From Thermoanaerobaculia bacterium (lineage in GTDB: Bacteria > Acidobacteriota > Thermoanaerobaculia > Multivoradales > JAIOJS01), in assembly GCA_019911795.1 (NCBI GenBank), contig JAIOJS010000252.1, forward strand, positions 1 through 48,895: 48,895 nt of DNA, in the 5' to 3' direction. Below the pieces are notes generated by a model. The model was given only the letters and a program-made list of their open reading frames with translations. It was not told where the DNA came from and did not search any database. Shown in pieces: positions 1-48,895 of this stretch. Each line of letters opens with the position of its first letter. Position 1 is the stretch's first letter. The position numbers were made by a program, and so were the translations under genes.

Positions 1-222
1 CTCCTCGCCATGCTCGGTACGCTGTATCTCCTCGCCGCCCGCAACCCTCGGCGCTACAGCGGGGTCATCGCGGTAGCGATCGCCGGGCGCACGCTCGGCG
101 CACTCGCCTTCGCCGCCCTCGCCATCAATCGAACTGACCTTTGGGGACTCTGGATCCTGGCCGCTTGCGATCTCACCTTCGGCCTAGCGCACGCCGGTTT
201 CTGGTGGCCAATCCGCCGATGA
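1..222 (+). CDS. C-terminal part of a small membrane protein (5' end outside window)
   Basis: The reading frame is open from base 1 to a TGA at 220-222, so only the last 73 residues are present. They are hydrophobic and alanine/leucine-rich, with two or three probable membrane segments separated by short Arg-containing turns (NPRRYSG; WWPIRR at the end). I do not recognise the family. The stop overlaps the start of mlaE as ATGA at 219-222, so the gene is probably translationally coupled to, and co-transcribed with, the lipid transporter downstream. An unrelated inner-membrane protein in the same operon is equally possible. Confidence 0.6.
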   Translation, partial: LLAMLGTLYLLAARNPRRYSGVIAVAIAGRTLGALAFAALAINRTDLWGLWILAACDLTFGLAHAGFWWPIRR

Positions 223-980
223 GCAGTCCCACTCCACCTCCGTTTGGCAGCACCGCGGGTGAACTTGCCATCCTCACCGCGCAGTCCTTTCGCGCCATGT
301 TCTCGCGCCCCTTCCAGATCCGCTTGTGGCTCGAGCAGATGGAGCAGATCGGGGTTCGCTCCCTCGGCGTAGCCTTCATCACGACCTTCTTCACCGGCAT
401 GGTTTTGGCCCTTCAGACCGCCTACAGCCTGCCCGCCCTGGGCGTGAAGTACTACATCGGAACGGTCGTCGCCAAGTCGTTGGTGCGTGAACTCGGACCC
501 ATCCTCGTCGCCCTGGTCGTAGGCGGTCGCATCGGAGCCGGAATGACAGCCGAGATCGGCACCATGAAGGTCACCGAGCAGATCGATGCCCTGCGCTCGA
601 TGGCGGTGGACCCCGTCAAGCGCCTCGTCGTCCCCAAACTCGTTGCTTGCCTGGTCATGATCCCCGCGCTGACCATCCTTGGAGATCTCTTCGGCATTCT
701 CGGCGGACTCGCCATCGCGGTGTGGCAACTCGACCTCTCGCCTGGCTTCTATATCAACGATGTTCTCTCGTCTCTGACGCTGCAGGACGTTGGCAGCGGT
801 GTCGGCAAATCGTTCTTCTTCGCCTACTTCATCTGCATGATCGGCTGCCATCAGGGTCTGACCGTCCAGGGTGGCGCCGACGGGGTGGGCCGGGCCACAA
901 CCCAGACCGTGGTCTTCGCTTCCATCATGGTCCTGATCTCCGACTTCTTCCTGACCAAGGCTTTCTTCCTCTTCTCGTGA
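219..980 (+). CDS. mlaE: MlaE-type ABC transporter permease
   Basis: This 253-residue inner-membrane permease belongs to the MlaE/YrbE family, which moves phospholipids between the inner and outer membranes with MlaF and MlaD. The family hallmark is clear in the middle of the protein (ELGPILVALVVGGRIGAGM, followed by AEIGTMKVTEQIDAL), flanked by about five membrane segments. The length is normal. I chose the start at 219 because it forms an ATGA overlap with the preceding stop and gives MSSPTPPP; a longer frame from 141 would run back through the upstream gene. mlaF follows after 19 bases. The match is strong, but the transported lipid and its direction are inferred from the family. Confidence 0.93.
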   Translation: MSSPTPPPFGSTAGELAILTAQSFRAMFSRPFQIRLWLEQMEQIGVRSLGVAFITTFFTGMVLALQTAYSLPALGVKYYIGTVVAKSLVRELGPILVALVVGGRIGAGMTAEIGTMKVTEQIDALRSMAVDPVKRLVVPKLVACLVMIPALTILGDLFGILGGLAIAVWQLDLSPGFYINDVLSSLTLQDVGSGVGKSFFFAYFICMIGCHQGLTVQGGADGVGRATTQTVVFASIMVLISDFFLTKAFFLFS

Positions 981-999
981 GCGAAACGGCGACATCGAT

Positions 1000-1743
1000 A
1001 TGAGCGCTCTCTTCGAGATCCGTGGACTCAGAAAATCGTACGGCGACCAAGTGATCCTCGATGGCCTAGACTTCGATATCGAGCGTGGTGAGTCACTAGT
1101 GATCCTTGGCCGCTCGGGAACCGGTAAGAGCGTCACCCTCCGGCAGCTCAACGGTCTCGAGAAACCCACCGCAGGGACCATCATCTTTGAAGGTGACGAC
1201 ATCACTGTCCTGAGCGAGCGCGAGCTCTATCCGGTGCGCCATCGAGTGGCGATGCTGTTCCAATCGGGAGCGCTCTTTGACTCGATGAATGTCTTCGAGA
1301 ACATTGCCTTTCCGATGCGGCAACACTCGGACTTCGAAGAGGAGGAGATTCGCCAGCGGGTCGCCACCAAACTCGAGATGGTCGAACTCCCCGGAATCGA
1401 GGAGACGCTGCCCAGCGAGTTGTCGGGAGGAATGCGCAAGCGCGTCGCCCTCGCCCGTTCCCTGGCTCTGGATCCCGAGGTGATACTCTTCGACGAGCCG
1501 ACCACCGGGCTCGACCCGATGACTTCGGACTCCATCGGTCACCTCATTCTCAACGCAAGACGGCAATTGGGAACGACGGCGGTAGTCGTCACCCACGACC
1601 TGATGCTGACTCGAACCGTCGCCACCCGCATCGCCTTCCTCTACGATGGGAAGTTCCGCTTCGTAGGCACCTGGGACGAGGCGGAGGCGAGTTCCGACGA
1701 TTTACTACACCGCTTTCTGAACGGAAGACGCGAGGAAGACTAG
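1000..1743 (+). CDS. mlaF: MlaF-type ABC transporter ATP-binding protein
   Basis: This 247-residue cytoplasmic ATPase powers the MlaE permease. Walker A is GRSGTGKS (residues 37-44), the Q-loop is in AMLFQSGALFDSM, the ABC signature is LSGGMRKRVALARS near residue 139, and Walker B is VILFDEP near 160, followed by TTGLDP and the switch VVVTHD. The GALFDSMNVFENIAFP stretch is typical of MlaF/Ttg2A. The gene sits between mlaE and mlaD; its TAG stop is directly followed by the mlaD ATG. Everything needed for ATP hydrolysis is present. Confidence 0.95.
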   Translation: MSALFEIRGLRKSYGDQVILDGLDFDIERGESLVILGRSGTGKSVTLRQLNGLEKPTAGTIIFEGDDITVLSERELYPVRHRVAMLFQSGALFDSMNVFENIAFPMRQHSDFEEEEIRQRVATKLEMVELPGIEETLPSELSGGMRKRVALARSLALDPEVILFDEPTTGLDPMTSDSIGHLILNARRQLGTTAVVVTHDLMLTRTVATRIAFLYDGKFRFVGTWDEAEASSDDLLHRFLNGRREED

Positions 1744-2934
1744 ATGGCAGGACAACGCAGTACGACCCGAGTCGGGGTCCTCGTGCTGGCCGCGCTCGGC
1801 GCGCTGGCGGCTGGGGTCTTCCTCATCGGCGATCAAAACCGGATCTTCTCGAGCAAGAGCCGCTACACCATGACGGTCCTCTCCGCCCAAGGGTTGAACG
1901 AGGGCAATCCCGTGCGCCTGAACGGCGTGACCGTCGGCGTGGTCGAACGAATCATCCTACCCAACGCCGCCGACCAGGTACGTCTGACCGTCAAGTTCAG
2001 CATCGAGCGACGCTACAGCGAGCGAATTCGTCAGGATTCCCGAGCTCGAATACGAACTCTGGGCCTCCTCGGAGACAAGTACGTCGAGGTCACCTCAGGA
2101 AAGGCAGACCTTCCCCGTATCGAGCCCGGAGGTGAGATCCCAGTCGCCGAAGCCACCGACGTCGAGAAGTTGATTTCCTCCGGTGAGGATGTGGTCGACA
2201 ACGTATCGGCCATCTCCCACTCCCTGCGCAACGTCCTCGAACGGGTGGACCGCGGAGAGGGCGTGGTCGGTGAGCTGACCACCCAGCAGGAGGAAGGCGG
2301 TCGTAAGCTGACCGACGCCCTCTACGAGACTCTCGATTCGGTCCAGGCGATGGCCGCCACCCTGGAAACCGGACAAGGTCCGCTGGCCCGCTTGATCAAC
2401 GACGAGAAGATGGGCCAGAGCCTGGCCTCGTCGATGGAGAGACTCGACGCAATCCTCACCGAGTTCGAGACCGGAGAGGGCCTGCTTCCTGCCCTCCTCG
2501 AGGACCCGGCCCTCAAGACGGACGTGGGCGACACCCTCGCCCACCTCCGAGAAACCTCCAACAGTCTGCGGAAGCTAGCCGACTCCGTCGAGTCTTCCGA
2601 GGGACTGCTCGGCAAGCTACTCACCGACGAGGAATACGGAGCGGAGACCGCCAAGCACCTCGAAACCACCCTGCGCAACCTGTCGGAGGCCGCCGAGAAG
2701 CTCAACCGGGGCGACGGCACCGCGGCCCTGCTCCTTAGCGATCCCCGCATCTACGAAGCCGTCGACGACATCCTGGTCGGCGTCGAAGAATCAAAGTTCC
2801 TCAGTTGGCTGATCCGCAACCGACAAAAGAAGGGGATCGAAGTTCGGTACGAGGAAGCTCGGCACGAGGACGTCCAGCATGAGGAAGTCCAGGAGACTGC
2901 GGACGAAGATTCCAAGAAGTCGCCGACACAGTAG
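1744..2934 (+). CDS. mlaD: MlaD-type MCE-domain protein with extended repeat tail
   Basis: This 396-residue protein is anchored by one N-terminal membrane segment (about residues 10-28). An MCE domain follows (about 38-118: LNEGNPVRLNGVTVGVVERI, then GLLGDKYVEV). E. coli MlaD is about 183 residues, so this one is twice as long. The extra part is helical and holds five repeats of roughly 40 residues, each opening with a Gly-x-Gly-x-Leu turn and a downstream Leu-Leu-x-Asp (RGEGVVGEL, TGQGPLARL, TGEGLLPAL, SSEGLLGKL, RGDGTAALL). The last 35 residues are acidic and rich in Glu and His. The long helical tail could form a periplasm-spanning tube, as in other long MCE proteins; that is inference. 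Confidence 0.9.
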   Translation: MAGQRSTTRVGVLVLAALGALAAGVFLIGDQNRIFSSKSRYTMTVLSAQGLNEGNPVRLNGVTVGVVERIILPNAADQVRLTVKFSIERRYSERIRQDSRARIRTLGLLGDKYVEVTSGKADLPRIEPGGEIPVAEATDVEKLISSGEDVVDNVSAISHSLRNVLERVDRGEGVVGELTTQQEEGGRKLTDALYETLDSVQAMAATLETGQGPLARLINDEKMGQSLASSMERLDAILTEFETGEGLLPALLEDPALKTDVGDTLAHLRETSNSLRKLADSVESSEGLLGKLLTDEEYGAETAKHLETTLRNLSEAAEKLNRGDGTAALLLSDPRIYEAVDDILVGVEESKFLSWLIRNRQKKGIEVRYEEARHEDVQHEEVQETADEDSKKSPTQ

Positions 2935-3016
2935 TCGAATACGCAGACAGAGTCGCGGAAGGATCACCACGGTTTGGGAACCGACCTCCTCATCGAATGG
3001 GCCGTTGATGGCAGGT

Positions 3017-3051
3017 TGACCGACTCACTGACCGACCGACTGGCCGACCGA
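3017..3051. repeat. Short GACCGACT/GACTG-type low-complexity repeat
   Basis: Just upstream of the epimerase promoter, the tetramers ACCG, GACT and ACTG recur irregularly (TTGACCGACTCACTGACCGA continuing to GGCCGACCGA). It lies in the 218-base stretch between mlaD and the epimerase gene, which holds no ORF. It may be simple slippage sequence or a set of protein half-sites; the sequence alone does not decide. Confidence 0.4.
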
Positions 3052-3065
3052 GAGAGCGGACGCAG

Positions 3066-3095
3066 TAGACACTGATCTAGAGTCCGGGCTAGGGT
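3066..3095 (+). promoter_or_regulatory. Promoter of the nucleotide-sugar operon (TAGACA-N18-TAGGGT)
   Basis: A -35-like TAGACA (3066-3071) and a -10-like TAGGGT (3090-3095) are 18 bases apart. The segment from GCGGACGC (3056) to GGGCTAG resembles two copies at 26322-26359 and 26502-26539 in front of another gene, which supports a real shared promoter class. The predicted transcript start is near 3102, leaving about 50 bases of leader with a GAGGAG ribosome site before the ATG at 3153. Confidence 0.6.
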
Positions 3096-3101
3096 AGGCG
3101 C

Positions 3102-3115
3102 TGTCTCGCGAGACA
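3102..3115. promoter_or_regulatory. Perfect 14-bp palindrome at the predicted transcription start
   Basis: TGTCTCGCGAGACA is a perfect palindrome lying at the predicted +1 of the 3066-3095 promoter. A second CTCGCGAG follows at 3116-3123. The position suits a repressor operator for the sugar-nucleotide genes. No regulator gene is adjacent, so the binding protein is unknown. Confidence 0.5.
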
Positions 3116-3152
3116 CTCGCGAGCCCGACAGAGACCCAATTCCGAGGAGATC

Positions 3153-4130
3153 ATGGGGCAACACGTTCTGATAACTGGCGGGGCCGGCTTCATCGGCTCC
3201 CACTTGACCCGCTACCTGCTCGACCGCAACGATCAGGTAACGGTTCTCGATGACTTCAATGACTTTTACGACCCAGCGATCAAGCGTCGCAACGTCGCCG
3301 ACTTTGTCGAACTCCCCAACTACACGTTGGTCGAGGGCGATATTCGGGACGCGGAGCTCGTCGACCGACTCTTCGCCGAAGGCGAGTTCGATCGCGTCGT
3401 CCATTTAGCCGCTCGCGCCGGGGTTCGGCCCAGTCTTCAACAGCCGATCCTCTACGAGGACGTCAACTGCATCGGGACTCTTCGCCTCCTCGAAGCGGCC
3501 CGCGCCCACGGCCCCAAGACCTTTATCTTCGGGTCCTCATCCTCCGTCTACGGCATCAATTCGAAGACGCCGTTCGCCGAGAGCGACGAGGTCAACCAAC
3601 CCATCAGCCCGTACGCGACGACCAAGCGGAGTGGTGAACTCCTCTGTTACAACTACCACCACCTGTATGGCCTCGAAGTCTCCTGCCTGCGCTTCTTTAC
3701 CGTCTATGGACCCGCCCAACGGCCGGAGATGGCGATCCACAAGTTCACGGACCTGCTGGCACGAGGCGAAGCGATTCCCCTCTTCGGAGATGGCACCAGC
3801 CGGCGCGACTACACCTACGTCGATGACATCGTCGACGGGATCGTCGCTGCCATGGAACGGTCACCGAGCTTCGAGATCCTCAACCTCGGAGGGGCCGAGA
3901 CCACGTCTCTCCAGGAACTCGTAACCTGGATCGCCGAGGATCTCGGTGTCGAACTTCTCATCGACCGGCGTCCTCTCCAGCCGGGAGATGTGCCGATCAC
4001 CTACGCTGACGTTAGCAAGGCACATCGTCTCCTGGGGTATTCTCCCAAGGTCTCGATACGAGATGGCATCCGGCGCTTTGTCACCTGGTACCGCGACCAC
4101 GCCACCACCAACCCAAGGAGCGCCCATTGA
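3153..4130 (+). CDS. NAD-dependent epimerase, UDP-glucuronate 4-epimerase type
   Basis: This 325-residue extended short-chain dehydrogenase probably interconverts UDP-glucuronate and UDP-galacturonate for surface polysaccharide. The N-terminal Rossmann motif is GGAGFIGSH. The catalytic Ser/Tyr/Lys set is seen as SSSSVYG followed by [20 protein letters not shown] and [15 protein letters not shown] are characteristic of the UDP-GlcA 4-epimerase branch. GAGGAG precedes the ATG. The stop overlaps the next gene's TTG start (TTGA). A UDP-glucose 4-epimerase role is the main alternative, but the [11 protein letters not shown] region favours glucuronate. Confidence 0.85.
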
Positions 4131-5101
4131 ATCGACCCACGGCAGTGATCACCGGCGGTGCTGGATTCTTAGGATCCCATCTCTGTGATCGTCTCTTGAG
4201 CGAGGGCTACAGCGTCGTCTGTGTCGATAATCTCATCACGGGACGGTTGTCGAACATCGAACACCTGACTGACAACCCAGACTTCGATTTTGTTCGTCAC
4301 GACATCACTCGCGACCTGCACCTCGACCAGGACGTGGACTGCGTTCTGCACTTTGCTTCCCCGGCCAGCCCTCGGGACTACCTCGAACTGCCGATTCAAA
4401 CTCTCAAAGTGGGATCACTCGGCACCCACAACAGTCTCGGTCTGGCCATGGCGAAGGGCGCTCGTTTTCTTCTCGCCTCGACCTCCGAGACTTACGGGGA
4501 CCCGCTCGTCCACCCCCAATCCGAGGAGTACTGGGGCAACGTCAATCCGGTGGGACCTCGGGGCGTCTATGACGAGGCCAAGCGCTTTGCGGAGGCGATG
4601 ACCATGGCCTACCATCGCTACCACGGTCTCGACACCCGCATCGTCAGGATCTTCAACACCTACGGTCCCCGGATGAGAGGACACGACGGGCGGGTGGTAC
4701 CGAGCTTCATTCAACAGGCCTTGGCGGGGGAACCTCTCACCGTCTTCGGCGACGGCTCGCAAACTCGGTCGTTCTGCTATGTCGCCGACCTCGTCGAGGG
4801 AATCTTCCGACTCCTGAAGAGCGACGTCACCACGCCGGTCAACATCGGCAATCCACGCGAGATGACGGTCCTCCAGTTCGCCGAGAAGATCCTGGAACTC
4901 ACGGAGAGCGAGAGCGTAATAGCCTACCGAGATCTTCCGGTCGATGACCCAAAGATCCGTCAGCCCGACATCACCAAGGCACGACGGGAACTCGGTTGGG
5001 AGCCAAGCGTCGACCTCGATGCCGGGCTCTCCGAAACCATCCGATATTTCAAGGGAGAGCCCACATCGATACCCGGCGCTCACCCGGTAGGAGCCCCATG
5101 A
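4127..5101 (+). CDS. UDP-glucuronate decarboxylase (UDP-xylose synthase) type SDR
   Basis: This 324-residue extended SDR resembles UXS/UXS1 enzymes, which convert UDP-glucuronate to UDP-xylose using bound NAD. It has [14 protein letters not shown], the cofactor-site stretch [12 protein letters not shown], the [11 protein letters not shown] and [14 protein letters not shown] motifs of the decarboxylase branch, and a Tyr/Lys pair in YDEAKRFAE. The start is a TTG at 4127 with AAGGAG at 4115-4120, overlapping the upstream TGA. Together with the epimerase it draws on one pool of UDP-glucuronate, so both probably feed one glycan. Confidence 0.88.
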
Positions 5102-5373
5102 CTTCGACCCTCAACTGTAGCCGCTGCGGAGAAGAGAAGCCCCGTTTGAGCCCTCCCCCCATTCCTGGAGCTCTGGGCAACGAGATAGTCGCCGCCGTCT
5201 GCCGCGATTGTTGGTCGGAGTGGGAGAAGATGGAGGTCATGGTGATCAACGAGCTCCGGCTCAACTTCATGGATCCCGAAGCCCAGAAGACTCTTCTTCT
5301 GCAAATGCGAGAGTTTCTCGCCCTTCCCGATGTGGTCCAGACGTCCCCCTCTAGTCACGATACGAAGGACTGA
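5098..5373 (+). CDS. YggX-like Fe(2+)-trafficking family protein with four-cysteine site
   Basis: This 91-residue cytoplasmic protein matches the YggX family, linked to protection of iron-sulfur clusters from oxidation. The core is recognisable: a PPIPG stretch, LGNEIVAAV, then [22 protein letters not shown] and a C-terminal helix. Classical YggX has a single early cysteine. This one has CxxC twice (C7/C10 and C35/C38), which could form a small metal-binding ribbon. The ATG at 5098 overlaps the decarboxylase stop (ATGA), which fixes the start. Confidence 0.78.
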
Positions 5374-5385
5374 TCCGTCCTCCTC

Positions 5386-6453
5386 ATGGCCTTGGCTCCC
5401 AGTCTTGTCCCCGGCCTGGAGGCCTACCAGCGGGACGACTACGACACCGCCCGGGAGAAATGGCGGGAGTGCCACTTCGACGAGGAGGGCGAAGCTAACC
5501 TGCTCGCTGCCCTGACCGCACTCGCTACCGGGATCGAACAGGCTCGCCAGGGCCATCTCGAGGACGCCGAGGAATCCTTCGATCAAACCCGCTCCAAGCT
5601 GCAAGCCCTTCCGCGAAGCGTGCTCGGGGTGGACATCGACCTCCTTCGCGTTACCCTGAGGGTGCCCGCCGATGAACTCGCGGAATCGCCTCCTCCCATC
5701 CTCGCTGCCACACGATTCCCGCCCGGAACGTTACGTTTCGCTGCGTTCATCGCCCTCCTCATCGCCACTGCGCTGATCTTCCGCTTCACCGCACTTCACC
5801 AGTACCTCGACCGTCAAGAGATCATCCGCGTTCTTGCCGCCGTGCGAGACTCGGTCTGGGCCCCGGTAGCCCTTATGGCATCGTTCATCCTCCTGGCCCC
5901 TCTCGGACTTCCCATATCTCCCCTGATCATGGCGGGTGGAGTCGTCTTCGGCACCGCCAAGGGCTCCCTCTTCAACTACGTAGGCTCAGTTCTGGGCGCC
6001 GGGTTGAGCTACCAACTGGCGCGATATCTCGGTCGTGACTTCGTCGTGCAGATCGCCGGCAAGAGACTGAAGCGAGTCGAAACGATGGTGTCGCGTTACG
6101 GGTTCTGGTCGCTTGCCGGCATCCGCCTCATGCCGATCCCCTTCCCCGTCGCCAATTTCGGCATGGCTCTGGCCGGCGTTCGACTCCCCACCTTCGTCGC
6201 CTCGACGGCCGTCGGCCTGACTCCCGGCGTCTTGATGTACACCTACCTGGCAACGGTTCTCGCGGCGGCGGCCGAGGGATCGAGCGAGAACGGAGGGGCC
6301 CGAGCGCTGGAGGTCGTCGTCGCCATCCTCCTCTTCTCCCTCGTAGGACTAACGCCGACTCTTCTCCTTCGCCGCAAACGACAGCTACGGTATCGGAAGA
6401 TCCGCCGCCGCCGTCAACGGCGACCGACTCGACGCGCCCCTCCGAATCCGTAG
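5386..6453 (+). CDS. DUF309-like domain fused to a VTT/TVP38 (SNARE-associated) membrane protein
   Basis: This 355-residue protein appears to have two parts. Residues 1-100 are helical and resemble DUF309 (GLEAYQRDDYDTAREKWRE, then a second helical pair), a fold often related to TPR helices. From about 118 onward it is a membrane protein of the VTT/TVP38/DedA type: GLPISPLIMAGGVVFG, then LARYLGRDF, GIRLMPIPFPVANFG and a final membrane pair. These motifs match the membrane-embedded core of lipid-scramblase-like proteins. The tail is strongly basic (RRKRQLRYRKIRRRR). It follows the YggX-like gene by 12 bases, without a clear ribosome site. Confidence 0.75.
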   Translation: MALAPSLVPGLEAYQRDDYDTAREKWRECHFDEEGEANLLAALTALATGIEQARQGHLEDAEESFDQTRSKLQALPRSVLGVDIDLLRVTLRVPADELAESPPPILAATRFPPGTLRFAAFIALLIATALIFRFTALHQYLDRQEIIRVLAAVRDSVWAPVALMASFILLAPLGLPISPLIMAGGVVFGTAKGSLFNYVGSVLGAGLSYQLARYLGRDFVVQIAGKRLKRVETMVSRYGFWSLAGIRLMPIPFPVANFGMALAGVRLPTFVASTAVGLTPGVLMYTYLATVLAAAAEGSSENGGARALEVVVAILLFSLVGLTPTLLLRRKRQLRYRKIRRRRQRRPTRRAPPNP

Positions 6454-6503
6454 GCGCCTCGTCGAGCGCCAAGCTCCGGTTCAGCCACCCATGCCCGGAG
6501 GAT

Positions 6504-7568
6504 CTACTTTCGCTTCTGGAGTTGGACGAAAATCGAGTCGAAGAGACTCTTCGTCAAACGTTCCCATTCCAGGGATGTGAGGTTCCCGGCTGGAGCGGAG
6601 AGTTCGACTACACCGCGGTCCCCCTCCTGCCGCAGCTTGATCCGCATGCGGCCCCAAATCAGGGCCCACTCGGGGGTCACCTCGACGTTCCGGTCGAACG
6701 ACTCGCCGAGGCCGTAGAGCGCATCCAGGACGCTTTGAAGGAGCGGGCCGTTCCCTTCGAGATAGCCGCCCTCGAAAGCGCGAGCGGTTCGATGAGCATC
6801 GGACGGCATGGCGAAGATATCGGTCCGCATTAGATCGAGGAATCTCGGATGTTCCTCGACCTGAACAAAATTCGGATCACGTCTCGCCTGCATGCGGACC
6901 CGTTCGTCGAGCAGGATGGCCTGGTGAAGGTGACGGAGCGCAAAAGCGACATAGCCACCCATGGCGTAGTTCGAAGCCACGAGATAGAAGGACTCGGCAC
7001 GCTGCGGGGACCGAGCTAGATACTTCTCGAAGTGAGCCGACGCCTGGTCGAGTTGCCCTAGCAGGAGTCGAGTGGCGCCGAGGTTCAATTCGTTGTCGAG
7101 CGCCCCAGGATCGAGATCCCGAGCCTTCTCGAAGGCGCTCAAGGCCGCGGAGAAGTCCTCCTCCGCCATCGCCAAACCAGCTCGGTTGAGCCAGCCCTGT
7201 CGCTGGGTCGGATCGAGTGCAAGGGAGCGATCGAGTTCCAAACGTCCCTTGTCTATCTCTCCCAACATGAAGTGGGCCGAGCTTTGTATCAGCAGAGCCG
7301 GCGCTGACTTCGGATCCTGACTCAGCAGTTCAGCTGCCTCCTTCAGAGCCGTGGCAGGGTCGCCACGATCGAGCGCAGCTTGGGCGGACCCGAGATCGAT
7401 GGCGCCGGCCGCTAGCGTCGCCCCTCCGACCAGAAACACGCCCCAGAGAAGGAGAGCGAAGGCGCTCAGACGAGCCTGGCTTGGAGAGTCCTGATTTCGA
7501 AGGGACTTGGTTCTAACAAACTTGGTCTTAACAGACTTGGTCCGAGGGAACTTGGTTGGTTGTTGCAT
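6504..7568 (-). CDS. TPR-repeat exported or membrane-anchored protein
   Basis: This 354-residue protein has a basic N-terminus, a hydrophobic segment (about 34-56), then at least four tetratricopeptide-like helix pairs (AALDRGDPATALKEAAELL; SAHFMLGEIDKGRLELDRSL; AMAEEDFSAALSAFEKARDL; LLLGQLDQASAHFEKYL). The C-terminal 120 residues are not TPR and I do not recognise them. Its job is probably scaffolding; no partner is evident. Residues 5-24 are a tandem TKxxR-type repeat encoded by a 15-bp DNA repeat, so the true start may lie downstream of it. The IPTL-CTERM gene is 111 bases upstream on the same strand. Confidence 0.75.
   Translation of the reverse strand: MQQPTKFPRTKSVKTKFVRTKSLRNQDSPSQARLSAFALLLWGVFLVGGATLAAGAIDLGSAQAALDRGDPATALKEAAELLSQDPKSAPALLIQSSAHFMLGEIDKGRLELDRSLALDPTQRQGWLNRAGLAMAEEDFSAALSAFEKARDLDPGALDNELNLGATRLLLGQLDQASAHFEKYLARSPQRAESFYLVASNYAMGGYVAFALRHLHQAILLDERVRMQARRDPNFVQVEEHPRFLDLMRTDIFAMPSDAHRTARAFEGGYLEGNGPLLQSVLDALYGLGESFDRNVEVTPEWALIWGRMRIKLRQEGDRGVVELSAPAGNLTSLEWERLTKSLFDSIFVQLQKRK
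7504..7563 (-). repeat. Four tandem 15-bp repeats at the 5' end of the TPR gene
   Basis: Four consecutive 15-base units, each carrying the core ACTTGGT (plus strand: 7504-7518, 7519-7533, 7534-7548, 7549-7563), encode a five-residue repeat (TKFPR, TKSVK, TKFVR, TKSLR). The phase is kept, so copy-number change would alter the N-terminus length without a frameshift. Confidence 0.7.
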
Positions 7569-7679
7569 CGATCACCAAGTCTACTCGACGATGAACTCCG
7601 AGACTGCGGCCCAGATCACTCCTCATGCAACTTCAACGGTACTCAGTGAGAAACTACCGTGGAACTGAAGGGTTCGTTC

Positions 7680-8522
7680 TCAATCGACGCTCGGCTCGGC
7701 GAGCCGGAGCCTCCGAAGGCCCCAACCGGCGGCAGCGACACAGAGGAGGATCAGGAGTCCCTGCGCGGCCGCGCCGAGCGTCGGAACCTCGATGATCGGC
7801 ACAGGATCGCCAAAGCCCCGGATGATCCAATTGCCAGGCTGGAAGACATCGACCAGGTCGAGACTCCCATCGGGAGGCAGGACGGCCGGGTTCGGTGGAT
7901 CGCCCGTCCACACCGCGACCCATGATCGAGCGTTGCTGGAGGTTGTGTCGAGCGCGGCAGGGGTCGTTGGCGAGGTGACACCACTGACGATAAACCGGGG
8001 GATGACGCCGATCAGAATATCGCCTCCTCCGTCCAGAGGCAGCGGAACTGCCAGTGGATAGACCGACAGCGTCGCACCATCTACCGCCTGAATCGTCTCC
8101 GCCACGGTGAGCAACAGATTCGCCCCGTTGGTCGGGTCACCGTCCGGGTCGCGATAGACCACTAGGTCGACGGCCGCACCCACCGTCATGTTGGGACCAG
8201 AGGGAAAGAGAACCTGAATCTCCTGCAACACCATCGGTCCTGGACTCTGAAATCGATTGAACCAGAGGAACTGCTGGGCAGTGGCGGCGGCCGAAACGCC
8301 GAGTGAGCCTTCGGTCGACCCATCGTCGAGGACCAGCGACACCCCAAAGCCACCGTCTATGACCGAGTTCAGTTCGATCGGAGCATGGGCATCCATCAGC
8401 CAATCACCGGTGGCATCGATCTCCGCTCGGGCGTCCACCTGTGCGAGCGCGACGCACGCGATCACTGCCAAGGACAGCACCAAGCGCGAGAAATGATTGG
8501 GTCGAAATCGAAAGGGGTCCAT
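7680..8522 (-). CDS. Secreted protein with IPTL-CTERM-like sorting tail
   Basis: This 280-residue protein has a signal peptide (SRLVLSLAVIACVALAQVDARA), a beta-rich middle without recognisable enzyme motifs, and a C-terminal sorting tail: VPTLG, a hydrophobic stretch (LLILLCVAAAGWGL) and a basic end (RRLRL). That tripartite layout is the IPTL-CTERM pattern, a relative of PEP-CTERM signals processed by exosortase-like enzymes. I chose ATG 8522 because GAGG lies about eight bases upstream; an in-frame ATG at 8534 is the alternative. It lies downstream of, and on the same strand as, the giant repeat protein gene, so both may be surface products. No exosortase is in the window. Confidence 0.72.
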   Translation of the reverse strand: MDPFRFRPNHFSRLVLSLAVIACVALAQVDARAEIDATGDWLMDAHAPIELNSVIDGGFGVSLVLDDGSTEGSLGVSAAATAQQFLWFNRFQSPGPMVLQEIQVLFPSGPNMTVGAAVDLVVYRDPDGDPTNGANLLLTVAETIQAVDGATLSVYPLAVPLPLDGGGDILIGVIPRFIVSGVTSPTTPAALDTTSSNARSWVAVWTGDPPNPAVLPPDGSLDLVDVFQPGNWIIRGFGDPVPIIEVPTLGAAAQGLLILLCVAAAGWGLRRLRLAEPSVD

Positions 8523-8632
8523 AGCTTGCCTCATTCCATGTCTATTCAAAGCGTTCGGTCTAGTTGCGCACAATCGACCAGGCGGCTGCATCATTTTACA
8601 AGGGCCCAATTCTTCAAGACGAGGCGGCTTCT

Positions 8633-11600
8633 TCAAGGTGAAACGACGGACCACGCCGACGTCGTCCCCGATTCGAAACCATCCGCGAAGATCGGACCGG
8701 TGCAGGTGAGCCTCATCGAATCGACGTTGGCGTCGAAGCTCGACCCGTTCGCGGTCCGCAGGGAAACGGCACACATCGCCGACGCTGTACCCAACGGAGA
8801 CCCAGTGGCCAACTGCTGCGAGATCCACACTCCGCCGGTGTTTCCGACCACCGAAGTGTTGATGCTCGTGCCGAGCGAACCGCCGGTACATCCCGCCTGG
8901 GAGAAGTACTGACAGATCTGGGTCGAATTGAGGATCTGCGGTGCCGCAATCTCGACGCGTTGCCGTAGATCGAAGGTGCACGACAAGCTCGGATTGAGGT
9001 CGATACACTGTCCCAGTGAAAAGTCGGTACTCGCACTGAGATTGACGACCTCGGCCGATCCCGAAACCGTGGCTGCATCGACATCGTCACTGCCATAAGC
9101 AACCTCCTCCGGTAGCGTACTCACCGCCGTCCAGGCCTGCAGATCACAGTCGAACGATCCGTTGATGAAGCGATTGTTTCTCTCGATACGGTAGCCGAGC
9201 ACGAAGTCTCCACCACTCGAACCATCGTCGTCACCGTCGAGGTCGTTGCCGGCCTCGTCGCGCAGGGCACCCGACCCGCAAGCGAACAGTCGATGCGGAG
9301 AATTCCCAAGGGGAACTCCGCCGTTGACCGACAGGGTCGCGGTGTTCGTGTTCGAGTTGAAAGTGACTCCGTCGACCGCTACCTGAATATCGTCGCCCAT
9401 CGCCCCACTGCAGCTCGTCGTCGAGATATCGCGATCGGCACCTGCCGCCACCAAGAGGTAGTTGCCGGGATTGGTCACATCCTCGGGATCGGTATCTCCC
9501 GCGGGATCGTAGAGAGCTTCGCTGAAGCTGATGAGCAGTTCGTCGACGCGCACTCGAACCTCTTCGCACTCGGTGACTTCGCCGTCCGTGGTCGAAGCGT
9601 TGGAGTCGACGCTTTCCACCGTCGGCGCGCTGTCGTCGATCGAGGTGTCTTCCGAAGTGTCGTTGTTGCCGGGCATTATTTCCGCGCCGCTGGCACTGAC
9701 CGTGACCGAGTTGGTGATGGGCCCGGCGCCGACGTTCGAGTTCACCATCACTTCGACGGTGTACTGCGCCATCGCCCCCACGGCAAGATCGCCTAGCTCG
9801 CAGACCGGTACTCCAACCGGGTCGTTGGCGCATCCCGTCGTGGCAACGAATGTCACACCGACCGGAAGGGTCTCCGTGACCTCGACCGAAGCGGCGGCCG
9901 AGGGTCCGGCATTGGTTACTTCGATGGTGTAGATCAGCGGGGCCGAGGGAGCCACCGGATCCACCGAGTCAGTCTTCACGATCGACAGGTCGAAGGTCCC
10001 TTGGTAGCCGAAGTCGGCAGAGTCGAAATTTTCACCCGCAGCGAGATTGACGACGAGCGGAATGTTCGCCGTGGTCAGGAGGAACCCAGCGGGGATCGTG
10101 GTGGAGTCCACCCGAACTTCATAGGTTCCAGTCGCCAGGTCCACGATGTCGTAGTCCCCACCCGCACCCGTGGTATCCGAGGGTTCTCCACCATCGAGAA
10201 CACCATTGGTGTTGAGGTCGAGATAGACGACCACGCCGGGGAGACCAGGCTCACCTCCATCTTGGACCCCATCAGCATTTTCGTCGCTCCAGACGAAGTC
10301 GCCGATCGTCGCGTCCTGTTGCTGATAGCCGAAGTCGGCAAAATCGTAGTTATCTCCCGCTGGCAGGATCACCGACAGTGGAACCGTTCCACCGGTCAGC
10401 ACGAAGCCCGTCGGAACGGTGGTCGGATCCACCCGGACGCTGTAGGTACCGGTGGCCAGATTTTCGATGTCGTAATCGCCGAGTCCATCACTGGTATCGA
10501 AGGGTTCGCCTCCATCGAGGACACCGTTGGTATTGAGATCGAGGTAGACAACGATTCCGGCAAGACCCGGCTCGCCCGCATCCTGGACGCCGTCGCCGTC
10601 CAGGTCATTCCACACAAAGTCGCCGATCGAAGCATCCTGCTGCTGGTAGCCAAAGTCGGCACTGTTGAAATCCTCTCCAGTCGCCAAGGGCACCGAAAGT
10701 GGCAGGTTGCTGGAGGTCAGATTGAAACCAGCGGGAAGGCTCGAAGCGTCGACCCGAACGCTGTAGCTGCCGGTGGCGAGGTCGGTAATGTCGTAGGAAC
10801 CCGATCCGATCGTGGTATCGAAAGGCTCGCCTCCGTCGAGAACACCGTTGGTATTCAAGTCGAGGTACACGGTGATCCCAGGTAGACCCGGCTCGCCACC
10901 ATCCAGGATACCGTCGCCGTTCAAGTCATTCCACACGAAGTCACCGATCGATGCGTCCTGTTGCTGGAAGCCGAAATCAACCCCCATCCGCTGCTCACCG
11001 GGGAAGAGCGAGAGCATCAGCGGATTGGTGCTGGTCGCCACGAAACCGGTCGGAGCCGTCGAGGTATCCACTCGCACCGTCACGCTCCCCGAAACCGGCG
11101 AAATGATGGAGTAGGCCCCCATGAGTCCGCTGGTGGCAAACGGCTCTCCTCCATCGCGGAGTCCGTTGGTGTTCAGGTCGATGAAGACGTCAACTCCGCT
11201 CAGGGTCGGTTCACCGCCGTCCCGGATCCCATCACCGTTGAGATCGTTCCACACGGAGCCGCTGACGCTTGGCTGCAGGGTCAGGATCGTGGGATCGTCC
11301 TCCCCCGCCTCCGTCGGATCACCATTCCCGTTGGGATCCGGATCCGTGCCATCCTCGGAGAGGTCGGACGTCATCGCTCCCCCTGCACTCATCGCACTGA
11401 CCGAAGCCTGATTCGAGTAGGTGCCCAGTCCAAAGCCCTGGTCGGTCACCGTCGTGACCAGCACCGTGAAGCGGAACCGCTCCGTTAATCCCGGAGCCAG
11501 GGTTCCCGAAGCGATGACCGTGTCGCTGCTGCCATTGAACCCACTATTTGCATCCAGGGCATGCTGAACTCCCACTAGGGCCGGAGGGGAGGTGATGGCG

Positions 11601-14600
11601 TAGTTGCCGGCGCCCAAGGTGGCGTCCAGATCATCGGTCAAGCTCACCGCCAGGAGACCACTCGGACCGAGGTTCTCGACCGCAAACTCGAAGGTCACCT
11701 CGCGGCCCACGACTTCGAATACGCGCTTCGCCGCCCCGATCGAGGCCGTGTCAATCGAAAAGACCGTCGGGTCACCCTCACCTATATCGGCGGGGTTGCC
11801 GGTACCGTTGGGATCGGGATCAGCACCGGCGTCCGAAAGATCCTGAGCCACGGTCGCGTTCGGACCGATTCCTGAAGCCAACACCTGGTTGGAGTAAACG
11901 CCTAGCCCCATGCCCTGATCCGACAGGGTCGTCACGTCGACCACGATCTGAAGTTGAGCGGTGTCACCGGCTCCCAGACTGCTACCCACGAAGAACAGCT
12001 CGGTAGTCGAACTGCCGTCCCAGACTGGGTTGAGGGTCGCAGTCCCCGGATCGTCGATCCATGCTGGAGAAGTGGTCACGCTGTAGTTGCCGGCCCCGAA
12101 GACCTCATCGAGATCCTCTCCCAGAGACAGGTCACTGAGGAGGACGTTGCCGAAGTTCTCCAGGTACAGGTCGAAGGTGACTTCGGTTCCGTTCAGAGTC
12201 GCACTCTTGGCCGCACCGAGGATCGACTCCTCTCCGATGATGGACAGAGTCTCGTCATTCTCTCCGGCCTCGTCGGCCACACCGTTGCCGTTCGGGTCAG
12301 TCAAAATTCCATCGTCGGATGTGTCCGTCAGTACATCCCCAAGTGGATCCTGACCGGTGACCGCAAATCCCGTTGGGTAGACTCCAAATCCATCGCCCTG
12401 ATTGCTCACATTAGTCACATTCAGAACAAGCCGAATCCGCGTCTTCTCACCGGGCTGCAGGGAACCATCAAACACCAAGAAGGTGTTGAAGGTCCCGTCA
12501 AAGGATGCATTGACAGAAAGGGTAGCCGGTCCCTCCATAACAACCGGCGAGCTTACCACGGCGTAGTTGCCGAAGCCGAACACCAAGAACAGATTGTGCG
12601 AGACACTAAGGTCGGTCGCCTCGACATCGCCGAGATTCTCGAGGTAGTAGTCCAACGTGATCTGGGTGCCGTTGACGAAGGAGTGGAGAGCGGCTCCAAT
12701 CGAGGCGTCGCCTAGGAAGAACAACGAAGGATCGTTCTCACCTGGGCTTGGCGGATTGGCCAAGCCAGGCTCGGTGGGATCACCATCCCCGTCGGGATCA
12801 GGATCGGTCCCGTCGTCGGAGAGGTCCGACACGATCAGCCCCGTACTGTCCGTCCCCACCACGGTCGCTTGATTCGAATAGATCCCGAGTCCCAGCCCCT
12901 GGTCCTCGACCTGGGTGACGTCGACGATCAGCTGGATCTGAGCCGTGGCTCCAGCGGCCAGGCTGCTAGAGGCCACCAACATTTCGACCGATCCACTGCC
13001 ATCGTAGGCTCCGTCGAGAACGAGGGTCCCCGGATCCACGATCAATGTCGGCCCGGTCGACAGGGTGTAATTGCCGGCCCCGAACACCATGTCGAGGTCA
13101 TCGACCAGGCTGAGATCGGTACTCGTCTCGGTCCCGAGATTCTCGAGATAGAGGTCGATCGTGACCTCGGTGCCGTTCAAGGTGATGTCTTTCGCTACCC
13201 CGACTACAGCGTCCGTCGTGATGGAGAAGGTCGTCGGATCGTTCTCTCCCGCCTCTCGCGGGTCGTCATTGCCGTTGGGGTCGGGATCTGTTCCAGCGTC
13301 GGAGAGATCGCCTACCGTGGTTCCACCCGGTTGCGCCGCCCCGACGCTGGCCTGGTTCGAGTAGTTGCCAAGACCGAAACCAAAGCCGGGATTGATCAGT
13401 TCCGTCACCGTCACCACAAACTGGATCTGAGCAGTATCGCCACCGCTCAAGGAGCTACCCGCTGCGAGAAGTTCCGTGACCGTGCTGCCATCGAAACTGG
13501 GTTCGAGGACCAGAGTACCTGGGTCATCGACAAAGAATGGCGCCGTGGTCACAGAGTAGTTACCGGAGCCAAAGACTGAGTCCAGGGAGTCCTGCACGCT
13601 CACATCGGACAGGGTCGTAGCCCCGAATGTCTCCAGATAGAGATCGAAGGTCACCTCGGACCCCGCCACCGACGCAGCCTTGGCCACTCCCAGAGTCGAG
13701 CCCACCACGAACTCGGTGGGATCATCTTCCCCGGCATCGGTCGGATCACCGTTGTCGTTGGGGTCGGGGTCCGTACCGGAATCGGAAAGGTCCGTGGTCA
13801 TGCCCGCGGACGGACCTTCCCCGCTCGCGGTGGCCTGGTTGGCGTAGACACCGATTCCCGAACCCTGATCGCTCAGCGTTATGACAAGGGCATCGATCCG
13901 AATCGTCGCCGAGTCTCCGGGACCCATCGTGCTTCCCGGCGCCAGGACCTCGGTATCGGTCGACCCGTTGTAGTTGGTATTGCGCACCAAGCCACCCCCC
14001 GTGTCCTCGAGGATCTCAGGATGGGGAAAGGAACCAGAATTGACAAAGGTGCCGTAGTTCCCCGCTCCGAAGACCGAGTCGAGTTCGTCGACCAACGAGA
14101 GGCTGGAAAGTTCCACGTTGCCCAAGTTCTCGAGGTACAAGAACATCGAAACCCGTGGCCCCGCTTGAACGGAATGAACTCCGCCAACGTCGACGCTCGC
14201 CGCCGTGGAGGGAAGAACCACGACCCGTTTGGCGACTCCGAGGACCGGGATCTCCGAGACGGAGATCGGCGTGGGATCGTTCTCTCCCGCTTCCGTGGGA
14301 TCGCCATTGCCGTTGGGATCGGGATCCGTACCGTCGTCCGAGAGATCTGAGGCCGGAGTGCCCGAGGATGTCATCGCGCTCGCGGTGACCTGGTTGGAGT
14401 AGTTGCCGAGACCACTCCCGAGATCCACTAGCCTGATGATTTTCACTTCGACTCTTATCTGTGCGGTAGCGCCGGCGGCCAACGTGCCACTGGCGACCAA
14501 TGCAAGGTCCGAAGACCCGTCGAATGAGCCATTGACCAGAAGAGTTCCGGGATCGTCGATCAAGACCGGACCACTGGTGACCGAGTAGTTCATGGCCCCG

Positions 14601-15826
14601 AACACCGCGTCGAGGTCTTCCCCTAGGCTCACAGCCTCGAGCTCGACGTTGCCGAGGTTCTCCAAATAGAAGTCGAGAGTGACGTCGCTCGCAGAGACCG
14701 AAGCATCCTTGGCGACCCCGAGCACGGGCTCCTCTCCGACCACGAACAGGGTGGGATCGTCCTCATCGGGATCGTTCGGTGCTCCGTTGCCGTTGGGATC
14801 GGGGTTGGTGCCGGCGTCCGAGAGGTCCGAGACCATTCCCCCGGTAGCTCCTTGTGCGGCTGCCGTTACCTGATTGGAGTAGACGCCGAAGCCCAGGCCC
14901 TGGTCGCTGACCGTCGTGATATCCACTACGAATCGGATCTGAGCGGTATCGGCGACGGCAAGGCTTCCGGACGCGATCAGTTCGTCATCCCCACTGCCAT
15001 CGAAGCTCCCATTCAGCGTCAACGTTCCTGGATCATCGATCAGGGTGGGCGGCGAGCTGATGTTGTAGTTCCCCGCCCCCAGTACGAGATCGAGGTCATC
15101 GGTCACCGAGACCGAGTTCAACAACCGATTGCCGAGGTTTTCCAGGTAGAGATCCACCGTCGCCAGCGTGCCCAACAGGCTCACGTTCTTGGCAACACCG
15201 ACGCGAGGGGACGCCGTGATGTCGATTACGGTCGGATCGTCCTCTCCCATTTCCGTCGGATCACCGTTCCCGTTTGGATCGGGGTCCGTGCCACTATCCG
15301 AGAGGTCCGAGGTGCCGTCGGCCGCTGCGATGACCTGATTGGAGTAGACACCGGCTCCCATCCCTTGGTCGCTGATGACATCGATCTCGACGACCAGTCG
15401 GATCTGCGCCGTATCGCCACCGGCAAGGGTTCCCGAGGAGATGATCTCCGTCGTCGTACTACCATCAAAACTAGGATCGAGGGTCAGAGTACCGGGATCG
15501 TCGATAAAGATCGGCGACGATGTCATGGTGTAGTTGCCCGCGCCGAACACCGTATCGAGGTCCTCGACGAGCGACACATTCGTCAGGGTCCCTGTATCTA
15601 GGCTCTCAAGGTACAGATCGAAAGTCACCTCACGTCCCGAAATGGTCGCCTGCTTCGCCGCACCGATGACCGCGTTGACTACCCCGGCATCGGCCGTATC
15701 CACGGCAAACAAGCTAGCGACGAGCCAAGTCACTCCCAAGAGGCCAATGTTCCAGCTTCTTGGCTTCCAGATTTCCGAAGTAGAGAGACGGGGACTCAAC
15801 TCGCGACGATCACTGCAACAACTCAT
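8633..15826 (-). CDS. Giant secreted multi-repeat surface protein (DUF11/SdrD-B type)
   Basis: This 2397-residue exported protein starts at ATG 15826 behind GGAGGT. A signal-like hydrophobic stretch (about 28-48, GLLGVTWLVASLFAVDTADA) comes first. Nine tandem domains of about 160 residues (53-1515) each begin near [VI][LIV]G[AV]AK and end in an acidic DLSDxGTDPDPNGNGDPT-like string that should bind calcium. Four SdrD-B-like repeats follow (1517-1942; WNDLNGDGIRDGGEP), then a DUF11 domain (1942-2065), a Big_5/SbsA-like region and a Cys-containing C-terminal domain. The end is IFADGFESGTTSAWS, a tail I recall from other secreted proteins of this lineage. No membrane anchor or LPXTG is present. 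Function is unknown; adhesion or surface-layer use is a guess. Confidence 0.85.
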   Translation of the reverse strand: MSCCSDRRELSPRLSTSEIWKPRSWNIGLLGVTWLVASLFAVDTADAGVVNAVIGAAKQATISGREVTFDLYLESLDTGTLTNVSLVEDLDTVFGAGNYTMTSSPIFIDDPGTLTLDPSFDGSTTTEIISSGTLAGGDTAQIRLVVEIDVISDQGMGAGVYSNQVIAAADGTSDLSDSGTDPDPNGNGDPTEMGEDDPTVIDITASPRVGVAKNVSLLGTLATVDLYLENLGNRLLNSVSVTDDLDLVLGAGNYNISSPPTLIDDPGTLTLNGSFDGSGDDELIASGSLAVADTAQIRFVVDITTVSDQGLGFGVYSNQVTAAAQGATGGMVSDLSDAGTNPDPNGNGAPNDPDEDDPTLFVVGEEPVLGVAKDASVSASDVTLDFYLENLGNVELEAVSLGEDLDAVFGAMNYSVTSGPVLIDDPGTLLVNGSFDGSSDLALVASGTLAAGATAQIRVEVKIIRLVDLGSGLGNYSNQVTASAMTSSGTPASDLSDDGTDPDPNGNGDPTEAGENDPTPISVSEIPVLGVAKRVVVLPSTAASVDVGGVHSVQAGPRVSMFLYLENLGNVELSSLSLVDELDSVFGAGNYGTFVNSGSFPHPEILEDTGGGLVRNTNYNGSTDTEVLAPGSTMGPGDSATIRIDALVITLSDQGSGIGVYANQATASGEGPSAGMTTDLSDSGTDPDPNDNGDPTDAGEDDPTEFVVGSTLGVAKAASVAGSEVTFDLYLETFGATTLSDVSVQDSLDSVFGSGNYSVTTAPFFVDDPGTLVLEPSFDGSTVTELLAAGSSLSGGDTAQIQFVVTVTELINPGFGFGLGNYSNQASVGAAQPGGTTVGDLSDAGTDPDPNGNDDPREAGENDPTTFSITTDAVVGVAKDITLNGTEVTIDLYLENLGTETSTDLSLVDDLDMVFGAGNYTLSTGPTLIVDPGTLVLDGAYDGSGSVEMLVASSSLAAGATAQIQLIVDVTQVEDQGLGLGIYSNQATVVGTDSTGLIVSDLSDDGTDPDPDGDGDPTEPGLANPPSPGENDPSLFFLGDASIGAALHSFVNGTQITLDYYLENLGDVEATDLSVSHNLFLVFGFGNYAVVSSPVVMEGPATLSVNASFDGTFNTFLVFDGSLQPGEKTRIRLVLNVTNVSNQGDGFGVYPTGFAVTGQDPLGDVLTDTSDDGILTDPNGNGVADEAGENDETLSIIGEESILGAAKSATLNGTEVTFDLYLENFGNVLLSDLSLGEDLDEVFGAGNYSVTTSPAWIDDPGTATLNPVWDGSSTTELFFVGSSLGAGDTAQLQIVVDVTTLSDQGMGLGVYSNQVLASGIGPNATVAQDLSDAGADPDPNGTGNPADIGEGDPTVFSIDTASIGAAKRVFEVVGREVTFEFAVENLGPSGLLAVSLTDDLDATLGAGNYAITSPPALVGVQHALDANSGFNGSSDTVIASGTLAPGLTERFRFTVLVTTVTDQGFGLGTYSNQASVSAMSAGGAMTSDLSEDGTDPDPNGNGDPTEAGEDDPTILTLQPSVSGSVWNDLNGDGIRDGGEPTLSGVDVFIDLNTNGLRDGGEPFATSGLMGAYSIISPVSGSVTVRVDTSTAPTGFVATSTNPLMLSLFPGEQRMGVDFGFQQQDASIGDFVWNDLNGDGILDGGEPGLPGITVYLDLNTNGVLDGGEPFDTTIGSGSYDITDLATGSYSVRVDASSLPAGFNLTSSNLPLSVPLATGEDFNSADFGYQQQDASIGDFVWNDLDGDGVQDAGEPGLAGIVVYLDLNTNGVLDGGEPFDTSDGLGDYDIENLATGTYSVRVDPTTVPTGFVLTGGTVPLSVILPAGDNYDFADFGYQQQDATIGDFVWSDENADGVQDGGEPGLPGVVVYLDLNTNGVLDGGEPSDTTGAGGDYDIVDLATGTYEVRVDSTTIPAGFLLTTANIPLVVNLAAGENFDSADFGYQGTFDLSIVKTDSVDPVAPSAPLIYTIEVTNAGPSAAASVEVTETLPVGVTFVATTGCANDPVGVPVCELGDLAVGAMAQYTVEVMVNSNVGAGPITNSVTVSASGAEIMPGNNDTSEDTSIDDSAPTVESVDSNASTTDGEVTECEEVRVRVDELLISFSEALYDPAGDTDPEDVTNPGNYLLVAAGADRDISTTSCSGAMGDDIQVAVDGVTFNSNTNTATLSVNGGVPLGNSPHRLFACGSGALRDEAGNDLDGDDDGSSGGDFVLGYRIERNNRFINGSFDCDLQAWTAVSTLPEEVAYGSDDVDAATVSGSAEVVNLSASTDFSLGQCIDLNPSLSCTFDLRQRVEIAAPQILNSTQICQYFSQAGCTGGSLGTSINTSVVGNTGGVWISQQLATGSPLGTASAMCAVSLRTANGSSFDANVDSMRLTCTGPIFADGFESGTTSAWSVVSP
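9999..11276 (-). repeat. Four in-frame ~106-residue SdrD-B-like repeats
   Basis: Four consecutive copies of about 320 bp inside the giant gene encode the same beta-sandwich unit: GDFVWNDLNGDG, DGGEPGLPG, a second Asp-Asn loop (DLNTNGVLDGGEP), a DLATG turn and a closing ADFGYQQQD. Each has two EF-hand-like Asp/Asn loops typical of calcium-stiffened SdrD B domains. Copies 2 to 4 are closer to each other than to the first, which suggests recent expansion. Confidence 0.8.
11277..15670 (-). repeat. Nine in-frame ~160-residue tandem repeats
   Basis: Nine copies of about 480 bp encode the same domain. Each has a G[AV]AK opening, a YLENLGN strand, a D[DE]LD.VFGAGNY loop, a DDPGTL segment, a GDTAQIRxVV strand, a SDQGxGxGVYSNQ turn and an acidic DPDPNGNGDP end. 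The fourth copy has extra residues near its start. The seventh is the most diverged: its GAALHSFVNG opening lacks the Lys, and it has PTGFAV where others have SNQ. Confidence 0.8.
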
Positions 15827-15963
15827 GACACCTCCAAGAACCAAAGAAACTTCCGGGGTCACCCATAGTAGGGACTCAAGGCTCAATGGTACTCCAGGCA
15901 AGGCTCTTTCCGGTACAGCGTCCTTCCGAGATCGATTAGCTCAGAACCCGCCGCGACCCGGCA

Positions 15964-15969
15964 TAGAAT
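15964..15969 (+). promoter_or_regulatory. -10 box placed for leaderless transcription of the ClpX-like gene
   Basis: TAGAAT ends six bases before the ATG at 15976 and no Shine-Dalgarno sequence is present, so the transcript should begin at or next to the start codon. No convincing -35 is visible 17-18 bases upstream. The same geometry occurs at other genes in the window. Confidence 0.5.
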
Positions 15970-15975
15970 CTAGTC

Positions 15976-17058
15976 ATGTCTCACAATACGAAGCCTCCCC
16001 GGACCCCGACCCCCAAAGAGATCGCGAGCGCTCTCAGTCTTCGCGTGATCGGGCAACGCGACGCGGTCGAGGAGATGTCAGTTGCCCTGGCCAAGAAGCT
16101 CGCTGGGGTCCGCACCGGGAACATCCTCATGATCGGGTCTTCGGGGACCGGAAAGACGACTCTGATGCGCGGGGTCGAGGAGTACCTGGCCAGCGACCCA
16201 CGCCTCGCCCAACGTTCGACGGTGGTGCGGCTCCACGCCAACGTCCTCGGCGAAGAGGCGGAGCGTGGACGTCCCGGCGAGGCGATTCTCCATCGCCTGA
16301 TCGAACGCAGTCGCGAGCAGCTCGGTGAGGCTGCAAACTGGGATCAGATCCTGGATCGCGCGCGCCAAGGATTGGTTTTCGTCGATGAGGTCGACAAGAT
16401 CCGCTCGCAGGTTGGGGACCGCCCCAACGTGTCCGGTATCCGGGCTCAGGAAGCGCTGCTGACTCTCATCGAGAACGAGGCGATCCCCCTCCGCGTCCCC
16501 GAATGGGCCGGGGGTGGGACCACCAACGTCGACTCCAGTGGACTCCTGTTCGTCTGCGCCGGCGCCTTCGAAGGACTTTATGACAGCGTCTTCGACCGCG
16601 TCACGGTCGGCAAGGACAAGGGATCCCTGCAGTCCGTCACCGTGGTCGAGGACGGTCGGGTCCGCGAAGAGCTGCAGTTTTCCCTTCGCGAATGGCTACG
16701 CAACGAAGACCTCTTCGACTACGGGATGAGTCCTCAGTTCCTCTCCCGCTTCGATGCCGTCGTGCTCCTCGCCGACCTCACGGTGGAAGAGCTCGTGCGC
16801 ATCTTTCTGGAGTCTCCCGATTCCGGTTTGCAGCAAGCCAAGGAGTACTTCGCCACCTACGGCAAGAAGGTGGTGCTGTCGCCCGCCGCCGCCCGGAGTA
16901 TCGCCGCAGCCGCAGCCCGACAGCCCCGCCTCGGCGCCCGCGCCCTCAAAGAGGTCTTCCGCCGGGTCATTCGCCCATGGGAGATCGACCCCGAGGCTTC
17001 GATCTCCTCCGATGCCCTCGTTCTCGACTCCGGCGAAGTCGATGCCGCGTTGAACTGA
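15976..17058 (+). CDS. ClpX-like AAA+ ATPase without ClpP-binding loop
   Basis: This 360-residue AAA+ protein is closest to ClpX in layout. It has Walker A GSSGTGKT (54-61), Walker B LVFVDEVDKI (132-141), VSGIRAQEALLTLIE, FVCAGAFEGL, an arginine-finger-like SPQFLSRFD (R258) and a sensor-2 GAR (320-322). Three ClpX features are missing: the N-terminal zinc-binding domain, the IGF loop that docks ClpP (residues 205-235 read VFDRVTVGKDKGSLQSVT), and the aromatic pore loop GYVG, replaced by NVLG (89-92). It therefore probably acts without ClpP, perhaps as a remodelling ATPase. It is transcribed divergently from the giant protein gene and followed 17 bases later by a DUF1697 gene. Confidence 0.8.
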   Translation: MSHNTKPPRTPTPKEIASALSLRVIGQRDAVEEMSVALAKKLAGVRTGNILMIGSSGTGKTTLMRGVEEYLASDPRLAQRSTVVRLHANVLGEEAERGRPGEAILHRLIERSREQLGEAANWDQILDRARQGLVFVDEVDKIRSQVGDRPNVSGIRAQEALLTLIENEAIPLRVPEWAGGGTTNVDSSGLLFVCAGAFEGLYDSVFDRVTVGKDKGSLQSVTVVEDGRVREELQFSLREWLRNEDLFDYGMSPQFLSRFDAVVLLADLTVEELVRIFLESPDSGLQQAKEYFATYGKKVVLSPAAARSIAAAAARQPRLGARALKEVFRRVIRPWEIDPEASISSDALVLDSGEVDAALN

Positions 17059-17075
17059 AGGGGAGCAGAGTCCCG

Positions 17076-17588
17076 ATGCAACGGTACGTAGCTCTTCTCC
17101 GCGCGGTCAATGTCGGAGGCACCGGCAAACTCCCCATGAGCGACCTGAGGGATCTCTGCACCGAGGCCGGGTTCTCGGAGGTTCGCACCTACATCGCGAG
17201 CGGCAACGTCGTCCTCACCAGCCCCGAGGCTCCCGAGACCGTGCAGTCAATCTTGCAGAGGCGACTCCACGACTATGCCGGCAAGCCAGTCGCAGTCTTC
17301 GTCCGTACCGCCAGTCAGATGCGGGCCATCTTGGACAACAATCCATTCCCGGACGCGCCACCCAACCAAACGGCCGTTGTCTTCCTCGACCAGGCTCCGA
17401 CGCCCGATGCTTGCGACCAAGCGTCGGGTGTCGATCACGAAGAGATACACCTCGGAGACCGCGAGATCTACGTCTACTACCCCAAGGGAATGGGGCAATC
17501 CAAGCTCAGGATTCCGGTCGCCAAGCTCGGTACTGCGCGCAACCTGAACACCGTCTCGAAGCTAATCCAGATGGTGGCTGACAGCTAG
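17076..17588 (+). CDS. DUF1697 family protein
   Basis: This 170-residue cytoplasmic protein has the family's opening (YVALLRAVNVGG, then KLPMSDLRDLC), the TYIASGNVVL core, a central FPDAPPNQTAVVFLD strand and the closing GMGQSKLRIP and GTARNLNTVSKL. The length is typical. The function of DUF1697 is not established. I chose ATG 17076 because it gives the conserved N-terminus; a longer frame from 16692 runs through the ATPase gene in another frame. Confidence 0.88.
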   Translation: MQRYVALLRAVNVGGTGKLPMSDLRDLCTEAGFSEVRTYIASGNVVLTSPEAPETVQSILQRRLHDYAGKPVAVFVRTASQMRAILDNNPFPDAPPNQTAVVFLDQAPTPDACDQASGVDHEEIHLGDREIYVYYPKGMGQSKLRIPVAKLGTARNLNTVSKLIQMVADS

Positions 17589-17663
17589 GGAGCCCGAGAA
17601 GCCCCTATCTCGTCCTCGGATCAAGACCCCTCGCTGCAACGATCAGGAGGCGTGGTCCACCTG

Positions 17664-17705
17664 CTCACACGACGTTCCGTTGCGGGCTCGATACGGAACC
17701 GTGAG
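17664..17705. terminator. Hairpin between convergent genes (possible bidirectional terminator)
   Basis: GTTCCGT (17674-17680) pairs perfectly with ACGGAAC (17693-17699), and CTCAC (17664-17668) with GTGAG (17701-17705). It lies between two convergent genes, where a shared terminator is expected. There is no T-tract on either side, so intrinsic termination would be weak. Confidence 0.45.
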
Positions 17706-17708
17706 CCA

Positions 17709-18803
17709 TCACACGCGGAGCAGCACGCTCCCCCAATGAAGGCCCGCGCCCAACGCCGTGAAGGCCACCAGGGAGCCCTTCGGGGCCTTGCCCGCCTCCC
17801 TCGCCTCGTGAAAGCAGATCGGCAGGGTGCCGGCCGTGGTGTTGCCGTAGCGCTGGATGTTGTTGTGAACCTTGGATTCCGGGAGGCCCAGCTGCTTGCG
17901 AGCTGCCTCGTTGATGCGCAAATTCGCCTGGTGCATGACGAGAAGGTCGAGATCGTCGATGCCATACCCTCCGGCCTCGAGGACCTCGAGGGTTGCGGCC
18001 GGCATGCGAGTCACGGCGTGCTTGAAGACGGCTCGCCCCTCCATCACCGGGACCGCCTGAAGAGCGTTGATCCCGGCGTGGCTGACGTAAGGTCGCTGCC
18101 CCGATCCCACCCCCGGGGTGTAGAGGATCTTCATCTCGGCACCGTCGCCACGCAATCGGCTGGCGAGAATGCCCCGACCATCGTTCTCCTCGTGGGCCCG
18201 AAACACCATCGCACCGGCGCCGTCGCCGAAGAGTACGAGAAGATGTCGGAACTGAGAGTTGAAGGCGATGTCCTCGTCGGGTGGGGGAGGAGCCGACTCG
18301 TCCTCGATGGCTCGCCAAGTGGCCTCGGAGTAGGGCATGAGCGATGAGTGCACCTCGGCCCCCACTAGGAGCACCGTCCGCGCCAGCCCGCTACGCACCA
18401 GGGCATCGACCACCTGGAGTCCGTAAGCGAAGCCCGCGCACTGCTGACGTAGGTCGAGAGCAGGCAGGGGCGCCATGCCCAGCCGGTCCTGGATCAAGGT
18501 GCCGGACCCGGGGAGGTAGTGATCGGGAGTCATGGTGGCACAGACCAGGTAGTCGACCTCATCGACCCCGACCCCCGCATCGTCGAGGGCGGCCTGGGCG
18601 GCCTGAGCTCCAAGATCCGCCGAGCCGACCCCCGCCTTGACGTAGCGCCGTTCGACGATGCCGCTGCGCTCCTGGATCCAGGCATCATCCGTGGTCATGA
18701 TCCGAGCCAGGCGATGGTTGTCGACGACCAAGGGAGGCAGTGCGATACCACTGCCTAGCAGGACGGCTCGCGTCTCACTCGAAGGTAACTTCGAAGGAAT
18801 CAA
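17709..18803 (-). CDS. 3-oxoacyl-ACP synthase III (FabH-like ketosynthase)
   Basis: This 364-residue thiolase-fold enzyme condenses an acyl-CoA starter with malonyl-ACP in FabH-type reactions. The catalytic triad is visible: Cys122 in RQQCAGF, His in VMHQANLRI and Asn in YGNTTAGT. WIQERSGIVERRYV is a standard FabH landmark. It is about 40 residues longer than typical FabH, with a Pro/Glu-rich insertion after GAEVHSSL (DESAPPPPDED). The start is a TTG at 18803 overlapping the TGA of the GWxTD gene, with no ribosome site, so translation is probably coupled. A role in secondary or polyketide-like lipid synthesis instead of housekeeping fatty acid synthesis is possible. Confidence 0.87.
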   Translation of the reverse strand: MIPSKLPSSETRAVLLGSGIALPPLVVDNHRLARIMTTDDAWIQERSGIVERRYVKAGVGSADLGAQAAQAALDDAGVGVDEVDYLVCATMTPDHYLPGSGTLIQDRLGMAPLPALDLRQQCAGFAYGLQVVDALVRSGLARTVLLVGAEVHSSLMPYSEATWRAIEDESAPPPPDEDIAFNSQFRHLLVLFGDGAGAMVFRAHEENDGRGILASRLRGDGAEMKILYTPGVGSGQRPYVSHAGINALQAVPVMEGRAVFKHAVTRMPAATLEVLEAGGYGIDDLDLLVMHQANLRINEAARKQLGLPESKVHNNIQRYGNTTAGTLPICFHEAREAGKAPKGSLVAFTALGAGLHWGSVLLRV

Positions 18804-19429
18804 AAACGGGACCGATCGCCCGGGCGACGCCCGATGGAGGGTCGGTAGGTCACGGTCAGGTCACGGTGCCGGATGAAGCGGTAGAGCCTCTCGGCTTTGC
18901 GCCCGTCGAGCCCGCGGTGCTTGCGATCGTAGTGCCAAGCGATGATCGGCTCTCCGCCCGGCTGGGGATTCACCTCGTAGTCCGACTCCTCGGGTTCGCC
19001 AAAGAGTACATAGATCGTCCCGCGGGCCGTGCGGCGCCCGAGGTAGCCCGCCTCGGAGAAGCGCTTGTCCGCCTCGAGGGACCGCTCCTCGTAGAGGTCT
19101 CGCATGGGATTCTCAGCGAGTCCCACCATGGCCCGTACGGACGTCTTCTCGCCCGCCGGAGCATCGTCTTGGCGCGTCTTCCAGAACTGCTCGACGAAGC
19201 GTTCCGCCGCCGCATCCTCGGTCAAGGCCAGGAACTGCTGGATCTCGTCTTCAGTCGCCATCTCACCTGCGGCTCCCACCATCCACTGCGAATAGGTCGG
19301 ACTGAGATGAACGTTCACCAGGTCGAGGGGTTCACGCTTGCGGGCCGCTCCAGCCACCCCAGCCACAAATACCAGGAGCGACAGACAAACAACACCGCGC
19401 GTCGAGAGACAGTGCAAAGGACGACTCAT
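18800..19429 (-). CDS. GWxTD domain-containing exported protein
   Basis: This 209-residue protein has an N-terminal signal segment (VVCLSLLVFVAGVAGA) followed by one GWxTD domain: YSQWMVGAAGEMATEDEI, LALTEDAAAERFVEQFW, then a GRRTARGTIYVLFGEPEE core and WHYDRK. The GWxTD element itself is degenerate here (GYLGRRTARG). The family has no assigned biochemical function. The start at 19429 makes an ATGA overlap with the folE stop; a longer frame from 19759 is only an open extension through folE. It lies between folE and the FabH-like gene in a tightly overlapping operon. Confidence 0.8.
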   Translation of the reverse strand: MSRPLHCLSTRGVVCLSLLVFVAGVAGAARKREPLDLVNVHLSPTYSQWMVGAAGEMATEDEIQQFLALTEDAAAERFVEQFWKTRQDDAPAGEKTSVRAMVGLAENPMRDLYEERSLEADKRFSEAGYLGRRTARGTIYVLFGEPEESDYEVNPQPGGEPIIAWHYDRKHRGLDGRKAERLYRFIRHRDLTVTYRPSIGRRPGDRSRF

Positions 19430-20094
19430 CGACGTCGGGTCAGGTCCAGGAACTCCTCCCGGACCTCCTTCTTGTAAAACGAGCCGCGAATGGCCGAGGT
19501 CACCGTCACCGCGCCGGACTTCTTGACCCCCCGCATCTCGACGCAGAGATGACGTGCTTCGATGACCACCATCGCCCCTTGCGGTGAGAGCTCCTTTTCG
19601 AGGAAGCCCACCACCTGCTCGGTGAGGCGCTCCTGCAGCTGCGGCCGCTTGGCGTAGAACTCGAGGATGCGTGCGAACTTGGACAACCCGAGGATGCGAT
19701 CGTTGGGGATGTATGCGATGTGAGCGTGCCCGTGGAACGGCACGAGATGGTGGGCACACATCGAGTAGAACGGAATCTGCATCTCGATGACCATCGCCTT
19801 GTAACCTTCGTCATTGGGGAAGGTGGTCACCTTGGGACGGGTTCCACACTTGATGCCACTGAACATCTCGGCATACATCTTGGCCACTCGTCGATCGGTC
19901 TCGGCGAGGTTCGGATCGTTGAGATCGAGACCTAGTTCGGTGAGAATTCCACGGACGTGTCCGGCGATGTTCGCCAACTGGCTGGGCGAGAAATTGACAT
20001 TGTCCAGCTCCGGCACCTCGCCGGGCGGGCTGAGGTCGATCGCCGGACTTGCGTCGTTCACCGGACTTGGGTCATTCACAGTGTGATCATTCAT
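19426..20094 (-). CDS. folE: GTP cyclohydrolase I
   Basis: This 222-residue enzyme converts GTP to 7,8-dihydroneopterin triphosphate, the first step to folate (and in some bacteria to queuosine). The zinc ligands are Cys113 and His116 in SMCAHHLVPF and Cys184 in HLCVEMRGV. GLSKFARI and the RPQLQERLT stretch are also classic. The N-terminal 35 residues are a non-conserved extension with a six-residue repeat (NDPSPV, NDASPA). A GGAAGGAA ribosome site precedes the ATG. It is the first gene of a minus-strand operon with the GWxTD and FabH-like genes. Confidence 0.96.
   Translation of the reverse strand: MNDHTVNDPSPVNDASPAIDLSPPGEVPELDNVNFSPSQLANIAGHVRGILTELGLDLNDPNLAETDRRVAKMYAEMFSGIKCGTRPKVTTFPNDEGYKAMVIEMQIPFYSMCAHHLVPFHGHAHIAYIPNDRILGLSKFARILEFYAKRPQLQERLTEQVVGFLEKELSPQGAMVVIEARHLCVEMRGVKKSGAVTVTSAIRGSFYKKEVREEFLDLTRRR
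20043..20078 (-). repeat. Two 18-bp tandem repeats at the 5' end of folE
   Basis: CCGGACTTGCGTCGTTCA (20043-20060) is followed by CCGGACTTGGGTCATTCA (20061-20078), with two mismatches. In frame they encode six-residue repeats (NDASPA, NDPSPV) in the dispensable N-terminal extension of FolE. Confidence 0.7.
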
Positions 20095-20132
20095 CGTCAG
20101 TTTCCTTCCTTCTATCCTACAATGTCCATCTC

Positions 20133-21317
20133 ATGACTTCTTCGCTGATCGCGGTCGACCCCGTCGACCCCCTGATGACCGAGATCCTCGCAGATTTCCC
20201 CTCGGATCTCTTCAACGACAACTTCTACTACTCCTGGGAGCTGATCGACCGCTACGGTCGAGAGTGGGTGATCGAACTAGCCCACGATCTCGGTCTCGAG
20301 GACCCACTTCGCGAACCGGTGACTCTGGGGGCACTGCAGGATCGGCTCAACTTCGTGCCCGCCTTCAGCCACGCCTTGAGTTGGATTGTGCGAGGACTCG
20401 AGGAAGCTGGGCACGTCGCCGCCGCCGGTACTGGCGACTCCACGACCTACGCGCTCCAGAGGTCCCTCCCTCCCTCGCATCGCGAAGCGGTCCGCCGAGC
20501 TTGTCTGGAGACCGATCCAGCAAACCAGCCGACTCTCGATCTGCTCGACGCCGCCGCAAGGGCCTACCCGGCCGTCGCCCGGGGCGAGGTCAAAGGACAG
20601 GAGGCGCTCTTCGGCCTGGGACAGACTCAACTTTGGCTCGACTACTTCAGCAACGCCAATCCGATCTACGCCGTCAACAACCATCTAGCGGCCCACGTCG
20701 CGGTACTCCACCTCGCCCCTGGACCTCTCCGTATCCTGGAAGTCGGCGCCGGCGCCGGGAGTGGCAGTGAGGCTCTGCTCGCCGCCCTTACCGCGCAAGG
20801 AAGACTCTCGGACATCGAGCTCTATCACTTCACCGAGCCAAGTCCGTTCTTCCGTCGGCGAGCCGAACGAGGCTTCCGAGCCGCCTATCCCGATCTGCCG
20901 TGGCAGTTCGGAGGACTCGATCTCGACGAGGAGATACCTGCACCCACCGTGGAACGCGAGGGCTACGACCTCATCTATGCCGTCAATGTGATCCACGTGG
21001 CTCGAGATCTCGATCGTAGTCTGCCCCAGCTTCGCGCCGCGTTGCGACCGGGAGGCTGGTTGGTGGCGGCCGAGTCGATTCGTCCCCATGCCGGTCGTAC
21101 GATCTCGACCGAGATGATCTTCCAGATCCTCGAGGACTTCTGGGACGTCGAGCTCGATCCCGAACGACGGCCGACCCCCGGGTTCCTCACTCCAGAGCAG
21201 TGGACTCGTCTCTTCGAGGAGAACGGCTTCGTCGACGTCGAGGTGCTCCCGGATCACTACCGCATTCGTGAGGTCTATCCGAGATTCTGTACCGGCGTCG
21301 TCTGCGGACGGGCCTGA
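20133..21317 (+). CDS. SAM-dependent methyltransferase (class I)
   Basis: This 394-residue protein has an N-terminal helical/winged-helix-like half (about 1-170) and a C-terminal class I methyltransferase fold. Motif I is ILEVGAGAGSGSEALL near residue 200, an acidic LYHFTEPS follows motif II, and DLIYAVNVIHVARDLD is a motif IV/post-I region seen in methyltransferase domains of polyketide synthases and antibiotic C- or O-methyltransferases. The substrate is unknown. It starts 38 bases from the divergent folE; ATG 20133 is favoured by TACAAT at 20118-20123. A perfect hairpin follows its stop. Confidence 0.75.
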   Translation: MTSSLIAVDPVDPLMTEILADFPSDLFNDNFYYSWELIDRYGREWVIELAHDLGLEDPLREPVTLGALQDRLNFVPAFSHALSWIVRGLEEAGHVAAAGTGDSTTYALQRSLPPSHREAVRRACLETDPANQPTLDLLDAAARAYPAVARGEVKGQEALFGLGQTQLWLDYFSNANPIYAVNNHLAAHVAVLHLAPGPLRILEVGAGAGSGSEALLAALTAQGRLSDIELYHFTEPSPFFRRRAERGFRAAYPDLPWQFGGLDLDEEIPAPTVEREGYDLIYAVNVIHVARDLDRSLPQLRAALRPGGWLVAAESIRPHAGRTISTEMIFQILEDFWDVELDPERRPTPGFLTPEQWTRLFEENGFVDVEVLPDHYRIREVYPRFCTGVVCGRA

Positions 21318-21324
21318 GACGGCA

Positions 21325-21342
21325 GCAACCCTCGAGGGTTGC
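21325..21342 (+). terminator. Perfect hairpin after the methyltransferase gene
   Basis: GCAACCCTCGAGGGTTGC is a perfect 18-bp palindrome with seven paired bases and a TCGA loop, seven bases after the stop codon. This suits a transcription terminator, although no T-tract follows. An operator role for the downstream SPFH operon cannot be excluded. Confidence 0.5.
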
Positions 21343-21416
21343 AACTTCGAACGCAGACAGTTCCTGGAGGGTGGAATACCGTTTCTCGATCCTGCGTAGT
21401 ATCCAATAGCGATCGA

Positions 21417-21431
21417 ATATCATAGTGATAT
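21417..21431. promoter_or_regulatory. Palindromic operator ATATCA-N3-TGATAT before the SPFH operon
   Basis: ATATCATAGTGATAT is a perfect 6-3-6 palindrome in an AT-rich patch between the hairpin and the SPFH start. A direct repeat ATATCAT is also formed (21417-21423 and 21428-21434). The second gene of the operon encodes a ribbon-helix-helix protein, a family that typically binds short repeated AT-containing half-sites, so autoregulation is a reasonable inference. GAGGAG (21441-21446) is the ribosome site. Confidence 0.5.
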
Positions 21432-21454
21432 CATCGTTTTGAGGAGATTACGAC

Positions 21455-22351
21455 ATGAGCATCAAGAGATTCCGTACAGTTCGTGAGAGTGAAGCGAAGA
21501 CCACCAGTGGCTTCGGCATCCTGTTTCTGGTCCTGGCCCTCATGGCCGCCTGCGTCTGGCAGTTTGTCGAGAGCCTCCAGCAACAGGAGATTGGCGCCCT
21601 CCTCGCTTCCGTCGGGGGCTTCGTCGTCCTCTGCTTCCTGCTCAGCGGCTTCTTCACCGTACAGCCCAACGAATCCCGCGTCCTGATCTTCTTCGGTCGC
21701 TATATCGGGTCCTGCCAGACCGAGGGATTCCGCTGGGGCAACCCCTTCGCCCAGAAACGCCGGGTATCCCTGCGAGTCCGCAACCTCACCAGCGAAACCA
21801 TCAAGGTGAACGATGAGTCTGGTAGTCCTATCGAGATCGCCGCCGTCATCGTATGGCGGGTAGTCGATAGCGCCAAGGCCCTCTTCGACGTCGATCGCTA
21901 CGAGCAGTTCGTATCGATTCAGGTAGAGACCGCAGTACGCTCGCTCGCCACCCGACATCCCTATGATCCGGCGGATGCCGAAGGCAACGAGCCCTCCCTG
22001 CGCGGTGACCAGGAACGCATCGCGGAAGAACTCCGAGTGGAACTTCAGAACCGTCTGACGGTGGCCGGAGTGGAGGTCCAGGAAGCCCGCCTGACTCATC
22101 TAGCCTACGCTCCCGAGATCGCACAGGCCATGCTGCGGCGCCAACAGGCACAGGCCGTCATCTCCGCCCGGCGCCTCATCGTCGAGGCCGCGGTCGGAAT
22201 GGTCGACGACGCGCTGAGAGGTTTGGCCGAGAAGGGAATCGTCACCCTCGACGAGGAGCGCAAGGCGGCGATGGTCAACAACCTGCTGGTCGTGCTCACT
22301 AGTGAGCAAGCCAGTTCTCCGGTACTCAACACCGGAACTCTCTACTCGTAG
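21455..22351 (+). CDS. SPFH/Band 7 domain membrane protein
   Basis: This 298-residue protein has two N-terminal membrane segments (about 20-38 and 45-66), then an SPFH domain: FTVQPNESRVLIFFGRYIG, TEGFRWGNPFAQKRRVSLR, VNDESGSPIEIAAVIVWRV and a C-terminal helical region with ALRRQQAQA-like repeats. SPFH proteins form large membrane-bound oligomers affecting membrane organisation or proteolysis. It begins 24 bases after an AT-rich palindrome and is followed 15 bases later by an Arc-like gene, a pairing I recall from other genomes. Confidence 0.88.
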   Translation: MSIKRFRTVRESEAKTTSGFGILFLVLALMAACVWQFVESLQQQEIGALLASVGGFVVLCFLLSGFFTVQPNESRVLIFFGRYIGSCQTEGFRWGNPFAQKRRVSLRVRNLTSETIKVNDESGSPIEIAAVIVWRVVDSAKALFDVDRYEQFVSIQVETAVRSLATRHPYDPADAEGNEPSLRGDQERIAEELRVELQNRLTVAGVEVQEARLTHLAYAPEIAQAMLRRQQAQAVISARRLIVEAAVGMVDDALRGLAEKGIVTLDEERKAAMVNNLLVVLTSEQASSPVLNTGTLYS

Positions 22352-22366
22352 GAAAGGAAGCTGTCC

Positions 22367-22573
22367 TTGGCGCCCAAGAAGCGCTTCCTCTTGCGACTCG
22401 ACCCCGAGCTCTACCGCCGCCTAGAAAGCTGGGCGGCGGATGAGCTTCGGAGCGTCAATGGTCAGATCGAGTTCATCATGCGCGAGGCGATGGTCCGGGC
22501 GGGGCGTAGTCGAGCCAACGAGAACTCGACCGAGCACGAGGCTACTGAAGACACGAATAGGCCATCGAAGTAG
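22367..22573 (+). CDS. Arc-like ribbon-helix-helix DNA-binding protein
   Basis: This 68-residue protein starts at TTG 22367, preceded by AGGAAAGGAAG. Residues 5-45 form a ribbon-helix-helix unit: the basic strand KKRFLLRLDPELYRRLESWA followed by helices ending in NGQIEFIMREAM. The acidic, polar tail (about 48-68) is probably disordered. It lies between the SPFH gene and a polytopic membrane protein gene. It may repress its own operon through the palindrome at 21417-21431. An antitoxin role is less likely because no toxin is adjacent. Confidence 0.8.
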   Translation: MAPKKRFLLRLDPELYRRLESWAADELRSVNGQIEFIMREAMVRAGRSRANENSTEHEATEDTNRPSK

Positions 22574-22586
22574 ACTTCAGCAGCTC

Positions 22587-24014
22587 ATGAGCGAAGAATC
22601 TGAATCGACCTCCGACCCGCTCGCCGTCGCCGAATCTACCGACGGTGCACCCCGCGAGTCCGCGAGTCGGTTCTCGGATTTGCACTCGCGCACGTTCGAG
22701 ATGGAACTCCTGGTGTCCGGAGCGGTGGTCTTCGCGCTGATTCAGATTCCCCCTCGGCTCCAGTCCTGGTTCGAGTCCGTCAACATGGCCACCGAGGGAA
22801 GCCTGCGACTCTTTGGAGTGTACGGATACACCTACGCTGCCTTGATGCTGTATACCCTCATCGTCTTCTTCGTGCTGCATCTCGGCCTACGAGCCTTCTG
22901 GATCGGCCTGGTTGGGATGGAGAGTGTGTTCCCCGAGGGAATCGACTGGGAAAAGGTCTCTCTGGGACCCTTCGCCCGGCGACACCACCGTGCGAAGCTC
23001 CCCTCGCTGAGGCAACAGATAGAGCGTCTCGACGATCTCTGCAGCCTGACTTTCTCCTTCGCCTTCATCATCGTCCTCTCGTTTCTCTACTCGATTGCGG
23101 TGATCTTGCTCGCCGGAATCATCGGCTTTGCGCTTTCGCGGGCCCTCGGACAGAGGGTCAACCTGGTCTGGATCTTCTTCTGCTCGTTGGCCTTGCTCAT
23201 GGTGCCTCAGATGTTGGTCACCTTGGTCGACAAGCACTTCGGAGAACGGATCGACGAGAACGGTCGGGCGGGACGCTGGATCAACCGCATCCTTCGGTGG
23301 ACCTACCCAATGTCGCCCATCGGACTCATTGGACAGATTCAGTTCACCCTCCAGAGCCGCATTCAATCCGGTCGAACGACACTCTGGACATTGATCACCA
23401 TCGCCCTCCTGTCGGTCACGCTCATCCTTGTGATGTTCGTCAGCTTCGGCGTCATCCGCTTCGACAACCTGGAACGGTTCCCCGACAACCTGGATACTTT
23501 CGGTCTCGAGGCCGAGGACTATCGGGATCAGAGTCCGCCCGAACGACGCAGCGTCCGCCAGCCCACCATTCAGTCTGACGTCATCAAGGATCCCTTCGTC
23601 AAGCTGTTGGTCCCCTACTATCCCAATCGCCACAACGACTTGCTGCGACGGGCCTGTCCCAAGGTTTCGGCGATTCAGGCCTCCCCGCTGCGCTTTCTCG
23701 ATATCGGGACGCCCGACGCCGAAGCGATCGAGCTCACTCGCCGCAACATCGAGTGCCTCAGTTCCCTGTTCCGTGTCACTCTCGACGGCAAGGCACTGAC
23801 GCCCATCGAGTGGATACCAGCCCGGACCGGCATGACTCGTTCAGTGGGCCTGATGGCCTACCTGGCGACCGACGGGCTCTCGTCCGGCCGCCATAACCTC
23901 GTCGTGCGCTATCCACGAGACGAGGCACAACTCGCGCCCGACCAGGACCAAGAGCCGTTCCTTTTCGCCGAGGATCCGTCGGATCGAATCTTTCATCTAC
24001 CCTTCTGGCGATGA
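22587..24014 (+). CDS. Polytopic membrane protein of unknown function
   Basis: This 475-residue protein has a polar N-terminus (about 1-35) and about six membrane segments: VSGAVVFALIQIP, TYAALMLYTLIVFFVLHLGL, FSFAFIIVLSFLYSIAVILLAGIIGF, VWIFFCSLALLMVPQM, and TLITIALLSVTLILVMFVSFG. The last ~170 residues form a soluble domain with conserved-looking Cys and Pro positions. I do not recognise the family. ATG 22587 starts 13 bases after the Arc-like stop; a longer frame from 22440 overlaps that gene. It probably belongs with the SPFH protein. Confidence 0.72.
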   Translation: MSEESESTSDPLAVAESTDGAPRESASRFSDLHSRTFEMELLVSGAVVFALIQIPPRLQSWFESVNMATEGSLRLFGVYGYTYAALMLYTLIVFFVLHLGLRAFWIGLVGMESVFPEGIDWEKVSLGPFARRHHRAKLPSLRQQIERLDDLCSLTFSFAFIIVLSFLYSIAVILLAGIIGFALSRALGQRVNLVWIFFCSLALLMVPQMLVTLVDKHFGERIDENGRAGRWINRILRWTYPMSPIGLIGQIQFTLQSRIQSGRTTLWTLITIALLSVTLILVMFVSFGVIRFDNLERFPDNLDTFGLEAEDYRDQSPPERRSVRQPTIQSDVIKDPFVKLLVPYYPNRHNDLLRRACPKVSAIQASPLRFLDIGTPDAEAIELTRRNIECLSSLFRVTLDGKALTPIEWIPARTGMTRSVGLMAYLATDGLSSGRHNLVVRYPRDEAQLAPDQDQEPFLFAEDPSDRIFHLPFWR

Positions 24015-24051
24015 GTCAGCCGGTAGCGCTCGAGGTCACCACAGCGACCCT

Positions 24052-25572
24052 CTAGGAATCAGCCTTGGGTCGTCCTTCACACACCCGATTTCTTCCGCCC
24101 CGCTTGGCCTCGTACAGTGCTTTGTCGGCCGCCTCCACCAGGACCCGGGCCGCGATCCCTTCACGTGGCTGCATTCCCGCAACTCCCACGCTGATGGTGA
24201 GACCGGGTGCTATCGGTGAGCCATGATGAGGGATGGCAAGCGCTTCGACGCGCCGGCGCACCTCTTCGGCAAAGGCCCGTCCCTTGGCCGCCGACGATTC
24301 TTCGAGAATCAAGGCGAACTCCTCGCCCCCGTAGCGGGCCACGGTATCTCCACTGCGTCGACTTAGGCCCATCAGCACTCGCGCCACCTTACGCAACGAG
24401 TCGTCCGCGTACTGGTGTCCATGAGTATCATTTAAAGCCTTGAAGCAATCGAGATCGGCGAGGATCACCGTCAACCATCGACGACTGCGTCCCGACCGTC
24501 CCCACGCCGCAGCCAAGCTCTCATCGAAACTGCGGCGATTCGAAAGACCCGTCAGGCCATCCACCGAGGACAGTCGTGACAACTTCTGATTCGCCGCCTC
24601 GAGATCATGGTTGACCTTCGACAAGTGGATCGCTCCGGCCACCTGATCGGCAATATGGTCGACCACTCGCATGGCCTGCGGTGTGAAGAGATCGGACCGA
24701 TCGCTCTCGAGGTTCAGCAGGCCGAGGATCTCCTCACGGTGCCGAATGAGGGCGATGTACTCGGCACAGACATCGGGATGGCCTGGAATGTAGTCGGGGT
24801 CCTGGGCGACATCCAACACCAACTGAGACTGCCCCGTTCGTATCGCTCTACCGCAGACGCCGACCGTTATTGGCCAATTCCCGCCACAGGGAACCTCCAT
24901 CTCGATCGAGCCCGAATAGACCTCAAACTCGAAGTTCTCCTTCGACTCGTTGAGGAGCAAGATACTGACAATGGTGACGCCAAGACGCTCGGCCAGAAAC
25001 TCGACGACCCGGTCCAGCAGGTCGTCGAGCGAATCCTCACTGAGTGCCACCTTGGAGACCTGTCCCAGGATTTCGACCAATACGGTGTGGTTCTCGAGAT
25101 CCTGATACCGCTGTTGAGCCGCCATCGCGACCGCGAGTTGGTTGGCTACCGCTTCGAGAATATCCCGTCGCGAGCGATCCGGTTCACCGAGTTCCCTAAG
25201 ATTGATCAGCCCCAGGAGCTCTCCCTCGCGCTCGATCCTCTGTCGCCAGGCGGTGCCATCGTAAGGTCCCGTCGTACTCTCGAGCCCGCCGAGGGGGAGG
25301 GCCTCCACCGGCGCAGACTTCGGGTCGATCAGGGTTGGCGACGCTCTCGGTCTGTCGCTCGACCGGAGGATCTCCACCGCCTCAGCTCGGAAGTACTCTC
25401 GTAGGCTCTTCCCAACTCGGCTGAGGCGCTCCTCCAACTCGCCACTCTCCGCCATGATGGCTGCCACCTTACTCAGGAGACCTACGGCACCATCGGGCGA
25501 CCCCACGGTGCGGAGGTGATGGCCTCCCCTGGGGGAAGGCCCGGCTTGGCGATCTGAGGTCATCACTACCAT
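24052..25572 (-). CDS. Diguanylate cyclase with two GAF domains
   Basis: This protein of about 506 residues probably makes cyclic di-GMP. Two GAF-like sensory domains (about 30-165 and 175-320; the second includes GVCGRAIRTGQSQLVLDV) precede a GGDEF domain (about 335-500). The active-site motif is GGEEF in TVARYGGEEFALIL, and an RxxD inhibitory site (RSGD) sits five residues before it, so product feedback is likely. SSVDGLTGLSNRRSFDESL marks the GGDEF start. ATG 25572 is the first ATG; ATG 25563 and GTG 25575 are alternatives. No ribosome site is visible. It is transcribed divergently from the cyclophilin. Confidence 0.9.
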   Translation of the reverse strand: MVVMTSDRQAGPSPRGGHHLRTVGSPDGAVGLLSKVAAIMAESGELEERLSRVGKSLREYFRAEAVEILRSSDRPRASPTLIDPKSAPVEALPLGGLESTTGPYDGTAWRQRIEREGELLGLINLRELGEPDRSRRDILEAVANQLAVAMAAQQRYQDLENHTVLVEILGQVSKVALSEDSLDDLLDRVVEFLAERLGVTIVSILLLNESKENFEFEVYSGSIEMEVPCGGNWPITVGVCGRAIRTGQSQLVLDVAQDPDYIPGHPDVCAEYIALIRHREEILGLLNLESDRSDLFTPQAMRVVDHIADQVAGAIHLSKVNHDLEAANQKLSRLSSVDGLTGLSNRRSFDESLAAAWGRSGRSRRWLTVILADLDCFKALNDTHGHQYADDSLRKVARVLMGLSRRSGDTVARYGGEEFALILEESSAAKGRAFAEEVRRRVEALAIPHHGSPIAPGLTISVGVAGMQPREGIAARVLVEAADKALYEAKRGGRNRVCEGRPKADS

Positions 25573-25649
25573 CACACTATCGCACTAGCCCGTTATCATG
25601 CAGGATAACCGCCTCGACCAGCGATTCGGAACCCTCGGAGAACCTGCCA

Positions 25650-26285
25650 ATGCCTCGATCCGCTACGTCCATGACGCTCACCCTCGCGCTCCTATTTCTC
25701 GTCGGCGTTTCCACTTCCCAGGCGATCGGTCCCCAGGATCCAGAGACCACGACCGAGGGTCCCGCAGCCGCCGTGGTGAAGCAACAAGTGGTCGTACTCG
25801 ACACCTCGCTCGGCACCCTGGTGATCGAGCTCGCCGAAGAAGGAGCGCCCCAAACCGTGGCCAACTTCAAACGACTCGTCGCCGAAGGCTTCTACGATGG
25901 CCTCCCCTTCTACCGCGTCGTGGCTGGCCACGTCGTCCAAGCCGGTGACGGCGGCGAGAACGATCAGCCCACCGTTCCCGGCGAGTTCGGCGTCCTCCCC
26001 CACGTCAACGGAGTGGTCGGCCTGGCCCGGGGCGAGGCCGAGGACAGTGGCAGTACCGAGTTCTACATCTGCGTTGCACCGCGGCCCCATCTCGACGGAC
26101 GGTACGCCACCTTCGGACGGGTCGTCGAGGGTCTCGACGTCCTTGCCGCCATCGCTGCGGTCGAAGTGGAGGAGCAGTGGCTGAATGACGGCCAGGTGGC
26201 CTTCCACAAGCCGCTGACTCCGGTTCTCATCGAGTCCGCTCGGCTCGAGGGACGATCAGACGCAGCCCCGGTGGACTCCGAGTGA
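25650..26285 (+). CDS. Exported cyclophilin-type peptidyl-prolyl cis-trans isomerase
   Basis: This 211-residue protein has a signal peptide (MTLTLALLFLVGVSTSQA) and a cyclophilin fold: LDTSLGTLVIELAEEGAPQT, FYDGLPFYRVVAGHVVQAGD, GVVGLARGEAEDSGSTEFYI, LDGRYATFGRVVEG. The FYRVV arginine and the FGRV segment match the active site; the usual Trp is absent. It should act in the periplasm on folding of exported proteins. The last 30 residues are not conserved. Confidence 0.9.
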   Translation: MPRSATSMTLTLALLFLVGVSTSQAIGPQDPETTTEGPAAAVVKQQVVVLDTSLGTLVIELAEEGAPQTVANFKRLVAEGFYDGLPFYRVVAGHVVQAGDGGENDQPTVPGEFGVLPHVNGVVGLARGEAEDSGSTEFYICVAPRPHLDGRYATFGRVVEGLDVLAAIAAVEVEEQWLNDGQVAFHKPLTPVLIESARLEGRSDAAPVDSE

Positions 26286-26321
26286 CAACCCCGATTCGCA
26301 TCCCGTCCAGCATCTCTCGAG

Positions 26322-26362
26322 TGCGGCCGCAGTAGACTCTGAAGATAGATCCGGGCTAGCCC
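26322..26362 (+). promoter_or_regulatory. Promoter-like element, upstream copy (R1)
   Basis: GCGGCCGC (26323-26330), TAGACT (26333-26338), an 18-base spacer and TAGCCC (26357-26362) form the first of two nearly identical 38-base elements 180 bp apart. The -10 position is poorer than in the second copy. The same layout is seen at 3056-3095. Confidence 0.5.
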
Positions 26363-26410
26363 GGAGCGGTCTCTGGTGTCGTCGCGAGGCCGTGGAGAAG
26401 ATGGGGTTGG

Positions 26411-26483
26411 CGCGCTTTTGCCGTGGAGCTGAGCCGAGTCGTACTCGGGAGTCCGTCGCAGGCTCAGGGCCTCGGCAAACGCG
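26411..26483. other. Long imperfect hairpin between the two promoter-like copies
   Basis: CGCG plus TTTGCCG (26411-26414, 26417-26423) pairs with CGGCAAACGCG (26473-26483); CTGAGCC (26429-26435) pairs with GGCTCAG (26461-26467); and inside, CCGAGT (26434-26439) pairs with ACTCGG (26443-26448), which partly competes with the middle stem. A transcript from the upstream promoter copy would carry this structure as a leader, so it could be a regulatory RNA or a remnant mobile palindrome. Confidence 0.5.
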
Positions 26484-26501
26484 TGTCAGCTCCGTCCTAT
26501 C

Positions 26502-26542
26502 TGCGGCCGCAGTAGACTCCAGAGATAGATCCGGGCTAGGCT
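26502..26542 (+). promoter_or_regulatory. Promoter-like element, downstream copy (R2)
   Basis: Bases 26502-26539 match 26322-26359 at 35 of 38 positions. GCGGCCGC, TAGACT (26513-26518), an 18-base spacer and TAGGCT (26537-26542) are present. The predicted transcript start is only a few bases before the ATG at 26553, so transcription from this copy would be nearly leaderless; no ribosome site is visible. Confidence 0.55.
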
Positions 26543-26552
26543 CCGGGCACAC

Positions 26553-27923
26553 ATGCGCTACGGATTTGTCCTCGACCAGGACGCCTGCATCGGTTGCCAC
26601 GCCTGTACGGTGGCCTGCAAGGCGGAGAATGATGTTGTCCTCGGCGGCTTCCGTACCTGGGTCAAGTGGATCGAGCACGGCACCTTTCCCGAGATCTCCC
26701 GGTCCGCTGCCGTTCTGCGCTGCAATCACTGTACCGATGCTCCGTGTATCGAGATCTGCCCTACCGTGGCTCTCTTCAAGCGCGACAACGGGATCGTCGA
26801 CCTCGACCGCGATCGCTGCATCGGCTGTGCCTCCTGTCTCCAAGCCTGTCCCTACGACGCGATCCACATCGACGACCGTAGTGGTACCGCTGCCAAGTGT
26901 CACTTCTGCGCCCATCGGGTCGAGGTCGACCTGGCCCCCGCCTGCGTTTCAGTCTGCCCTGAGCACGCCATCTGGGTGGTTGATCTGGACGATCCCAGTA
27001 CTCGCGAGGAACTCGGCCGGAAGCGCGCCGTGGTTCGCAAACCAGAACGTCAGACGAAGCCCCAGACCTTCTATCTGGGCGCCGACCCAGCCGCTCTCGA
27101 TCCCTTAGCCGTCGACGGCACACGAACTCTCTCGCATGCACAGGTTCCCGATCCGATGCCGGCCGCAGGTACGGCCGAAGCACGGGCCGTCTACGACATT
27201 CCCAAGGCCCGTCCCTGGGGATCCAAAATCGCCGCCTACATGGTGACCAAAGCCCTCGCCGCCGGAGCCCTCTTCGCGGCTGCCCTCTCGCCATGGTGGA
27301 CGGCGCTGGACGGGCGCCTTCTCGGCTGGCTGAGCCTCCTCTTCACCGTCGTCACCTGTGTCCTCCTCATCTCCGATCTGCACCAACCCAAGCGCTTCTA
27401 TTTCCTCCTCACCAAGGCCAATCCCGGTTCATGGCTGGTCCGCGGCGGCTGGATCCTCACCGCTCACGGCCTGCTGAGCCTCCTCTGGGGCATCGGCCTG
27501 AACGCCTCTTGGCTGGCGGCGCTCTCGCTACCCGTCGCGATGGCGACGTCGGTCTACACTGCTTTCCTCTTCCGTCAGGCGAGGGGGCGGGAACTGTGGT
27601 GTGAGGATCCCCTCCTGCCCTGGGTTCTCGCCGCCCAGACTCTCGCCGCTGCGGCCGCTCTAGCCTGGTTCTTCCACCTCGAAGCCATCCTGACCCTGGT
27701 CCCGATCGCTCTGTTCGTCGGACTGTCGCTGGCAACTCTCGTGGTTCCCATGCCGACCCAGCAATCGCGCCAGGCTCACCGCTGGATGGTCCGTCACCCG
27801 GTGTTCGCTATCGGCATCGTACTGGCCCTGGCATCCCTCCTGTGGCCGCCGCTCGTCGTCGCCGCCTTCGGCGCCCTCGACTGGGCCTTCGTCAAGGCCG
27901 GCCAGGAGGTCGCCCTCTCATGA
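26553..27923 (+). CDS. Fused 4x[4Fe-4S] electron-transfer and NrfD/DmsC-type membrane subunit
   Basis: This 456-residue protein combines two subunits that are usually separate. Residues 1-140 hold four [4Fe-4S] cysteine sets (C12/15/18/22, C57/60/65/69, C89/92/95/99, C116/119/131/135), as in DmsB, PsrB and SoeB. Residues from about 225 on carry about eight membrane helices with an NrfD/DmsC-like layout (LLISDLHQPKRFYFLLTK resembles the D-L-x-x-P turn of that family). It should pass electrons between the cytoplasmic molybdoenzyme encoded next and membrane quinones. Its stop overlaps the next start (ATGA). Confidence 0.88.
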   Translation: MRYGFVLDQDACIGCHACTVACKAENDVVLGGFRTWVKWIEHGTFPEISRSAAVLRCNHCTDAPCIEICPTVALFKRDNGIVDLDRDRCIGCASCLQACPYDAIHIDDRSGTAAKCHFCAHRVEVDLAPACVSVCPEHAIWVVDLDDPSTREELGRKRAVVRKPERQTKPQTFYLGADPAALDPLAVDGTRTLSHAQVPDPMPAAGTAEARAVYDIPKARPWGSKIAAYMVTKALAAGALFAAALSPWWTALDGRLLGWLSLLFTVVTCVLLISDLHQPKRFYFLLTKANPGSWLVRGGWILTAHGLLSLLWGIGLNASWLAALSLPVAMATSVYTAFLFRQARGRELWCEDPLLPWVLAAQTLAAAAALAWFFHLEAILTLVPIALFVGLSLATLVVPMPTQQSRQAHRWMVRHPVFAIGIVLALASLLWPPLVVAAFGALDWAFVKAGQEVALS

Positions 27924-30550
27924 AGTACCTCCTCGAAGGGATGAACGCCGCTCCGCCTCCCGAACGCTGGGACGATTGGACCGAACTCGACGCCTCGGCT
28001 TGGCCGAGACGGGTCGAACGTAAGTTGAGCGTGGTACCCACCATCTGTTTCAACTGCGAGTCGGGCTGTGGCCTCCTCGCCTACGTGGACCAGGAATCGG
28101 GCGAAATTCGCCGTTTCGAGGGTAATCCTCTGCACCCCGGCAGTCGTGGCCGGGTGTGCGCCAAGGGACCGGCAACGATCAACCAGATCCGCGATCCCGA
28201 CCGTATTCTCTATCCGTTAAAGCGGGTCGGAAACCGCGACGAGGCCAGTTTCGAACGGGTTTCCTGGGAAGAGGTCCTCGACACCCTCGCATCTCGTATT
28301 CGTAAGGCTCTGCTGGAGAACCGACACGACGAGTTGATGTACCACGTCGGTCGCCCCGGACACGACAAGATGATGCACCACGTCCTCGGCGCCTGGGGGA
28401 TCGACGGACACAACAGCCACACCAATGTCTGCTCCAGTGCGGCCCGGCTTGGCTACACCGTGATGTGCGGCGGAGATCGCCCCTCCCCCGACTACGCCAA
28501 CGCCAAGACCACTCTGCTGCTCTCGGCCCATCTCGAGTCGGGGCACTACTTCAACCCACACGCCCAGCGCATCATCGAGGCTCAGCAAAAGGGTGGCAAG
28601 CTGATCGTGATGGATCCGCGGCTCTCCAACACCGCGGCCAAGGCCGATCTGTGGCTCCCAACCTGGCCGGGCTCCGAGGCGACGGTGCTCCTCGCCATCG
28701 GCCATCGGCTGCTCACCAGCGGTCGGGTCGATCTCGACTTCCTGCGCGACTACACCAACTGGCAGGACACGCTGCAGCATCTACAAGCCGGGAACGACAC
28801 CTCCTCCGCAGCCGGCTTCGACGAGTTCCTAGCCATACTCACCGCCCACTACGCCGAGTACACCTTCGAGCGGGCGACGGCGGAGAGCGGGGTCGATGCC
28901 GAGCGCCTCGAACGCACCACCGACTGGATCGCCAACGCCGGCTCGGCCTTCTCCAGCCACGTCTGGCGCGGTCCTGCTACCGGCAACCTCGGGGGATGGC
29001 AGATCGCCCGCGCCGTCCAACTGATCAACGTGCTCACGGGATCGGTCGGCGCCAAGGGCGGCACCTCCCTCGCAGGGTGGAACAAGTTCGTCCCCGACGC
29101 GCCCACCCCACCGGGTAAGCAGAACCGCTGGAACGAACTCCTCTACCCGGCGGACTACCCCCTGACCTTTCACGAGATGAGCATCCTGCTCCCCTACCTC
29201 GTCGACAGCGACCATCGAATCGACACCTATTTCACCCGCGTCTTCAACCCGGTCTGGACCTACCCCGACGGCACGGCGTGGATCGACCTGCTGTGCGACG
29301 AGGAGCGCATGGGATGCCATGTCGCCCTGACCCCAACTTGGAACGAGACGGCACGCTACGCCGACTTTGTCCTGCCGATGGGACTGTCGGCCGAGCGCCA
29401 CGATCTCGTCAGCCAGGAGACCCACGCCGGATCCTGGATCGGCTTCCGACAACCGATTCACCGAGTGCTCGCCGAGCGCGCCGGCGAGACGGTCGAGGCA
29501 ACGTGGGAAACCAATCCGGGTGAGGTGTGGGAGGAGGAGGAGTTCTTCCTCGAGCTCTCCTGGCGCATCGACCCCGACGGTAGTCTCGGAATCCGCCGCC
29601 ACTTCGAGTCTCCGTACCGCCCCGGCGAGAAGACGACCCTCGACGAACGCTACCGCTGGATCTTCGAGAACTCGGTCCCGGGCCTCCCCGCCGCGGCGGC
29701 AGCGAAGGGAATGACGCCGCTCGAGTACATGCGACGCTTCGGCGCCTTCGAAGTCACCAAGGACGTCTACGAGGTCCATCGCGAGAAGGGCTTCGGAACT
29801 CCCAGCGGCAAAATCGAGATCTTCTCCCGGACCCTCGAGGATTGGGGCTGGCCGGAACACTCGATGCCGGGATCGATCACCAGTCACGTCGCGAAGTCGG
29901 AGCTCACTGAGGACGAGATGGTCCTGATCCCGACCTTCCGACTCGCAACCCTTATCCACTCTCGCTCGGCGAACTCCGAGTGGCTCTACGAAATCAGCCA
30001 CAACAATCCGCTGTGGATGCATCCCTCCGACGCGGCTCGACTGGGCGTCGACGAACAGAGTCTCGTTCGAGTCGCCACCTCGATCGGGCACTTCGTGCTA
30101 CGCCCCTTCGTCACCGAGGGACTGCTCCCCGGCATCGTCGCCTGCAGCCACCACCTCGGCCGCTGGCACGTTCCCCGTGACGGAGACAAGACGTCACGCT
30201 GGGCCAGCGCTCCGGTGGCGATGACCCGCGACGGTGACATCACTCGCTGGAGACGCTTGGGAGACGAGGAGCACGAACCCGGCTGGTGGCGCGAGAGCGG
30301 CGTCCATCAGAACATCACCTTCCCCGTCCACCCCGACCCGATGAGCGGCATGCATTGCTGGCATCAGAAAGTGCGCGTCTCCGCAGCCGAGAGTGGGGAT
30401 CGCTTCGGCGACATCCTCGTCGATCGCGGGCGTGCTCAACAGGTGTATCAACAGTGGCGGGCGATGACGCGAAAGCCCGAGGGAGAACTACGGCGACCGC
30501 TCTGGCTGCCCCGATCGATGCGACCGACCGATGAGGCATACCGCTTCTAG
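27920..30550 (+). CDS. Molybdopterin oxidoreductase, SoeA-like (probable cytoplasmic sulfite dehydrogenase)
   Basis: This 876-residue catalytic subunit belongs to the DMSO-reductase family. Residues C43, C46, C50 and C80 bind a [4Fe-4S] cluster, and Cys171 in HTNVCSSAARLG is the probable molybdenum ligand. PTICFNCESGCGLLAYVD, NPLHPGSRGRVCAKGPAT, RPSPDYANAK and AHLESGHYFNPHAQR resemble, as I recall them, SoeA of the sulfite-oxidising SoeABC complex. There is no Tat signal, so the enzyme faces the cytoplasm, as SoeA does. Thiosulfate, polysulfide or another oxyanion remain possible substrates. ATG 27920 is fixed by its overlap with the upstream stop. Confidence 0.82.
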   Translation: MKYLLEGMNAAPPPERWDDWTELDASAWPRRVERKLSVVPTICFNCESGCGLLAYVDQESGEIRRFEGNPLHPGSRGRVCAKGPATINQIRDPDRILYPLKRVGNRDEASFERVSWEEVLDTLASRIRKALLENRHDELMYHVGRPGHDKMMHHVLGAWGIDGHNSHTNVCSSAARLGYTVMCGGDRPSPDYANAKTTLLLSAHLESGHYFNPHAQRIIEAQQKGGKLIVMDPRLSNTAAKADLWLPTWPGSEATVLLAIGHRLLTSGRVDLDFLRDYTNWQDTLQHLQAGNDTSSAAGFDEFLAILTAHYAEYTFERATAESGVDAERLERTTDWIANAGSAFSSHVWRGPATGNLGGWQIARAVQLINVLTGSVGAKGGTSLAGWNKFVPDAPTPPGKQNRWNELLYPADYPLTFHEMSILLPYLVDSDHRIDTYFTRVFNPVWTYPDGTAWIDLLCDEERMGCHVALTPTWNETARYADFVLPMGLSAERHDLVSQETHAGSWIGFRQPIHRVLAERAGETVEATWETNPGEVWEEEEFFLELSWRIDPDGSLGIRRHFESPYRPGEKTTLDERYRWIFENSVPGLPAAAAAKGMTPLEYMRRFGAFEVTKDVYEVHREKGFGTPSGKIEIFSRTLEDWGWPEHSMPGSITSHVAKSELTEDEMVLIPTFRLATLIHSRSANSEWLYEISHNNPLWMHPSDAARLGVDEQSLVRVATSIGHFVLRPFVTEGLLPGIVACSHHLGRWHVPRDGDKTSRWASAPVAMTRDGDITRWRRLGDEEHEPGWWRESGVHQNITFPVHPDPMSGMHCWHQKVRVSAAESGDRFGDILVDRGRAQQVYQQWRAMTRKPEGELRRPLWLPRSMRPTDEAYRF

Positions 30551-30559
30551 TGGCTGCGG

Positions 30560-31909
30560 CTATGCCGTGGGATCAGCGTCGGAAAGCTCTTTGGGGGTCG
30601 AGTCGAGGTCCGCCGGCGGTGAGGTCGGAGAATCCCGATTGGGCAGCAGGTCCACCAGACGTAGATCATGAAGCTCTTCGTCGCGGACACGTCGTAGGTC
30701 GTCGCGAAGAGCGTCGAGCCGGCTCCAGTCCGGGCCGGAGCTGTGCTCCAGCATCGCGTCGACCGGGCCGTTATAGCTACTGAGGATCTCCTCCACTCGA
30801 AGCTCGTGAGCGTCACGTCCGAGCATCAGTCCGTCGCCGCCGGTAGTCACCACCAGGCCATGGCTCAGGAGGGGACCGATCGAGTCGTCGAGCACTTGCG
30901 GTGGAATCCCTAGGACCTGTCCCAACTCCTCCGGCGTGCAGAGCGGATCACCGCGGCGGAGAGCTTGAGCCAAAGCAATCAACGCCGCGAGTCCCACCCA
31001 GGGTCCGTGAGCGCGAGCGTCGACTCGGCGTCCATAGAGCAAACTCTTGAAGTGCTGCCCAACGTAAGCAGCCTCGGCTCCGAGCAGAATCGCTCCCCAG
31101 GCAATCTGGATCGAAATCATGAAAAAGATCGCGATGGCAAAGCTGCCGTAGACAATGCCAAGTTGACTGAAGTTGCCGGTGTAGTAGGAGAAGGGTCGAC
31201 GCAAGAGTTCGAGTAGAAAAGCCGCAACCAGACCGCCCACTAGTGCCCATCGAAAGCGGACTCGTGCCCGCGGCACTTGCCAGTAGAGCATGGTAAGGCC
31301 TGCGGCCGTGATCAAGAACGGCAACGCTCCGAGGACGAACGACTCCTCGAGGAGGACCCCGAAGGCGATGTGACGCCGCGCCATGACGAAGAGAGAGAAC
31401 ATCGCTGCCGCCAACACCGGCCCCCAGAACAGCACCAGGGCCAGCGAAAGGACCTTGGCTCTGATCGACGCCCTCTCGCTCACCCGCCAGATCTTGTTGA
31501 TGGTCTCCTCGATCGTGTGCAGGGTATTCACGCCCACGAAAAGAAAGGCGAGAAGCCCCAATCCTTGGAGCGATTCCGCCTGATGGGTATAGAGCTCGAT
31601 CTTCTCGGTGAGAGCGCTCTCGCTGTAGGGCAGCGCGCTCATCAAGACGTCGAGAAGTCGGTCCTCGTATTGATCGACCAGTCGCGTTCCCATAAAGCCG
31701 AAGACGGCGAGCAGGGGAACTATCCCGAGCATGGTGGCAAAAGCCAGCGCTGCCGCCTTCAGGGTGATCGCGTCCTCGCTCGACTTGGTGACCACCAACG
31801 ATGCGAAATCGCGCAGAGTCCTGAAACGCTCCTGCCAGTTCCCCTTCAGCTCTAGACCGTTCAGGCGTGAACGATCATCCCGCGAAGTCGTCGAAGTGCC
31901 ATCGCTCAT
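30560..31909 (-). CDS. YihY/BrkB family inner-membrane protein
   Basis: This 449-residue protein has the YihY/virulence factor BrkB pattern: an amphipathic start, KAAALAFATMLGIVPLLAVFGF, a long periplasmic loop, LGLLAFLFVGVNTLHTIEETIN, then paired membrane helices with YYTGNFSQLGIVYGSFA and IQIAWGAILLGAEAAYV. The C-terminal 150 residues resemble a winged-helix segment (GDPLCTPEELGQVLGIPPQVLDDSI) and an acidic tail. The family was once called ribonuclease BN in error. ATG 31909 is preferred: TACCAT lies eight bases upstream and no ribosome site is seen, as if leaderless. Confidence 0.9.
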   Translation of the reverse strand: MSDGTSTTSRDDRSRLNGLELKGNWQERFRTLRDFASLVVTKSSEDAITLKAAALAFATMLGIVPLLAVFGFMGTRLVDQYEDRLLDVLMSALPYSESALTEKIELYTHQAESLQGLGLLAFLFVGVNTLHTIEETINKIWRVSERASIRAKVLSLALVLFWGPVLAAAMFSLFVMARRHIAFGVLLEESFVLGALPFLITAAGLTMLYWQVPRARVRFRWALVGGLVAAFLLELLRRPFSYYTGNFSQLGIVYGSFAIAIFFMISIQIAWGAILLGAEAAYVGQHFKSLLYGRRVDARAHGPWVGLAALIALAQALRRGDPLCTPEELGQVLGIPPQVLDDSIGPLLSHGLVVTTGGDGLMLGRDAHELRVEEILSSYNGPVDAMLEHSSGPDWSRLDALRDDLRRVRDEELHDLRLVDLLPNRDSPTSPPADLDSTPKELSDADPTA

Positions 31910-31979
31910 GTGGCCGCATGGTACCACCGTGAAACACCCCGCGACGCCGCTGCGTAGTGCTGTTCAGGAGGAAAACCAA

Positions 31980-32252
31980 ATGATCGAACTCATCGTACTC
32001 TTGGGTCTCGCCAGCGTCGCCGTTCTCGGCCTCCTAGTACTCGTCGGCATCGCCAAGGTCCTGTTCAAGGTCGCCCTGATCCCAATCGCTCTCGCGATCG
32101 GACTGCTCAAGATCGTCCTTGGCCTCATCCTGGGCGTCTGCCTCCTCACCCTGGGTCTGCCACTCCTAATCCTCGCCCTCGTGCTGGCGCCCTTGATTCT
32201 CTTCGCGGCACTGGTCTTTGGGGGATTCAGCGTCTTGGCGGCAGTCTTCTAG
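31980..32252 (+). CDS. Small very hydrophobic membrane protein
   Basis: This 90-residue protein is almost entirely Leu, Ile, Val, Ala and Gly, with three predicted membrane segments (IELIVLLGLASVAVLGLLV; ALIPIALAIGLLKIVLGLIL; LLILALVLAPLILFAALVFG). CAGGAGGA at 31965-31972 is a strong ribosome site eight bases before the ATG, so translation is well supported. I do not recognise a family. It is divergent from yihY and convergent with pcm, ending in a shared hairpin. Confidence 0.75.
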   Translation: MIELIVLLGLASVAVLGLLVLVGIAKVLFKVALIPIALAIGLLKIVLGLILGVCLLTLGLPLLILALVLAPLILFAALVFGGFSVLAAVF

Positions 32253-32297
32253 CAACCCCGTCTTCAGCTACCCCAAGCTATCGACGTTGGGGTTGCT
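32251..32297. terminator. Bidirectional terminator-like hairpin
   Basis: AGCAACCCC (32251-32259) pairs perfectly with GGGGTTGCT (32289-32297) over nine bases. The structure covers both stop codons of two convergent genes, including the last codons of pcm. A T-tract is lacking. Confidence 0.5.
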
Positions 32298-33165
32298 GAA
32301 CCTCACCCGTCATCGACTCGAACCGGACCGGCGCGACGTTACGCTTCTCCAGACCATCCTTGGTCTTGGTGATCAGCTGCAGATCCTGGACGAACGACCC
32401 TAGCGGCACCACCATACGCCCTCCAATGGCGAGTTGGTCGATGAGGGGCTGGGGGATCTTCGGCGGCGCCGCGGTGAGAATAATTGCATCGAACGGTGCC
32501 TCCTCGGGCCAGCCGTCGTAGCCATCCCCGATGCGCACGTGAACGTTGTCGAAGCGAAGACGGGCCAGCTTCTCGCGGGCCTCCTCACCCAGGGAGTCGA
32601 TGATCTCGATGGTGTAGACGTCTTTGGCTATTCGCGACAAGACAGCGGCCAGGTAACCCGAGCCGGTGCCAATCTCTAGGACGCGATCGCCGGGCTTCAG
32701 CTGCAAGAGCTCACTCATCAGCGCGACCATGTAGGGCTGAGAGATCGTCTGGCCCGAGCCGATCGGCACTGGACGATCCTGGTAGGCCTGGTCCTGGTAC
32801 TCCGGAGGTACGAAGAGGTGACGCGGTACCGACCGCATCGCTTCGAGCACGCTCGGCTGACGAACTCCGCGCTCCAGGATCTGGCTCTCTACCATCACCT
32901 CGCGGTCCCGGGCGAAGTCATCGCGAGAGGACTGGCTCCGGGAAGCCTGGGGCGAGGCCTGCTTCATCGACGGCTGCGCCGTGAGACTTCGAGTCTGAGC
33001 TACCGCCATCCCGGCGACTGAAGTCATCACCAGCACCAAGGCGAGTACCTGGACGCCTCGATACACTTGGACTCCTCGAAAAACGTCTCCGCTCGACCCC
33101 TTGAGTGTCTCACGCAAGGGACGGCTTCGCCGGAGGAATCTCTGGAATCGTTCGAGAAGCCTCAT
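32278..33165 (-). CDS. pcm: Exported protein-L-isoaspartate O-methyltransferase
   Basis: This 295-residue enzyme repairs isoaspartyl residues using S-adenosylmethionine. The catalytic core is complete: PVPIGSGQTISQPYMVALM, VLEIGTGSGYLAAVLS, VYTIEI and DAIILTAAPPKIPQPLI. Unlike cytoplasmic Pcm (about 210 residues), it has an 85-residue N-terminal extension with a signal-like segment (VQVLALVLVMTSVAGMAVAQT), so it probably works in the periplasm. ATG 33165 was chosen because it precedes that segment closely; the open frame extends back to 33474. No strong ribosome site is seen. Confidence 0.9.
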   Translation of the reverse strand: MRLLERFQRFLRRSRPLRETLKGSSGDVFRGVQVYRGVQVLALVLVMTSVAGMAVAQTRSLTAQPSMKQASPQASRSQSSRDDFARDREVMVESQILERGVRQPSVLEAMRSVPRHLFVPPEYQDQAYQDRPVPIGSGQTISQPYMVALMSELLQLKPGDRVLEIGTGSGYLAAVLSRIAKDVYTIEIIDSLGEEAREKLARLRFDNVHVRIGDGYDGWPEEAPFDAIILTAAPPKIPQPLIDQLAIGGRMVVPLGSFVQDLQLITKTKDGLEKRNVAPVRFESMTGEVQQPQRR

Positions 33166-33349
33166 GGGGACTCGCGGTCGGTGAAGTTGTCGCAATAGCA
33201 CGGGCTCATTGTGCCAGCTTATCTCTGCAAGCGGCAAGCCAGGTTGACTTTGGGAGTAGAATGGACCCCACGTCATCCGCCGAAGCAGGCCGAAAGGGTT
33301 CACCATCGCACTCGCAGCCGCTGACTCCAAACTGATTGCTCTCGAGGCC

Positions 33350-34639
33350 GTGCAGGGCCGTCTCAACCGGGTCGTCCGCGAATCGCCCGCTGATGAAACC
33401 GCCGTCACCTGGCTGGAGTCGCGCAGCCGACGTACCGGCGTTGGAGCAAAGGACCGCAAGCAGCCTCCGGTCATTCAACGCAACGTGCTGGTTCGTGTCA
33501 TGGAAGCGGGCCGACTGGGAATGTTTCGTACCGCCTCGGAATCGCTCGCCGAAATCCACTCCGCGGTGCGTAACGCCATGGCTCACGCTCGTGCCACAAG
33601 TCCGGTTCCAGGCTTTCCTCACCTCGCAAACGAGGAGGACCCCCTACCAACGATCGAGCACCTCTGGGACTCGGAGATCATCGAAGTCGAATCGGCCGAC
33701 CTAAGAGAGCGACTCGAAGAAGCGGCCCGCGAGGGTGACATGGCCCGCCTAGAGTGGTCTGAGGTTCGACTGGTGGTTTCGACCAGTCGCAATCTACGTC
33801 GGGCGGTGCGCGCTACCGCCATGCGTCTCGAAGTACGTTCGGGACGCGACATCGGCTCGGGATTTGCCACCGAGGCCCGGCGGCGGCTTTGCGATCTACC
33901 GATCGGCGATGTTTTCGAACTCGCCCACTCGCGACGGGGGGACGGCGCTCCCGCTGAGGTACCGGATGGCCCCACCATGGTGCTGCTCGCACCCGAAGCA
34001 GTCGCCTCGCTGGTCGATCTGCTCAATCGCATGGCCTTTACGGCCCAGGCATACCAGCTCGGCGACTCCTTCTTACGCGACTATCTTGGGCAACAAGTCT
34101 TCGATCGCTCCCTTAGTCTCGTCGACGACGGGCTCCACGAGGGCGGCCTTCCCTTTCCCTGCGACCTCGAAGGGTCGGTCAAACGCGCCGTTCCCCTAGT
34201 GGAGAACGGGGTTCCCCGGACCCCCGCCCTCGATCAGCTCCATGCCGCCATGCTGGGCCTACCTCCCACGCCTCACGCCTTCGCGGGCGACGACGCTCGC
34301 GCTGAGCACCTCTTCCTCAGTCCCGGCGACGCTAGCAACCTCGAACTCCAACGCATTGGAGATGGAGGTGTCTGGGTGGGCAGCCTCGGACATCTCGAAT
34401 GCTATGACCGCCGCCGGCTCCTCATTCGAGCCCGCGCCCGAGGGGTGCGCCGGATCGAGGGTGGCCGTTTGGGCCGGCCGCTCCCCGATCTCACTTGGGA
34501 AGGCAGCCTTCTCAGCGCCCTCGGCCAAGTCGAGGCGATCGGAAGTGAGACACAGGTAATAGCAGATCCAGCCGGTGAGCTCGGCGCTCTCTGCGTTCCC
34601 AGCCTTCTCCTGCGGAAGGGAACGAGTCTCAGCCTCTGA
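33350..34639 (+). CDS. TldE/PmbA-like metallopeptidase-related protein
   Basis: This 429-residue protein belongs to the TldD/PmbA family. It has the TldE-like end of the fold: SLVDDGLHEGGLPFPCDLEGSVKRAVPLVENGV is the characteristic loop, followed by LFLSPGDASNLE and a C-terminal strand set. TldE lacks the metal-binding motif of TldD, and none is seen here. TldE normally works as a heterodimer with TldD, but no tldD is adjacent. The start is uncertain: GTG 33350 is preferred, but coding-looking sequence continues upstream to 33302 without a standard start codon. Confidence 0.75.
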   Translation: MQGRLNRVVRESPADETAVTWLESRSRRTGVGAKDRKQPPVIQRNVLVRVMEAGRLGMFRTASESLAEIHSAVRNAMAHARATSPVPGFPHLANEEDPLPTIEHLWDSEIIEVESADLRERLEEAAREGDMARLEWSEVRLVVSTSRNLRRAVRATAMRLEVRSGRDIGSGFATEARRRLCDLPIGDVFELAHSRRGDGAPAEVPDGPTMVLLAPEAVASLVDLLNRMAFTAQAYQLGDSFLRDYLGQQVFDRSLSLVDDGLHEGGLPFPCDLEGSVKRAVPLVENGVPRTPALDQLHAAMLGLPPTPHAFAGDDARAEHLFLSPGDASNLELQRIGDGGVWVGSLGHLECYDRRRLLIRARARGVRRIEGGRLGRPLPDLTWEGSLLSALGQVEAIGSETQVIADPAGELGALCVPSLLLRKGTSLSL

Positions 34640-34664
34640 TCGGATTCGTCACCCAGCGACTTGG

Positions 34665-34688
34665 CGACGGTCGGCTACCGCCGTCGCA
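34665..34688. terminator. Hairpin between convergent genes
   Basis: GCGACGG (34665-34671) pairs perfectly with CCGTCGC (34682-34688) around the rsbU-like stop codon, where the TldE-like and RsbU-like genes converge 35 bases apart. No T-tract follows on either strand. Confidence 0.4.
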
Positions 34689-36234
34689 GCAGCACGACCG
34701 TTTGATCGTCTCCCTGCGGCTGGTCCTCGGCATGAAGGCCCACCCGGCGCTCGATCTCGGAGCGGATCTCGACCACCGGGTCGAGACGGAGTTCCACCAG
34801 GTCCTTGGCGAGCCGAGGGGTACTGTACTCCTCGGCCTCCGGAGACTCCGCTTCGGTCACCCCATCGCTATAGACACACAGCAGATCCCCGCTGTCCAAG
34901 GTGAAGTTCTTCGGCGTGTAGTCTCCGCCCCCGATCAAACCAACCGGAAAACCGGTCGACGACAGTTCCTCCACTCGCCCCTCGTTGCGTACCAGAATCG
35001 CAGGGTTGTGCCCCGCGTTGATATAACGCACCGCGCCGGTATCCGGGTCGAGTTCGAGAAGAAAGAGGGTGGCGTACTTGTTGGCCGCCGAGAACTCCAA
35101 TAGATGCCGATCGAGATGACGACAGACGTCGCCGAGGTCTGACGTTCGATCGAGCAGAGCGCGCAGGAGGGAGTGAATGGTCGAGACCAGCAGAGCCGCG
35201 GGAACACCCTTACCCGACACATCGGCCACGACGATGGCGAGTCGTCCCGAAGCGAGCGGAATGACATCGTAGAAATCGCCACCCACGTGGCGAGCGGGAC
35301 GGGTCCAGCCGGCGAGGTCGAAGTGGGGCAGATGGGGCAGTACCTTGGGAAGAATCCCCCGCTGGATTGTCGACGCGAGTTCCATCTCGCGTTCCAGTCG
35401 CTCCTTCTCCAAGGATTCCTGGTGCAAGCGCGCCTGCTCGAGGGCGAGAGCCGCCTGGTTGGCGAAATGGGCGAGTCGACGTCGATCGGCTCCCGAGAAG
35501 GGACCCACCCCGGTTCGACTCTCCTTGTCGCCTACTACCAGTAGGCCTCGGCGCTGGTCCTCCACCTCGACGGGCACCGCCAGCAGGTGCCGGGCCAAGG
35601 GTAGGGTCTCGGTGTTCTCGGCTTCAGGGTCCTCAGCAAGGGGAAAGTCGTCACGGGCTGAACCGCCGATTTTCGCCCGCAGACGGTACTCATCGCCCAC
35701 CAGGAAGTAGAGCGCACCGCGACGGGCATCGAGAAGAGACACCGCCCGGAGCAAGATCTCTTCACCCAAGGCATCGAGGTCGAGCGTCGAAGCGATCGCC
35801 AGCCCCACGTCGTAGAGGGCCTCGAGTTCGACGCCATGGAAATTGGCATCGAAATCCCTCTGTTTGAGCCGCCGTTGGTAGCGGCACAGTCGGAGCGCCA
35901 CCTCGGCCAGGAGCCGAAGTTCGGCACCGAGAACCCGTTCCGCGAGGAGTTCGGGGGACCGCAACTCACCGCTGCCCAACGCGACCTTTCCCCCTTCGAA
36001 GGTCTCATCGAGGTCGGCCGTCGCGTCCCAGGTCAGGTTTCCTACCGAACCCAAACGCTCCATGCGGTTTCCGGTCTCCTCGTAGAGCGCCAAGGAGGAC
36101 ACCCCGAGCGCCTCCGCACAAAGTCCCAGGACCTCGCCCAGGAAGGTGGTGTCCGAGCTCTTGTCGCATAGCAGCTCGATGAGACGTTCGAGATCCTCGT
36201 CCGCCAGGGGCGTCGGGACCGGATCGTGCTTCAA
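34675..36234 (-). CDS. RsbU-like PP2C-type serine phosphatase with GAF domain
   Basis: This 519-residue protein has an N-terminal region (1-130), a GAF domain (about 140-280; ends GLLVVGDKESRTG), a coiled linker (about 280-310) and an RsbU/SpoIIE-type PP2C domain (about 315-515). The phosphatase metal sites are visible in HVGGDFYDVI, VVADVSGKGVPAALL and YSDGVTEAES, with GDDQTVVLLRRR at the end. It should dephosphorylate the STAS protein encoded just upstream in the operon. Its GAF resembles the one in the nearby sigma-54 activator (DKESR), hinting at a common ligand class; that is inference. Confidence 0.9.
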   Translation of the reverse strand: MKHDPVPTPLADEDLERLIELLCDKSSDTTFLGEVLGLCAEALGVSSLALYEETGNRMERLGSVGNLTWDATADLDETFEGGKVALGSGELRSPELLAERVLGAELRLLAEVALRLCRYQRRLKQRDFDANFHGVELEALYDVGLAIASTLDLDALGEEILLRAVSLLDARRGALYFLVGDEYRLRAKIGGSARDDFPLAEDPEAENTETLPLARHLLAVPVEVEDQRRGLLVVGDKESRTGVGPFSGADRRRLAHFANQAALALEQARLHQESLEKERLEREMELASTIQRGILPKVLPHLPHFDLAGWTRPARHVGGDFYDVIPLASGRLAIVVADVSGKGVPAALLVSTIHSLLRALLDRTSDLGDVCRHLDRHLLEFSAANKYATLFLLELDPDTGAVRYINAGHNPAILVRNEGRVEELSSTGFPVGLIGGGDYTPKNFTLDSGDLLCVYSDGVTEAESPEAEEYSTPRLAKDLVELRLDPVVEIRSEIERRVGLHAEDQPQGDDQTVVLLRRR

Positions 36235-36248
36235 ACCACTCGGCCTAT

Positions 36249-36611
36249 CTACGAGGCTGTACCGGGAGCCAGGTCAGCAACCGCAGCGGCTTCGTCCTCG
36301 TAGACCTTGGCGTATTGCGTCAGGCCCATGATGTGAAACGTCTTCTGGATGGTCGGCGTCAGGCTACAGAAGGCGAGCGTCCCATCGAGTTCCAACATCT
36401 TCTCGAGAACCTCGATCAGAATCGAGATTCCGATCGAGTTGACAATCTTGCTCCCGGCCAGGTTCAACAAGAGGATTCGGCAGCCCTCATCGAGCAGTCC
36501 CGTAGCTGCCTGGGCGATCTCCTCACCCCCCTGGTTGTTGATATAGCCCTCGGAATAGACAACGGCAACGTCTCCGCGGCGTTCGATCCGCACTCTCAAG
36601 TTCTCCGTCAT
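36249..36611 (-). CDS. STAS-domain anti-sigma factor antagonist (RsbV-like)
   Basis: This 120-residue protein is a single STAS domain. The phosphorylatable serine is probably S59 in IVNSIGISILIEV, in the usual DS/NS position. It is expected to be phosphorylated by the RsbW-like kinase and dephosphorylated by the RsbU-like phosphatase. ATG 36611 shares one base with the upstream TGA (TGATG), so translation is coupled; GTG 36614 is an alternative. The 14-base gap to the next gene suggests one operon. Confidence 0.9.
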   Translation of the reverse strand: MTENLRVRIERRGDVAVVYSEGYINNQGGEEIAQAATGLLDEGCRILLLNLAGSKIVNSIGISILIEVLEKMLELDGTLAFCSLTPTIQKTFHIMGLTQYAKVYEDEAAAVADLAPGTAS

Positions 36612-37069
36612 CACTTCGTCTCCTCGACTCCGGGATCAGCGTCGATCTGCTTGCTCATCACCACTATGGTACCCGCCTCGTTCGATTCAATGTGCACGTC
36701 GTCCATGAGACGGTGGATGATCGTCAGACCCCAACCGCGCTTCTGCGGCGTCTTGCCGACCCTTGGAATGGTATCGCCAACGTCCTCGTCAGAGAAGCCC
36801 ACGCCGTGATCCTGCACCGTAATCCGGATCCGCTCAGGCTTCTTGCTGCCGATCAGAGAGAGCGTCACGAACACCCGACCGTCACGGGCCAGGCTGTGTT
36901 CGAAGGCGTTGATACACGCCTCGAGGACCGCCATACGCAGCTCGTCGACGCGATCCGGGTCCATCTCGACGGACGTCGCCAGGGCGGAAGCCGCTTCTGA
37001 AGCTTCCACCTCCCGGTTCGGTTCCATCGGGAGAACGAGACGCACCTCCCTGAAGGCCTTCTCTGCCAT
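36611..37069 (-). CDS. RsbW-like anti-sigma factor serine kinase
   Basis: This 152-residue HATPase_c protein has the N-box EACINAFEHSL (E50, N54), the G1 box DHGVGFSDEDVG (D87, G89) and a lid with RGWGLTIIHRLMDDV. It lacks any phosphoacceptor histidine, which fits a serine kinase of the RsbW/SpoIIAB class. ATG 37069 was chosen over a TTG at 37072. No RsbW-controlled sigma factor gene is in the window, so the target is unknown. A stable hairpin lies 17 bases upstream. Confidence 0.9.
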   Translation of the reverse strand: MAEKAFREVRLVLPMEPNREVEASEAASALATSVEMDPDRVDELRMAVLEACINAFEHSLARDGRVFVTLSLIGSKKPERIRITVQDHGVGFSDEDVGDTIPRVGKTPQKRGWGLTIIHRLMDDVHIESNEAGTIVVMSKQIDADPGVEETK

Positions 37070-37085
37070 CAATACCCCACTGTCT

Positions 37086-37115
37086 CGAGTGCCGGGGATC
37101 CAGGTCCCGCACTCG
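37086..37115. other. Hairpin in the rsbW-like leader
   Basis: CGAGTGC (37086-37092) pairs with GCACTCG (37109-37115), and inner GGGGATC pairs loosely with GGTCCC. It sits between the mini-protein stop (37142) and the rsbW-like start (37069). No T-tract follows in the minus direction, so read-through into rsbW is plausible; it could be a processing or attenuation site. Confidence 0.4.
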
Positions 37116-37141
37116 CGGCGAATCTTACCAGGCTTCGGCGA

Positions 37142-37297
37142 TCAAAAACTTAGATACAGCTGCAGAAGGTAGACGATCAACGGGTGAATCTGATCGCCGA
37201 GTAGCAGCCAGAAGAGCGTGCCGACGCTCCCGATAGCGAGCGAGGACTGGAGGGCGGCTTCGGAAACGAGGACTCTACTGCGGACTAGCTCGAACAT
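37142..37297 (-). CDS. 51-residue membrane mini-protein behind a sigma-54 promoter
   Basis: ATG 37297 starts a 51-residue protein beginning MFELVRSRVLVSEAAL and ending in a hydrophobic region (SLAIGSVGTLFWLLLG, then HPLIVYLLQLYLSF) with one or two membrane segments. AAGGAG lies eleven bases upstream, a little far but acceptable, and a sigma-54 promoter is placed to give a leader of about 25 bases. Position, ribosome site and promoter together support a real gene. I do not recognise the family. It may signal to, or be controlled with, the partner-switching genes downstream. Confidence 0.6.
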   Translation of the reverse strand: MFELVRSRVLVSEAALQSSLAIGSVGTLFWLLLGDQIHPLIVYLLQLYLSF

Positions 37298-37330
37298 CGG
37301 TTCTGGATCTCCTTCTTGCTCTACTGCTAG

Positions 37331-37346
37331 AGCACACTCCATGCCA
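37331..37346 (-). promoter_or_regulatory. Sigma-54 promoter (-24 TGGCATG, -12 GTGCT)
   Basis: On the minus strand this reads TGGCATG-N4-GTGCT, matching the sigma-54 consensus TGGCACG-N4-TTGCW with two mismatches and keeping GG and GC at the invariant spacing. Transcription should begin near 37320, about 25 bases before the mini-protein ATG. The neighbouring gene encodes a sigma-54 activator and three palindromes lie upstream at enhancer distance. Confidence 0.7.
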
Positions 37347-37403
37347 GTTCAGCAGAAGCGAGAGGAAACCTAGGGATTTGCTGTCCGGGGGCAAAGACCG
37401 CTC

Positions 37404-37418
37404 GGGACAAAATGTCCC
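37404..37418. promoter_or_regulatory. Activator-binding palindrome 1 (GGGACA-N3-TGTCCC)
   Basis: A perfect 6-3-6 palindrome centred about 90 bases upstream of the predicted sigma-54 transcript start. It is one of three related sites between the promoter and the activator gene. Confidence 0.6.
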
Positions 37419-37481
37419 GCACTTCTTTGATAGTCTGCCGGAATCCTTGTCGAGCCATGTTCTACAACAGGGAGTGGCCGT

Positions 37482-37496
37482 GAGACATATTGTCCA
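37482..37496. promoter_or_regulatory. Activator-binding palindrome 2 (GAGACA-N3-TGTCCA)
   Basis: Same half-site family as the other two, with one imperfect outer position. It is centred about 169 bases upstream of the predicted start and 19 bases from site 3, close to two helical turns, which suits cooperative binding. Confidence 0.55.
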
Positions 37497-37500
37497 ATGC

Positions 37501-37515
37501 GAGACAGATTGTCTC
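37501..37515. promoter_or_regulatory. Activator-binding palindrome 3 (GAGACA-N3-TGTCTC)
   Basis: A perfect 6-3-6 palindrome centred about 188 bases upstream of the predicted start, 24 bases past the end of the activator gene. Confidence 0.6.
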
Positions 37516-37538
37516 ACATTGATACACTGCGAGCGCTC

Positions 37539-39017
37539 TCAGTACCCCTTGCGCAATAGCGTTCGGCGAGTCACTCCGAGAATCCGGGCGGCGGCGGTCT
37601 TGTTACCACCGGCCAACCGCAGCATGCGGGTTATATGCCGCGCTTCGACGCTAGCGAGGTCGAGCGCGCTCGCGCTCTCGCCGCTGTCTTCGGCGTCGAG
37701 CAGCGAGTAGATCAACTCGTCGTCGACCTCGCCCTCGGCCAGCGAGATCGATCCCTCGACGAGGTTCTGCAGCTCCCGCACGTTGCCGGGGTAGTCGTGA
37801 GCGAGTAGGACGGTCAAAGCAGCCCGACTGAAATGAGGTTCGGGAATCGACTCTCGCCGGCAGAAGTCACTGGCGAAGTAGCGCACCAGGTGAGCGATAT
37901 CCTCACGTCGCTCACGCAGGGGCGGTAGATCGATCTCGACTCCCCGCAAGCGATAGTAGAGGTCCTCGCGGAAGGATCCATCCCGCACCATCTCCTCCAC
38001 CTGGCGGTGGGTCGCAGCGACGACACGGACATCGACGCTGATCGATTGCTGACCTCCCACCCGCACCACCTCACGCTCCTGCAGGGTGCGAAGCAACTTG
38101 ACCTGAAGCGACAGGGCCATATCGCCAATCTCGTCGAGGAAGAGAGTTCCACCTTCCGCCAGTTCGAACTTGCCGCGTCGCGCCTTCACGCCGGTCGCCA
38201 CTCCGCCCTCGATCCCGAACAGCTCGCTCTCGAGAAGCGATTCGGGAAGCGCTGCGCAGTTGAGCGCAATCAACGGTCCCTCGCGACCAGACTCCACGTG
38301 CAGGAGACGAGAGATAAGTTCCTTGCCGGTTCCGCTCTCACCGCGCACCAAGACACTGACTCCCCGCGGTGCCACCCGACGGGTACGCTCGAGAGCGGCT
38401 CGCATGGCGGGAGCGTAGGCGACAATGCGGCGCCCGTCGACTTCGGCCGAGATCTGCTCCTTCAAGGCGCGATTCTCCTCGACCAGGGTCTCGCGCTGGC
38501 GCTCCAGCTCTTCGACCTGGCGAGCGCTATCGAGGGCAACCCCGGCGAGAGCCGCCACCGACTCCAAGAATCTCGCATCCTCGTCGGTGAAGGATGGGTC
38601 CTCGTCGCGTCGAGATTCCTTGTCTACCACGGCCAGCAGTCCGAGCAGCTTGCCTCGATAGCGAACGCCGGTCGCCAACAGTTCGCGATACTCGCGACCC
38701 GCCAGCTCACCGTCGCGACGCCCCACCGGACCCTCCCGGACCTCGATATCCGGCCACAGGGCCGAGCTCGCGATGTCCTGGACGTCGCTCTCCCCCTCGG
38801 GCCATCCGACCCGGACCATAGCCCGAAGACTCCCATCGGGATTGCGGGTCGCCACCACCGCAGCCTGCGGATCGAGCACCGCGCAGGCGCGCTGCAGAAG
38901 CTCCTCGACCAACTCCTCCTCCGGACGGTGGATCTGCAACGCCAGGGCCAGGTCATACAGCGTCTCCAGTTGGAGAATTCGCCGCTTCTCGGCCAGCGTG
39001 GGGCGGAGGTCGACCAT
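37539..39017 (-). CDS. Sigma-54-dependent transcriptional activator (GAF-AAA+-Fis HTH)
   Basis: This 492-residue enhancer-binding protein has an N-terminal GAF-like domain (about 20-165), a coiled linker, an AAA+ domain and a C-terminal Fis-type helix-turn-helix (NKTAAARILGVTRRTLLRK). Walker A is GESGTGKE and Walker B GGTLFLDEIGDM. The sigma-54-contacting loop, normally GAFTGA, reads GVATGV: the Thr is kept but the Phe is lost. The GAF makes it a ligand-sensing, not phosphorylation-controlled, regulator. It probably binds the palindromes at 37404-37515. ATG 39017 was chosen; GTG 39020 overlaps the uvrA stop. Confidence 0.93.
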   Translation of the reverse strand: MVDLRPTLAEKRRILQLETLYDLALALQIHRPEEELVEELLQRACAVLDPQAAVVATRNPDGSLRAMVRVGWPEGESDVQDIASSALWPDIEVREGPVGRRDGELAGREYRELLATGVRYRGKLLGLLAVVDKESRRDEDPSFTDEDARFLESVAALAGVALDSARQVEELERQRETLVEENRALKEQISAEVDGRRIVAYAPAMRAALERTRRVAPRGVSVLVRGESGTGKELISRLLHVESGREGPLIALNCAALPESLLESELFGIEGGVATGVKARRGKFELAEGGTLFLDEIGDMALSLQVKLLRTLQEREVVRVGGQQSISVDVRVVAATHRQVEEMVRDGSFREDLYYRLRGVEIDLPPLRERREDIAHLVRYFASDFCRRESIPEPHFSRAALTVLLAHDYPGNVRELQNLVEGSISLAEGEVDDELIYSLLDAEDSGESASALDLASVEARHITRMLRLAGGNKTAAARILGVTRRTLLRKGY

Positions 39018-39019
39018 CA

Positions 39020-41881
39020 CTACGAGACCGCGACAGGATCCTTCTGCAATGGGTCCTTGTCGAGCGGGATTCCCAGCAGAGGTCGCAAGTAGCGGCCGGT
39101 ATAGCTCTCCTCGACTTCGCTGACCTGCTCGGGAGTCCCCTCCGCGACCAAACGACCACCGGCCTGGCCGCCCTCCGGACCGAGGTCGACGATCCAGTCC
39201 GCCGTCTTGATGACGTCGAGATTGTGCTCGATCACGATCACAGTATTGCCCAGATCTGCGAGCTGATGAAGAACTTCGAGGAGCTTGCGAACGTCGTCGA
39301 AGTGGAGTCCGGTGGTCGGCTCATCGAGGAGGTAGAGCGTGCGACCGGTCGAGCGCCGCGAAAGCTCACTGGCCAGCTTGACTCGCTGCGCCTCACCTCC
39401 CGACAGGGTGGTCGCCGGCTGCCCGAGTTGGACGTAGCCAAGACCGACATCCACCAGAGTCGACAAGATGCGCCGAATGGGCGGCACGTTGGAGAAAACC
39501 TCCAGTCCCTGCTCGACCGTCATATCGAGGATCTCGGCGATGTTGTAGCCCTTGTAACGCACTCCAAGGGTCTCGCGGTCGTAACGCTTACCGCCACACA
39601 CCTCGCAGGTGACGTAGATGTCGGGCAGGAAGTGCATCTCGATCTTGTTCTGACCGTCGCCTTTGCAAGCCTCGCAGCGCCCCCCCGCGACGTTGAAACT
39701 AAAGCGCCCTGGCTTGTAGCCGCGGGCCCGCGCCTCCGGCGTCTTGGCCAGCAAGCTGCGGATGTGACCGAAGACCTTGGTGTACGTTGCCGGATTCGAG
39801 CGCGGCGTACGCCCGATCGGGCTCTGGTCGATCGCGATGACCTTGTCGAGATTATCGAGTCCGGTGATGCGATCGTGCTGCCCCGACCGCTCGCCCGACC
39901 GGTGAAAATAACCGGCCAGCGCCTTGTAGAGGATCTCCTCGACCAAACTGCTCTTGCCTGACCCCGAGACCCCAGTGACCACCGAGAAGCAACCGATCGG
40001 TAGTCGAACGTCGATCCCCTTGAGGTTGTTCTCTCGGGCACCATGAACGGTGAGCCAAGCGTCGCCAGACGGCCGCCTCTTCGGAACCGGAACCGAGGAC
40101 TCTCGCCGCAAATACTTGCCGGTCAGAGAATCGGCATGAGCGAGGATGTCGGCCGGGGTTCCCTCCGCGACCACCTCGCCTCCGTGCACTCCCGCCCCCG
40201 GGCCGAGATCGACCACCCAGTCGGCGGCGAGGATGGTCTCCTCGTCGTGCTCGACCACCAACACCGTATTGCCCAGGTCCCGCATGTCGCGCAGGGTGGC
40301 GATCAGTCGCTCGTTGTCTCGTTGGTGAAGCCCGATCGAGGGCTCGTCGAGGACGTAGAGCACTCCCATCAACTTGCTGCCGATCTGAGTCGCCAATCGA
40401 ATGCGCTGACTCTCACCTCCCGACAACGATCCCGAGGTGCGACTGAGGGTCAGGTAGCCGACCCCGACGTCGGTCAGGAAGCGGGCCCGATCGAGGATCT
40501 CCTGGAGCACCTTGTGGGCGATGGCTCGGCCGCGGTCGTCCAGCCCTTCCTCGATGTCGCGACAGCGATCTTGCACCTCGCTCACGGGCAGGCGCACGAG
40601 GTCGTCGATCGACCACCCCGAGACCGTGACCGACAGCGCCTCGGGCTTCAGTCGGCGACCCTCGCAGGCCGGACAGTCGGTGACCGTCATGTAGCGCTCG
40701 ACCTCCGCCCGGACTCCCATCGATTCCGTTTCGCGGTGTCGTCGTTCGAGACGCGGCATCACGCCTTCGAAACGGCCCTTCCACTGATAGCTGGAACGCT
40801 TGGAGCTAATTTCGAACTCCATCTCGCGGTCGGTACCGTACAGGATGATGTGCCGTACCGGCTCGGGTAGATCCTGCCAGCGGCTGTCGAGGGAGAAGTC
40901 GAGCTTCTTGGCCAGAGTACGCAGAATTCGCATGCGCCAGGACCGCTTGGTAGGAGGCCAGGGGCCGATCGCCCCTTCGTTGATCGACATCTTCTCGTTG
41001 ACGATCACCCGGGCCGGATCCACCCGCATCAGGGTTCCCAAGCCGCCGCAAGTTTCGCAGGCACCGTGCGGGCTGTTAAAGGAAAACAGCCGCGGAGTGA
41101 CCTCGGTCAGACTGGTGCCGCAATCGGAACAGGAGTAGTTCTGCGACAAGACTTCCTCGTCGAGACCCTCGGCTGCAACCGTGACCAGGCCACCTCCAAC
41201 CTTGAGCGCCGTCTCCAGAGAGTCGGCGAGGCGGGTGGCGAGTCCCTCCTTGATCACCAGGCGGTCGATGACGATATCGATATCGTGCTTGCGCTGCTTG
41301 TCCAGGGCCGGTAATTCGCCGGCGAGGTCGTAGACCTCACCGTCTATCCGGGCTCGAACGAAGCCTTCTCGCGACATTTGGGCCAGCTGTTTCTTGTACT
41401 CACCCTTCTTTCCTCGGACATAGGGTGCATAGAGGACGATGCGAGTCCCCGGATCGTGCTGGAGTATCCGGTCCACCATCTGTTGCACGGTCTGCGGACG
41501 AATCACCTGACCACAGTGGGGGCAGTGGGGGATTCCGATCGAGGCGAAGAGCAACCGCATGTAGTCATGGATCTCAGTGACCGTACCCACCGTCGATCGC
41601 GGATTCTTCGACACTGTTTTCTGCTCGATCGAGATCGCCGGCGACAGTCCTTCGATGGAATCGACGTCGGGCTTCTCCATTTGCTGCAGGAACTGGCGCG
41701 CGTAGGCCGAGAGAGACTCAACGTAGCGTCGCTGCCCCTCGGCAAACAGGGTGTCGAAGGCGAGCGTCGACTTGCCCGAGCCCGAAACCCCGGTAATCAC
41801 GACCAGCTGATTGCGTGGCAGATCGATGTCGAGGTTCTTTAGGTTGTGTTCGCGGGCGCCGCGAACCGAAATCTTCTCCAT
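39020..41881 (-). CDS. uvrA: Excinuclease ABC subunit A
   Basis: This 953-residue protein recognises DNA damage for nucleotide excision repair. It has two ABC ATPase halves, each with Walker A GVSGSGKS and an LSGGE signature ([29 protein letters not shown]). Zinc-binding CxxC pairs are seen in PHCPHCG, YSCSDCG, CETCGG, CPACEG, CEACKG and CEVCGG. ATG 41881 is preferred because CAGGAG precedes it and [14 protein letters not shown] is the usual UvrA start; ATG 41923 would add 14 residues. It is followed directly by the sigma-54 activator gene. Confidence 0.97.
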
Positions 41882-42052
41882 GCGCAGAGGCTCCTGACGT
41901 TCTTTCCGATCGGCTCCGGTCATGCCGAGTACCTAGTTTACCCACCCACTTCGAGACCGATGCCCCGGAGACTTCATTGTGGCAGAAGGCGGCCCTGAGG
42001 CCATCACCTGCCACCCCCCTTCTGGTAGCATCACCGACACGGAGGGATGGAA

Positions 42053-42544
42053 ATGGAATTCGAGCACGAGATTCACCGACAAGCGCACGACGACGTCAGC
42101 GAGTACCTCACGGAGCTCTTCGAGGACCCGCTCTTCGACTCCGACAACGGCCACTTCTACGTCCGTTACGGCAGCACCGTCCTCGAGATCTCCGTCGATG
42201 CTTACGGGCCAGAGGAGGCTTTGGTTTCCGTCATGGCCTACTGCGTTCAGGGCGTCGCGCTCGAGGAGAACCTCCTCCTCGGCCTGCTCGAAGTCAACCA
42301 CCACCGCCCCTTCGGCGCTTTCTCCCTCGTCGGCAGCGACATCTTCTTCTCCCACTCGATCTTCGGTCGCAGCCTGCAACGAAGCAATCTGCTCGGGACT
42401 ATCGCGGCCGTCGCCAACGTCTCGGATGAGTACGACGACCGCATCGTCAACAAGTACGGTGGACAAACCGCCCTGCAACGGATTCGCGACACTGGGGGAC
42501 GAAAGCGGCGCCAGGAACGGTCCGAAGCTCCGCCGCCGTCCTAG
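42053..42544 (+). CDS. YbjN / type III secretion chaperone-like fold protein
   Basis: This 163-residue acidic protein resembles the YbjN/T3SS-chaperone-like superfamily: an N-terminal helix, FYVRYGSTVLEISVDAYGPEEALVSVMAYCVQGV, then LLLGLLEVNHHRPFGAFSLVGSDIFFSHSIFG and a C-terminal helix. These are small alpha-beta proteins of unclear role, often linked to protein-protein contacts. There is no secretion system in the window. Start 42053 is favoured by GGAGGG at 42041-42046, six bases upstream; ATG 42047 is too close to it. The last 20 residues are polar and variable. Confidence 0.75.
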   Translation: MEFEHEIHRQAHDDVSEYLTELFEDPLFDSDNGHFYVRYGSTVLEISVDAYGPEEALVSVMAYCVQGVALEENLLLGLLEVNHHRPFGAFSLVGSDIFFSHSIFGRSLQRSNLLGTIAAVANVSDEYDDRIVNKYGGQTALQRIRDTGGRKRRQERSEAPPPS

Positions 42545-42629
42545 GCTGGGTCAACCGACTTCGATCAGCGGCGGCCCCTCCGATCAGCGGCATTGTGCTC
42601 TCCAGCACTGACTGAGAGAGAGAACTCAG

Positions 42630-43106
42630 CTAGCGCCGATTAACCTCGGCCATCGCCACCCGGGCTTCCTTCTCCAACTCCTTGCGCTTCTCGGTCTCGC
42701 GCTTGTCGAACAGCTTCTTTCCCCGTACCAAGGCGATCTCGAGCTTGATCCAGTTCCCCTTGGTATAAATGCTGAGCGGAACGATGGTCAGCCCCTTGGT
42801 CTGGGTCTGTCCCACCAGGCGGTCGAGCTCGCGGCGACTTGCGAGCAGCTTCCGAGGACGTTCCGCCTCGTGGTTCTCCCGGTTACCGTGACTGTAGGCA
42901 CCGATGTGAGCCCCCATCAACCAGGCCTCACCGTTCTTGATCTGAACGTGTGCCTCTCGTAATTGCACATTGCTCTGCCGGATCGCCTTGACCTCTGTAC
43001 CGCGCAGCGCGATACCGACCTCCAGCGTCTCGAGGACGTGGTAGTCGTGCCGCGCCTTCTTGTTGGTGGCGAGGGGACGATTGGGGGCATTCTTGTCACG
43101 GGCCAT
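42630..43106 (-). CDS. smpB: SsrA-binding protein SmpB
   Basis: This 158-residue protein binds tmRNA and delivers it to stalled ribosomes. It has the family core NKKARHDYHVLETLEVGIALRGTEVKAIRQSNVQLREAH, then EAWLMGAHIGAYSHGN, RKLLASRRELDRL, GLTIVPLSIYTKGNWIKLEIALVRGKKLFDKR and a basic C-terminal tail that enters the mRNA channel. TAGAGT lies six bases upstream of the ATG without a ribosome site, so the transcript may be leaderless. No ssrA gene is recognised in the window. Confidence 0.96.
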   Translation of the reverse strand: MARDKNAPNRPLATNKKARHDYHVLETLEVGIALRGTEVKAIRQSNVQLREAHVQIKNGEAWLMGAHIGAYSHGNRENHEAERPRKLLASRRELDRLVGQTQTKGLTIVPLSIYTKGNWIKLEIALVRGKKLFDKRETEKRKELEKEARVAMAEVNRR

Positions 43107-43112
43107 CAGGCA

Positions 43113-43118
43113 ACTCTA
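43113..43118 (-). promoter_or_regulatory. -10 box for leaderless smpB
   Basis: On the minus strand TAGAGT ends six bases before the smpB ATG at 43106. No Shine-Dalgarno sequence and no clear -35 box are present. Confidence 0.45.
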
Positions 43119-43187
43119 TCCGACGATCGGTGACAGCCGCCAGATCGCGCGGCCATCGAGCTTCTAAAACCATCCATCAAGTCGCGA

Positions 43188-43193
43188 TAGAGT
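43188..43193 (+). promoter_or_regulatory. -10 box for leaderless DUF4390 operon
   Basis: TAGAGT ends seven bases before the ATG at 43201, with a weak TAAAAC 17 bases upstream (43165-43170). No ribosome site is present, so transcription probably starts at the start codon. Confidence 0.45.
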
Positions 43194-43200
43194 CCAATCA

Positions 43201-43821
43201 ATGCTGAGGCGACCGAATTTTCGCACGTATCTGCGACGAACTCTGCAACCGGTGCTCCTGGCGGTGCTCCTCCTGGTGCCCGTGGCCGCAGCTCCGCGCG
43301 ATGCGACCGAGCCGGGAAGTCTGAGCGTGCCGCGAGTCAACGTCATCGACAACACCGCGCAAGTCTCGGTCACCTTCGAGGGGGCTTTCAGCCCCGAACT
43401 CGTCGAGCGGATCGAGAGCGGCCTACCGACCGGCTTCACCTACGATTTCGAGCTCATGCGGGATCGCAAGCACTGGTGGGACGCTCATCTGGAAACCAGC
43501 ACCCTCGAAGTCGCGGCCATGTACAACGCCGTATCGCGGGAATACCTAGTCAACTTCAAGCTCGACGGCAAGCTGATCGAGAGCCGATTGTCGAGAAGTC
43601 TCGCGGAGCTCGAAAGCTCCATGACCAGAGTGGAGCGTCTCCCTCTCTTTGCCCTCGACGACGTTCCACCCCACACTCGACTCCTGGTTCGTGCCCGGGT
43701 CCGTCTCGGCTCCCGAACCCTGTTCTCGCTGATTCCAACCCGGGTGGAAACCGACTGGCAGGAGTCGAGCAAATTCTTCACTCCTAGCCTCGATTCGAAC
43801 GCGACCCCGAGCGAGCCGTGA
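43201..43821 (+). CDS. DUF4390 domain exported protein
   Basis: This 206-residue protein has a signal peptide (LQPVLLAVLLLVPVAAA) and a beta-rich DUF4390 domain: VNVIDNTAQVSVTFEGAFSPELVERIESGLPTGFTYDFEL, RKHWWD, EYLVNFKL and a final TLFSLIPTRVETDW strand. The family is typically encoded just before an NtrY-like sensor kinase, as here, where the stop overlaps the kinase start (GTGA). It may be a periplasmic accessory of the kinase; that is inference from position. Confidence 0.85.
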   Translation: MLRRPNFRTYLRRTLQPVLLAVLLLVPVAAAPRDATEPGSLSVPRVNVIDNTAQVSVTFEGAFSPELVERIESGLPTGFTYDFELMRDRKHWWDAHLETSTLEVAAMYNAVSREYLVNFKLDGKLIESRLSRSLAELESSMTRVERLPLFALDDVPPHTRLLVRARVRLGSRTLFSLIPTRVETDWQESSKFFTPSLDSNATPSEP

Positions 43822-45989
43822 AGCTCCGCGAACAGTTTCAGCGGCGACGCAAGGACACCCGTTTCATCCTGAGGATGCTCGGGCTCCTCCTGCTGCTCCT
43901 CAGTGGGCTCTACTTCTTGCTCCTCCGCTCACGGGATCTACCCGATATCCTGGTCACCAACCGGGTTCTTCTCTTTGTCCTCTGGTACATCGATGCCGTC
44001 CTCATCCTGGCGATCCTCTTCGTCCTCGCCCGCAGCGTCTTCAAGTTGCTCCTCGAGCGGCGTCACAAGATGCTCGGATCGAAGTTCAAGAGCAAGCTAG
44101 TCGCCACCTACATCGGCCTCTCCCTGATCCCGGTTCTAGTGCTTTTTCTCTACGCCACCCAGCTCCTGCAGCAGTCGGTCGATCGTTGGTTTGCCACTCC
44201 AGTCAGAGAGGTTGTCCAACAGGGTTCGAACATCGCACAGACCATGCTGCAGGAACTGGAGGCCAACACCCTCCGCGACGCCCAGAACATCGCCGGCGAC
44301 CTGGACGGACTGCAACTCGCTGATCCGGCCACGCGCCCCGACCTCGATCGTCGATTGCGACGCGCCCTGCGCCGTTCCGGCCTCGACGTCCTCGCGGTGT
44401 ACCGGGGTACCGACTTCCTGCACGGCATGATCAACCCACAGTCCGGACTCACCGGGCTGCCCGAGCCCGAGCGGGCGCTGCTGGTGCAGGCCGCCCTCGA
44501 CGGCAAAGCGACGCGAATCCTCGCCCCCTCTGAGCAAGGCCGACTCATCCTCGCCGCCGCCTCGGTTTCCGGGGACCATCCTCTCGAAACGAGACCCCTC
44601 GTGGTCGGAGCTCGGGTCATTGCCCCCGCCGTAGCACGACAGAGTCAGGACCTCATCCAGGCCTATCAGAGCTACCGCCAACTCGAGTTGCAGAAGGCCG
44701 AGATCACCGCCAGCCAGCTTTTGCTTTTCCTCATGATTACCCTCCTGGTCCTGCTGGCATCGTCGTGGGTCGGCCTGTACCTCGCGCGGCGAGTCACCGT
44801 CCCCATCCAAGCTCTGGTCGAAGGGACCCGCATCATACGCACCGGCGATCTCACCTACCGCGTCAAGATCGCCGCCGACGACGAACTTGGGGTACTGGTC
44901 GACTCCTTCAATCGCATGACTGGCGCCCTCGAGCGGGGACGGCAGAACCTCACGGAGGCGAACCGCCGCCTCGATGCCGAACGCGCCCTCCTCGAGGCGA
45001 TCCTGCATAGCATCGCCGCCGGCGTCATCGCCCTCGACGTCGACGATGCCGTCGTCCTGAGCAACGATGCGGCGCTGCGGATGCTGGGCCAGGACTTCGA
45101 TGATCTCCGAAACCGCTCCATCCATGAGGTCTGGCAGGACCCCGAACGCGGCAAGCTCCTGCCCCTCCTCGACGGCGCTGGTGAAGGACGCTCCGAGGTC
45201 AAACTCGTTCTGCGGGGTAGTTGGAAGACCTTCGAGGTTCACGTCACCCCGATGCACGATGGCGAGGAGGGCGAGGTTGGCAAGGTGATCGTCCTCGAAG
45301 ACCTTACCGAACTGATTCAGGCCCAGCAACTTGCCGCCTGGAGCGATGCCGCTCGGCGTATCGCCCACGAGATCAAGAATCCACTAACTCCGATCCGCCT
45401 CGCTGCCGAGCGACTCACCCACCGCTACCGTCAGCAGCCCGAGGACTTCGCCTCCACCCTCGAGGAGGGGGTGTCCATCATCATCCGTGAGGTCGAAACC
45501 CTCAAGGGAATGGTCGACGAGTTCTCGCGTTTCGCCCGAATGCCACAACTCCACGCCACCCACTTCGACCTCGACACCCTGGTCGACGAGATCGTTCGCC
45601 TCTACCAGGGCCTCAAACCCGGAGTCGACGTCGTAGGTCACGTCGCTCCCGAAGCTCAACGAGCCTGGGGCGATCCCGAGCAGATCAAGGGCGTCCTCAT
45701 CAATCTCCTCGACAACGCCATCCAGGCCACTGACGACCCCGGCCGCGTGTCGCTCACCGCCACCGCCAGCGACACCACCCTCCGCCTTGCCGTCGCCGAC
45801 AACGGGCGCGGTATCTCACCCGAGGCCAAAGGCAAGCTGTTCCTCCCCCACTTCTCCACCAAAGGACGGGGTACCGGGCTCGGACTGGCGATCGTCCACC
45901 GTATCGTTAGCACCCACCAAGGGACGGTCCACGTCGAGGACAACGAGCCGAAGGGGTCGGTGTTTGTGATCGTGCTGCCAATGCGTTAG
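43818..45989 (+). CDS. NtrY-like sensor histidine kinase
   Basis: This 723-residue kinase has two N-terminal membrane helices, a third (about 90-110), a periplasmic sensor domain (about 115-290), another membrane helix, HAMP (about 315-365; ending GVLVDSFNRMTGALE), PAS (about 385-490), HisKA with the phosphoacceptor His517 in ARRIAHEIKNPLTPIRLA, and a HATPase_c with NLLDNAIQA, DNGRGI and GRGTGLGLAIVHR. The start is GTG 43818 overlapping the upstream TGA. NtrY kinases normally pair with an NtrX regulator encoded next; here the following gene is an unrelated glycosyltransferase on the other strand. Confidence 0.93.
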   Translation: MKLREQFQRRRKDTRFILRMLGLLLLLLSGLYFLLLRSRDLPDILVTNRVLLFVLWYIDAVLILAILFVLARSVFKLLLERRHKMLGSKFKSKLVATYIGLSLIPVLVLFLYATQLLQQSVDRWFATPVREVVQQGSNIAQTMLQELEANTLRDAQNIAGDLDGLQLADPATRPDLDRRLRRALRRSGLDVLAVYRGTDFLHGMINPQSGLTGLPEPERALLVQAALDGKATRILAPSEQGRLILAAASVSGDHPLETRPLVVGARVIAPAVARQSQDLIQAYQSYRQLELQKAEITASQLLLFLMITLLVLLASSWVGLYLARRVTVPIQALVEGTRIIRTGDLTYRVKIAADDELGVLVDSFNRMTGALERGRQNLTEANRRLDAERALLEAILHSIAAGVIALDVDDAVVLSNDAALRMLGQDFDDLRNRSIHEVWQDPERGKLLPLLDGAGEGRSEVKLVLRGSWKTFEVHVTPMHDGEEGEVGKVIVLEDLTELIQAQQLAAWSDAARRIAHEIKNPLTPIRLAAERLTHRYRQQPEDFASTLEEGVSIIIREVETLKGMVDEFSRFARMPQLHATHFDLDTLVDEIVRLYQGLKPGVDVVGHVAPEAQRAWGDPEQIKGVLINLLDNAIQATDDPGRVSLTATASDTTLRLAVADNGRGISPEAKGKLFLPHFSTKGRGTGLGLAIVHRIVSTHQGTVHVEDNEPKGSVFVIVLPMR

Positions 45990-46075
45990 GCAGGGTCGCT
46001 TCAGTCGCTCGCCTCGGGCACTCGCTAGCCAAACCGCTGACAAAGAGCTAGGCAAGTCATCGCAAGTAGCTACTA

Positions 46076-46097
46076 AGCCTGGTCTTCGCCAGCCTAG
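46076..46097. terminator. Weak hairpin between convergent kinase and glycosyltransferase genes
   Basis: AAGCCTGG and CCAGCCT around TCTTCG form a short stem with one mismatch. It lies in the 151-base convergent gap (45990-46140), which holds no ORF. A second GC-rich hairpin follows at about 46104-46122. Neither has a T-tract. Confidence 0.3.
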
Positions 46098-46140
46098 AGG
46101 CGGGTGGGCCCCGCAGCCCCCACGGACCCAAATGTGTGAC

Positions 46141-48090
46141 TCACTCGACGCAGGCGTCCACCCAGACGAACGCGTGGTGCGAACTCTCGTTGGCAACGAT
46201 CGGAAAGACGAGGACGGCATCGTACCCACGAATGGCGACTTCCTCCGGCACCTCGACGCGGTGGGCCTGAATATCCCCTCCCGGCCAATAGGGAACGAGG
46301 TAGTGGGCCTTGCGTCCGGCGGTGACGACCGGCTCGCCGCTCGCGTAGTAGGTCACCCGATAGCGAGCGCCGGCCGCGAGACCCAAATCGACCGCCGCAC
46401 AGTGCAGAGTACCGTCGAACTGCAGCAGAATACCGTTGCGAGCCGGGAGCGCGAAAGAGACGGGATCTGCGGCGGGCGTGGTCCCCGTCGATCTCTTCAC
46501 GACGGTGGCGGCGGGAACAACCCAGCTGTAGGGCTTGGAGAACTCGGCAACATCGATAAGGCGCTTCGCATCGCCAGAATTCAAGAAAACGATGTCGCGC
46601 CAGCGCGATCGGCTCCACAGCGCTCCCCCGATAACTCGCTCGAGACGCTGATAGTACTCGGCGAGCTGGGGGTCTACGATCTGGTCCGTCCCCGTCCTCA
46701 GGGTCTCGAGATAGCCGAGCGGCAACTTCCTCTCGAAGTGACCGATACGCCAAGCATGGCGATCCTGCGTGGGCAGTCGAGCGAGGAGAGGGTCGGCAAG
46801 GCCAAGGATATCTACGACGTGAACTTCCGGTCCCCATTCGAAACCGGCCAAACCGATCGCGCCGCCCAGTCGCACCGAGCGGACTCTCACGACGTCGGTC
46901 TCTTCCCACCGAGGGCCGAGCTTCAGCACCCAGGGATTCTCACGCAGGGAAGTGATCGCAGTGACGTCGCGATAGAAGGCGCGCTCGTCGAAGACCCCGC
47001 TGCCGGAGGGCTCGTGATCGACGGCTGGGTGGAGGACTCGTGGCCAGGTAAAACCGAGGCCGGCGACCAGGGAAAGCATCAGAACTCCGACTCGGGAGCG
47101 ACGAGGTAGCTGTGCGCGAGCCAGCAGAACCACGGCCAGGACGATCAGTGGTGACAGGAACCGCCCACGCATGAAGTCGCCACCCACGTTGACGACATAG
47201 GCGAGGTAGAGGAGGCCGCCCGAGGCCAGGCTTCGCTCCCACTGGGAGCCGCGAACGAAGGCGATGCCTACGGCGAGCCCAAAGACCGTCACCGTGACTG
47301 GATCGTTGGCGAGAGAATCCTGGAGGTAGACCAAGCCCTGCCGCATGAGGTCGGTCCGCGGTATCCCGGCCCCCAACTTGGCGTAGGCGGTGTTGGGAAA
47401 CGGGAAGCCGTAGTAGACCACCGAGAACGCTTCCCACAGGAAAAACGGGAGAAACCCGACTCCGATCTCGCCAACGGTACGCCAGCTCCGCTGCCTCCAC
47501 AGAACCAAGGCGAGCGCGGGCAGGAAAATGAGGAGGGTGTCCATACGATTGAACGTCGCCAACGCCGCGATGAGAGCCAGGTCGAAGACCGGTGGACTCT
47601 TGCGATCCAAGAGCCGCAAAGCGAACAGAACCACTAAGAGATGGGTGAGCGGATTCTCGAGACCCGATGTCGAGTAGTCGACGAAGGCCTGGGAGGATCC
47701 GAGGATTCCGAGCACCATCAAGGCATGGAGTCGCGACACCGGCAACCGCCAGGCGAGCAGGAAGACGACGCAGCAGGAGGTGAGGAAGGAGGTCCCGAGG
47801 AGGGTCCAATAGGCGGAGCGAACTACCGTGTAGACAGCACTCAGAAGCAAGGCCCACAGGGGATGAGTGAAGGCTTGGACTCGCTCGTCGAGGTTGTAGC
47901 GGAGTCCGAAACCGTGCACGAAGTTGTCGACGGTTCGCAGGGTAATGAACGCGTCGTCGGCACCCCACGCCCTGACCGCCACCACCGCGAGGAGAAGGGC
48001 GGTGGCCGCGGCGACGGCGATCAGAAGACTCCTCGAGTCAGTCTGGATCATCTTGTCGGAGTCGGTTTGAGTGTCGCTCTTTGCGCTCAT
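46141..48090 (-). CDS. GT-C type membrane glycosyltransferase (AftB-like)
   Basis: This 649-residue protein has about ten membrane helices in its first 370 residues and a soluble beta-rich C-terminal domain. The first loop carries the acidic DD pair typical of GT-C enzymes in WGADDAFITLRTVDNFVHGFGLRYNLDERVQAFTHPLW, a string reminiscent of actinobacterial AftB-type arabinosyltransferases. Such enzymes use polyprenyl-phosphate sugars outside the membrane. The sugar and acceptor are unknown. The start at ATG 48090 lacks a strong ribosome site. Confidence 0.75.
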   Translation of the reverse strand: MSAKSDTQTDSDKMIQTDSRSLLIAVAAATALLLAVVAVRAWGADDAFITLRTVDNFVHGFGLRYNLDERVQAFTHPLWALLLSAVYTVVRSAYWTLLGTSFLTSCCVVFLLAWRLPVSRLHALMVLGILGSSQAFVDYSTSGLENPLTHLLVVLFALRLLDRKSPPVFDLALIAALATFNRMDTLLIFLPALALVLWRQRSWRTVGEIGVGFLPFFLWEAFSVVYYGFPFPNTAYAKLGAGIPRTDLMRQGLVYLQDSLANDPVTVTVFGLAVGIAFVRGSQWERSLASGGLLYLAYVVNVGGDFMRGRFLSPLIVLAVVLLARAQLPRRSRVGVLMLSLVAGLGFTWPRVLHPAVDHEPSGSGVFDERAFYRDVTAITSLRENPWVLKLGPRWEETDVVRVRSVRLGGAIGLAGFEWGPEVHVVDILGLADPLLARLPTQDRHAWRIGHFERKLPLGYLETLRTGTDQIVDPQLAEYYQRLERVIGGALWSRSRWRDIVFLNSGDAKRLIDVAEFSKPYSWVVPAATVVKRSTGTTPAADPVSFALPARNGILLQFDGTLHCAAVDLGLAAGARYRVTYYASGEPVVTAGRKAHYLVPYWPGGDIQAHRVEVPEEVAIRGYDAVLVFPIVANESSHHAFVWVDACVE

Positions 48091-48196
48091 TTACCAGCGG
48101 CTCGATTCAGTCCGCGATTTCCAGGGAACGCCAGGCAACCTCCAGCGGCCGCGTCCCGAGACATCGGGTCGCCCGAATAGTAATGCTTCCGGTCGA

Positions 48197-48356
48197 CTAG
48201 TGTCTGGCTATTCCCTTCTACATTGGGCGAGGTCATCTGCGTTCCTGGCAAGACGCGACGACGAGCAGTACTGGGAGTATTCTGAGGAGAAGCAACGCCG
48301 CCAGGGGCGGAAAGGACCCGTCCAATGTGGAAGGGAATAGCCAGGCGGGGCACTAG
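48197..48356. repeat. 160-bp inverted-repeat element (MITE-like or long hairpin)
   Basis: CTGGCTATTCCCTTCTACATTGG (48204-48226) and its reverse complement (48322-48344) match at 22 of 23 positions. Outer CTAGTG (48197-48202) pairs with CACTAG (48351-48356), and weaker complementarity runs about 22 bases inward. It has no ORF of its own and fills most of the 300-base gap between two genes. Its right end overlaps the candidate -35 of the next gene. No clear target-site duplication is seen. Confidence 0.7.
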
Positions 48357-48378
48357 ACCCCATGCATCCGCCTTGGGT

Positions 48379-48384
48379 TAGGAT
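48379..48384 (+). promoter_or_regulatory. -10 box for leaderless last gene
   Basis: TAGGAT ends six bases before ATG 48391. TAGACC (48354-48359) lies 19 bases upstream as a possible -35, overlapping the right end of the inverted-repeat element. No ribosome site is present. Confidence 0.45.
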
Positions 48385-48390
48385 GCGTCG

Positions 48391-48895
48391 ATGCTCAATA
48401 GGTGGCTAGGATCCCCCTTGGGGACGGTGGTGGTTCTCGTTCAGATCTGGGCCGCATCCAGTCTGGCAGCGCAGTGCGTACCCGACACTCACCGCCTGTG
48501 CATGCTCGACGACCGCTTCGCTCTGACTCTACAAGCTACCTCGCAACTCGGTCTCCACACTGGAACGGCACTCCCCTCGAGTGATGACGACGGGGCGTTT
48601 TATCTATTCGAGGACAGCAACTACGAGATCGTCGTCAAGATGATCGACGGCCGAGACTACAACGGTGCCTTCTGGGTTTTCTACGGGCCCTTGACCTCAC
48701 TCAATTTCGATCTCGAAGTGGTCGACACCTCTACTGGGATCCACAAAACCTTCAAACAGCGGGGAGGGCAGCCGGTCAGTCACTACGACACCTACGCCTT
48801 CCCCACGGTCGGAGGCCCACCCCCCAGACTTCCGGAAGCCACCACCGAGTCCACGCCCCTCAACCCCGCAAGCAACTCCGCAAGCGACCCCGGCA
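48391..48895 (+). CDS. Secreted protein, N-terminal part (runs off the window)
   Basis: The frame is open from ATG 48391 to the end of the window (168 codons). A signal peptide (LGTVVVLVQIWAASSLAA) is followed by a domain beginning CVPDTHRLCMLDDRFALTL and continuing YEIVVKMIDGRDYNGAFWVFYGPLTSLNFDLEVVDTSTG. I recall this Cys-x(7)-Cys, VVKxxDG, FWVFYG arrangement from many secreted proteins of this lineage; its function is not known to me. The end of the visible part turns Pro- and Ser-rich, as in a linker, so more domains probably follow. Confidence 0.75.
   Translation, partial: MLNRWLGSPLGTVVVLVQIWAASSLAAQCVPDTHRLCMLDDRFALTLQATSQLGLHTGTALPSSDDDGAFYLFEDSNYEIVVKMIDGRDYNGAFWVFYGPLTSLNFDLEVVDTSTGIHKTFKQRGGQPVSHYDTYAFPTVGGPPPRLPEATTESTPLNPASNSASDPG

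Follow-up and report, generated by a model that had tools for sequence, protein, structure and literature searches.

Hairpin-forming repeats of bacterial genomes

The ERIC elements of enterobacteria are imperfect intergenic palindromes of about 127 bp with a conserved structure, and for some IS families MITEs with a short palindromic target of the YTAR type have been reported. The Correia elements of Neisseria (CREE, or NEMIS) are dispersed intergenic elements of about 100-157 bp with inverted repeats that fold into hairpins; their insertions differ between strains and can create or alter the promoters of neighbouring genes, and in Neisseria new promoters as well as processing by RNase III have been shown (PMC2649163). 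REPs, in turn, are 20-40 bp long and carry at one end an unpaired tetranucleotide, GTAG or CGTC, and TIR-associated Y1 transposases have been described from Acidobacteria (PMC3733652).

Here, we analyse a palindrome of 184 nt at positions 26356-26539 of the window, i.e. of the whole stretch of 48,895 nt under study, and the dispersed family to which it belongs, which we call F1. F1 can be likened to ERIC by description, as an imperfect intergenic palindrome with a conserved structure, although the host lineages are unrelated and the boundaries and lengths differ. With the YTAR-type MITEs it shares being short and non-coding, the inverted repeats, CTAG, TTAG or TTAA at both ends and empty sites with a single CTAG, while differing in an interior that is fully hairpin with conserved pairing. 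Correia elements may be compared to F1 through their mode of action alone, both being dispersed, intergenic, mobile and made of inverted repeats that form hairpins; however, size and ends are different, and Correia elements are described only from Neisseria. More loosely, F1 resembles REPs, BIMEs and TIR palindromes, which are dispersed extragenic palindromes that in part form dimers or clusters (PMC3733652), but with its 184 nt, its CTAG at both ends and its location away from Y1 genes it departs from REPs in size, tag and transposase association. We found no description of F1 in Rfam or in the literature searched, which leaves many subscription papers outside, and F1 is apparently an undescribed family of a known kind.

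A long hairpin and its dispersed relatives

An earlier note on this DNA had reported two copies of a 38-nt element on either side of a hairpin of 73 nt. The direct repeat is present as claimed, with 35/38 identical positions in copies 180 nt apart on the + strand (copy 1, 26322-26359; copy 2, 26502-26539), whereas the best 38-nt match across 100 dinucleotide shuffles of the 1 kb around it was 26/38. The hairpin has to be redrawn, namely as an imperfect one of 184 nt and 70 pairs spanning 26356-26539, and copy 2 is consequently its 3' arm and not a flank. Copy 1 lies just beyond the 5' end of the hairpin, and the CTAG in which it terminates (26356-26359) provides the hairpin's first four nucleotides, with the perfect palindrome CCGGGCTAGCCCGG (26351-26364) at the junction. 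Folding of the region 26322-26552 yields -132.9 kcal/mol (z of -6.45; as good a fold in 0 of 200 shuffles), which makes it the top 200-nt fold outlier of the whole window, and the element by itself reaches -121.1 kcal/mol. An assembly artefact was rejected as an explanation, given the numerous differences between the arms and the presence of the family in many assemblies; a scan for viral contig patterns gave none. Paired operators looping over 180 bp were also considered, and no evidence for them was found.

One could argue that such a structure is a leader specific to the operon, of an attenuator or riboswitch-like type, in which copy 1, the left arm and copy 2 pair in alternative ways. Namely, the fold is very stable, and more so on the + strand, and copies 1 and 2 can each pair with the left arm. 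We regard this as highly improbable, given that the hairpin is missing from the sister operon and from homologous-gene loci in other phyla, that it has no Rfam match at the gathering score (sub-threshold hairpin matches only), that the other copies adjoin unrelated genes, and that it would not be co-transcribed if the mRNA started near the ATG.

By blastn, the region had no significant second copy in its own genome, in 59 and 72 genomes of relatives, in plasmids or in phages, and relatives of the hairpin were detected by structure-aware models only. A covariance model of the single hairpin (R1) detected relatives over their full length in several of the order's genomes, and a second copy in the window's own genome, on contig C109. 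A model of 14 copies (R2) matched 42/71 genomes of the order, with at least 37 matches apiece in several of them; these counts follow strict filters and are lower bounds where they reach 37, and draft assemblies may miss copies. No R2 match was seen in 673 kb from 80 loci, mostly of other lineages. In the window, R2 scores the hairpin at 130.4 bits over its full length, in canonical orientation on the + strand. As the window copy is part of R2, a separate profile of sequence alone was made from 33 other copies, with the window copy left out, and it matches 26356-26539 at full length with an E-value of 7.5e-9, the best match of the window. The aligned copies have the common ends CTAGCCYGR...YCRGGCTAG, a pattern also written CTAGCCYGR...TTCTCACC, and share an inner motif in each half, CGTCGCGAGG (left) and GCCGCAGTAGAA (right).

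The covariance check of the hairpin in related genomes that the earlier note had proposed comes out clearly: in the RNAalifold consensus of the 14-copy alignment, 36 of the 55 pairs show at least one compensatory double change, i.e. the pairing is strongly conserved. This conservation, however, is a property of a mobile family and not of the molybdoenzyme operon, and the other F1 copies adjoin unrelated and varied genes. What is more, 110 of 114 other copies fold better on the canonical strand (mean of -111.8 vs -92.8 kcal/mol), which has more G.U pairs. Since the copies share ancestry, we do not count this preference as proof of RNA function; it would agree with one strand being recognised or functional, and is not independent evidence.

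The ends of the element are equally regular, CTAG being found at both in 68 of 115 copies, with the commonest deviations one base away; in the window the two boundaries are at 26356-26359 and 26536-26539. Matched pairs other than CTAG also occur (TTAG/TTAG, n = 3; TTAA/TTAA, n = 1) and suggest a target duplication of 4 nt at YTAR; beyond CTAG, no duplication was found in the F1 copies. In addition, for two copies the insertion site is empty in a congeneric genome (the pair G009 and G041). In one case, the filled locus L182 reads TTG-CTAG-element-CTAG-GATCC and the empty locus L378 reads TTG-CTAG-GATCC, with a single CTAG; in the other (L297 filled, L377 empty), the joined flanks align closely, while the junction is CTAG in the former and GAAG in the empty site. 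Several features by which a MITE is recognised are found in F1, namely a length of 184 nt with no coding capacity, a full-length imperfect palindrome, dispersal among varied neighbours, and target duplication with empty sites, the L297/L377 pair differing at the junction tetramer.

We therefore read 26356-26539, very probably, as a dispersed, apparently non-autonomous palindromic mobile element of MITE/REP-like type that was inserted at the promoter of the operon, next to what is left of the right end of another copy, rather than as part of a two-promoter switch. Sequence comparison establishes the grounds of this reading, i.e. family membership with conserved folding, the CTAG boundaries, two empty sites and an uninterrupted sister locus. 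That said, only two F1 copies are known in the window's genome and none in the sister, from which it follows that the family has not been recently active in the former.

Probable insertion at the operon promoter

Upstream of the hairpin lies a gene for a cyclophilin-type peptidyl-prolyl isomerase (25650-26285, +), and downstream, as judged by Pfam as well, lie an FeS-NrfD fusion gene (26553-27923, +), the first of the molybdoenzyme operon, and a molybdopterin oxidoreductase gene. In the sister locus L051 (78% protein identity), which also has the cyclophilin gene upstream, the intergenic region measures 54 nt and contains neither repeat nor hairpin. If 26322-26535 is removed from the window, 53 nt of intergenic sequence are left, and the right-hand CTAG comes to stand opposite a CTAA of the sister. 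This CTAA begins the hexamer TAACCT, of the form TAnnnT, 10 nt before the ATG, and in the window the right-hand CTAG runs into TAGGCT (26537-26542, +), a putative -10 box at the same distance, half of it element and half old flank. Homologs of the gene in Planctomycetota and Acidobacteria (L052-L057) likewise have TAnnnT 7-11 nt before the ATG. A hexamer at such a conserved distance points to an operon mRNA that is leaderless or nearly so and to a -10 that has been retained, with TAGGCT as the candidate active box. Beyond the stretch from CTAR to the ATG, the two intergenic sequences align poorly, and the exact point of insertion, placed at the -10 by comparison with one sister genome, therefore rests on length and on CTAR; with this in mind, we infer an insertion at the -10 of the operon.

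The earlier note had proposed that the 38-nt element is a duplicated promoter, with copy 1 giving an mRNA with a hairpin leader, copy 2 a nearly leaderless one, and the two being differently regulated. The identity of 35/38, the presence in both copies of TAGACT and ATAGAT, which could act as AT-rich boxes, and the closeness of copy 2 to the ATG would all agree with such an arrangement. However, the 38-mer forms the right terminus of a family that is dispersed, and it occurs in unrelated places of other genomes; one half of the hexamer at the conserved distance lies beyond the repeat, and copy 1 has TAGCCC in its place, without the T of a -10; repeat and hairpin are both missing from this operon in the sister species; and a scan of the region with the sigma-70 consensus gave no match. 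We thus find two promoters improbable, if a little less so than the structured leader. The note's other suggestion, a palindromic insertion that duplicated the promoter, stands as regards the insertion and falls as regards the duplication, the 38-mer being the right end of the element itself.

The preferred reading, i.e. insertion of a mobile element, would have the following local consequences. F1 would have entered at a CTAR site that forms the start of the operon's -10 box, and the right-hand CTAG, joined to the old flank GCT, would have kept a hexamer of -10 type, TAGGCT, as far from the start codon as before; the sequence upstream of the -10 would now be the right arm of the element. With a start just before the ATG, the operon mRNA would lack the hairpin, which would be found only in transcripts that read through from the cyclophilin gene. 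The F1 copy is most likely a mobile palindrome without a dedicated role in the operon, and its likely local effect is a replaced sequence upstream of the -10 and a hairpin added to cyclophilin read-through.

As for copy 1, the likeliest reading is a second F1 copy cut down to its right end and joined to the full element through the common CTAG. Taken alone, it aligns to family positions 150-183 of the 33-copy profile without significance (E of 14), the fragment being too short, and we identify it by its 35/38 match to the right end of the full copy. In L331 and L365, too, full F1 copies are adjoined by end fragments of a similar kind. Copy 1 may have arisen through a nested insertion at CTAG followed by deletion, or through local rearrangement.

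An account by a mobile element replaces a story of regulation specific to one gene, and it brings with it a covariance model for a family found in most sampled genomes of the order. What is more, a palindrome that lands on CTAR within a leaderless -10 could keep the -10 and replace the upstream promoter, a possible route of rewiring. In annotation, such repeats should not be read as duplicated promoters or riboswitches.

Another F1 copy at a comparable site is found at L182:1501-1684 (G009), exactly 10 nt before a start codon (CTAGGATCCAGCGC-ATG), with its empty site in G041; the gene that follows is a frame of 300 codons, arginase-like by its first residues. TAGGAT precedes this frame in the empty and filled states alike, in parallel to the window. 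That F1 generally prefers -10 boxes just before start codons is unsupported, TAnnnT being present at 4/17 close ends vs 25/167 CTAG ends overall.

Two further observations concern the operon itself. After a relative of the same genus, the closest proteins to the FeS-NrfD protein of the stretch 26553-30550 come from Planctomycetota MAGs, at 65-70% identity, compared with at most 49% for other members of its own order, which suggests horizontal transfer. The planctomycete homolog L052 has, upstream of its operon (before 4001), a repeated palindromic block (TTCTTCAACGGGCTGC...), apparently another dispersed repeat.

Mobilisation and other families bounded by CTAG

In 40 stretches around Y1 transposase genes, we found no transposase partner of F1, and the family is apparently non-autonomous. 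It is possible, though less likely than not, that the same element moves in the manner of REPs, as single-stranded DNA and through a Y1 (RAYT/TIRYT) transposase, in which case CTAG would be the cleaved tetranucleotide on each side and there would be no true target duplication. The strong fold preference for one strand would speak for such a route, as would nine Y1_Tnp matches in the window's own genome and left and right tetramers that often differ by one base. Yet those 40 stretches contained a single F1 copy, about 4 kb away, and no copy of F2, the family described below; the identical TTAG and TTAA pairs favour target duplication, and the strand preference may come from one ancestral copy. 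An association of F1 with RAYT genes was accordingly not found in these stretches with Y1_Tnp matches. Flanks of the RAYT-like Y1_Tnp matches of the own genome (e.g. G000:C589, C274 and C559) are without F1 or F2 palindromes.

The window also contains a copy of F2, a second hairpin family bounded by CTAG, at 48197-48356 (+; 31.1 bits with R2). F2 has the ends CTAGTGTCCCGTYTGGYTA, a length of about 165 nt and some 30 or more copies in its own genome, and the F1 model matches it weakly. A third such family is seen in L183 and L185 (G018 and G010), with the form CTAGTACTGCTGG...CCAGCAGTACTAG. F1 and at least two other CTAG-bounded families might tentatively be grouped as an undescribed superfamily of long hairpins that extends across the order and keeps its fold on one strand, a grouping to which we give less than even weight. 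If it is real, this would suggest that a single-stranded form, of RNA or of DNA, is under selection, be it because the element moves in this form or because it acts on neighbouring mRNAs, and where YTAR lies in a -10 box, insertions would rewire promoters with the -10 kept.

Two other features of the window may be mentioned. Downstream of the molybdoenzyme operon, 30560-31927 (-) encodes a BrkB/YihY membrane domain fused to an Rrf2-type regulator domain, the Rrf2 match being just under the curated cut-off. Finally, 8633-15901 (-) is a frame of 2422 codons with repeats spaced at about 480 nt, and likely encodes a large repetitive surface protein.
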